Shown piece by piece: positions 1 to 36,659 of a DNA stretch of 36,659 bases. Position 1 is the stretch's first letter, and every line of letters begins with the position of its first letter. The notes under the pieces are model-generated. The model was given only the letters and a program-made list of their open reading frames with translations, made no database searches and was not told the DNA's origin. The position numbers and the translations under genes were made by a program. Location: the NCBI GenBank assembly GCA_009377795.1, contig WHTJ01000044.1, positions 1-36,659 on the forward strand, in the 5' to 3' direction. The DNA comes from Propionibacteriales bacterium (GTDB lineage: Bacteria > Actinomycetota > Actinomycetes > Propionibacteriales > Nocardioidaceae).

Positions 1-1
1 G

Positions 2-472
2 GCGACCCTGGCGCAGTGGCTCGCCGTACAACGCACCGTCACGAATGCCCGCCGTGGCCCGGGCGTCCATCTGCTCGAGGAAGGCGTCGTCCAGACGCTG
101 TGGACGCTAGGGCTGCGGGCTCGCCCGGAAGCCGTACCCGCCCTGCTGGATCGGCTCCCGGCTCACACGGACGCCGACCTGCTGGTCGTGGTCGAGTCGC
201 CGCTCGAGCTCGTCCTCGACCGGCTCGCCACCCGGATGTCCCGGCACAGCCGGACCCAACACCTGGCGGCCGCACAGCGGGCGGACGAGCTGCGACGCGG
301 TCACGCCCTGCTCGACCTGCTCGCCACCTGGACCACGGTCCCGGTCGTGCGGGTGGCCAACGACGAGCAGACGCCGCTGTCAGAGGTGGCCGGACGGCTC
401 GCCGACCTGGCGTGCCACCCGCCTCCGGCCCGACCTCGGCGCGATGGGTGTGGGCTCGGCCAGTCGCCGTAA
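2..472 (+). CDS. P-loop kinase-like protein, C-terminal part (5' end outside window)
   Basis: An open frame enters from the left edge and ends at TAA 470-472, giving about 156 residues without a start codon. The visible part reads like the C-terminal half of a nucleoside/thymidylate-kinase-like P-loop protein: a segment LLEEGVVQTLW, a strand DLLVVVESP followed by a helix LELVLDRLATR, then an Arg-rich lid-like stretch (RMSRHSRTQ). The Walker A motif would lie upstream of the window, so the fold assignment is inference. Such kinase-like genes occur in actinobacterial polysaccharide loci, which fits the sugar transferase and UDP-glucose dehydrogenase that follow. It converges on the secreted protein at 686-3820. 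Confidence 0.5.
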   Translation, partial: ATLAQWLAVQRTVTNARRGPGVHLLEEGVVQTLWTLGLRARPEAVPALLDRLPAHTDADLLVVVESPLELVLDRLATRMSRHSRTQHLAAAQRADELRRGHALLDLLATWTTVPVVRVANDEQTPLSEVAGRLADLACHPPPARPRRDGCGLGQSP

Positions 473-567
473 CCGACGAGTTTGCTGTCGTGGCCGACGT
501 ACGGCGACCGCTTCGTCGGTTTCGATGACCACACCGGTCGAGGCGACAACTCGAAGTCGGCCAGATG

Positions 568-645
568 TGCAATCTCGGCGCGACTTCTCCACAACTCTCT
601 CGCCGAGATTGCAGTTGTGGTCGTTTCTTCGCGTCGAGATTGCAG
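568..645. repeat. 13-bp inverted repeat plus a third partial copy between convergent genes
   Basis: TGCAATCTCGGCG (568-580) and CGCCGAGATTGCA (601-613) are perfect inverted copies separated by 20 nt. The 11-mer CGAGATTGCAG occurs at 604-614 and again at 635-645. The element fills the 213-nt gap between two convergent genes. It could fold into a long-loop hairpin and help end both transcripts, but there is no U-run directly after the stem, so a dispersed REP-like repeat is equally possible. Confidence 0.7.
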
Positions 646-685
646 AAGTGCCCGGTCAGTGGTGCAATCGCTGCTGAGGCGTGCG

Positions 686-3600
686 TCAGAGCAGTCGAAC
701 CGTCACCTGGACGTGCGTCGACTCGGCGCCCAGGTAGCTGCCGTTCTCCACGTGGACCGCCCAGAAGGTGGAGGTCGTCAACGGCCTGTGCTTGAGGCTG
801 AACGTCCCGTTGCCCTCCGTCGTCACCGTCTCCAGCACGCGCGGCGTGCCGTCCCCGGGCTGCACCCAGATCTCGACGGGCTCGCCGGCCACCGGTAAGT
901 CCGGGGCTGCGCGCAGCGTCCCACTGAGCGTGGTTCGGTTCGTGAGCTTGATGCTGTCCGGCTTCGCCTGGAAATCGTCCAGGGTCACCGGGACCGCCGC
1001 CGCCTGCTGGACCTCGACCGCCACCTCGTCGGACACCTGCTGCGATCCGTCGTTCGCCGTGAGCCGCAGCACGTACGGCCCCGCCGCCGAGAACGTCGCC
1101 GTGGTGTCGACGGCGTTCGGATTCCCGAAGGTCACGGTGCCGGGGCCGCTGACCTTGGACCAGGTCGCCGTGGTGGCGCCGGGTGGGATCGGCAGCCCGT
1201 CGTCGGTGACGGTTCCGTCCAAGGACACGGGGTCGGGCATCTGGACGGCCTGGTCGGGTCCCGCGTTCACCACCGGTGGGGAGTTCGGCGCCAGCGGTCG
1301 TGTCCTGAACTGGAGCAGCAGGACGGGCGGCGCCAGGCCGTCCTTGGCCTCTGCCGTACGCCGGCCGGTGCCGTCGATCAGGAAGCTGACCGCGTTGCCC
1401 TGCGCCCATCCCGGCCGGTCCACGATCTCCTGAAGGATGTCCTTGAGCTCAGGGGTCTGCTGGCCGACGCCCGCCTCACCGATCAGGCTCCACGCGGGCG
1501 GGCTCCACGGCACCGTCGTCGACGCGATGCTGGACAGCCGCGCGGACACATCGCCAGTCCGGCCGCCGACATACTGTGTCGCGTTGTCCGCCGCCTCACC
1601 GCGGATGGTGAACGCCGCCGCGTCGGTGCCGACTTCGTCGACCTTGAACTGGATCTTTGCGCTGACGATCTCGCCGCCCTGCGGCACCGGCAGGCCGGTG
1701 AACCGCAGTCCGTCGAGCACGTCCTCCGGAGTCGGAGGGCCGTCGTGCCCGAGCTCGACGTCGGCACTGGTGAGGTAGACGTACCGGTCGTTGCCGCCGC
1801 CGATGTACTCCATCGCGTCGTCGGCACCGTGCGAGATCGGGATCTGCGTCGTCCGGACCCCGCCTACCGGGTAGACGTCGACGGCGACGTCGTCGAAACC
1901 GGCCAGCGCGCTGTCGTTCGCGGTCATCCGCAGGACGTACGACCCGGTGGCCGAGAACGTCGCCGTCGTGTTCGCGGCGTTCGGCGATCCGAAGATCACC
2001 GCTCCCGGACCGGACACCATCGTCCAGCTGTAGGTCAGCGTGCCGTTCGGCTCGCCGTCGTCGACGGCGGTGCCCAAGAGGTTCGCCGTCTCCGTGACGT
2101 CGATCATCTGGTCCGCGCCGGCGTTGACGGCGGGCGGCCGGTTGGTGATCGGGGCCAGGTTCACCGAGATCTCGTGCAGCACACCGTCGTTCTCTTCGGG
2201 GTGCGAGTTGTTGTCCAGGCCGCGGTCGACGAGGTAGTAGTTGCGGGCGCCGGAGCCATTGCTGGCCGGCGCGATCGTGATGCCGGCGTTCTTGACCGGG
2301 TCGGCGGCCGCGATGTCGATCGTGGTCAGCAGTGAGCCGTTGCGGTCCAGCTCGTAGATCATGTCATTGTCGTCGAGCACCACCACGGTGTCGCGTACCG
2401 CGTCGTACTCGATGCCCTCGGTGTCCTCGGCGCCGAACTTGGCGACGTCGAACTGGGTGACGATGTCGTCACCAGCGGGCGGCACCCCGTTGAACGTGCC
2501 GTTGGGGCCCGGCTGGAGCCGGAACACCTCGGCGCTCACACCGTCGACCAGCCACAGCTCGTCGTGCACCGCGTCGTACGCGACCCCCTCGGGGTCCGTG
2601 AGGCCGAACGTCGACGTCTTGAACTTGCTCGGGCTCCCTCCGGCCGCCGGGACCGTGAACAACGTCTTCTTGTCGTCGTCGGTGTAATAGGTCTGCCCGG
2701 TCGTCGGGTTGTGCGCGACGCCGGTCGGCTCGTTCGACCACGGCACGGTCGTCGTGGTGCTGACGAGAGCGCCCTGGCGGGTCGCCGTGTACACGTTGGC
2801 GCCGGCGTAGAGCGGCATCTCGTCGACCTCGCCGTCGGAGACGATCAGGCGGTCGCCGGCCGGCCGGTAAGCGATGCCCGACGGATCCGGACTCGGGGGG
2901 TTCCAGCTCGACAGGTCGCGGTCGGCCACGAGGGTTCCGCCCTCGGTGACGGCGGATGCCGGTGCGGCCATGGGTGCGGCGAGCGTCACCTCTGCGACCC
3001 GGCCGAGGATGGTCGCGTCACCCAGGTCCGCGACGTAGAGGTGCTGAGTCCGCGGCGCATCGGTCTGGTCGGCACTCGGCCCGAAGTCCATCGCCTGCAG
3101 GTTCGAGATCTGCGCATCGCTCAGGTCGTACGACTTAACGGTACGACCCGCGTCGTCCACCGCGTACAGGTTCGCGGCGTCCTCGTCGGCGGTGTACAGC
3201 AACCCGTCCTCGGGGTTGTAGGCAAGTCCGCGCAGCTCCGCGCCGTCCAGGCTCCGCAGCTCTGTACTGGTGACCGAGCCGCCGGGAGCGATGTGCACGA
3301 TGCGGTCGTCGGTACCGTCCAGCACGTGCCATGTGCCGTCGGTGGAGTACGCCGCACCGGTCGCGTCCCCGAGTCCGCGGGGAGCGGCTGAGTCGCGGAC
3401 CTGCGGGCTCCGGGCGGACAGCTGTTTCCCGGCGACCGCGAGCCGCCTGCCGTCCTCGACCGCGGTGAGGCGCTGCGTGAGCGGGTCGAACGCGACGGTG
3501 GCTCCGTCCGCGATGTCTCGTACGCGGGCCGAGCCGCGCCGGGTCTCACCGGGCGTGAGCTCCACGACCTTGCTGCCTCCGGCCGACGTCGATCCGGTGA

Positions 3601-3820
3601 CGAGCAGGGCACCGCGCCCACGGGCGAACGTGACCCCGGTCGGGCGCGGCACGCCGAATTCGCTGGTGTAGATGGAACGGACCTCCCGGGCGACCCGGTC
3701 CGGACCGCCGCCCGGGCCGGCCACTGCTACCGCGCTCACGGCCGCCAATCCTGGCACCAAGGCAACCGTGAGGGCGGTCAGCGCCACGATCGGAATCGAG
3801 CGCCTCTTCACACTCGGCAT
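686..3820 (-). CDS. Large secreted beta-propeller / PKD-domain protein
   Basis: The 1044-residue product starts with a Sec-type signal peptide (basic MPSVKRR, hydrophobic core, small-residue region near 30-35). Residues about 45-540 carry repeated propeller-like units (GLAYNPEDGLLYTAD, GVAYDAVHDELWLVD, GIEYDAVRDTVVVLD) resembling NHL or SdiA-regulated esterase-like propellers. Two PKD/REJ-like beta domains follow (about 565-655 and 845-935), each opening with P-V-N-A-G-x-D-Q. Between them lies a beta-sandwich module of the carbohydrate-binding type seen in secreted actinobacterial proteins. The last ~100 residues look Ig-like. No catalytic motif or sortase signal was seen. AAGGGAG a few nt upstream supports the ATG. 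The sugar transferase ends 12 nt upstream on the same strand, so co-transcription and a surface or glycan-binding role are likely. Confidence 0.8.
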   Translation of the reverse strand: MPSVKRRSIPIVALTALTVALVPGLAAVSAVAVAGPGGGPDRVAREVRSIYTSEFGVPRPTGVTFARGRGALLVTGSTSAGGSKVVELTPGETRRGSARVRDIADGATVAFDPLTQRLTAVEDGRRLAVAGKQLSARSPQVRDSAAPRGLGDATGAAYSTDGTWHVLDGTDDRIVHIAPGGSVTSTELRSLDGAELRGLAYNPEDGLLYTADEDAANLYAVDDAGRTVKSYDLSDAQISNLQAMDFGPSADQTDAPRTQHLYVADLGDATILGRVAEVTLAAPMAAPASAVTEGGTLVADRDLSSWNPPSPDPSGIAYRPAGDRLIVSDGEVDEMPLYAGANVYTATRQGALVSTTTTVPWSNEPTGVAHNPTTGQTYYTDDDKKTLFTVPAAGGSPSKFKTSTFGLTDPEGVAYDAVHDELWLVDGVSAEVFRLQPGPNGTFNGVPPAGDDIVTQFDVAKFGAEDTEGIEYDAVRDTVVVLDDNDMIYELDRNGSLLTTIDIAAADPVKNAGITIAPASNGSGARNYYLVDRGLDNNSHPEENDGVLHEISVNLAPITNRPPAVNAGADQMIDVTETANLLGTAVDDGEPNGTLTYSWTMVSGPGAVIFGSPNAANTTATFSATGSYVLRMTANDSALAGFDDVAVDVYPVGGVRTTQIPISHGADDAMEYIGGGNDRYVYLTSADVELGHDGPPTPEDVLDGLRFTGLPVPQGGEIVSAKIQFKVDEVGTDAAAFTIRGEAADNATQYVGGRTGDVSARLSSIASTTVPWSPPAWSLIGEAGVGQQTPELKDILQEIVDRPGWAQGNAVSFLIDGTGRRTAEAKDGLAPPVLLLQFRTRPLAPNSPPVVNAGPDQAVQMPDPVSLDGTVTDDGLPIPPGATTATWSKVSGPGTVTFGNPNAVDTTATFSAAGPYVLRLTANDGSQQVSDEVAVEVQQAAAVPVTLDDFQAKPDSIKLTNRTTLSGTLRAAPDLPVAGEPVEIWVQPGDGTPRVLETVTTEGNGTFSLKHRPLTTSTFWAVHVENGSYLGAESTHVQVTVRLL

Positions 3821-3832
3821 CGGTTTCTCCCT

Positions 3833-4504
3833 TCACGCCTTTCGGCTGCCCGCGGTCTGGGCTTGGTCATGGTGGTGGAATTCCTGCTCTGTCCTCGGCC
3901 TGCCCCACGTCAGGCGAGCGAAGATCGCCCAGGCCTGCCGGAAGAGCAACGCGACGTCGTACGCCAAAGAACGACGACCGAGGTAGTCGAGGTCGAGCCG
4001 CACGCGCTCGTGCAGCAACACGGACGCGTAGTACCCGGCGGGGTCAGTGCTCTGCGCCAGCCGCTCCGCCTCGTCCATGAACCCGAGCGTGGACGGCCCG
4101 ACCAGACCGGGTCGCACGCTGAGTACGCGGCGTTCCCACACCGTGTACAACGAGACGTACTCGGGAGTCTCTGGCCGTGGCCCCACGAGACTCATATCGC
4201 CCTTGAGGACGTTGAGCAGCTGCGGCAGCTCGTCGAGGTACGAGGCACGAAGCAGTCGGCCCAACGGGGTCACCCGCGGGTCTCCGCGCGGGCTGACGTC
4301 GGCCGATCTCCGGTTGGCGCCGTCCACCATGGTGCGGAACTTGTAGACCACGAACGCCCGCCCGTGGCGACCCACCCGGACCTGGCGGAACAGCGCGGGC
4401 CCCGGCGAGTCGACCCGGACGAGGAACGCGATGACGACCAGCACCGGCGAGAGGAGGAAGAGCGTCGACGCGGCGACGAGACGGTCGAACGTGGACTTCA
4501 GCAT
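3833..4504 (-). CDS. Monotopic phosphoglycosyl transferase (bacterial sugar transferase)
   Basis: The 223-residue protein has the compact architecture of the WcaJ/PglC-type bacterial sugar transferases, which move a phosphosugar from a nucleotide sugar to undecaprenyl phosphate. Visible hallmarks are an N-terminal hydrophobic re-entrant helix (LVAASTLFLLSPVLVVIAFLV), F-R-Q-x-R-V-G, the YKFRTM motif, the DPRVTPLGRLLR segment, the Asp-Glu pair in YLDELPQL that forms the catalytic dyad in this family, and SLVGPRPE. It lacks the N-terminal multi-pass domain of longer homologues. Its ATG follows the TGA of the PIG-L gene directly (TGAATG), indicating translational coupling. It probably starts assembly of an exopolysaccharide or glycolipid. 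Confidence 0.9.
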   Translation of the reverse strand: MLKSTFDRLVAASTLFLLSPVLVVIAFLVRVDSPGPALFRQVRVGRHGRAFVVYKFRTMVDGANRRSADVSPRGDPRVTPLGRLLRASYLDELPQLLNVLKGDMSLVGPRPETPEYVSLYTVWERRVLSVRPGLVGPSTLGFMDEAERLAQSTDPAGYYASVLLHERVRLDLDYLGRRSLAYDVALLFRQAWAIFARLTWGRPRTEQEFHHHDQAQTAGSRKA

Positions 4505-5212
4505 TCAGGCACCGTCCACCCCGGACAGGCCCCGCATGCCGTGCCTCGCCGACTCCCTGAGCAGCATGAACGGCTCCGCGGCCAGCAGCCCCGAAGCGAC
4601 GCCGTGGCGTTGGGCGTACGCGGTGAGCGCCTCGACGGAGCGCGGATGCGGGTACGGCCGCACCTCCGAGTGGTACGTATCGGCGTACGCCTTCATCGCG
4701 GTCAGCTTGGTCTCCAGCGTTTCGCTGATGTCGACGTAGAGATTCGGCGCGAACACGCTGCCGGGAATGGGCGGCGCCCAGTCGGTCGACGACGGGACCT
4801 CGAAGGAGCAGACGCGGCTGACGCTGGAACCGGCCACCGGCCTGGTCGCGACCATGGTGGCTCGCGCCACGATTCGGTGATCCTCGTTGACGTCACCGCC
4901 GAAGTGGGTGAGCACGACGTCGGGCTGCAGCTCACGCACGCACTCCTCGATCGGCGTGATGACGTTCAGCATCCGGATCGCGTCCAGCCGCTGATCGGGC
5001 AGGCCGACGAAGACCACCTTCGTGACACCGAGCGTCTCGCACGCCCTGCGGGCGCACTCCTCCTGGAGCGCGACCCGGTCGTGCCGCGACGTGACGCCGT
5101 CGGTCAGGATGCAGACCCAGACCTCGTCACCACGGCTCGTGTGCCAAGCCATGGTCCCCCCGGCACCCAGCGTCTCGTCGTCTGGATGTGCCGCGACGGT
5201 CAGTACCCGCAT
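4505..5212 (-). CDS. PIG-L family N-acetylglucosamine deacetylase-like protein
   Basis: The 235-residue product belongs to the PIG-L/LmbE zinc amidase family (MshB, Mca, BshB relatives). AHPDDETLGAGGT near residues 7-19 supplies the His and Asp of the zinc site, and the second motif is THFGGDVNEDH. A longer open frame begins at 5377, but residue similarity starts at MRVLTVAAHPDDE and AAGGGGA lies 5-7 nt before that ATG, so 5212 is chosen. Being coupled to a phosphoglycosyl transferase, it probably deacetylates a nucleotide- or lipid-linked sugar rather than making mycothiol. The substrate is inferred from context only. It is divergent from the UDP-glucose dehydrogenase across 158 nt that must hold both promoters. 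Confidence 0.88.
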   Translation of the reverse strand: MRVLTVAAHPDDETLGAGGTMAWHTSRGDEVWVCILTDGVTSRHDRVALQEECARRACETLGVTKVVFVGLPDQRLDAIRMLNVITPIEECVRELQPDVVLTHFGGDVNEDHRIVARATMVATRPVAGSSVSRVCSFEVPSSTDWAPPIPGSVFAPNLYVDISETLETKLTAMKAYADTYHSEVRPYPHPRSVEALTAYAQRHGVASGLLAAEPFMLLRESARHGMRGLSGVDGA

Positions 5213-5370
5213 TGCGGTCCCCTTCGCGAAGTCGAACTCCCCTAAGCAAACGGCGTCGCAGCCCATTCGACATCGGCAGTTCGGCGTAGACGACCTCCCG
5301 CAGACGGTGGACGCGTGCGGTGCCCTGCTCGTGGAACTCTGACTGCACGCAGCAAAAGTGGGGCGGTCTG

Positions 5371-6708
5371 ATGACACTGCGGATCAGTGTGGTGGGTTGT
5401 GGCTACCTTGGCGCAACGCACGCGGCCTGCATGGCCGAGTTGGGCTTCGACGTGCTCGGACTGGACGTCGACCGCGAGCGGATCGATGCGCTCAGTGACG
5501 GGAACGTGCCCTTCTACGAGCCCGGGCTCGAGCCGCTGCTGCGCAAGCACGTCGAGTCCGGACGGCTGTCGTTCACGACGTCGTACGCCGAGGCGGCCGA
5601 GTTCGCCGACGTGCACTTCGTCTGCGTGTCGACGCCGCAGCGGGACGGGGACTTCGCCGCGGATCTGTCGCACGTGCACCGAGTCGTCGACGAACTGGCG
5701 CCGCTGCTCACCCGTCCGTGTGTGGTGGTGGGCAAGTCGACGGTGCCGGCGGGTACCGCCGAGGGTCTGGCGTACCGCATCGCGGAGCTGTCGCCGGTGG
5801 ACGACGCCGCAGAGCTCGCCTGGAACCCGGAGTTCCTGCGCGAGGGGCACGCGGTCGAGGACACCCTGCGTCCGGATCGTCTGGTGTTCGGCGTCGCCGG
5901 CCCGAACCGGCGCGGGGAGCCAGGCCGGGCGGAGGACGTACTGCGCGAGATCTACGCGGACCCGATCGCCGCCGGAACCCCGGTGGTGGTCAGCGACTAC
6001 CCGACGGCCGAGCTGGCCAAGGTCGCAGCGAATGCATTCCTGGCAACGAAGATCTCGTTCATCAATGCGATGGCCGAGCTGTGCGAGGCGACCGGCGGTG
6101 ACGTGACTGTGTTGGCGGACGCCATCGGGCACGACCCGCGGATCGGCCGGCGGTTCCTCAACGCGGGGCTCGGCTTCGGCGGCGGTTGCCTACCCAAGGA
6201 CATCCGGGCGTTCATGGCCCGCGCCGGCGAGCTGGGTGTCGGTGAGGCGCTCACCTTCCTGCGTGAGGTGGACGCGATCAACCAGCGACGCCGGGAGCGA
6301 GTGGTGGAGATCGCCGGTGAGCTGCTCACGCGCCCGTGGCCGGGCTCCCGGATCGCGGTGCTGGGCGCGGCGTTCAAGCCAGACTCGGACGACATCCGCG
6401 ACTCCCCAGCGCTCAACGTCGCCGGCCGGTTGCACCTCCACGGCGCGCACGTCACGGTGTACGACCCGCAGGCGATGGACGGCGCCCGGCGGCTCTGGCC
6501 CACGCTCCATTACGCCGATTCCGTGCCCGATGCCTGCGCGGGCGCACACGTCGTACTGGTGCTCACCGAGTGGCAGCAGTTCCGCGAGATGGACCCGTAC
6601 CTCCTCGCGGACGTCGTCGAACAGCCCGCGATCGTGGACGCCCGCAACTGCCTGAACCCAGCGAAGTGGCGTGCCGCCGGCTGGACGTACCGCGGCGTTG
6701 GTCGCTAG
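5371..6708 (+). CDS. UDP-glucose 6-dehydrogenase family protein
   Basis: The 445-residue protein oxidises UDP-glucose (or a related UDP-sugar) twice with NAD+ to the uronate. The N-terminal Rossmann motif is VVGCGYLGATHAA, the family block NPEFLREGHAVEDTLRPDR is present, and the catalytic cysteine lies in GFGGGCLPKD. The C-terminal UDP-binding domain includes GAAFKPDSDDIRDSPAL. The open frame could start at 5320, but similarity starts at MTLRISVVG, so ATG 5371 is used. The upstream Shine-Dalgarno is weak (GGGGCGG). With the neighbouring sugar transferase and deacetylase it supplies an acidic sugar for a surface polymer. UDP-ManNAc dehydrogenase is a less likely alternative. Confidence 0.92.
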   Translation: MTLRISVVGCGYLGATHAACMAELGFDVLGLDVDRERIDALSDGNVPFYEPGLEPLLRKHVESGRLSFTTSYAEAAEFADVHFVCVSTPQRDGDFAADLSHVHRVVDELAPLLTRPCVVVGKSTVPAGTAEGLAYRIAELSPVDDAAELAWNPEFLREGHAVEDTLRPDRLVFGVAGPNRRGEPGRAEDVLREIYADPIAAGTPVVVSDYPTAELAKVAANAFLATKISFINAMAELCEATGGDVTVLADAIGHDPRIGRRFLNAGLGFGGGCLPKDIRAFMARAGELGVGEALTFLREVDAINQRRRERVVEIAGELLTRPWPGSRIAVLGAAFKPDSDDIRDSPALNVAGRLHLHGAHVTVYDPQAMDGARRLWPTLHYADSVPDACAGAHVVLVLTEWQQFREMDPYLLADVVEQPAIVDARNCLNPAKWRAAGWTYRGVGR

Positions 6709-6830
6709 CACTCCCGACCCGGACATGCCGTGACCGGGTGATCGAGCGGTAACGCGGGCGCGGAATGCCGGCTGGCTATCGTGACCGCTCTGTCTGCCAT
6801 CTTGTCGGCGGTATCCGTATGGTGGTGGCT

Positions 6831-8072
6831 ATGCGTGGGGCTGGTGATCACCTCAGCGTCGGGGAGCGGGTTGCGTTTTACCGCGCGCGGCGCGGGATGA
6901 CGCAGGCGGTCCTGGCGGGTCTTGTTGGTCGCTCTGAGGATTGGTTGAGCAAGATCGAGCGCGGAGAGCGTTCGCTGCGGCGGCTGGACATCGCCGTGGA
7001 GTTGGCGAGGGCGCTTCGGGTAACCGTTGGCGACCTTTTCGGGCAGCCGATTCTTGTTGAGGATGAGTCGGAGCACGCTGATGATGACGTGCCGGCTGTG
7101 CGGGATGCCTTGATGGCTCCGCGCCGTCTGTCCCGTGTGCTGTACGGGCAGCAAACGGCCTACCAGGATCTGAGCCCTGAAGCGGCGTCAGTGCTCGTGT
7201 ACCGGTCGTGGGAGGACTTTCAGCGGGGACGATTGGGGCGGGTGATCACTGCTCTGCCGGGATTGATCCGCTCGGCTCAGCATCTTGAGGACTTGGGCGC
7301 GATGAGCGATGCACAGCGTCGGGGCTGGGCGGTATCGGCCCGGGTGCATCACCTGGCCGCGACCACGCTCGCCAAGGTGGGCGAGGCCGATCTGGCGTGG
7401 ATCGCGGCCGAGCGGTCGATGCAGGCGGCCGATCAGGCGGACGATCCTTTGGTGTTGGCTTCCGCGGCACGGGCGGGAACCCATGCGTTGCTGGCGATCG
7501 GCAGGTACGCCGAGGCTCTGGACCTGGGCGAGACCGCCGCTCGCTGGCTGTGCTCCCAGGTGCAGGACGATGACCCGGAGGCGCTGAGCCTGGTCGGGAT
7601 GTTGTATCTGCGGACCGCGGCCGCGGCCGCCCGCAAGCAGGATCGGAGTATGTGGACCGAGCTGCATTCGCGGGCCGCTGACATGGGCAATCGGCTCGGC
7701 CGGGATGCGAACTATTGGCAGACCGGATTCGGGCCGACGAATGTCACGTTGCACAGGCTCGCGGCGGCGCTCGACCTCGGCGACATCTCTTATGTGGTGG
7801 CGAACGGGCCTGGTGTTGAGGTGGGCCATATGCCGGTCGAGCGTGGGGTGTCGTATCGGACCGACCTTGCCCGCGCGTTCGCGCTCGACGCTCAAGACGA
7901 GGCCGCGCTGTCCGAGCTCCTCACTGCAGAGGAGTCTGCCCCGCAGTTGGTCAGGAACAGCGCCGAGGTGCGGGAGACGGTTCGGGCGATGTATCGCCGC
8001 TCTCCGGTCGCCGCACGCAGTAAATCGTCGCCAGTGATGGGTCTTGCTCAACGCTGCCGGGCGGTTCAGTGA
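6831..8072 (+). CDS. XRE-family regulator with long helical-repeat C-terminal domain
   Basis: The 413-residue protein carries an N-terminal XRE helix-turn-helix (about residues 8-62: VGERVAFYRARRGMTQ, then LVGRSEDWLSKIERGERSL). A long alpha-helical region follows with Ala/Leu-rich TPR-like pairs (ALLAIGRYAEALDLGETAA is typical). This layout is common in actinobacterial sensory regulators in which the helical part binds a ligand or partner. ATGs at 6819 and 6831 are in frame; GGTGG sits just before the second, which is preferred. The stop overlaps the start of the flavoprotein gene (GTGA), so the two are co-translated. It probably controls its own module; no operator could be defined. Confidence 0.8.
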   Translation: MRGAGDHLSVGERVAFYRARRGMTQAVLAGLVGRSEDWLSKIERGERSLRRLDIAVELARALRVTVGDLFGQPILVEDESEHADDDVPAVRDALMAPRRLSRVLYGQQTAYQDLSPEAASVLVYRSWEDFQRGRLGRVITALPGLIRSAQHLEDLGAMSDAQRRGWAVSARVHHLAATTLAKVGEADLAWIAAERSMQAADQADDPLVLASAARAGTHALLAIGRYAEALDLGETAARWLCSQVQDDDPEALSLVGMLYLRTAAAAARKQDRSMWTELHSRAADMGNRLGRDANYWQTGFGPTNVTLHRLAAALDLGDISYVVANGPGVEVGHMPVERGVSYRTDLARAFALDAQDEAALSELLTAEESAPQLVRNSAEVRETVRAMYRRSPVAARSKSSPVMGLAQRCRAVQ

Positions 8073-8611
8073 GCACCGTCGCCGTAGTCGGCTGTGCGGC
8101 GGGGGGAGTGGAGCAGGTGCGCTCCCACCTTGTGCTGCCACTGCGAGCTGATGAACACGTCGTGACCGTCACCCTCACCCCCGCGGCTGCCACATGGTTG
8201 GGCCAGGCGGGCGAGCTCGACCAGCTGGAGGCGGCCACGGGCTTTCCGGTGCGTTGCACGCCTCGTCTGCCCACCGAGCAGAGTCCACACCCGCGCCCGG
8301 ACTTGCTTGTGGTGGCACCAGCCACGGCGAACTCGGTCGCCAAGATCGCCCTGGGGATCTCCGACAACCAAGCACTCACTCTCGTGTGCGAGAACATCTC
8401 AACGACGCCCGTCATCGTCTTTCCACGGATCAACGCAGCACACGCTCGACACCCTGCATGGGAGGGTTACCTGGCGGCCTTGCGCGGCGTTGGAGTGCAT
8501 CTGATCTACGGCGACGACGTGTGGCCGCTTTACGAACCACGCGACGCCCCGTCAGGGCGAGACCTGCCATGGCCGGACATCGTCCGTACGGCGAAACAAC
8601 TCCTCTCCTGA
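8069..8611 (+). CDS. HFCD-family flavoprotein (Dfp/EpiD-like)
   Basis: The 180-residue protein resembles homo-oligomeric flavin-containing Cys decarboxylases and relatives (PPC decarboxylase, EpiD, UbiX fold). It opens with VAVVGCAAGGVEQ. The motif APATANSVAKIALGISDN matches the PxMNxxMW-free flavoprotein subfamily pattern (APAT-N-x-x-K-x-x-x-G-I-x-D), which binds FMN. The classical active-site His of PPC decarboxylases is not obvious, so the reaction is unknown. The GTG start overlaps the regulator's TGA by four bases. Pairing of a flavoprotein with an XRE regulator suggests that a flavin- or redox-linked reaction is sensed or performed by the module. A role in coenzyme A synthesis is unlikely because no synthetase domain follows. 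Confidence 0.8.
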   Translation: MSTVAVVGCAAGGVEQVRSHLVLPLRADEHVVTVTLTPAAATWLGQAGELDQLEAATGFPVRCTPRLPTEQSPHPRPDLLVVAPATANSVAKIALGISDNQALTLVCENISTTPVIVFPRINAAHARHPAWEGYLAALRGVGVHLIYGDDVWPLYEPRDAPSGRDLPWPDIVRTAKQLLS

Positions 8612-8637
8612 CCTGGCTCACATCGATCGGTGAGATA

Positions 8638-8656
8638 CCCGGACAGTTTGTCCGGG
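8638..8656. repeat. Perfect 8-bp hairpin after the flavoprotein gene
   Basis: CCCGGACA (8638-8645), loop GTT and TGTCCGGG (8649-8656) form a strong stem 26 nt after the flavoprotein stop and 64 nt before the next gene. No U-run follows, so it is either a Rho-independent-like terminator of the actinobacterial type, an mRNA-stabilising hairpin inside the module, or a protein-binding site. Confidence 0.6.
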
Positions 8657-8720
8657 CTGACCTGACGTTCCTGACTTTGACTGGCGGTCAATACCCACGG
8701 AGCGAAAGGCAGCAGGTCAA

Positions 8721-8969
8721 ATGGGAGCCCAGGAATCCACAGAGCATGGTGCGGTGCCGAGCCCTCGGGACGCAGGGCACGTGCGGCTGCTCTTCGGGAG
8801 CCACGTGATCGCCGAGTATTGGGCCGACTCGGAACGCGCTGCACTCTACGCGGATGTGATCGGTCGCCGCTTCGCGGGATTGCGGGTGGAGAACGTCCCG
8901 GCCTCTGTTGACCCTGGGCAGCTGGCTCCGCTCCCCGAGGAATGGCTATGGAACCTGCCTCCTCGCTGA
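8721..8969 (+). CDS. 82-residue protein of unknown function
   Basis: This small protein has no family I recognise. It is predicted soluble, with beta-strand-like HVRLLFGSHVIAEYW followed by a helix (DSERAALYADVIGRRF) and a C-terminal WLWNLPP. A purine-rich stretch (AAAGGCAGCAGG) lies 5-16 nt before ATG 8721. It sits between the flavoprotein and primase/polymerase-like genes on the same strand, 109 nt downstream of the former and 147 nt upstream of the latter, so it is probably part of the same module. The codon use is the high-GC pattern of its neighbours. Confidence 0.6.
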   Translation: MGAQESTEHGAVPSPRDAGHVRLLFGSHVIAEYWADSERAALYADVIGRRFAGLRVENVPASVDPGQLAPLPEEWLWNLPPR

Positions 8970-9116
8970 TCCTCGCTCCTTCCGACCCGACCGGGTTCCT
9001 CCAGGAGCATGGTCACGGGCGGAGTTGGTGCCCGATCAACCGAGTGCCCGGTTACAAGTTCTGCCGCATTCAAAAGGGCCGACGATGGTGCATGATGACG
9101 AGCACAGGAGGTGCCG

Positions 9117-9776
9117 ATGTCCCGAACGAATGCACTTGCCAAGGCGGCTCTCGCCTACGCCGAGACCGGTATGCCCGTCCTCCCGGCGTTCCCGCTGACA
9201 TGGTCGGCCTCTGGCCGCCGGGGTCCAATGGGGCGTCGAGCGTGGATCTGTGGCTGCTCAGATCCCTCATGCCGCGCTCCAGGGGCCCATGTTGCGCGCG
9301 ATGCGAACCCGTCCACCTGCAGGGAGGACATCCTCGCCACATGGAACGTGGCGCGGCCGCCGGGCTTGATGCTTGTGCCAGGCGGGTCAGTGGACGTGTG
9401 GGAGGTCGGCTGCGAGATCGGAGCTACCGCTATGCGGCTGCTGGAAGGCCAGCGGCTCAGTGTGTGGCCGCCGACCATGCGGCTGCCGAACGGCCGGTGG
9501 GTGATCATTACGTCCCCACTTCCGGAGGGCCACCCTCTTACCGAGGCGGACGCATCCGTCATACGCCGCCGCAACCACAGAACACCGCTGCTGGTTCCAC
9601 CCTCGCGCACACCAAACGGGCGCTTACGCTGGCTGTGGTCCCCACGGTTCCCGAAAACACCGTTGCCAAATCCACACGTAATCCTGGGAGCCTTGATGAT
9701 GGCATCAGGTCACCTCGGGCATCGTGGTGCGGCCGATGACAACCGCCCGGACGTCGTCGCCGGGTCGCCCGCCTGA
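9117..9776 (+). CDS. Truncated bifunctional primase/polymerase (PrimPol)-like protein
   Basis: The 219-residue protein resembles the N-terminal part of actinobacterial bifunctional DNA primase/polymerase proteins: ALAYAETGMPVLPAFP, a Cys/His patch (CGCSDPSCRAPGAH), a helix ending ATWNVARPPGLMLVPGG, and the strand VDVWEV where family members usually read D-x-x-D. The second acidic position here is Glu and later catalytic residues are not evident, so polymerase activity is doubtful. AGGAGG five nt before ATG 9117 decides the start over an in-frame GTG at 9111. It has no helicase domain and overlaps the next gene by 41 nt. It is either a nucleotide-binding descendant of PrimPol or a degenerate one. 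Confidence 0.6.
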   Translation: MSRTNALAKAALAYAETGMPVLPAFPLTWSASGRRGPMGRRAWICGCSDPSCRAPGAHVARDANPSTCREDILATWNVARPPGLMLVPGGSVDVWEVGCEIGATAMRLLEGQRLSVWPPTMRLPNGRWVIITSPLPEGHPLTEADASVIRRRNHRTPLLVPPSRTPNGRLRWLWSPRFPKTPLPNPHVILGALMMASGHLGHRGAADDNRPDVVAGSPA

Positions 9777-10377
9777 GCGGCACGATCGTTTCCCGCCGCC
9801 ATTCGTTGGCTCCTGGTGCGCCCATGCACGCGATGATCCGATCACGGGTCTGGTCGCGTGGCCCGGTTTCTTCGCGCAACTGCCACGCCTGATGGAGGAA
9901 GCCCTGCGGTACGGTCAGTGTGTCGGACTGGCCATCGGTGACGTCGACGACTTGAAGAGTTACGTCGAAGACATGAAGGCTCGCGATGCCCAGTCCTTCG
10001 GGCATCTTGCTGGCAACGCGTTCATGGGCCGGCTGGGAACGATCGCGAGGAACTGGCTGCACGCCGACAGCGTCCACGAAGGCTGCCTGGCGACCTTCGG
10101 CGGCGACGAGGTGGTGCTGGCGTCAGTGACCAAAGGCGGGGCAGCTTTCCTCCCCCAGGTCCATCGGCTTCGTGATGCGCTGCGCAGCGCCCTGCCACGT
10201 ACCGTTGCATTTGCCGCCACCGTCATAGAGCCGCAGACGATCCCCGGTGAGATCACGGGCGACCACTGGTGGCGGGAATTCTGTGTCCACGAGATCGGAA
10301 GGGTCGAGCGCGCGCTTTTCGAGAACAAGGAAGCTCGCCGCCGCGGACATCAGGAAGACAGCATCGTGGCCGTCTGA
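9736..10377 (+). CDS. Stand-alone GGDEF-like nucleotide cyclase domain protein
   Basis: The 213-residue protein is nearly all one GGDEF-type domain: DPITGLVAWPGFF (usual D-x-L-T-G-L-x-N-R-x-x-F), the metal-binding strand GDVDDLK, GHLAGNAFMGRLG (usual G-H-x-x-G-D-x-x-L), and the signature FGGDEVV. The metal aspartate, lysine and GGDE are kept. The I-site RxxD, a sensor domain, PAS, REC and membrane segments are absent. It is therefore a cytoplasmic cyclase-fold enzyme of unknown product, possibly c-di-GMP or another (oligo)nucleotide. GTG at 9724 and ATG at 9736 are both possible starts; the ATG is preferred. It starts inside the end of the PrimPol-like gene in another frame, implying coupling. 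Confidence 0.7.
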   Translation: MTTARTSSPGRPPERHDRFPPPFVGSWCAHARDDPITGLVAWPGFFAQLPRLMEEALRYGQCVGLAIGDVDDLKSYVEDMKARDAQSFGHLAGNAFMGRLGTIARNWLHADSVHEGCLATFGGDEVVLASVTKGGAAFLPQVHRLRDALRSALPRTVAFAATVIEPQTIPGEITGDHWWREFCVHEIGRVERALFENKEARRRGHQEDSIVAV

Positions 10378-10478
10378 CCAGGAAGCAGAGCCATGTCCGA
10401 GATCGCCGCGAAACATTGAGAGAGCACGGCTCCTTCGCCGGCGTAGCGGGCAATCAGACGGCCAGAGCCAGCCCTTGA

Positions 10479-10503
10479 CCTGGACCGGGGCCTCCTGTCC
10501 AGG
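10479..10503. repeat. 7-bp inverted repeat between convergent genes
   Basis: CCTGGAC (10479-10485) and GTCCAGG (10497-10503) flank an 11-nt loop in the 154-nt gap between the GGDEF-like gene and the end of helR. It may mark transcript ends, but no U-run follows on either strand. A short frame ending in SRHKLDEVLADVRSW at 10543 and a ribosome-site-preceded ATG at 10393 that stops after eight codons hint that the gap holds decayed coding sequence. Confidence 0.4.
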
Positions 10504-10531
10504 CACAAGCTCGACGAGGTCTTGGCCGACG

Positions 10532-12736
10532 TCAGGAGCTGGTGAGGATGACGAGTTGCTGGGTCGCTCGGGTCATCGCGACATAGCGGTCGACCGCTCC
10601 TTCGATGCCGCTGCCGAACGCCTCGGGATCGATGAGGACGACCAGGTCGAACTCGAGCCCCTTCGACAACTCCGAGGGCAGCGATCGGACGCGAGACGTC
10701 GCCCGGAACGTGGGATCGCCGATGACGCAGGCGATGCCGTCGACATGCTCGGTGAGCCAGGCGTCGAGGATCGAGTCCAGCTCCGATGTGGATCCGTGTA
10801 CGACGGGGACGTCGCTGCTGCGGATGGAGGTCGGCACGTTGGCGTCCGGGAGCACGGCCCGGATGACCGGCTCGGCCTCGGCCATCACCTCCTCCGGCGT
10901 CCGGTAGTTGATGCTCAGGGAGGACATGGTGATCCGGTCGAGCCCGATCCGCTCGAGCCGTTCCTGCCATGCCTCCGTGAACCCGTGCCGGGCCTGGGCA
11001 CGGTCCCCGACGATGGTGAGGCTCCGGGACGGGCAACGGCGCAGCAACATCTGCCACTCTGCGTCGGTCAGTTCTTGAGCCTCGTCCACCATGACGTGTG
11101 CGAAGGGGCCGGCGAGCAGGTCCGGGTCGACGCTGGGCAGTGCGGTCTCGTCGACCAGGGCACCGCGCAGGTCCTGGCCGCGCAGCATCTGCATCACACC
11201 CATGTCGGAGTCGTCGGTCTCGATGAGGTGGTCGACGACGTCGGCCATGCGTGCGCGCTCGGCGGCCTCGGCGGCCTCCTGGCGGTGCCTGCGTCGCGAT
11301 GCCTCCGGGTCGCCGAGTCGCTGGTGTGCCGCGTCCAGGAGCGGCAGGTCGGACACTGTCCAGGCCTGGGGGTCCTCGCGCTGAAGTAGGCGCACCTCAT
11401 CGGGGTTCAGCCAGGGGGCGCACATGCGTAGGTAGGCGGGCACTTCCCACAGGTCGCCGACGACGTCGGTCGCCTCTAGCAGCGGCCACGCCCGGCCGAA
11501 GGCCTGGGTGAGCTCCCGGTTCTGGGTGAGTGCGCGGCGAAGCGGGGCGTCCGGGTCCTGACCCCCCAGCCCATAGGCATCGAACTCGTCATCGTCGGTC
11601 TCCGGCCCGCCGCCGGCGTCCTGCATCTTGTCCGTGAGGATCGCGAGCAGGGACTCCCAGACCTGGTCGCGCGCCTCGTTGTGCGGCGTGCCGGGACTCG
11701 CGGCCTCGAACGCCTCGGCCCAGTCGGCCGTGCTGAGCCAGACGTCGCCCCAGGGGGTCTCGACCTCCATCCCCTCCTTCGGCGGATTCTCGTAGAGCCG
11801 GACGGCCGGTTCGACCGCCGCCACCATGCGCGCGTCCGCCTTCAGGCGGGCCACCTTCGGGTCGGGCTCGTCCGCCACAGCGACCCCCTCGGGGACCAGG
11901 TCGCGCAGCGTGCAGGTCTGCACGCCCTCCTCACCCAGGCTGGGGAGTACGTCGGCCACATAGGCCAGGTAGGGCCGGTGCGGACCGACGAACAGTACGC
12001 CGCCCCGGCGGTCGCCGAGGCGCGGGTCGGAGTAGAGCAGGTAGGCGGCGCGGTGCAGAGCCACCACGGTCTTCCCCGTACCCGGACCGCCGTCGACGAC
12101 CAGAGCCCCCCGGGATCCCGCGCGGATGATGGCGTCCTGGTCGGCCTGGATGGTGCCGAGCACGTCACGCATCTTCTCCGACCGGCTGCCGCCCAGGCTG
12201 GCGATGAAGGCGGACTGATCGTCCAGGGCCGCGTGTCCTTCGAGTCCGTCCGGCGTGAACACCTCTTCCCAGTAGTCGGTGATCCGACCGCGGGTCCAGC
12301 GATACCTCCGGCGACTTGCCAGTCCCATCGGGTCTCCGTGGGTCGCTCCGAAGAACGGCTCAGCCGCAGGAGAGCGCCAGTCGACCAGGAGCCGACGACC
12401 CTCACTGTCGGTCAGGCCGAGCCGTCCGATGTACACGGGCTCGGAGTCGTCTGCGCTGACGATGCGGCCGAGGCACAGGTCCAGGCTGAAACGACGCAGG
12501 GTGCGCAGGCGTGCGGTCAGCCGGTGGATCTCCATGTCCCGGTCCATGGCCTCCTGGCCTGTGCCGTCGGCCGTCTTGAGTTCCGCGTCGAGACGGTCGG
12601 ACAGCTCTGCGATCGACTGCTCGAGACTCTCCGCGATGGCCACGAAGTGCTGCTCGTCGTCCGCGATCAGCGCCGGGTCGGCCTTGGGTGTGAGGTGGTC
12701 GGGAAGGTCAAACGCGCTGGTAGTCCGGCGGTTCAC
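10532..12736 (-). CDS. helR: HelR-type RNA polymerase helicase (rifamycin protection)
   Basis: The 734-residue protein is a UvrD/HelD-like superfamily 1 ATPase. It has an N-terminal coiled-coil (about 25-80), the block VDWRSPAAEPFF, Walker A in GGPGTGKTVVALHR, Walker B in VMVDEAQELTDAEW, the motif SINYRTPEEV and the C-terminal YVAMTRATQQL. HelD proteins release stalled RNA polymerase from DNA; the HelR branch also displaces rifamycins from the enzyme. Assignment to HelR rather than housekeeping HelD rests on placement directly after a rifampin-glycosyltransferase-like gene under an RAE, plus overall length. It starts at GTG 12736, four nt after the upstream gene's stop, with GGAG at suitable distance. 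Expression should be rifamycin-inducible. Confidence 0.85.
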   Translation of the reverse strand: MNRRTTSAFDLPDHLTPKADPALIADDEQHFVAIAESLEQSIAELSDRLDAELKTADGTGQEAMDRDMEIHRLTARLRTLRRFSLDLCLGRIVSADDSEPVYIGRLGLTDSEGRRLLVDWRSPAAEPFFGATHGDPMGLASRRRYRWTRGRITDYWEEVFTPDGLEGHAALDDQSAFIASLGGSRSEKMRDVLGTIQADQDAIIRAGSRGALVVDGGPGTGKTVVALHRAAYLLYSDPRLGDRRGGVLFVGPHRPYLAYVADVLPSLGEEGVQTCTLRDLVPEGVAVADEPDPKVARLKADARMVAAVEPAVRLYENPPKEGMEVETPWGDVWLSTADWAEAFEAASPGTPHNEARDQVWESLLAILTDKMQDAGGGPETDDDEFDAYGLGGQDPDAPLRRALTQNRELTQAFGRAWPLLEATDVVGDLWEVPAYLRMCAPWLNPDEVRLLQREDPQAWTVSDLPLLDAAHQRLGDPEASRRRHRQEAAEAAERARMADVVDHLIETDDSDMGVMQMLRGQDLRGALVDETALPSVDPDLLAGPFAHVMVDEAQELTDAEWQMLLRRCPSRSLTIVGDRAQARHGFTEAWQERLERIGLDRITMSSLSINYRTPEEVMAEAEPVIRAVLPDANVPTSIRSSDVPVVHGSTSELDSILDAWLTEHVDGIACVIGDPTFRATSRVRSLPSELSKGLEFDLVVLIDPEAFGSGIEGAVDRYVAMTRATQQLVILTSS

Positions 12737-12740
12737 GTCA

Positions 12741-13943
12741 TCAGCTCCGATCGAGCAGCAGCTTCGCGGCTACCGTCGCCCCGTCGGTGCGGATCGTGCC
12801 GGCCACGGCGGTCGCTCCGGCGCGGGTCTCGGAGGTCAGGGCCGTCTTGAGCGCGGCTGACAAGGACTCGGTGGTCGGAGTCGGACCGTCGTGTGCCGCG
12901 CCGATGCCCAGGTCGGCCACCCGGCCGGCCCAGTACGGCTGGTCCGTCCACTGGGGTACCACCACCTGGGGCGCGCCGGCCCGTGCGGCCGTCGTCGTCG
13001 TGCCCGCGCCGCCGTGGTGCACGACGGCGGCCACCCGACCGAACAGTGCCTGCTGGTTGACCTCGCCGACGACCAAGCAGTCGTCGCGGTCGTCGATCAA
13101 GGCCAGGTCGGCCCAGCCGCGGGCGACGAGTGCGCGGCGGCCCTGAGCGCGGATCGCCTCGATGGCCACAATGGCGATGTCCTTCGGGGCGCGCATGCTG
13201 CCGAAGCCGACGTACACCGGTGGTGTGCCGGCGTCCAGGAACGTCTCCAGCTCGGCCGGGAGTGGGCGTTCGTCCGGCAGAATCCAGGCGCCGGTTTGCA
13301 CGACGTCCAGATCCGCCGGCTCCTGCCAGGGGGCCAGGGTCGGGTCCGACGCCAGCCACGGGTGGTCGGTGAAGATGAAGTTGCGGACGTTGTCCACCGG
13401 TGGCAGGCCGATCGACGCCCGGTTGGTGTTGAGCGCCGGGCCGTACAGCGCGTTGTAATTCTGGACGTCCAGGTCATCCAGCACCCGGCGGTCGGTCACG
13501 TCCGGTGGGATCGGCCGGCCCGGCAGCGGGAACGGCGGGTGGTGCGGCGACGGCAGGAAGATCGGGCAGTAGCTCACGTGCACGGAGCGGATGCTCAGCT
13601 TCTCCGCCACCGAACGCGCGCTGGCGGCGGCCGGCATCAGGCCGCTCGCGACCAGCGCATCACATCCCTCGGCTGCCGCGGCGAGCTTGTCGAACTGCGT
13701 GGCGACCAACTCGGCCACACGCCGGGGCACGTCTGCCACCGACGGCGGCGTCGCCCCGTGCACCAGCGGGCGCACCGGCGGGCCGACCGGCACCAGCGGC
13801 ACTCCGACCTCGGCCAGCCGCTCCGCGCAGTCCGGCGGCGCGCACACCCGCACCTCCGCGCCGAGCTCCCGCAACCGCACCGCGAGTGCCACCAGTGGTT
13901 CGACGCCCCCGCGCGAGTCATACGTCGACAACAACACACGCAC
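12741..13943 (-). CDS. rgt: Rifampin glycosyltransferase-like GT1 enzyme
   Basis: The 400-residue protein is a GT-B fold, family 1 (MGT-type) glycosyltransferase: N-terminal RVLLSTYDSRGGVEPLVALAVRL, an acceptor-binding middle, and the donor-binding block VVHHGGAGTTTTAARAG ending in P-Q-W-T-D-Q-P. Antibiotic-inactivating members transfer a hexose from UDP-sugar to a macrocycle hydroxyl. It is assigned as a rifamycin-inactivating enzyme because of the RAE 60 nt upstream and the helR gene behind it; the sequence alone could also fit a macrolide or natural-product glycosyltransferase. GTG 13943 is chosen because similarity starts there and GGGGG lies 8 nt upstream; the frame stays open to 13997. 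Confidence 0.82.
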   Translation of the reverse strand: MRVLLSTYDSRGGVEPLVALAVRLRELGAEVRVCAPPDCAERLAEVGVPLVPVGPPVRPLVHGATPPSVADVPRRVAELVATQFDKLAAAAEGCDALVASGLMPAAASARSVAEKLSIRSVHVSYCPIFLPSPHHPPFPLPGRPIPPDVTDRRVLDDLDVQNYNALYGPALNTNRASIGLPPVDNVRNFIFTDHPWLASDPTLAPWQEPADLDVVQTGAWILPDERPLPAELETFLDAGTPPVYVGFGSMRAPKDIAIVAIEAIRAQGRRALVARGWADLALIDDRDDCLVVGEVNQQALFGRVAAVVHHGGAGTTTTAARAGAPQVVVPQWTDQPYWAGRVADLGIGAAHDGPTPTTESLSAALKTALTSETRAGATAVAGTIRTDGATVAAKLLLDRS

Positions 13944-14002
13944 TTCGCGACCCCCATGCTTGTAAGACCTGGCCTTGGCCGGGCAATTCTGCGGCACGAC
14001 CC

Positions 14003-14021
14003 GGGTCTTGCCACAAGCCCC
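14003..14021 (-). promoter_or_regulatory. Rifamycin-associated element (RAE), 19-bp imperfect palindrome
   Basis: On the coding strand of the operon the site reads GGGGCTTGTGGCAAGACCC: CTTG-TGG-CAAG flanked by G and C runs, with 7 of 8 arm positions paired. This matches the RAE that precedes rifamycin-inactivating genes and helR in actinomycetes, where it is needed for induction by rifamycins. It lies 60 nt before the preferred start of the glycosyltransferase gene. Confidence 0.85.
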
Positions 14022-14036
14022 CCGGTGCGCTATACA
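14008..14036 (+). promoter_or_regulatory. Sigma70-like hexamers overlapping the RAE
   Basis: TTGCCA (14008-14013), a 17-nt spacer and TATACA (14031-14036) form a promoter-like pair pointing away from the resistance operon. On the minus strand the same AT-rich patch offers TATAGC as a -10 for rgt, about 10 nt before the RAE. Which start is used cannot be told from sequence. Confidence 0.3.
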
Positions 14037-14044
14037 TTGAAAGT

Positions 14045-14077
14045 GGCAAGGAGTAGGTATTCTCCTTGCCTTTCTTT
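14045..14077 (+). terminator. Terminator-like hairpin with U-run, just upstream of the RAE promoter
   Basis: GGCAAGGAG (14045-14053), an 8-nt loop and CTCCTTGCC (14062-14070) form a perfect 9-bp stem followed by TTTCTTT on the plus strand. It would stop plus-strand transcription leaving the RAE region about 30 nt after a start near 14043, or block read-through from antisense transcripts of rgt. It may also act as a boundary for the resistance operon. Confidence 0.6.
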
Positions 14078-14160
14078 ATGTCCGCCGTGGACGGTAAACC
14101 TCCTCGCGAAGCGGCGGCCGCGCCGCGTACGGCCATGCCGTCGGCCCAGGAGGATCTCCC

Positions 14161-14218
14161 ATGGTCCTACGGATGCAGCCGCGGAACGAGAAGTTCTTCA
14201 CCCTATTCAGCATGGCCA
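14161..14218 (+). pseudogene. 5' remnant of a DUF47 (PhoU-like, Pit accessory) gene
   Basis: A strong ribosome site (AGGAGG, 7 nt spacing) precedes ATG 14161 and the first codons read MVLRMQPRNEKFFTLFS, the characteristic start of DUF47 phosphate-transport accessory proteins. Similarity stops after about 19 codons; the frame runs on as unrelated low-complexity sequence to 14379. The rest of the gene and any pit partner are absent. It is best read as a gene start left behind by a deletion. Confidence 0.6.
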
Positions 14219-14249
14219 GCTGGGTCGCGCGCATTGCGGATGCGTGCGC

Positions 14250-14384
14250 TCATACGTGCCTCGTCATTGCCTGCCTCGGCCACGCGTCGAGGCCCGCCTC
14301 GGCCTCCTCCCGTCGTGTGGCAGCGAGGCCAGGCGTCAGGCCGTCGTCAGGCAGAGCGCGCCAGCCCAGCGACTCGTAGAATGG
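14250..14384 (-). pseudogene. 3' remnant of a GNAT acetyltransferase gene
   Basis: The minus strand encodes 44 residues plus stop that match the end of a GNAT acetyltransferase: PFYESLGWR (acetyl-CoA-site motif) followed by LTPGL, RREEAEAGLDAWPRQAM and a TGA. Upstream the frame stays open but loses recognisable GNAT motifs, and there is no credible start. It abuts the DUF47 remnant tail to tail, so the deletion junction lies near 14219-14249. Confidence 0.5.
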
Positions 14385-14604
14385 GCCATTGGAATGGCAC
14401 GTCACGGAACGCCGGAGGTCAGGCTGGCGACCTGCGTCTCTACGCGTCCCGCAGAAGCCTCCGGTGGGAGTCCCGCTCGGGCGGATCGGACTGCACCGTA
14501 GGAGCGGCCGTGCGAGTACATGAGGATCCGTATTGGTGCATGGCTATGCGACCTGTGGTCCACGCTAAATTCGGCAGATCCGTGCACTGCCGTGCGGCTC
14601 TAGG

Positions 14605-14645
14605 CGTCAAGCATCGGCTGGCACAGAGCCGTCAAGCATCAGCTG
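14605..14645 (+). repeat. Tandem 16-bp direct repeats
   Basis: CGTCAAGCATCGGCTG (14605-14620) and CGTCAAGCATCAGCTG (14630-14645) differ at one base, with a 25-bp period. They lie in a stretch (about 14385-14700) without a convincing gene. Nothing else recognisable was found there. Attachment-site or replication functions are not supported. Confidence 0.55.
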
Positions 14646-14700
14646 AGTCAAGGCACCTCAGCAAGGCCGGCGGCCGAGCGGGATGGGTCGCGGTCAAGAG

Positions 14701-14883
14701 CTAGGAACGCACCAGCTCGAGGGATCTCCGGTCCGGACGAGTGGCGCCCACCTCGACGGCAGCGCCGTTCGCGACCGCCACGCGCCACCGGCCACATGCG
14801 CAGTGCTGGTAGTGCAGCAGCCCTTCCAGGGTGCGGTGCGTCGATCGGGTCTGCCAGGAATGACGGTGGTTCTGGTGGGCCAT
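14701..14883 (-). CDS. Small Cys-containing protein, divergent from CGNR gene
   Basis: The 60-residue frame begins MAHQNHRHSWQTRS and contains HRTLEGLLHYQHCACGRWRV, a compact CxC/His arrangement I associate with short uncharacterised actinobacterial proteins. The motif suggests a small zinc- or nucleic-acid-binding protein, but this is inference. An in-frame start 36 nt further upstream is possible. Its start lies only 25 nt from that of the CGNR gene on the opposite strand, so both promoters must overlap the other gene or the transcripts are leaderless. Confidence 0.5.
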   Translation of the reverse strand: MAHQNHRHSWQTRSTHRTLEGLLHYQHCACGRWRVAVANGAAVEVGATRPDRRSLELVRS

Positions 14884-14908
14884 ACGCCCAGCATGATGTA
14901 ATGTCCTT

Positions 14909-15433
14909 ATGCAACTCAACCCTTACGGTGTCGACGCCGTCCTGCTAGCGGTCGCTCTGGTCAGGTCACCGCCGACGACCCCAGAGGACCTGGAGGCGGT
15001 CTGCAGGTCGGCGGACGTCGTCGTCGACCGGCGTGCGACCAAGACGGACGTTCGGGAGGTACGCCGGCTCATGGACCGCTGGCTCGAGGTCGTCGACGCG
15101 ACGACTGACCCCGAGCGGGCCGACCGGCTCAACGCATTGCTCGGCGAGTACGCGGCGTACCCCCGACTCACCGATCACACCAGCGCGTGGCACCTGCACT
15201 ACCGGGACGACCGGATACCGCTCTCCCGGGTGGTCGCCGCTCTGGTGGCGGTGGGTACGGCGCTGCATCTCGCCGGGCGCGGTATGCACAGGCTCGGAAG
15301 GTGCGCGGCGAGCGAATGCACCGGCGTGGTGGTCGACGTCTCGCGAAACGGCCGGCAACGGTACTGCTCGCACGCCTGCGCCAACCGGGACGCCGTACGC
15401 CGGCACCGCGCCCGGACACGCGTCGGCCCCTGA
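14909..15433 (+). CDS. CGNR zinc-finger / ABATE-type protein
   Basis: The 174-residue protein has the two-part layout of CGNR proteins: an N-terminal helical stress-response-like domain (NPYGVDAVLLAVALV to about residue 120) and a C-terminal zinc finger, C-x4-C then C-x3-C in RCAASECTG and YCSHACANRDAVRRHRAR, ending in the basic helix expected to bind DNA. The fingerprint C-G-N-R is C-A-N-R here. Such proteins are thought to be transcription regulators. No Shine-Dalgarno precedes ATG 14909; TAATGT ends four nt upstream and could be a -10 element of a leaderless transcript. It is divergent from the small Cys protein. Confidence 0.82.
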   Translation: MQLNPYGVDAVLLAVALVRSPPTTPEDLEAVCRSADVVVDRRATKTDVREVRRLMDRWLEVVDATTDPERADRLNALLGEYAAYPRLTDHTSAWHLHYRDDRIPLSRVVAALVAVGTALHLAGRGMHRLGRCAASECTGVVVDVSRNGRQRYCSHACANRDAVRRHRARTRVGP

Positions 15434-15630
15434 CGCCGGAGGAGGCCGGCGGCCGCGCCGCGACTACGGAGTTTTCCGGATTCCGCCGCGCCCGAACGGC
15501 GTACAGACTGTGCTCCGGAGCCGACCGGGGAGGACATCGGGGCGGTGGCGGCGTGACCACCCTCGCATTTCTTTCGCTGTTCTCCCGGGCATCATCGAGA
15601 TGCGCAGGCCGCTGAGCCAGGAGAACTTAC

Positions 15631-16470
15631 ATGACCGAACTGATCGACACGCTTGAGGCCGACCGCGCCCTCAAGGCCAAGCACCGCGCGATGTGGGCCC
15701 TCGGCGACTATCCCACCGTGGCCGCCGAGGTCGTCCCGACGCTGGGTCCGGCTCTGGTCGATGCCTGCGGCGTCCGACGCGGCGACCACGTACTGGACGT
15801 CGCAGCCGGGTCCGGCAACGCGGCGATCCCGGCGGCCATGGCCGGCGCGAGTGTCGTCGCCAGTGACCTCACACCGGAGCTGTTCGAGTCCGGGAGGCGG
15901 TACGCCGCCAAACGAGGTGTCGAGGTGGAGTGGAGGGAGGCCGACGCCGAGGCGATGCCGTTCTCCGACGGCGAGTTCGACGTCGTCGTGTCCTGCCTCG
16001 GCGCCATGTTCGCCCCGCACCATCAGGCGAGCGCCGACGAGCTGGTACGGGTCTGCCGCGACGGAGGGACAATCGGGCTGCTGAGCTGGACGCCCGAGGG
16101 CTTCATCGGCCAGATGTTCGCGGTGATGAAGCCGTTCGCGCCGCCGCCCCCGCCCGGTGCCCAGCCCCCGCCGCTCTGGGGCAGCGAGGACCACGTCCGC
16201 GAGCTGTTCGGCGACCGACTGACCGACGTCGAGGCACGGCGGGAGAACCTCACGGTGGATCGGTTCGGTACACCTGAGGAGTTCCGCGACTTCTTCAAGG
16301 CTTCCTACGGCCCGACCATCGCCACGTACAAGAACATCGCGGACGACCCCGAACGGGTTGCTGCGCTGGATCGCGAGCTCGCCGATCTCGCGCGGCGACA
16401 CGATCATGGCGACGGCACGACGGTCATGGACTGGGAGTACCTACTGTTCACCGCCCGCAGGAAGACATAG
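15631..16470 (+). CDS. Class I SAM-dependent methyltransferase
   Basis: The 279-residue protein has a UbiE/Methyltransf_11-type fold: motif I HVLDVAAGSGNAAIP, the acidic SAM-ribose residue in VVASDLTPE, motif II ADAEAMPFSDGEFDVVVS, and the post-motif strand GGTIGLLSW. A proline-rich loop (FAPPPPPGAQPPP, about 170-182) is unusual and may shape the acceptor site. AGGAG seven nt before the ATG supports the start. It stands alone between the CGNR gene and the convergent catabolic operon, 197 nt after the former. The substrate is not indicated; small-molecule methylation is most likely. Confidence 0.88.
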   Translation: MTELIDTLEADRALKAKHRAMWALGDYPTVAAEVVPTLGPALVDACGVRRGDHVLDVAAGSGNAAIPAAMAGASVVASDLTPELFESGRRYAAKRGVEVEWREADAEAMPFSDGEFDVVVSCLGAMFAPHHQASADELVRVCRDGGTIGLLSWTPEGFIGQMFAVMKPFAPPPPPGAQPPPLWGSEDHVRELFGDRLTDVEARRENLTVDRFGTPEEFRDFFKASYGPTIATYKNIADDPERVAALDRELADLARRHDHGDGTTVMDWEYLLFTARRKT

Positions 16471-16498
16471 CCGGCTTCGTGGTCGCGCCGCGGGCTCG

Positions 16499-17314
16499 TC
16501 AGGGTTCTTTACGGAGATCGCCGCGGGCGGTGACCACACCCCGCTCGCTGAACGTCACGGCACCGGACTCGATATCACCCTCGCGAGCGGCCACGGTCAG
16601 ACGCTGCGGTCCGATCATCGGCGCGGTCAGCCGGTACGCGAACGTCCGAGACACAAGTGAGACGTTGTGGCGGCGCAGCAGCTCCGCCATCACCAGGGCC
16701 TGCAAGGGCCCATGGACCACCAGATCCTCGTAGCCCTCGTCTCGGGCGTAGTCCCGGTCGTAGTGAATCCGATGCGCGTTGTATGTGAGCGCGGAGAAGC
16801 GAAACAGCAACGCCGAATCGACGTGCAGGTCGAGTCGCGGCTCGGGAACCGGCCCGGCGACCGTGGGAGCATCGGCGATCGAACCTGGTCCTCGGTAGAC
16901 GAGATCCTGGTCGTCGACAACGGCCAGTTCGTCGTCCTGAGTGATCTCATGGCGCACGGTAACGAAGGTCAGCGGACCACTGCGGCCGACCCTCTCCTTC
17001 CGCTCGAGCACCCGGGTCGTGCGGACCGCGGGCTCTCCCAGCCTGAGTAGCCGGTGCGTGCGGAGGCGACCACCGGCGAACATCCGGCGGCGACCGGGTC
17101 CGGGCGGAGCGGGGATGCCGAAGGTCGGGTGGCCGTCGTCCCCCAGGTCCTGCTGCGGTCGGCGGTCCAGGAGATACACCCAGTGCCACAGCGGCGGCAG
17201 CGTCCCCGCATCCGGGAGCTCGATATCGAGTACGCCGGCGAGTCCCTCGGCGGGTTCGGGTGCGAGTACCTCGCGACGCATGACCTCGTCCGGGTTCATC
17301 GTGCTCGCCGCCAT
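16499..17314 (-). CDS. HTD2/MaoC-type double-hotdog acyl-CoA hydratase
   Basis: The 271-residue protein combines an N-terminal FAS1-like dehydratase half (LPPLWHWVYLLDRRPQQDLGDDG) and a C-terminal hotdog half with FRFSALTYNAHRIHYD and VVHGPLQALVMAELL, as in mitochondrial HTD2 and bacterial mesaconyl-C4-CoA or itaconyl-CoA hydratases. These add water to alpha,beta-unsaturated acyl-CoAs. Its start lies one base from the stop of the acyl-CoA dehydrogenase gene, so hydration follows dehydrogenation in one pathway. It is the last gene of the minus-strand island and converges on the methyltransferase. ATG 17314 is used; MNPDEV five codons in is an alternative. Confidence 0.85.
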   Translation of the reverse strand: MAASTMNPDEVMRREVLAPEPAEGLAGVLDIELPDAGTLPPLWHWVYLLDRRPQQDLGDDGHPTFGIPAPPGPGRRRMFAGGRLRTHRLLRLGEPAVRTTRVLERKERVGRSGPLTFVTVRHEITQDDELAVVDDQDLVYRGPGSIADAPTVAGPVPEPRLDLHVDSALLFRFSALTYNAHRIHYDRDYARDEGYEDLVVHGPLQALVMAELLRRHNVSLVSRTFAYRLTAPMIGPQRLTVAAREGDIESGAVTFSERGVVTARGDLRKEP

Positions 17315-17315
17315 G

Positions 17316-18473
17316 TCAGGATGCCACCGTCCCGCGCCGGATCAATTGCCGTGCGATCACGTTGCGCTGGATCTCGTTCGTACCCTCGCCCACGATCATG
17401 AGCGGGGCGTCGCGGAAGTACCGCTCCACGTCGAACTCCGTGGAGTAGCCGTATCCCCCGTGGATGCGGACTGCGTCGAGCGCGATCTCCATCGCCGACT
17501 CTGATGCGAACAGCTTGGCCATCCCGGCCTCCAGATCTGCCCGCTCGCCACTGTCGAGGCGGCGCGCGGCATACAGCGTGAGCTGGCGTGCCGCGGTCAG
17601 CTTGGTCGCCATGTCCGCGAGGTAGTTGCCGATCGACTGGTGGCGCCAGATCGGAACTCCGAAGCTCTTACGCTCCTGGGCGTACCGCAGGCTGTCCTCG
17701 AGCGCGGCCCGACCGACGCCGAGCGCACGCGCGGCCACCTGGATCCGGCCGACCTCGAGCCCACGCATCATCTGCGAGAAACCCTTGCCCTCCTCCTTAC
17801 CGAGCAGCGCACTCGCAGGAACCCTCATCTGGTCGAAGAACAGCTCACAGCTCTCTACTCCCTTGTACCCGAGCTTCGACAGGTCACGGGACACGGTGAA
17901 CCCGGGCCCCTGCTCGACCAGCAGGACGCTGATGCCGGCGTGCGGCGGACTGGCGTTCGGGTCGGTCTTGCACAGGAGAGCCGTCAGGTCGGAGTGACGC
18001 GCGTTGGTGATCCAGGTCTTGGAGCCGTTCACCACATAGCTGTCGTCCTCGCGTTGTGCTGTCGTGCGCATTGCCTGCAGGTCCGAGCCACCACCGGGCT
18101 CGGTCAGCGCCATCGTGGCCCGCAGCTCCCCTGTGGCCATGCGTGGAAGATAGGCGTCCTTTTGTGCCTCGGTGCCGTGGTCCTGGATGAGCTTGGCGAC
18201 CACGGTATGCCCACCCATCGCGCCCGCAAGGCTCATCCATCCGCGGGCGAGCTCCTCGGTCACGAGCGCGTAGCAGGCAGCGCTGACCCTCGCGTAGCCC
18301 CAGGGTTCGGGGATCATGAGCCCGAAGATGCCCATGTCCTTCATCGTCTCGATCAGGGCCTCGGGGTAGGTGTTGCTGTGCTCCAGATCTTGCACCACTG
18401 GCTTGACCGAGCCGTCCACGAAGTCACGGACAGTCTCGACGATTGCCTGCTCCTCGTCCGGCAGGTGTTCCAT
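17316..18473 (-). CDS. Acyl-CoA dehydrogenase
   Basis: The 385-residue FAD enzyme has the full acyl-CoA dehydrogenase layout: N-terminal helical domain (LPDEEQAIVETVRDFVDG), the FAD/substrate segment ALTEPGGGSDLQAM, the WITNA strand, and the C-terminal helical domain with GGYGYSTEFDVERYFRDA. The Glu of IVGEGTNEIQ is at the position of the usual catalytic base. GAGGA seven nt before ATG 18473 favours that start; a GTG at 18485 overlapping the CoA-transferase stop (GTGA) is the alternative. Placed between a CaiB-type transferase and a mesaconyl-CoA-type hydratase, it may oxidise a branched or dicarboxylic acyl-CoA. Confidence 0.93.
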   Translation of the reverse strand: MEHLPDEEQAIVETVRDFVDGSVKPVVQDLEHSNTYPEALIETMKDMGIFGLMIPEPWGYARVSAACYALVTEELARGWMSLAGAMGGHTVVAKLIQDHGTEAQKDAYLPRMATGELRATMALTEPGGGSDLQAMRTTAQREDDSYVVNGSKTWITNARHSDLTALLCKTDPNASPPHAGISVLLVEQGPGFTVSRDLSKLGYKGVESCELFFDQMRVPASALLGKEEGKGFSQMMRGLEVGRIQVAARALGVGRAALEDSLRYAQERKSFGVPIWRHQSIGNYLADMATKLTAARQLTLYAARRLDSGERADLEAGMAKLFASESAMEIALDAVRIHGGYGYSTEFDVERYFRDAPLMIVGEGTNEIQRNVIARQLIRRGTVAS

Positions 18474-18481
18474 GCTGTTCC

Positions 18482-19636
18482 TCACTCGCTCGTGGCGATT
18501 TCATCCGCACCGAACTCGGCGAGCAGTGCGGCAGTGTGCTCGCCGAGCGCCGGAATCGGCCCCATCGCCGGCGGGTCCCCGTCCAACGTCACCGGAGGCA
18601 GCAGTGCACGCAGCGGTCCGGCCGGGGAGTCGACCTCCGTCCATCGGTTGCGGGCGGCCAACTGCGGGTGCTCGACCACACCCTCCAGATCGCGCAACCG
18701 GGCGTTGGCGATCCCGGAGCGGTCGAGCCGCGCCTCGACCTCGTCGGGCTGCAGGTGTCGGAGGGCCGACTCGATCTCCTCGACCAACTCACCGTGGTGG
18801 GCGACCCGTCGGCTGTTGCTCGCGAACCGTGAGTCCTCGGCCAGCTGCGGTCGCTGCAAGACCTGGCGACAGAACTCCCCCCACTCCCGCTCGTTCTGGA
18901 TGCCGAGAAACACCCGTCCGCCGGCGCACCGGAAGGGCCCGTACGGCGCGATGGCGGCGTGCGACGCACCGGTACGCGGCGGCGGGGAGCCGCCGTACGT
19001 CCCGTAGTACATCGGGAAGCCCATCCACTCGGCGAGCGCCTCGAGCATCGAAACCTCGACGGTGGCGCCCTCCTGGGTGTGCTGCCGCCGCAGCAGGGCC
19101 GCCAGGATCCCGGAGTAGGCGTACATGCCAGCGGCGATGTCCGCGATCGACACCCCCACCTTGACCGGCTCGTCCGGCGTTCCGGTGATCGACATCAGGC
19201 CGGCTTCGCACTGCACCAACAGGTCGTACGCCTTCTTCGCCGTATACGGCCCACCCTCGCCGTAACCCGAAATGGAACAGTGCACGAGCAGCGGGTGCTC
19301 CCCGCGGAGCTGGCCCGCGCCAAGGCCAAGACGCTCAGCTGCGCCCGGAGCGAGGTTCTGCACGAACACGTCGGCCCCTGCCACCAGCCGGTGAAGCACA
19401 TCCTTGTCCCGCTGCACCTTGAGGTCGAGGGTGATCGACTCCTTGGAGCGGTTGATCCATACGAAGTGGCTCGCGAGCCCCTTCACCGTCTCGTCGTAAC
19501 CCCGGGCGAAGTCGCCGGTGTCCGGCCGTTCCACCTTGATCACGCGGGCACCGAGGTCGGCCAGCTGTCGGGTGGCGAACGGCGCGGCCACCGCCTGCTC
19601 GACCGACACGACCGTGATGCCTTGCAGTGGGAGCAT
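18482..19636 (-). CDS. CaiB/BaiF family (class III) CoA-transferase
   Basis: The 384-residue protein moves CoA between carboxylic acids. The N-terminus LQGITVVSVEQAVAAPFATRQLADLGARVIKVERPDTGD is the class III signature, with WINRSKESITLDLK and the GYGEGGPYTAKKAYD loop. The catalytic Asp expected in this family corresponds to the segment CEAGLMSITGTPDEP (the usual A-x-x-G-x-x-x-x-T-G-x-P block), with the Asp position less clear. AGGAGAGG precedes the ATG. It heads a three-gene unit with its own promoter and operator in the 167 nt upstream. It likely activates the acid produced by the upstream enzymes. Confidence 0.92.
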   Translation of the reverse strand: MLPLQGITVVSVEQAVAAPFATRQLADLGARVIKVERPDTGDFARGYDETVKGLASHFVWINRSKESITLDLKVQRDKDVLHRLVAGADVFVQNLAPGAAERLGLGAGQLRGEHPLLVHCSISGYGEGGPYTAKKAYDLLVQCEAGLMSITGTPDEPVKVGVSIADIAAGMYAYSGILAALLRRQHTQEGATVEVSMLEALAEWMGFPMYYGTYGGSPPPRTGASHAAIAPYGPFRCAGGRVFLGIQNEREWGEFCRQVLQRPQLAEDSRFASNSRRVAHHGELVEEIESALRHLQPDEVEARLDRSGIANARLRDLEGVVEHPQLAARNRWTEVDSPAGPLRALLPPVTLDGDPPAMGPIPALGEHTAALLAEFGADEIATSE

Positions 19637-19656
19637 CAGCCTCTCCTGGTGGAACT

Positions 19657-19682
19657 ATAGTGTCTAGAAAATAGTCTACAGT
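19657..19682. promoter_or_regulatory. Candidate GntR operator at the CoA-transferase promoter
   Basis: ATAGTGTCTAG (19657-19667) and ATAGTCTACAG (19671-19681) repeat with a 14-bp period. ATAGTCTACAGT agrees at 9 of 12 positions with ATTGTATACAAT, a FadR/VanR-type GntR site. On the minus strand TATAGT here is a good -10 for the CoA-transferase gene, 20-30 nt before its ribosome site, so a bound regulator would block polymerase. Confidence 0.5.
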
Positions 19683-19803
19683 GCCACCCTGTGAGCGTAC
19701 AGCCCGAGAACGGGGCCACGAAACTGACTCCGGTCACGCGCCCCGGTCATCCGCCGCACGACCGGGCTGAGGTGCCTTCTCTCCGGCAGGACGCCGACGA
19801 CCG

Positions 19804-20547
19804 TCAATCGGCGGAACGGTCACCGCGTTCCTGGGCCTCCAGATGCTCCACCAGAAGCCGGCCGGCGCTTCGGATGTGCCCCGACAACGCCTCGCGGGCT
19901 GCTAGGACGTCTCCGCTGCGCAGGGCGGTCATGATCTCGCGGTGGTCGTGCAGAGTGGCCTCCGGCCAACCACCGATGGTGGCATAGAAGCGACGCGGCG
20001 CGTAGCGCAACGTGGATCGCAGCAGCCACGCGATTTTTGGCGCGTCCGCAAGAAAATACACGGCGCGATGGAACTCGAAGTTGAGCTCCTCCACCCGGTC
20101 GAGATCCTCGTCCTTCGCCGCCGCCTCAAGCCGATCCTGCAGGGACTCCAACTCGGCCAGCTGTGCGTCGGTCACGTTCTGAGCTGCGCGGGCACCGAGT
20201 TCGCCGGCCAGGAGTGCCTGCGCCTCGAACATGTCACTCACGTCCTTCGTGGACAATGCAGTGACCCGGAACCCGCGGCGCGGCTCGACCTCCAGAAACC
20301 CCTCCGCCTGCAGAAGCAGGAGCCCCTCCCGTGCCGGGGTAGCGCTGATCTCGAGCTCTTCGGCGACTGCCTCTGGCCGGATGAAGTCGCCGGTGTGCAG
20401 CTGCCCGGAGACGATCAGCTCTCGGACGTGGGTGGCCGCCTCGTCACTCAGTCGCGGACGGACCCGACGCCGTCGGGGCGCACCCGCGAGCACCCCCGGA
20501 GACTCGCCCGACGTGCTCCCTGCGGTTCTTCCGTCTGTTGAGGTCAC
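19804..20547 (-). CDS. GntR-family regulator, FadR/FCD subfamily (1)
   Basis: The 247-residue protein has an N-terminal winged helix (about 30-95: THVRELIVSGQLHTGDFIRPEAVAEELEISATPAREGLLLLQ) and an all-helical FCD effector domain (about 105-225) with the Asp/His metal-site pattern (FHRAVYFLADAP, HDHREIMTALRSGD). FCD regulators sense small acids. It starts at GTG 20547, 36 nt after the dehydrogenase stop, so it is transcribed with the upstream genes, and it lies just before the CoA-transferase operator, its most likely target. Ser-Ala replaces the usual SR-x-P at the recognition helix start (ISATPAREGLL), a common variant. Confidence 0.92.
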   Translation of the reverse strand: MTSTDGRTAGSTSGESPGVLAGAPRRRRVRPRLSDEAATHVRELIVSGQLHTGDFIRPEAVAEELEISATPAREGLLLLQAEGFLEVEPRRGFRVTALSTKDVSDMFEAQALLAGELGARAAQNVTDAQLAELESLQDRLEAAAKDEDLDRVEELNFEFHRAVYFLADAPKIAWLLRSTLRYAPRRFYATIGGWPEATLHDHREIMTALRSGDVLAAREALSGHIRSAGRLLVEHLEAQERGDRSAD

Positions 20548-20583
20548 GCGGTGAATTATGCCTCCCGAGTAGGCCGGGGCGGG

Positions 20584-21513
20584 TCAGCCGCCCTCGGAGG
20601 AATGTTGCTCGACCCACCGATGGATGTCGGTGTGGTCGGCATCCGCGGAAAGCTCCTGGTTCGCCTTGGACCACAGCTCCAGGGTGGCGGTTGCGTGTGC
20701 CGCCTCCACCCCAGTGGACCTGGCGAGGCCCAACGCGATCTTGGTGTCCTTGACCAGCAGGCTCATCAAGAAGCCCGAGTCGAACGTCCGCGGAAGGACG
20801 TAGCGCGGCCACTTCGTCAGCGTCGACCAGCTACGGCCGCTCGAGCCATTGATCGCGTCCATCATCACCTGCGGGTCGAGGCCGAACCGGGTGCCGATCA
20901 CCAGGGCCTCGCTGCTGGCGATCAGGTGCGACGCCGAGAGCAGGTTGTTCAGGGCCTTGAGGGCGTGCCCGGCCCCGATCGGTCCGCAGTGCACAACGTT
21001 CCGGCCGATCTGCTCCAGGGCCGGTTCGCAGGCCCGGCCCAGCTCCTCTGGCCCGCCCACCATCACGGTGAGGCTCCCGTCGCGGGCGGCCGGGACGCCG
21101 CCGGATACCGGTGCGTCGATCATCCTCACGCCGCGGGACTCAGCCTCCGCGGCCAGCCGCACCGTCTCCTCCGGTTGGGAGGAACTCATGTCGATGACCA
21201 CCGGGGACTCGACGTCCGTGGTCGTCTGCGCCACGGCGTCCAGCAGACCCTCGTCGAGCAGTACCTGGGCCACGATCGTGGAGTCCGGCAGCATCAGGAT
21301 CACCGCCCGAGCGCCGGCAATCACCTCGGCGAGCGTCCCGGCTCGGGTGAAGCCGTCGGAGCCGTCCAGGTCGGCGCCGGCGTCGGCACGGGCGTCGTAC
21401 CCACGCACCCGGTAGCCGGCGTCCAGCAGCCTCCGGGTCATCGGCGTCCCCATGTTTCCGATCCCGACGAAACCGATCGTGTCGCCCGGTCGCAGGGCCG
21501 CCATCGCGCTCAC
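20584..21513 (-). CDS. 3-hydroxyisobutyrate dehydrogenase-family oxidoreductase (1)
   Basis: The 309-residue protein has the beta-hydroxyacid dehydrogenase layout: Rossmann motif GFVGIGNMGTPMTRRLLDAG, the substrate loop DAPVSGGVPAARDGSLTVMVGG, and the catalytic lysine motif G-H-A-L-K-A-L-N-N. Family members oxidise beta-hydroxyacids to semialdehydes with NAD(P)+ (3-hydroxyisobutyrate, tartronate semialdehyde, threonate). GTG 21513 overlaps the cupin's stop (GTGA) and has AGGAGG upstream; ATG 21504 is the alternative. It is a clear paralogue, not a recent duplicate, of the enzyme at 22436-23347. Its likely product would feed the aldehyde dehydrogenase of the island. Confidence 0.9.
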   Translation of the reverse strand: MSAMAALRPGDTIGFVGIGNMGTPMTRRLLDAGYRVRGYDARADAGADLDGSDGFTRAGTLAEVIAGARAVILMLPDSTIVAQVLLDEGLLDAVAQTTTDVESPVVIDMSSSQPEETVRLAAEAESRGVRMIDAPVSGGVPAARDGSLTVMVGGPEELGRACEPALEQIGRNVVHCGPIGAGHALKALNNLLSASHLIASSEALVIGTRFGLDPQVMMDAINGSSGRSWSTLTKWPRYVLPRTFDSGFLMSLLVKDTKIALGLARSTGVEAAHATATLELWSKANQELSADADHTDIHRWVEQHSSEGG

Positions 21514-21941
21514 TTGGCCGCCTCCTCGTCGCTGGAGCCGTCGCCGGCCGACCCGGAGGTCGAACCGTGGAACTCGTCCTCACTGACCTCGTCCATCCAC
21601 TCGGTCGAGCCGAGTGTGATGGCCACGTGCACCAACAGTGCGTCCTCGGCGGCGCCGTGCCAGTGCACCTCGCCCGGAGGGGTCCACACGGTGTCTCCGG
21701 CTCGGACCTTCACGGCTGGGTCGCCCTGGCGCGCCACCCAACCCTGTCCCGACGTCACGTGCAGAACCTGGCCGCGCTCGTGGCTGTGCCAGTGCGTACG
21801 CCCACCGGGGCCGAAGTAGACGTGGTTCATGGTGACGTCGTCCTCCGGCGGCATCAGCGGGTCACCCCAGACGGTCCCGGTGAAGGTGTCGTCCCGCAGC
21901 TCGGCCTTGCTCGCCTCGCGCCGTCCCTGGATGTGTTTCAT
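21510..21941 (-). CDS. Small cupin-domain protein
   Basis: The 143-residue single-domain cupin carries motif 1 as GPGGRTHWHSHERGQVLHVTSG and motif 2 as PGEVHWHGA, giving the His set that binds a metal ion. The ends are polar, with a Ser/Glu-rich C-terminal tail that is probably disordered. Cupins of this size next to carboxymuconolactone decarboxylase-like genes are common in bacteria; they may be isomerases, decarboxylases or dioxygenases, and the reaction is not known. GGGAG lies about 11 nt before the ATG. It sits between the PcaC-like gene (52 nt gap) and the dehydrogenase. Confidence 0.9.
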   Translation of the reverse strand: MKHIQGRREASKAELRDDTFTGTVWGDPLMPPEDDVTMNHVYFGPGGRTHWHSHERGQVLHVTSGQGWVARQGDPAVKVRAGDTVWTPPGEVHWHGAAEDALLVHVAITLGSTEWMDEVSEDEFHGSTSGSAGDGSSDEEAAK

Positions 21942-21993
21942 CGTCTCGTGCTCCCTTCGTCTGCCGCGCGTCCTGGTGCCTGGGTCCCGATGG

Positions 21994-22407
21994 TCATGCC
22001 TGCTCCGCGTCGACGGCGGCCAGGGTTTTCTCCGCGATGCGAACCGACTCGAGGGCGGCCGGGACCCCGGCGTAGATCGCGGCCTGCAGCAGCACCTCCC
22101 GGATCTCGCTCGTGCTCAGCCCGTTCCTGACCGCTCCACGCACGTGCGCGCTGAGCTCGTGGCCACGGTTGAGCACCGTGAGCATCGCCAGGTTGAGCAT
22201 GCTGCGCTCCCGCAGCTGCAGACCATCGCGAGTCCACACCTTGCCCCAGCAGTACTCGGTGACGAGCTCCTGTATCGGTCGGCCGAAGTCAGAGGCGTTC
22301 GCCAGCGATCGCTCGACGTGGTCGGCGCCGAGCACTTGCTTGCGCATGGCGAGCCCGGCCTCGTACAGGTCGGCCGGCGCGTCGGTCGGTGTCACATCCT
22401 CAGTCAT
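21994..22407 (-). CDS. Carboxymuconolactone decarboxylase family protein (PcaC-like)
   Basis: The 137-residue all-helical protein closely follows 4-carboxymuconolactone decarboxylase: EYCWGKVWTRDGL, LRERSMLNLAMLTVLNRGHELSAHVRGA, and IREVLLQAAIYAGVPAALES. PcaC decarboxylates a lactone in the beta-ketoadipate pathway. There is no CxxC pair of the AhpD peroxidase type. No ring-cleavage dioxygenase or cycloisomerase is present in the window, so the protein probably acts on a different lactone or acid. GAGGAG precedes ATG 22407; the neighbouring dehydrogenase ends 28 nt upstream. Confidence 0.9.
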   Translation of the reverse strand: MTEDVTPTDAPADLYEAGLAMRKQVLGADHVERSLANASDFGRPIQELVTEYCWGKVWTRDGLQLRERSMLNLAMLTVLNRGHELSAHVRGAVRNGLSTSEIREVLLQAAIYAGVPAALESVRIAEKTLAAVDAEQA

Positions 22408-22435
22408 GTGTCTCCTCTACTAGTGCGGTGGATGC

Positions 22436-23347
22436 CTACTGCTCGTGGTCCGGGGTGGCGTGCAGACGCAGCCCACCGGCGACGTCGCCGATAGCGTCCA
22501 CAACCCGGTTGCTGATCTCGTCGCCGTATCCGGCATGGATCGCGAGCCCGAAGCACGCGACCGGACCGGCGGAATTGAACGTCGGAGCGCCGATGTCGGC
22601 GAGATGCTCCAGGTACAGCCGGATGTCCTTCAACATCAGCTCGGAGGTGAGGCCCCCCTCGAGGTAGTCGCCCCGGACGATGTGCGGGAACCGGTTCAGG
22701 GTGGCCCAGTTCGCGCCGCTCGAGGCGTTGATGACATCGAGGACCTGTGCGACGTCCAGCCCGGCCTTCCTGGCGGCGACCAGCACCTCACTGCTGGCGG
22801 CCAGGTTGAGGGCATTGAGGAAGTTGTTCAGCAGCTTGGTGGAGTGACCGCTGCCAGGTCCGCCCATGAGGTGGATCTGGGCGGCGAACGTGTCCAGCGC
22901 CGGACGGACTTCCTCCAGTACGGCGGGGTCGCCTCCGATCATCAGAGTGAGCCGACCGGCCTCCGCCGCGGCCGCACCACCGGACACTCCCGCGTCGAGC
23001 AGCTGCACCCCGTTCTCCGTGAGCCGGCCGTGCAGGGTGCGGGTGGAGGACGGCGCGGCGGTGCTGAGGTCGACGACGACCTGTCCGGCCCGGCCGTGCG
23101 TCAGGATCCCGCCGGCACCCAGCACCACATCCTCGACGACGGCGCTGTCGGGGAGTGACAGCAGTACGTGGTCGGCCTGGCGTACGACATCCGCGACGGA
23201 TGCCGCCGGTACCGCACCGGCCGCTTCCGCGGCGCCCTCGACCGGGTCGTAACCCACCACGTCGTAGCCGGCTTGGACCAGGCGGTTGGCCATCCGACCA
23301 CCCATGTTCCCCAAGCCGATGAACCCGACCGCTGCGGTGCCGCTCAT
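22436..23347 (-). CDS. 3-hydroxyisobutyrate dehydrogenase-family oxidoreductase (2)
   Basis: This 303-residue paralogue of the gene at 20584 has GFIGLGNMGGRMANRLVQAG, the substrate loop DAGVSGGAAAAEAGRLTLMIGG and the catalytic lysine in G-H-S-T-K-L-L-N-N. The serine-asparagine rich region (INASSGANWATLNRFP) is shared with the first copy and is reminiscent of threonate or phenylserine dehydrogenase relatives. Its ATG overlaps the lactonase stop (ATGA), so the two are translationally coupled. Two different members in one operon suggest successive or stereospecific oxidations of a hydroxyacid. Confidence 0.9.
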   Translation of the reverse strand: MSGTAAVGFIGLGNMGGRMANRLVQAGYDVVGYDPVEGAAEAAGAVPAASVADVVRQADHVLLSLPDSAVVEDVVLGAGGILTHGRAGQVVVDLSTAAPSSTRTLHGRLTENGVQLLDAGVSGGAAAAEAGRLTLMIGGDPAVLEEVRPALDTFAAQIHLMGGPGSGHSTKLLNNFLNALNLAASSEVLVAARKAGLDVAQVLDVINASSGANWATLNRFPHIVRGDYLEGGLTSELMLKDIRLYLEHLADIGAPTFNSAGPVACFGLAIHAGYGDEISNRVVDAIGDVAGGLRLHATPDHEQ

Positions 23348-24135
23348 CCGACTCGCACCGCAAAGGAGGGGTCGCTGTCGTCCACGGGGGTGAAGCGATC
23401 CAGTACCAGCGGGTCGTGGCCCGCGACGTACGCGGCGGCGTCATCCCGGGCGATCCTGGCCACGACGTCGTACGCCTCGTACATGCCCGGCAGGTCGGCC
23501 ACGAAGAGGAACGGTCGGTCCAAGTCGACCTCGTCGTAGTAGTGCACGGCGTCGGACGCGAGCAGCACGGGTGCACCCTCGCCCTGCACGGTCACCATCA
23601 GCTGGCCCGGCGTGTGCCCACCCACCTCCAGTGCGGTGACTCCCTCGACGATCTGGTGGCTGCCGTTGATCCGGCGGACGCGACCCTCGGCGTCGAGCCG
23701 TTGCAGCAGCCAGATATCCGACCACTCCGCCGTCTGTGCGAACTGGAACCGGCGGGCGATCGGACCGGTCCAGAAGTCGAGCTCGGTACCCGAGATGACC
23801 ACCTCGGCGGTGGGGAACAGGTCGAGGTTTCCGGTGTGGTCGTAGTGTCCGTGGGTCACCACGACTGTGCTCACCTCGGCCGGGTCGACACCGACTCGGC
23901 CGAGGCCCTCCGGGACCGGGCACGTCATCCGGCGGCCTCGCGGCTCACCGACCTCCGGTTTGAAGCCGGTGTCCACGACCACGACCCGGTCTCCGTTGCG
24001 CACGACCCAGAAGAAGTAGTCCATCACCAGGTCGGCATCGGGCTCGCCGTACGTGTGGAAGTTCAGGTACACCTCCGACGCCTTGGTCTCCTTCGTGGCG
24101 TAGCGGACGGCCAGCACCTCATAGTCGGACGTCAT
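23344..24135 (-). CDS. MBL-fold lactonase (N-acyl homoserine lactonase family-like)
   Basis: The 263-residue metallo-beta-lactamase-fold hydrolase has the two-metal motif THGHYDHTGN, later metal ligands in GGHTPGQLMV and ASDAVHYYDEVD, and a C-terminal GHDP. This spacing matches the AttM/AiiA lactonase branch. Inside a catabolic operon, opening of a substrate lactone is more likely than quorum quenching. Similarity and AGGAG place the start at ATG 24135 although the frame is open to 24261. Its 5' end overlaps the LivM gene by 17 nt. Confidence 0.88.
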   Translation of the reverse strand: MTSDYEVLAVRYATKETKASEVYLNFHTYGEPDADLVMDYFFWVVRNGDRVVVVDTGFKPEVGEPRGRRMTCPVPEGLGRVGVDPAEVSTVVVTHGHYDHTGNLDLFPTAEVVISGTELDFWTGPIARRFQFAQTAEWSDIWLLQRLDAEGRVRRINGSHQIVEGVTALEVGGHTPGQLMVTVQGEGAPVLLASDAVHYYDEVDLDRPFLFVADLPGMYEAYDVVARIARDDAAAYVAGHDPLVLDRFTPVDDSDPSFAVRVG

Positions 24136-25171
24136 CAGTACTCTCCTCACGGTTCGGGACGGCCGGTGGCTCGCCGGCGGACGCGGCGTCGGGCGACCGG
24201 TCCTCGCCGTGTGGCAGGCGCCGCCGCAGCGCATCCCATCGCACCAGCCGCAGCAGGCCACGCGGAATCAGCAGGATGACCAGCATCAGCAGTACGCCGT
24301 ACGCCAGGGACGCGATCCCAGGCAAGGAACCGAAGTGGACGTTCACCTGGGCGACCACCGGCTGGAGCACGAACTCCCCGACCACACCGCCCAAGAGGGT
24401 TCCGGCACCTCCGAGGATGCCCGCGACCACCGGGTCGAGGCTGTTGTGGATGCCGAAGGCGGTCTCGGCATCCATCAGCTTGTAAGTCGCGAGGTAGGCG
24501 ACCCCGGCCATCGCCGCCATGCCCGCGCTGATCACCATCGCGGTGATCTTCAGTGCGAACGACCGCACCCCCAGTGCGGCCGCCGCCTGCTCGTCGTCCC
24601 GGATCGATCGCAGCAACAAGCCGAGCCGGGACCGCGACACCGCCCAGAGCACCGCCGAGGCGATGATCATCACGGCGGCCGCCAGGTAGTAGTAGGCGAC
24701 CTGGTCCTCGAAGCGCAGCATCCAGATGTCGTTTCCCGGCTCGAAGGTGATGTTGAGCCCGTACTGACCGCCGGTGTAGTCGGCGAAGAACCGCACCAGC
24801 TCGTACAACGACACGGTGAGGAAGAACGTCATCACCGCGAAATAGTGGCCGGTGAGACGCAGCGTGGCGTACCCGATCACCACGGCGAAGAGCCCGGTCG
24901 CCGCCACGCCGATGACGATTCCGGCGAGCAGGGGCACCCCCCATCGCTGCTCGGCGATGCCGGCGGCGTACGCGCCGACGCCGAAGAACGCCAGCTGCGC
25001 CAGCGACCACTGCCCAGCGTATCCGGCGAGCAGGTTCCAGCTCTGCGCGACCGCGGACAACAGCATCGCGAAGGTCAGAACCCCCAGCCAGAACGGGTTG
25101 GACTGCAGCAGGAACCCGCCGGCGAGAACGGCCGCCAGACCGACCAGGACGACGACGTGACGTGGTCTCAC
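24119..25171 (-). CDS. Branched-chain amino acid-type ABC transporter permease (LivM)
   Basis: The 350-residue membrane protein has about ten hydrophobic segments and the LivM hallmarks NLLAGYAGQWSLAQLAFFGVGAYAA and, in the EAA loop, LRSIRDDEQAAAALGV. It forms the importer channel with LivH. The start is GTG 25171, overlapping the LivH stop (GTGA), with GGAAGGGGG upstream; longer frames beyond it are out-of-frame shadow. A polar 40-residue tail after the last helix overlaps the lactonase start. Importers of this class also take up aromatic and short dicarboxylic acids, which fits a catabolic operon. Confidence 0.93.
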   Translation of the reverse strand: MRPRHVVVLVGLAAVLAGGFLLQSNPFWLGVLTFAMLLSAVAQSWNLLAGYAGQWSLAQLAFFGVGAYAAGIAEQRWGVPLLAGIVIGVAATGLFAVVIGYATLRLTGHYFAVMTFFLTVSLYELVRFFADYTGGQYGLNITFEPGNDIWMLRFEDQVAYYYLAAAVMIIASAVLWAVSRSRLGLLLRSIRDDEQAAAALGVRSFALKITAMVISAGMAAMAGVAYLATYKLMDAETAFGIHNSLDPVVAGILGGAGTLLGGVVGEFVLQPVVAQVNVHFGSLPGIASLAYGVLLMLVILLIPRGLLRLVRWDALRRRLPHGEDRSPDAASAGEPPAVPNREESTDDVRL

Positions 25172-26025
25172 AGCCGCCCCCTTCCGAGCAGGCCTCGCGG
25201 CCTCAGCACGAGCACGAGCAGGACCAGCAGGAACAGCGTCGTGTTGATCAAGGCCGAGCTCCAGTAGACGGTGACGAACGTCTGGGTGGTTGCCACGATG
25301 AAGGACGCGATCGCGGCGCCGGCGAAGTCGCCGAGGCCGCCGAGGATCACCACCGCGAACGCGATGATCGCGAACGACAGCCCGCTGTCCGGGCCGAACG
25401 TCACATAGGTCGCGATCACCCCGCCGGCCGCACCGGCGAGCGCCGCACCGACGGTGAAGGCCAGCAGGGACAGCCGCTGGTCGTTGACGCCGCACAGCCG
25501 CAGGGCCACCCGGTCGTCGGTCACCGCGCGGATCGCGACACCCACCTTGGTGTGGTTCAGCCACAGGATGGTCAGCGTGCCCAGCAGCAGTGCGAACCCG
25601 AATGCGATCAGCTGGGATACCCGGACCGGGAGGCCGAGGATGTCGATGGTTCCGTAGCCCACCTGCACGGTGCGGAAGTTCGACCCTGACATGGCCAGGA
25701 TGGCGGCCACCACCACGCTGGAGAACCCGATCAGGGCGAACATCCGTACCAGCGGGCTCTCCACGGTGAACCGCAGGTAGGCGAGGTAGAGCACGGCGCC
25801 GAGCGCGCCGACCAGCACCATGTCCACCAGAATCAGCAGCCACGGGCTGAGGCCGGTGTACCTGTGCAGGTAGAACGTCGTGTAGGAGCCCATGATGATC
25901 ATGGCCCCGTGCGCGAAGTTCACGATGTCGAGCACCCCGAGGATGATGTTCAGCCCGAGCGACAGGACGTAGTAGACGGCCGCGAGCAGCGTGCCGGACA
26001 CCACTACCTGGAGCAGAAGGTTCAT
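25168..26025 (-). CDS. Branched-chain amino acid-type ABC transporter permease (LivH)
   Basis: The 285-residue membrane protein contains the LivH signature GLNIILGVLDIVNFAHGAMIIMGSY at the N-terminus, the coupling loop TKVGVAIRAVTDDRVALRLCGV and the C-terminal GGLGDFAGAAIASFIVA. It pairs with LivM. ATG 26025 is taken because similarity begins at MNLLLQVVVSG and GGAAGGG precedes it; an in-frame start six codons upstream overlaps livF. The gap to the livF stop is 4 nt. Confidence 0.93.
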   Translation of the reverse strand: MNLLLQVVVSGTLLAAVYYVLSLGLNIILGVLDIVNFAHGAMIIMGSYTTFYLHRYTGLSPWLLILVDMVLVGALGAVLYLAYLRFTVESPLVRMFALIGFSSVVVAAILAMSGSNFRTVQVGYGTIDILGLPVRVSQLIAFGFALLLGTLTILWLNHTKVGVAIRAVTDDRVALRLCGVNDQRLSLLAFTVGAALAGAAGGVIATYVTFGPDSGLSFAIIAFAVVILGGLGDFAGAAIASFIVATTQTFVTVYWSSALINTTLFLLVLLVLVLRPRGLLGRGRL

Positions 26026-26029
26026 CGGT

Positions 26030-26764
26030 TCAGCCCTTCCCACCGGGTGCGATGCCGAGATAGGCCTCGCGCAAGGCGTCCGGACGGTCGCGGAAATCCT
26101 CGGCTGGCCCGTCGTGCATGACCGTTCCTTCGTGGAGGACGACGATCCGGTCCGCGATGCGGAGCACTCGGCCCACCTCCTGCTCGACCAGGACGATGCT
26201 CACCCCGGCGGACTGCAAGACCGGCAGCGCCTTGTAGATCTCGTCCACGATGATGGGGGCGAGGCCGAGAGACGGCTCGTCGATGAGTAGGCAGCGCGGC
26301 TTGCTCATCCACGCCCGGCCGACCGCCACCATCTGCTGCTCGCCGCCGCTGAGGACGCTGGCGGAGCGGTCCATGATCGGGCCCAAGGGCGGGAACATCT
26401 CCACCACCTGGTCGCGCCGCTCCTGACGCTCGGCCGGGGACGCGTGGTACGCGCCCAGCATCAGGTTCTCCTGGACCGACAGAGACGGGAATAGCCGGCG
26501 GCCCTCCTGCACCATGGAGATCCCCAGACGCGCCCGCTTGTCGGCGGAGAGCGCGTTGATGTCCCGGCCCTCCCAGGAGACCGTGCCCGCACGCACCGGG
26601 ATCACGCCCGCCAGCGCCCGCAACAACGTGGACTTGCCGGCGCCGTTGGGGCCGACGACCCCGAGGAGGTTTCCCTCCCCGAGGTCGACCGACACGTCCT
26701 TGATGGCGACCAGGTCGCCGTACCCGGCTGTGATCGACGAGCCGGCGAGCAGCGTCAGAGTCAT
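26030..26764 (-). CDS. ABC transporter ATP-binding protein (LivF)
   Basis: The 244-residue ATPase has Walker A GPNGAGKST, Q-loop VQEGRRLFPSLSV (LivF-typical E-G-R-x-L-F), signature LSGGEQQM, Walker B CLLIDEPSLGLAP and the H-loop position occupied by Glu in LVEQEV, as in LivF proteins. It energises the LivHM importer together with LivG, which is encoded on the other side of the binding-protein gene. The ATG at 26764 lies 12 nt after the binding-protein stop. Confidence 0.94.
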   Translation of the reverse strand: MTLTLLAGSSITAGYGDLVAIKDVSVDLGEGNLLGVVGPNGAGKSTLLRALAGVIPVRAGTVSWEGRDINALSADKRARLGISMVQEGRRLFPSLSVQENLMLGAYHASPAERQERRDQVVEMFPPLGPIMDRSASVLSGGEQQMVAVGRAWMSKPRCLLIDEPSLGLAPIIVDEIYKALPVLQSAGVSIVLVEQEVGRVLRIADRIVVLHEGTVMHDGPAEDFRDRPDALREAYLGIAPGGKG

Positions 26765-26776
26765 TCCCGCAGACCC

Positions 26777-28027
26777 CTACTCCTCGAACGGGATCGGGTC
26801 GGCGCTGGCGATCTTCTCCGGCGCGACGGTGACCGGCTGGCCGTCCTGCCACTGCACGATGACGGGGCTGGTGTTCTCCAGGTTCCCGGCGTCGTCGAAG
26901 GCGACGGCGTCGGGGGCCAGGATCGTCGCGGGTCCGGAGCTGATCTCGATCGTGGACAGCGCCTCCCGGACCGCCTCCGGGTCGGTGGAACCGGCCTCCT
27001 CGAGAGCCGCCGCGATGATGTAGATCGCCGCGCAGTCCTCTCCCGCCTCCTGGCCGGGGAAGTCGAACTCGGGGTTGGCCTTCGTGAAGTCCTCGGCGAA
27101 CTTCTTCGCCTCCTCACCCGGCAGGTCCCAGTTCCACCCGGCGCTGGAGAACGTGCCGTTTGCGGCAGGACCGACGGTCTTCGCGTAATCGGTGGCCACG
27201 AACCCAGAGCCGGCGCCCAGCAGCGGGCCGCGATAGCCATGGTTGCGGAACGCCTTCTGCAGCAGGGCCATGTCGGACAGGGCACCCTGCACGAAGATCA
27301 GGTCGGGCTCGGAGGACAGAACCTTCAGGGCCAGGCTCTCACCCTCGGTGAGGCCGGGCGTGAAGAACTCCTTCGTTGACACGTTGACGCCCTTCGACTC
27401 CAACTGGTCGGCCGCCGCGTTGGCCGACACCGTGGCCGCCGAGGTGTTGTCGGCCACGACGGCCGCCTCGTCGATCTCGTACTGCTGCTGCTCAGCCAGC
27501 TCGAGGACGGAGTCGACCGCCATCTCACCCATCAACTCGGCAGAGGCGGGAACCTTGAAGATGTACCGATAGTTGCGGGCGGTGATCTCGCTGGCGAACG
27601 ACTCGGTCACCATCGGCACCTTTGCCTGCTCCGCGACCGTGCTGGCGGCGAGCGTGTACGAGCTCGCCCAGGCGCCGATCACGGCCGACAGCTCGTTCTG
27701 CTGGATCAGGTTCTGCAGCTGGTTGGCCACCTGGGCCGGTGCGGCCGCTCCGGTGTCCTGGACCTCCAGCTCGATCGTGGCGCCGTCGAGCGCCTCGATG
27801 CCCCCGTCGTCGTTGATCTGCTTGGCACACAGCTCCGCGCCCAGCCGGGCCTGCTTGCCGTTGTCGGCGAACGGACCGGACAACGGCTCCAGCAGCCCGA
27901 CGCTGACGGTGTCGGCACCCGCGCCGGCGGTACCACCACCGCAGCCGGCCAGCAGCACGCCTACGCTGGAGAACACGGCGAGTGCTAATGCACGCTTTCG
28001 GTAGATCGGTGACTTCTTCATACTCAT
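26777..28027 (-). CDS. Substrate-binding lipoprotein of Liv-type ABC importer (LivK-like)
   Basis: The 416-residue protein is a periplasmic-binding-fold type I receptor. It starts with a basic n-region (KKSPIYRKR), a hydrophobic stretch and the lipobox LLAGC, so it is lipid-anchored at residue ~27. The mature part begins DTVSVGLLEPLSGPFADNGKQ, typical of LivK-like receptors for amino acids, aromatic acids or dicarboxylates. AAGGA precedes two candidate ATGs, 28027 and 28021; the first is used. Receptor identity would fix the pathway's substrate, but residues alone do not. Confidence 0.92.
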   Translation of the reverse strand: MSMKKSPIYRKRALALAVFSSVGVLLAGCGGGTAGAGADTVSVGLLEPLSGPFADNGKQARLGAELCAKQINDDGGIEALDGATIELEVQDTGAAAPAQVANQLQNLIQQNELSAVIGAWASSYTLAASTVAEQAKVPMVTESFASEITARNYRYIFKVPASAELMGEMAVDSVLELAEQQQYEIDEAAVVADNTSAATVSANAAADQLESKGVNVSTKEFFTPGLTEGESLALKVLSSEPDLIFVQGALSDMALLQKAFRNHGYRGPLLGAGSGFVATDYAKTVGPAANGTFSSAGWNWDLPGEEAKKFAEDFTKANPEFDFPGQEAGEDCAAIYIIAAALEEAGSTDPEAVREALSTIEISSGPATILAPDAVAFDDAGNLENTSPVIVQWQDGQPVTVAPEKIASADPIPFEE

Positions 28028-28100
28028 CCGTTCCTTGGCTTCCTTGGCTGGAATCAGTTGGGTCGTGGTCGGTGGCCTCGTCGAAGCCGGTCGTTCTCGT

Positions 28101-28877
28101 TCAGGCAGCACCTCCGAACCCGAGATAGGCCTCCTGCACCCGGGAGTCGTGGAGGACCTCCTCGACGTCACCGTGAGCGATCACGGTCCCCTTCTCGAAG
28201 ACGACCAGCTCGGTCGCCAGCTGTCGCAGGGCCCGCAGCACGTGTTCCACCAGGACCAGCCGGATGCCGCGCGCGTCCAAGCCGCGCAGGATCGTGACCA
28301 TCTCGTGAATCTCGGTATCGCTGAGACCCTCGAAAACCTCGTCGAGGAGCAGCACCCGCGGCTGGATCGCCATCGCACGTGCGACCTCGAGCTTCTTGCG
28401 CGACGCCAGAGCGAGCGACCCGGCGAGCTGGCCGGCCACGGACGTCAGGCCGATCTGCTCGAGCAGCTCCTCGACCGCCTGTTCGGCCCTGGACATGCGG
28501 ACCGGAGCGCTCGCCTGCACCGCCACGAGCACGTTCTCCCGGACACTCATCGCGGCGAACGGGCGTGGGATCTGGAACGTGCGGGCCACCCCACGGCGGG
28601 CCACCTTCGTGGAGGTCGCACTGCGCGTCAGCTGCTGACCCAGGACGGTTACGCGTCCGGACGTCGGCCTGCGGGCTCCCGCCACCACATTGAGGCAGGT
28701 GGATTTGCCGGCGCCATTCGGTCCGATGATTCCGGTGATGCCGGTGTGGGCGCCGAGGGCGAGGGAGACGTCGTCCAGCGCCTTGACGCCGCCGAAGGCC
28801 ATGGTGACGTTCTCCAGCCGGCAGATCTCCGGTACGGCGTCCGCCACCGCGTCGCCGTTGTGCAGCTCCGCCGTCAT
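28101..28877 (-). CDS. ABC transporter ATP-binding protein (LivG-like)
   Basis: The 258-residue ATPase has Walker A GPNGAGKST (about residue 50), the LivG-type RTFQIPRPFAAMSV Q-loop, and Walker B VLLLDEVFEGLS followed by LVLVEHVL. The ABC signature is non-canonical, SLALASRKKLEVARA instead of LSGGQ, a variant also seen in some LivG relatives. The ATG at 28877 overlaps the hydrolase stop (ATGA). The two ATPase genes flank the receptor gene, a rearranged order compared with classical livHMGF. The 73-nt gap to livK contains no clear promoter. Confidence 0.92.
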   Translation of the reverse strand: MTAELHNGDAVADAVPEICRLENVTMAFGGVKALDDVSLALGAHTGITGIIGPNGAGKSTCLNVVAGARRPTSGRVTVLGQQLTRSATSTKVARRGVARTFQIPRPFAAMSVRENVLVAVQASAPVRMSRAEQAVEELLEQIGLTSVAGQLAGSLALASRKKLEVARAMAIQPRVLLLDEVFEGLSDTEIHEMVTILRGLDARGIRLVLVEHVLRALRQLATELVVFEKGTVIAHGDVEEVLHDSRVQEAYLGFGGAA

Positions 28878-30115
28878 GCCTTGCTCGCTGCCGTGATCTC
28901 GTCCAGCACCGGGACGACGTACCCGCGGAAGACCGCCGGATCCTCCGACATCGGGAAGTGGCCGCTGCCCTTCATCACCACGAGCTCGCCGCCCAGCCGT
29001 TCGGCGGCCTCCCGGCTCATCTCCGTGGTGGCCGAGTAGTCGTACTCGCCGCTGAACACCCAGAGCGAGCAGGTAGCCTTCGGCAGGTCCGCGGTGTGCT
29101 CTGGAAGGTCTCGCGAGTAGAAGTAGGTGTCGCCCTGATAGACGCCGGGCCCGCCCTGTGCGTACCCCCACAGGGTCTGGTTGCGAGGTCCGGTGGGGCT
29201 GTTCGGGGCGATCAGGCCGCCAACCCAGCTGGTGAGGAACTGGGAGTGGTCGAGCCCGATGTGGTTCGTCCAGGGCACGAACCGCGATGGGTTGCCGAGG
29301 CCGCCCTCCAGCGCACAGACGCCGCTGAACCGGTCGCCGTACCGTGCGCTCATGTACAGCCCGATCGAGCCACCCATCGAGCAACCCAGCAGGATGGGCC
29401 GCTCCAGCTCGAGGGCGTCCATCACAGCGAGGATGGTCGCGGCATAGGTCCGGGTGTCGAGCCGGTACGTCTGGGTGCTCCAGTCGTCGGGCGGGTCGGA
29501 CCGGCCGTGCCATGGCATGTCGAAGGCGACGAACCGGTACCGGGAGATCAGACCCTCGTCCTCCATCAGGTGACGGAACTGCCGGGAGTCAGCCCCGGCG
29601 GTGTGCAAGCACAGCACCACCTGGCCGCTGCCGGAGCTCTCCACGAAGATGCGGCGCGTCTCGCCGTCCACGTCGACGTTGAGGTATCCCGCCTCGATCG
29701 GGCTGCGGCCGAGCGCCGGGGCCGGTGGAGCCGCGTTCCGGTCCGGCCGTGGCCCGACCGCGTCCGTACGCAGCGCTTCGACCAGCCGGTCGACCAGCCC
29801 CGCGTATCTGGCCCAGATCTCCCCGTCGCCGTGTACGCAGGCTCCGTTGAGGGTGGCGCGGACCGCCTGCGCTGTGGTGTATCCGCGTGGGGGTGGGTTC
29901 TGGCAGAAGCTCTCCCAGTCCGCACGCTTCAGGGCGAACGTGACGTCCGGCTCCGGGTCGCCGTCGTCGGTGTCGCGGATCGTCACCTGCCCATCCGTCA
30001 CCACCACCGTGACGGACCGGTCGGCGACCGTGACCCGCAGCGTGCAGCTGCCGAGCGCCGGAAGGCCGGCGGTCAGATGCCGTTCGTCCAGGGCTGCGCT
30101 CAGGGGTTGTGTCAT
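28874..30115 (-). CDS. SCP2-like domain fused to alpha/beta hydrolase
   Basis: The 413-residue protein joins an N-terminal SCP2/sterol-carrier-like lipid-binding domain (about 1-115: TLRVTVADRSVTVVV, DVTFALKRADWESF, NGACVHGDGEIW) to a C-terminal alpha/beta hydrolase (about 145-410). The hydrolase has the nucleophile elbow GCSMGGS, an Asp in FSGEYDYS and a His in GSGHFPM, so a complete catalytic triad is likely. It resembles ester or enol-lactone hydrolases of the PcaD type. The SCP2-like part may hold a CoA-ester or hydrophobic substrate. ATG 30115 is preferred over 30133 (GGAAGAGAG upstream); the latter would follow the dehydrogenase stop directly. Confidence 0.85.
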   Translation of the reverse strand: MTQPLSAALDERHLTAGLPALGSCTLRVTVADRSVTVVVTDGQVTIRDTDDGDPEPDVTFALKRADWESFCQNPPPRGYTTAQAVRATLNGACVHGDGEIWARYAGLVDRLVEALRTDAVGPRPDRNAAPPAPALGRSPIEAGYLNVDVDGETRRIFVESSGSGQVVLCLHTAGADSRQFRHLMEDEGLISRYRFVAFDMPWHGRSDPPDDWSTQTYRLDTRTYAATILAVMDALELERPILLGCSMGGSIGLYMSARYGDRFSGVCALEGGLGNPSRFVPWTNHIGLDHSQFLTSWVGGLIAPNSPTGPRNQTLWGYAQGGPGVYQGDTYFYSRDLPEHTADLPKATCSLWVFSGEYDYSATTEMSREAAERLGGELVVMKGSGHFPMSEDPAVFRGYVVPVLDEITAASKA

Positions 30116-30133
30116 GGCCGGGCTCTCTTCCAT

Positions 30134-31591
30134 TCAGCCGACGGTGAAGGGGTCGCGGGTGGCCCCCTCTGTCTCGATCCACACGGCCTTGGGCTGGAGG
30201 AACTCGCGCAGGCCCTCCTCGCCGTTCTCCCGGCCGTGACCGCTTTGCTTGACTCCGCCGAACGGCATCGAGGCGCCCATCGTGCGGTAGGCATTCACCC
30301 ACACCGTCCCGGTGCGCAGGGCACGCACGGCGGTGAACGCGCGACGCAGATCGGTGGTCCACACTCCGGCGGCGAGGCCGTACGGCGACGCGTTGGCGAT
30401 CTCGTACACGTCGCTGTCGGCCTCGAAACGCTGGCAGGCGAGCACCGGCCCGAAGATCTCCTCGCACCAGACCGGGTGACTGTCGTCGACGTCGACCATC
30501 ACGGTGGGGGTGAAGAACCAGCCACCGAGCTCGTGCGGCTCGCCCCCGTGGCGGATGTCGATGCCCTGCTCTCGGGCGAGCCGGCAGTAGTGCGCCACCT
30601 TCTCGAACTGCGCCTGGCTGGCGAGTGGACCCATGTCGGTGGCCTCGTCCAGCGGGTCACCGAGCCGGATGGACGACGCCCGCTTGACCACCCGGTCGAT
30701 CACCTCGTCGTACAGCGAGGAGTGGATCAGAGCGCGAGAACCGGCGATGCAGGTCTGTCCGCCGGCGGCGAAGATGCCCGCCACCAGCCCGTTGACGGCC
30801 GCCTCGACGTCGGCGTCGGCGAACACGATGTTGGCGGACTTGCCGCCGAGCTCCAGCGCGACGTCCGCCAGGTGCGAGCCCGCGCCCTGCGCGACGAGCG
30901 CCCCGACCCGATCGGACCCGGTGAAGGTCACCTTGTCCACGTCGGCGGACGACACCAACCACTCACCGACCTCCGGCCGGCTCCCGGAAACCGTGTTGAA
31001 CACCCCCTCCGGCAGGCCCGCCTCGTCCAAGAGTTCGGCGAAGCGCAGGATCGAGACCGGCGCGACCTCCGAGGGCTTGGCCACGAATGTGCACCCAGCG
31101 GCGAGCGCGGGGGCCAGCTTGAAGGCGAGCAGGAAGAGCGGCGAGTTCCAGGGCAGGATGCCGGCGACGACGCCGACCGGTTCCTCGACGACGTAGCCGA
31201 AGAAGTTCGGCTTGCCGGTGTTCACCACCCGGCCGTTCTGGGTGCAGATCAGCTGGGCGTGGTAGCGGTACCAGGAGCCGAGCGCGCGGACCTGACCGGA
31301 GACCTCCCGGATCCCCTTCCCGTTGTCCTGGCTCTCGGCCCGGGCCAGCTTGTCGGCATCCCGTTCGACCAGGTCGGCTATCCGGTGAAGGACCGCCGCC
31401 CGCTCCTCCGCACTCATCCGCGGCCACGGACCCTCGTCGAATGCGCTGCGGGCGGCCGCGACCGCGTCCCGGACGTCGCCCTCGGTCGCCTCCGGGACGC
31501 TCGTCCAGGGCTTCTGGGTGTACGGGTTGACGCTCTCGAACGTGCTGGTGCCGGCGCGCCACTCGGCGCCGATGCGCAGCTTCTCGGTCAT
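30134..31591 (-). CDS. NAD(P)+-dependent aldehyde dehydrogenase
   Basis: The 485-residue enzyme has the standard aldehyde dehydrogenase fold: ILPWNSP, KPSEVAP, the cofactor loop FTGSDRVGALV, the general base Glu in LELGGKS, the nucleophile Cys in GGQTCIAGS, and EEIFGPV near the C-terminus. The family covers semialdehydes and aromatic aldehydes. It is the first structural gene of the island, behind its own promoter and operator at 31611-31640, and translation couples to the hydrolase. It could oxidise the product of the 3-hydroxyisobutyrate-family dehydrogenases. A C-terminal extension after the core is short, so no fusion partner. Confidence 0.94.
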   Translation of the reverse strand: MTEKLRIGAEWRAGTSTFESVNPYTQKPWTSVPEATEGDVRDAVAAARSAFDEGPWPRMSAEERAAVLHRIADLVERDADKLARAESQDNGKGIREVSGQVRALGSWYRYHAQLICTQNGRVVNTGKPNFFGYVVEEPVGVVAGILPWNSPLFLLAFKLAPALAAGCTFVAKPSEVAPVSILRFAELLDEAGLPEGVFNTVSGSRPEVGEWLVSSADVDKVTFTGSDRVGALVAQGAGSHLADVALELGGKSANIVFADADVEAAVNGLVAGIFAAGGQTCIAGSRALIHSSLYDEVIDRVVKRASSIRLGDPLDEATDMGPLASQAQFEKVAHYCRLAREQGIDIRHGGEPHELGGWFFTPTVMVDVDDSHPVWCEEIFGPVLACQRFEADSDVYEIANASPYGLAAGVWTTDLRRAFTAVRALRTGTVWVNAYRTMGASMPFGGVKQSGHGRENGEEGLREFLQPKAVWIETEGATRDPFTVG

Positions 31592-31631
31592 GGCTCGAAC
31601 TCTCCCGGACTTAACAGTAGGAAAATGAAAA

Positions 31632-31640
31632 GTAGACTAT
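31632..31640. promoter_or_regulatory. Candidate GntR operator at the aldehyde dehydrogenase promoter
   Basis: ATAGTCTAC (minus strand, 31640 to 31632) is identical to the 9-mer in the CoA-transferase promoter. It lies 40-50 nt before the dehydrogenase ATG, just upstream of a TACTGT -10-like hexamer. A second AGTAG half-like motif lies at 31616-31620. The shared motif suggests that one regulator controls both promoters of the island. Confidence 0.45.
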
Positions 31641-31684
31641 GGACAACATCTGGGCAAGGTCTTCAGGCCAGCTCTTACGCCGGA

Positions 31685-32371
31685 TCAGTCGTCCGGCCGC
31701 TCGCTCTCGAGGCGCGCCAGAGCCACGGCTGCCGCGGCCTGTACGTGGGCCTCGCAGGCGCGCCACGCGGCGTCGCCGTCTCGCGCATCGACCGCCTCGA
31801 CGATCTGTCGCAGCTCGCGCAGCGTCCGGTCGTGCCGACCGGGGGCAGTCATGGACAGCGCCCGCATCATCTGGATGCGGGCGTGCAGAGTGCGGAGCGT
31901 GGAAGAGATGATCGAGTTCGCCGCACCGTCCAGCAGCACGTCGTAGAACCGATCCTTGGTGGCCAGCACGGTGCGGATGTCCGCACCGGACATTGCCTCC
32001 TCCACATCATCAACCGCCGCGCCGAGAGCCTCCCGGTCGGCGTCAGTCGCCCGCTCGGCGAACAGCTTGCCGGCGAGCGCCTCCAACACCGCACGTGCCT
32101 CGTACAGGGAACGGGCGTCCTCCAGCGAGACCTGCGCAACCACCGGGCCCCGCTGGGGCACCATCGTGATCAGCCCGTCCGCCTCGACCTGACGTAGGGC
32201 CTCGCGGATGACCGTGCGGCTGACGCCGTACCGCTCGCAGAGCTCGCGTTCGATCAGCCGGTCGCCCGGCGCCCACTCACCCGCAGCGATGTCCTCGCGA
32301 AGCAACGCACTCACCTGGTGGCGCAGGGGCGCGGCAAGTCGGGTGACCCTTTGCCCCTTGCCGACTGACAT
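31685..32371 (-). CDS. GntR-family regulator, FadR/FCD subfamily (2)
   Basis: The 228-residue regulator has a winged helix (LREDIAAGEWAPGDRLIERELCERYGVSRTVIREALRQVE) with the classical SR-x-x-IREALR recognition helix, and an FCD domain (EARAVLEALAGKLFAE, then DRFYDVLLDGA). Its ATG at 32371 is preceded by AGAGAGG. It reads in the same direction as the island and lies 93 nt upstream of the aldehyde dehydrogenase gene; the operator at that promoter is its most likely site. Longer frames upstream are shadow. It differs from regulator 1 throughout, so the two are not recent copies. Confidence 0.92.
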   Translation of the reverse strand: MSVGKGQRVTRLAAPLRHQVSALLREDIAAGEWAPGDRLIERELCERYGVSRTVIREALRQVEADGLITMVPQRGPVVAQVSLEDARSLYEARAVLEALAGKLFAERATDADREALGAAVDDVEEAMSGADIRTVLATKDRFYDVLLDGAANSIISSTLRTLHARIQMMRALSMTAPGRHDRTLRELRQIVEAVDARDGDAAWRACEAHVQAAAAVALARLESERPDD

Positions 32372-32404
32372 CGATCGACCTCTCTGAGCTGACCGTCTTC
32401 CAGG

Positions 32405-32423
32405 AATACCGTAATACCGTATT
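32405..32423. promoter_or_regulatory. Candidate autoregulatory operator upstream of GntR 2
   Basis: AATACCGTAATACCGTATT repeats ATACCGT twice with a 9-bp period and contains the near-palindrome AATACCGTATT. It lies 34-52 nt before the GntR start, where a promoter is expected (TATTAC on the minus strand). It does not resemble the ATAGTCTAC sites, so it may serve a different regulator or be the autoregulatory site of GntR 2. Confidence 0.4.
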
Positions 32424-32523
32424 CGGGCTGACGCCGATCCGCAAGAGGGTACGTGAGGCCTGCGCGTAGCGCCCTCATGAGCGCGCGTCGGCGGTGTCGC
32501 CGGTCTGTGGGCTTGGTACCGGG

Positions 32524-33102
32524 TCAGCGCAGGTCCAACCGCATGAGCACGCGGGGGAACCCACCGGAGACCGAGTTTGTGTCGGCGGCCTTCGTGAAAC
32601 CGGCTCTCTCGAAGAGTGCGCGGGTGCCCACGTAGGCCATTGTGAGGTCGACCTTCTTCCCCTTGTTGTCCACCGGATATCCCTCGATCGCCGGCGCACG
32701 GTGCGACCGTGCGTACGCCACAGCGCCGTCGAGTAGGGCGTGCGAGATGCCTTTGCCGCGGTGGCCGGGACGTACACGGATGCACCACACCGACCAGACG
32801 GGCAGTTGGTCGACGTGTGGGATCTTCGTGGACCGTGCGAAGGGCAGCTCCGCCCGGGGTGCGACGGCGGACCACCCGACGACCTCGTCGTCCTCGTAGC
32901 CCAGGACGCCCGGTGCCACCTTGCGGGAGCAGAGCTTCCTGACGTACTCGCCCCTTGCAGGTCCGACGAGCTCTCGGTTGGTCTTCGAGTCGACCCGATG
33001 ACTGAGGCACCAGCACACCGAAGCGTCGGGATTCTTGGGACCGAGCATGATCGCGACGTCGTCGAACAGTGCTGCTGTCGCGGGTTTCACCACGATGCTC
33101 AC
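32524..33102 (-). CDS. GNAT-family N-acetyltransferase
   Basis: The 192-residue protein has a single GNAT fold. The acetyl-CoA signature lies in CIRVRPGHRGKGISHALL (R/Q-x-x-G-x-G/A), and the C-terminal FERAGFTKAADTNSV is the usual beta-bulge region. The N-terminus VKPATAALFDDVAIML is typical of actinobacterial stand-alone acetyltransferases. The start is GTG 33102 with no clear Shine-Dalgarno. The target (antibiotic, protein or metabolite) is not indicated. It is separate from the GntR gene by 152 nt. Confidence 0.88.
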   Translation of the reverse strand: MSIVVKPATAALFDDVAIMLGPKNPDASVCWCLSHRVDSKTNRELVGPARGEYVRKLCSRKVAPGVLGYEDDEVVGWSAVAPRAELPFARSTKIPHVDQLPVWSVWCIRVRPGHRGKGISHALLDGAVAYARSHRAPAIEGYPVDNKGKKVDLTMAYVGTRALFERAGFTKAADTNSVSGGFPRVLMRLDLR

Positions 33103-33147
33103 GCAGCCACGCTAACCGGGCGTCGCGTGCCGTTGCGAGCGTCGAGC

Positions 33148-33360
33148 GAGAAGACGGCCGCCAAGCGCAAGAGCGTCTTCTGGGCAACCGTCGGTTCGCC
33201 CCCATCCTTCGTCGCGCACCCGACGGAGGCGGTTTGGGAACTTGCCGAGCATCGCTCCGTCTTCATCGAGGAGCATCTCGAGCACGCCGGCCACGCCATG
33301 CACACCATCTTCGTCGATGACCTGGATTGCCTGGTCGCGGATATCGCCACGCGCGGACGT
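33148..33360 (+). pseudogene. Remnant of a VOC/glyoxalase-fold gene
   Basis: A plus-strand segment without a start codon reads AVWELAEHRSVFIEEH, then HAGHAMHTIFVDDLD and LVADIATRG, which is the C-terminal half of a VOC-family (glyoxalase/bleomycin-resistance fold) protein. It begins right behind the divergently read GNAT gene and ends at the stop of the next gene, so neither a complete module nor a ribosome site is present. It appears to be a decayed gene. Confidence 0.55.
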
Positions 33361-33396
33361 TTCCGCCGTCCCCCATCTCCGCGTCGGCGGGTCTGT

Positions 33397-34104
33397 TCAC
33401 TGGTAGAACGGCTGGTCCTTGGTGGGGTCGGCGGGGACCACGTCGATGCGCGGGTCAGCGATGAGTTGGTTCATCAGTAGCGTGTGCCCGCCGATTCCGG
33501 CCCAGTGTGGATCGACGTCTCGAGCGACGCACCAGGCGTGGTCGGCGGGCCAGGTGAACGCTGGTTCGGCCGCGTCGAGCCTGACCTGGCCCGGCAGGCC
33601 GTGAGCGGTGTCCCATGTGCCGGTGTCTGCCAAGGGCCCACGAAACAGCCAGTACGCACGATTGGGCACCACGACCTTCGGCGCGGGTGGGGTCGTGGGC
33701 GAGGCGGCGGGTTCCGGTGCCACCCCCGGCTGGGCGTCTGCCCACTGGGCGCCTCGCTTCTCGTCGTCGATGTACACGGCTGGCCACCTGCTGCGCAGGT
33801 GGGCAACATCGTCGTCGCTGGCGAGCTCGGCGTCGCCGAAGCCGTCCCAGACGCAGAAGTAGCAGCCATCGGGGGTGGTGGTGTGGGTGGCCAGCACCTC
33901 GAAGAGTGTGGGCAGCTGGTCGGTACGCCAGTCCGCGTCGACGTCGTTCTCGCTTTGGCCGGGGCGTATCGGATCGGGCAGGAACCGAAGCCTCGCGTAC
34001 GCGTCGAAGCCAGCTGGGCCGAAGCCCACGAGTTGCTGCCACGGCAGGTCGCTGTGGACGATCCAGTCGGCGGCCGCCAGGTCCCGGCAGAAGGTGAGCG
34101 TCAC
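33397..34104 (-). CDS. Conserved actinobacterial protein of unknown function
   Basis: The 235-residue protein is soluble and rich in Trp, Asp and Pro. Features that look conserved are LAAADWIVHSDLPWQQLVGFGP, FDAYARLRFLPDP, HTTTPDGCYFCVWDGFG, NRAYWLFRGPL and TWPADHAWCVARDVDPHWAGIGG, the last resembling an N/D-x-DPHW motif of a widespread actinobacterial family. No catalytic or membrane segment was recognised. It starts at GTG 34104 without a clear ribosome site. It is alone on its strand between two decayed genes and its function is unknown. Confidence 0.7.
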   Translation of the reverse strand: MTLTFCRDLAAADWIVHSDLPWQQLVGFGPAGFDAYARLRFLPDPIRPGQSENDVDADWRTDQLPTLFEVLATHTTTPDGCYFCVWDGFGDAELASDDDVAHLRSRWPAVYIDDEKRGAQWADAQPGVAPEPAASPTTPPAPKVVVPNRAYWLFRGPLADTGTWDTAHGLPGQVRLDAAEPAFTWPADHAWCVARDVDPHWAGIGGHTLLMNQLIADPRIDVVPADPTKDQPFYQ

Positions 34105-34220
34105 GTTCCGGTTCTACCGCAAGCCCGGTACCTGCGCATTTGAGCGGACAGGACTCTATACCCATCTGGTCACGCGCTTCGGTCTGCCGCAATCACCAAG
34201 GCCTCTGTTTGACTGACGGC

Positions 34221-34485
34221 ATGGAGGCAATGAGCCGGGACGAGCTTTGGGCAGCAATCCATGCTGAAGTTCTTCGTGGGTCGGGACTTCACGGTGGCGA
34301 GCCGTAGCGCCGCCAAAGGCCTCCGCCTGGAGGCGGCCGACGGTCCCTTTGAGTTCGGCTCCGGCCCGTTGGTTCGTGGCACGACGCTGGCGCTCACGAT
34401 GGCGATAGCCGGCCGCGGAGAGCACTGCGACGACCTGTCCGGCGACGGAGTCGCCACCCTGAGATCTCGCTGCTCGGCTGGTTGA
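34221..34485 (+). pseudogene. Internally deleted maleylpyruvate isomerase-family gene
   Basis: ATG 34221 starts MEAMSRDELWAAIHAE, the normal N-terminus of mycothiol-dependent maleylpyruvate isomerase-family proteins (TIGR03083-type). The following frame, from 34261, reads RDFTVASRSAAKGLRLEA, then PLVRGTTLALTMAIAGR and DDLSGDGVATLRSR, their C-terminus. About 150 central codons are missing and the two parts are out of frame, so no functional protein is expected. The junction lies near 34262-34275. Confidence 0.6.
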
Positions 34486-34606
34486 TGCCAAGATTTACCG
34501 GCCTGCAGCAGCCAGCCCGCCTCACGAAGCCAGTCGAGGGGCAGCGCAGACCCGCGCTCACTGGCAAGACCGCGCACCATCCGCGGCAAAGGAGTGCGCT
34601 TGAGCC

Positions 34607-35293
34607 TCATTCACCAAACACTGACTGCCGATCAGTGGTCCGCTCTACAACGGGCGCAGCCGGATCGGTGTGGTTGATGACGATCGAGGCACGGCCGCGA
34701 GGGTTCTGCTCTGCGAGGTAGATACGGCAGGCGGCCATATAGCGCGCGTTGTATGCAGCCCGAGCCGAGTCACTGCCACCCATGGCGGCGGCGTCGCGTG
34801 CGATGCCACGAGCCATGGCAGCCTGCTCGTCGGCGTGGAGGTAGATGACGTCGTCAATAGCTCGCGGAGGCCGTCGCTGGATGAACGTGGCATCGAAGAT
34901 CACGATGGCGTGCCGAGGTGCGATGGCCCACTCATCGACGACGTTGTCGGAGGCCAGGTCATGCACCCGCACGGCGTACTCCCGGGTCCCACCCGGCCCA
35001 AGGGGTCGAAGCACCATGTCGGCTAGCGACTCGAAGTCATAGGCATCCTCGTAATAGCCACGAGTCGACTCCCGTCCCTGGTACCGCCGCTCGCGGACGT
35101 GATGAAAGCCGTCGGAGTTGACGAGCACGGCCGGCCGCCCCGTCGCCGAGATCACGGCCAGTAGTTCGCGGGCGAAGGTCGACTTGCCTGCACCGCAGGC
35201 CCCGTCGATGCCCACCCGAAGGGGATGCCCAGGGTCACGAGCCACCAACCGTCGTGCCGTCTCGCCTACCACTTCTGCGCGTTGTGGCGTCAC
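34607..35293 (-). CDS. Uridine kinase-like P-loop protein
   Basis: The 228-residue protein resembles the uridine kinase / phosphoribulokinase superfamily. Walker A is GIDGACGAGKSTFARELL, followed by VLVNSDGFHHVRERRYQGR with the substrate-binding D-G-F-H and by DAYDFESLADMVLRPL. The strand HAIVIFDATFIQR carries the Walker B-like acidic residue. Sister proteins phosphorylate nucleosides or related compounds. GTG 35293 is preferred because similarity begins there (TPQRAEVVGETARRL); the frame is open to 35377. No ribosome site is clear. It is isolated between unrelated genes. Confidence 0.85.
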   Translation of the reverse strand: MTPQRAEVVGETARRLVARDPGHPLRVGIDGACGAGKSTFARELLAVISATGRPAVLVNSDGFHHVRERRYQGRESTRGYYEDAYDFESLADMVLRPLGPGGTREYAVRVHDLASDNVVDEWAIAPRHAIVIFDATFIQRRPPRAIDDVIYLHADEQAAMARGIARDAAAMGGSDSARAAYNARYMAACRIYLAEQNPRGRASIVINHTDPAAPVVERTTDRQSVFGE

Positions 35294-35383
35294 TCCCGTA
35301 TTCCAGCATGCACTCGCCCATCGGCTACGACCGCGCGTTCGGCGGCAGAGGAGGACGTTTCGGGCCACGCTCACCACAGACGT

Positions 35384-36409
35384 TCACTGCACGGGGAACG
35401 GCGGCTGCCACCACGATGGCTCGGGCTCGACGGTCACGCTCTCGACCCATTTGACCCACCAGAAGCCGCGCCGTCCGGGCGCGACCAGCCGGACCGGGGC
35501 GCCGTGGCCGCGGGAGAGTGGCGCGCCACCGACATGCGTGGCCAGCAGCAGCGCGTCGGTGTCCTCGGGCGGGAAGCGGCGGCTGTAGCCGGTCACCGAA
35601 CGCACCACGACCGAGCCAGCGTCGGGGCGTCCGACAAGTGTGCTTACCCGGACGCCGCGCCAGGTCTGCTCCGCCCACCATCCGCCGGTGCAGTCCAGGA
35701 CCACAAGGCGGGTGGTGCCGGTCATCGTGAGGAGGTCGCGGTACCCCAGCCGCAGCGCCGGCTCGCCGGGTCGGCTCACCACGAGCTCGTAGGCGTCCAC
35801 GTCGATGTGGGGCACGTCGTCGGTGAACCACTGCGTGACCGGCATCGCGGACGGGTCGCCGGACCCCGCCTCGTAGGACCCCGTCCCGCGCCGGCGCGCA
35901 CCGGGCAGCCGGGCCACCGCGGTGGCCGACTCCACCGCGACGTACACCAGGGCCGCGACGGCGCCGCCAGCCAGCGCCCGCAACGCCGTACGCCGGGAGA
36001 GGTCGGCCATCCTGGGCCGTTGGGGTCGACGGGCCACGTGGAGTACGGCGAGCGGCACGGCCACCAGCGCGGCTCCGACATGGACGTCGAGAGCGCTGAT
36101 GCCGGCCACGTCGAGCGGCCCGAGCGTGGCATGGACGACCCCGGCGAGCAGGCTGACCGCGACGACGACCGCGAACACCACCGCCCAGCCGTGCCGGCGC
36201 TCGCGCCGGAGCCCTCCGCGCACCACCACGGACTTCCACGGCGCGAGGACGACGATGCCCAAGCCGAAGATGCCGTGCAGCGCCGTCACCACCCGGGACT
36301 CCGGCGAGCCCTCGACCGCGAACGCGACCCAGCCGCTGACGAACGCTGCCACCAGCAGGACGAGGAGCGCGAGATTGGTACGCCGGCTAGGCCGGCGCGA
36401 TAGGCCCAC
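35384..36409 (-). CDS. Membrane-anchored sulfite oxidase-type molybdopterin enzyme
   Basis: The 341-residue protein has an N-terminal part with four or five transmembrane helices (about 10-145; AFVSGWVAFAV, a His-containing ALHGIFGLGIVVL and VHVGAALVAVPLAVLHV, a possible di-haem or quinone-site layout) and a C-terminal sulfite-oxidase/YedY-like domain. The molybdenum cysteine lies in LVVLDCTGGWWAEQTWRGV, and VGGAPLSRGHGAPVRLVAPG is the family block. Its substrate may be an oxidised sulfur compound. GTG 36409 is the likely start. It is read from its own promoter and is not linked to the island. Confidence 0.88.
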   Translation of the reverse strand: MGLSRRPSRRTNLALLVLLVAAFVSGWVAFAVEGSPESRVVTALHGIFGLGIVVLAPWKSVVVRGGLRRERRHGWAVVFAVVVAVSLLAGVVHATLGPLDVAGISALDVHVGAALVAVPLAVLHVARRPQRPRMADLSRRTALRALAGGAVAALVYVAVESATAVARLPGARRRGTGSYEAGSGDPSAMPVTQWFTDDVPHIDVDAYELVVSRPGEPALRLGYRDLLTMTGTTRLVVLDCTGGWWAEQTWRGVRVSTLVGRPDAGSVVVRSVTGYSRRFPPEDTDALLLATHVGGAPLSRGHGAPVRLVAPGRRGFWWVKWVESVTVEPEPSWWQPPFPVQ

Positions 36410-36571
36410 CCCACCACTATCGCGCGTGGGCGCGGCTATGCGCGCACGCGGAGCGTCAGTTCCGGACGCTTCGGTGGTCGCAACCTAGCGACGCCCGAGG
36501 ACAAGCCTCCGCTCCGGCGGCGAGGGGACCAGCGGGACATAGTGCCTTTGGATCCTGCGCACTTGGCGTTG

Positions 36572-36659
36572 CTAGGTGCCGGTCGTCCGCCATAGCCAGC
36601 GAAGGGCGTCCGGGAGGATGGCGGCGCCGTGGTTGGGGCTGTGACCGCTGTCGCCCAGC
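36572..36659 (-). CDS. Esterase-like protein, C-terminal end (5' end outside window)
   Basis: The last 28 codons of a minus-strand gene run off the right edge. They read LGDSGHSPNHGAAILPDALRWLWR and end at TAG. The His in GHSPNHG followed by PDALRWLW is the C-terminal pattern of enterochelin-esterase-like alpha/beta hydrolases. Too little is present to assign a substrate. About 160 nt between it and the molybdoenzyme gene hold no recognisable feature. Confidence 0.5.
   Translation of the reverse strand, partial: LGDSGHSPNHGAAILPDALRWLWRTTGT

Follow-up and report, generated by a model that had tools for sequence, protein, structure and literature searches.

The window, that is, the whole 36,659-nt stretch of Propionibacteriales contig WHTJ01000044.1 analysed here, holds at positions 6831-10377 five open reading frames (ORFs) that all lie on the forward strand, are open throughout, and are closely spaced and coupled, as read from the sequence and the ORF translations (Table 1). 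An earlier note had described this five-gene arrangement, and its description was accurate: each ORF lies where it was placed, the stop codon of the XRE regulator gene and the GTG start of the flavoprotein gene share 4 nt, and the PrimPol-like and GGDEF-like genes overlap by exactly the 41 nt claimed. The protein types named there were likewise recovered by Pfam (HTH_31, PF02441, PF09250 and PF00990). The nearest flanking genes encode a UDP-glucose dehydrogenase and a UvrD-like helicase.

Table 1. Genes and sequence features of the locus, in window positions.
Feature	Position	Strand	Evidence
XRE-type HTH regulator, 413 aa	6831..8072	+	HTH_31 2.7e-11; phrog_5823 1.9e-104
HFCD flavoprotein, 180 aa	8069..8611	+	Flavoprotein PF02441 2.3e-12
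GTGA stop/start overlap of XRE and flavoprotein genes	8069..8072	+	sequence
Small unknown protein, 82 aa	8721..8969	+	codon-position GC; probable Kribbella relative
AGGAGG ribosome-binding site 5' of PrimPol-like gene	9106..9111	+	sequence
Degenerate PrimPol-like protein, 219 aa	9117..9776	+	Prim-Pol PF09250 1.4e-7
Lone GGDEF-like protein, 213 aa	9736..10377	+	GGDEF PF00990 8e-6
Overlap of PrimPol-like and GGDEF-like genes, 41 nt	9736..9776	+	sequence

Two of the ORFs called for closer inspection. The small ORF resembles the neighbouring genes in codon-position GC (0.76/0.52/0.72) and matched no Pfam family. A relative of its product probably lies upstream of the PrimPol-GGDEF pair in two Kribbella genomes. 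The second Kribbella copy scored 48, within the range reached elsewhere by chance fragments (up to 56), so the case for kinship comes from the L008/L002 copy, from where that copy lies and from the profile. The PrimPol-like ORF has a less typical codon-position GC (0.66/0.61/0.73) and was omitted by a simple gene caller; we regard it as a gene because it matches a protein family and has relatives in other genomes. Neither protein had a match in a plasmid search.

The five genes fall into two neighbouring units, each conserved on its own. The earlier note had proposed a conserved neighbourhood as the test, which each unit passed by itself and the five genes together failed. The GGDEF-like gene is directly preceded by a PrimPol-like gene in all five genomes found to carry this GGDEF clade (the window, two Kribbella, G330 and G406), and an XRE gene directly precedes the flavoprotein gene in 11 of the 13 closest flavoprotein loci. 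A single travelling module was rejected: in the four genomes besides the window, the 18-19 kb around each pair contained no flavoprotein match at 1e-5, and the sole flavoprotein listed for G406 lies about 3 Mb away.

The XRE-flavoprotein unit is a common, translationally coupled actinobacterial pair, often found on pSAM2-type integrative elements. XRE relatives in these loci share 58-64% identity, and the two genes overlap by 4-19 nt in 9/9 loci where both were called. The flavoprotein carries a PASANT-like motif (PATANSVAKIA). The C-terminal part of the regulator appears to be TPR-like, since a 36% relative in L104 matched the TPR-like part of the NsdA-family model NF053720 (1.8e-10); the window regulator itself scored 11.7 bits against this model, under the 75-bit threshold. 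In the literature searched, an HTH protein together with a flavin-containing cysteine decarboxylase gave no match, and the combination of AICE, flavoprotein and XRE, as well as NsdA, received general coverage only.

The PrimPol-GGDEF pair is a very rare, genuine and unstudied unit; GGDEF and Prim-Pol never co-occurred as whole words in the literature searched. Its distribution is patchy, with the pair present in 3/245 genomes of the order (window counted) and 2/38 Kribbella genomes. In a tree with four of the paired rows (G406 left out), the paired GGDEF-like proteins group as a separate clade with support 100/99, and a gene overlap recurs in Kribbella, where it measures 56 nt (L009). As the earlier note had held for the window, a regulator lies close to the pair, and this is so in 5/5 genomes. 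It is located upstream in the window, with the flavoprotein and small genes between, and divergent to the pair in Kribbella, G330 and G406. It is of the XRE type in the window, of the NsdA family in Kribbella (191 and 199 bits against NF053720), and of the GntR-UTRA type in the two others. Since both type and orientation vary, the regulatory link is weakened.

The block was probably acquired by horizontal transfer. Of 12 flavoprotein loci inspected, seven have AICE-type gene clusters close by. The window appears not to contain an intact AICE: it has no tRNA, RepSA and integrase had no match on the contig, and the genome's own RepSA and integrase matches are on other contigs. In a test for an empty site, the helicase and glycosyltransferase genes proved adjacent in two relatives (L120 and L122); a clean site was not shown, because the UDP-glucose dehydrogenase had no match within the 1.5-kb helicase flanks of 11 relatives' loci (one of them, L128, is only 34% alike). 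The five genes might be mobile cargo of no shared function, the XRE-flavoprotein genes left by an AICE-like element, the PrimPol-GGDEF genes by another, as chance neighbours that are partly decaying. The AICE-type clusters fit such an origin, as do the gene for a TrwC relaxase, which lies some 3 kb away from the pair in one Kribbella genome, and XRE relatives in 55 phage records (about 30-35% identity). So do broken copies in three genomes: the pair looks frame-broken in two of its five genomes (the PrimPol-like gene in G330, both genes in G406), and G397 retains a broken PrimPol-like gene with the GGDEF-like gene absent. These decayed copies argue against a needed function, although the breaks might be assembly errors. 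We consider mere cargo rather unlikely, given that the five ORFs of the window are all open, closely spaced and coupled, and that one distant genus has two genomes in which XRE, flavoprotein and PrimPol-like genes are likewise combined.

We then turned to the GGDEF-like protein, which, as claimed earlier, is a lone cyclase-fold domain with GGDEF as its only Pfam match. Its AlphaFold model (pLDDT 88) aligned to 4zmm_A with Z 18.4 (rmsd 2.6, 155 residues aligned) and to 4h54_A with the same Z. Over 21 rows, D69, D71, K74, G89-H90, GGDE 122-125 and K198 are invariant; alignment to SadC shows that the metal-binding Asp (D69) and the GG(D/E)E signature (G122-E125) are kept, so that the protein is, on its conserved residues, probably an active nucleotide-making enzyme. 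The GHxxGD motif reads GHLAGN in the window, and its last position is Asn in 19/21 rows, Cys in 2/21 and Asp in none. This Asp is the residue that, from the work on PleD, we take to read guanine. Because it is replaced, filing the protein simply as a canonical diguanylate cyclase is disfavoured; c-di-GMP stays a possible product. By eye, none of the 21 rows has an RxxD I-site.

The PrimPol-like protein has, in its structural model, kept its fold (Z 8.4, rmsd 3.8, 158 residues aligned to 3m1m/1ro0; the next polymerase group reached a Z of about 5.5). We aligned nine rows with the canonical Prim-Pol of L008 (PF09250 4.6e-40) as the reference and inspected the motif II His, the motif III Asp and the motif I acidic pair, all of which presumably have roles in active AEP enzymes. 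The motif III Asp is missing in 9/9 PrimPol-like rows and the motif II His in 8/9 (L067 has one); the window protein has Arg and Val, respectively, at these positions. The degeneracy reported in the earlier note is supported. Motif I was hard to align, with the canonical DxD falling in an alignment gap; it is not canonical in the window protein, and a D..E pair lies nearby in six of the nine rows, including the window and excluding Kribbella. Owing to this ambiguity, a complete loss of catalysis appears likely from the motifs, not proven. With motifs II and III lost, we think an active primase/polymerase, or the replication Prim-Pol of an AICE, unlikely.

A sister group of GGDEF-like proteins resides in a biosynthetic-looking operon at 19 loci (16 genomic and three on plasmids), with no PrimPol directly upstream in any of them (0/16 and 0/3). 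All 16 genomic loci encode enolase-like, HAD and phosphoketolase proteins, and 15 of the 16 a radical SAM protein (L035 starts near a contig end). As for the plasmids, L005 was the source of the query genes, L004 has all four partners, and L006 shows three of them, since the HAD gene annotated there gave no match at 1e-5. This conserved operon raises the possibility that the GGDEF-like protein is a nucleotidyl-transfer or cyclising enzyme of a specialised-metabolite pathway, and that the window has a stripped-down copy which would produce or activate a small, nucleotide-like metabolite, the PrimPol-like protein acting as a scaffold. The surroundings of the pair make this explanation unlikely: the partner genes were not found around it (L008, L009, L018, L019, L022 and L023), and the UDP-glucose dehydrogenase, helicase and glycosyltransferase of the window had no match in the loci compared, where the XRE regulator matched L005 at 31%. 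GGDEF proteins in connection with biosynthetic clusters, or with a minimal CRISPR polymerase, gave no match in the literature searched.

The earlier note had likened the layout to that of a nucleotide-signalling or phage-defence locus; in a defence role, the pair would make a nucleotide alarm signal upon infection. A lone cyclase-fold enzyme with a polymerase-derived partner, a mobile and patchy distribution and frequent decay would all suit such a role. Nevertheless, the matches to the 2023 PADLOC library were confined to the HTH part of the regulator, which 11 models hit (capH best, at 2.7e-5), while the other four proteins matched no model; no effector gene was recognised, and the nearest flanks are the UDP-glucose dehydrogenase and UvrD-like helicase genes described above. 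At the sensitivity used, the GGDEF-like protein had no relative in phage or viral records or viral contigs, and the flavoprotein query found none among viral contigs. The defence layout was therefore not borne out, and we regard this role as improbable.

Overall, the reading we prefer, at a probability of about 40%, is that the pair synthesises a nucleotide under the control of a regulator, with the PrimPol-like protein serving as a partner for binding or sensing. The pair (9117-10377) would form the functional core, to which the small protein (8721-8969) might also belong. Because their genes overlap, the PrimPol-like and GGDEF-like proteins are probably made together. The GGDEF-like enzyme, whose sequence retains the metal-site and GGDE residues used in two-metal phosphoryl transfer, may form a (di)nucleotide, cyclic or linear, in place of c-di-GMP or in addition to it. 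The apparently inactive PrimPol-like protein would bind a nucleotide or nucleic acid and control the enzyme or be controlled by it, and a nearby regulator might turn the unit on upon a small-molecule cue. The XRE-flavoprotein genes would constitute a second, adjoining unit, and the XRE protein may regulate both. Nucleotide signalling by the unit would be a reasonable reading. Against the preferred reading stand the variable regulators, the decayed copies, the sister group, which does without PrimPol in its biosynthetic-looking operon, and the fact that neither an effector nor a receptor gene was recognised. A more specific proposal is quite unlikely: that a catalytically dead PrimPol serves as a nucleic-acid or nucleotide sensor gating a co-translated GGDEF-fold enzyme of non-guanine specificity, with ligand-sensing regulators in control and the enzyme family separately recruited to a biosynthetic operon, altogether a new nucleotide-signalling unit.

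In Streptomyces and its relatives, development and antibiotic making are under the control of c-di-GMP and NsdA-type repressors. A GGDEF subfamily with a changed base-reading residue, which is linked to a polymerase-fold partner that seems inactive and is frequently close to regulators of this kind, could lead to a new nucleotide product. It would also offer a handle on two puzzles, namely what the degenerate PrimPol-like protein does next to genes of the nsdA type and the product of the conserved radical-SAM/enolase/phosphoketolase operon with its GGDEF-like gene.

Compared with known systems, the general idea resembles mCpol/Cas10-like and CBASS cyclase defence, in which a stand-alone nucleotide cyclase sits in a small mobile locus; unlike these, the window has no recognised effector, and GGDEF is the only Pfam family of its cyclase-like protein. 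Diguanylate cyclases (PF00990; WspR, DcsBis, SadC, DgcZ and PleD) share the fold, the first metal Asp, the GGDE and the C-terminal K motif, whereas the GGDEF-like rows carry inserted residues between their DxDxxK and GH motifs, and the window protein lacks both a sensor domain and the RxxD I-site. Prim-Pol/AEP proteins (PF09250; pRN1 ORF904 PrimPol) are alike in domain and fold; the window protein differs in lacking the motif III Asp, the motif II His and a helicase or Rep partner beside it. The same degenerate family occurs in Streptomyces-type genomes as NsdA-linked PrimPol-like genes, with 25-35% identity. These adjoin an NsdA-family regulator in 14/23 loci (query locus counted), 12 of the 23 having a common neighbour read as ftsY; in contrast to the window, no GGDEF-like partner was found beside them. 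Prim-Pol and nsdA occur together in one paper of the literature searched, an AICE survey (PMC3218068). Finally, pSAM2-type AICEs often carry the XRE-flavoprotein pair, just as the window does.

We examined the five-gene block as two units, the XRE regulator with the flavoprotein (unit 1) and the PrimPol-like with the GGDEF-like protein (unit 2). All five forward-strand reading frames proposed in an earlier note were recovered from the sequence, together with the 4-nt GTGA junction between the XRE and flavoprotein genes and the 41-nt overlap between the PrimPol-like and GGDEF-like genes. Pfam assigned four of the products to families, namely HTH_31 (XRE regulator, 2.7e-11), Flavoprotein (2.3e-12), Prim-Pol (1.4e-7) and GGDEF (8e-6), and returned no family match for the 82-aa small protein. 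The block is bordered on one side by a UDP-glucose dehydrogenase gene, on the other by opposite-strand genes for a UvrD-like helicase and a glycosyltransferase. Its GC content (65-67%) is below that of most of the flanks (about 69-70%), and dips to about 65% also occur elsewhere in the window; codon-position GC is atypical in the PrimPol-like ORF.

Relatives of the flavoprotein were found in 119 of 394 genomes of the class (E <= 1e-10). Among the 13 closest loci (L074-L086, 56-64% identity to the window protein), 11 carry an XRE relative (58-64%) immediately upstream, the exceptions being L074 and L082. The two genes overlap by 4-19 nt in all nine loci with both genes called, values that are upper limits given that the first in-frame start was used. 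One or more shared gene clusters (integrase, RepSA, FtsK-type or HTH_17) lie near the flavoprotein in 7 of 12 larger loci (L105-L116). Since Pfam identified the cluster representatives as a tyrosine integrase, RepSA (PF20199, 1.8e-144), an FtsK-type protein, GntR regulators and an HTH_17 excisionase-like protein, the neighboring element is, judging by gene content, an actinomycete integrative element (AICE) of the pSAM2 type. The overlapping XRE-flavoprotein pair is a recurrent cargo of such RepSA-type elements (L105, L107, L108, L114, L116). The XRE regulator also has distant relatives in 55 phage records, and Frankia AICEs are reported to encode large XRE proteins with 27-36% identity to NsdA (PMC3218068). 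Separately, two flavoprotein genes sit on one Streptomyces plasmid, close to genes annotated as restriction endonuclease, AIPR and AbiV abortive-infection protein (see table).

Unit 2 is far rarer and patchily distributed. The GGDEF-like protein was detected in 3 of 245 genomes of the order (E <= 1e-6), the window and two Kribbella genomes (G066, G078). Searching the class gave matches in 7 of 394 genomes: two generic GGDEF domains (G321, G432), two members of a sister group described below (G396, G551), and the window, G330 and G406. The PrimPol-like gene lies directly upstream of the GGDEF-like gene in every one of the clade's five genomes (window, G066, G078, G330, G406). Close PrimPol-like relatives (E < 1e-20, our own cut) occur in four of the 394 class genomes (window, G330, G397, G406), three of them with the GGDEF-like gene adjoining. 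With the window excluded, both GGDEF genomes fall among the three PrimPol genomes of 393 (chance about 4e-5 by hand arithmetic), which is not a clean probability because G330 and G406 share one family; direct adjacency is the stronger evidence for pairing.

Several copies are damaged. The PrimPol-like frame is broken in G330, and in G406 both genes contain a frame change, so that open pairs are limited to three known genomes, the window and the two Kribbella. In G397, which gave no GGDEF-like match, a gene closely related to the PrimPol-like one persists in broken form, which we read as a decayed copy. The broken copies count against an essential role for unit 2 and fit mobile cargo; pseudogenisation is reported to be frequent among AICE cargo genes (PMC9513070).

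Coordinates of the features in related loci
Feature	Location	Setting
Sister operon	L005:7070-15010; L024-L039 (around match); L004; L006	Chromosomes and plasmids
Broken PrimPol-like relative	G397 contig C4:60985-61604 (L072)	
MvdD-type ATP-grasp gene	L009:12865-13827 (Pfam); L008:12658-13617 (86% alike)	Near Kribbella unit 2
Flavoprotein genes	L007:2503-3087 and 9956-10528	Streptomyces plasmid

The regulator beside unit 2 differs among genomes. In the window it is the same-strand XRE gene, which lies upstream of unit 2 and is separated from it by the flavoprotein and small genes; G330 and G406 have a divergent GntR-UTRA regulator, and Kribbella a divergent NsdA-family regulator (model NF053720; 191 and 199 bits, cut-off 75). 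A chance neighbor in Kribbella is unlikely because the density of this family is low (5 matches in the 8.4 Mb of G078, 16 in the 8.9 Mb of G066), and the two loci represent one inherited arrangement, which limits the weight of this observation.

The small protein was searched against 17,336 stop-to-stop fragments of the fetched loci, leaving window copies out of the ranking. The best match (score 63) was an ORF that lies upstream of unit 2 in Kribbella (L008; same place in L002); 2000 shuffled versions of this fragment all scored lower (best 59). Next came L140 (60) and, at 56, fragments that look unrelated. For the second Kribbella copy the score was 48, reached by 5 of 2000 shuffles. When the window and two Kribbella proteins were combined into a profile, one further relative was recovered, again L140 (E 2e-5), which adjoins another NsdA-family gene in G066. 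The window protein is thus probably related to the Kribbella ORF. Between this ORF and the PrimPol-like gene, Kribbella has a 92-aa gene that looks unrelated by eye. One Kribbella copy of unit 2 (L009) has a TrwC relaxase gene about 3 kb away, and the other (L008) a canonical Prim-Pol gene within 7 kb. The nearby ATP-grasp gene adjoins what we read as an acetyltransferase-like gene, possibly forming a peptide-modification locus.

At a looser cut (E <= 1e-4), PrimPol-like relatives occur in 26 of the 394 class genomes, 17 of them Streptomyces. An NsdA-family regulator adjoins the gene in 14 of 23 loci examined for distant relatives (query locus included; all 14 Streptomyces), and 12 of the 23 share, on the other side, a neighbor that we take from its sequence to be ftsY. 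The loci with a degenerate PrimPol-like gene beside an NsdA-family gene come from L048-L067 and L071 (Streptomyces-type). In one genus of a distant family (G334, G426), the gene is transcribed divergently from that of an XRE regulator (34-36% to that of the window), which a flavoprotein follows; this is the one genus outside the window in which all three were seen together. Given these two arrangements, the placing of a PrimPol-like gene beside such a regulator is recurrent.

The PrimPol-like model (pLDDT 81, nine sequences) best matched the pRN1-type PrimPol 3m1m (Z 8.4, rmsd 3.8, 158 aligned), compared with about Z 5 for other AEP polymerases; the best Foldseek E was 4e-4. In an alignment with a canonical Prim-Pol, none of the nine rows has the motif III Asp, and L067 alone has the motif II His. 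The canonical motif I DxD falls opposite a gap, with a D..E pair nearby in six of nine rows, including the window and excluding Kribbella.

The GGDEF-like model (pLDDT 88, 19 sequences) matched diguanylate cyclases (Z 18.4). D69, D71, K74, GGDE and K198 are invariant across 21 rows. The DxDxxK and GH motifs are set apart by an inserted stretch, and inspection of the alignment by eye showed no RxxD preceding TFGGDE. In these rows, GHxxGD is replaced by GHxxGN (19) or GHxxGC (2). The PrimPol-linked proteins form one clade (support 100/99, four rows) in a tree that does not order the deeper rows.

The sister group, GGDEF-like relatives (33-47% identity) at 19 loci (16 genome contigs and three of five plasmid records that matched), gave no PrimPol-like match at any locus. 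The usual order is radical SAM, enolase-like, HAD, GGDEF-like, an extra C-terminal domain or gene with a weak OmdA match, and phosphoketolase. PhyH and a methyltransferase are often present too, and L006 departs from this order in starting with the GGDEF-like gene. This conserved actinobacterial operon looks like an uncharacterised biosynthetic cluster using a GGDEF-fold enzyme. Six of the 19 loci (L005, L024, L026, L027, L032, L034) have, a few kilobases upstream, an XRE gene related to the regulator of the window (31-41%), and L037 has one downstream, a weak link because such regulators are common in Streptomyces.

Unit 2 is most likely a regulated, probably co-translated pair, joining an apparently active cyclase-fold enzyme to an apparently inactive polymerase-fold partner. 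The conservation, the overlap of the genes, the folds, the pattern of residues and the patchy distribution were observed directly; the product, gating, regulation and role are inferred from them. Unlike the GGDEF-like proteins of the 21 rows, the generic GGDEF proteins of L014, L015 and L017 keep the Asp of GHxxGD. In the text searched, mostly without subscription journals, no paper contained the whole words GGDEF and Prim-Pol together. Within the reach of these searches, the PrimPol/GGDEF pairing and the residue change are undescribed, and the components themselves are known folds.
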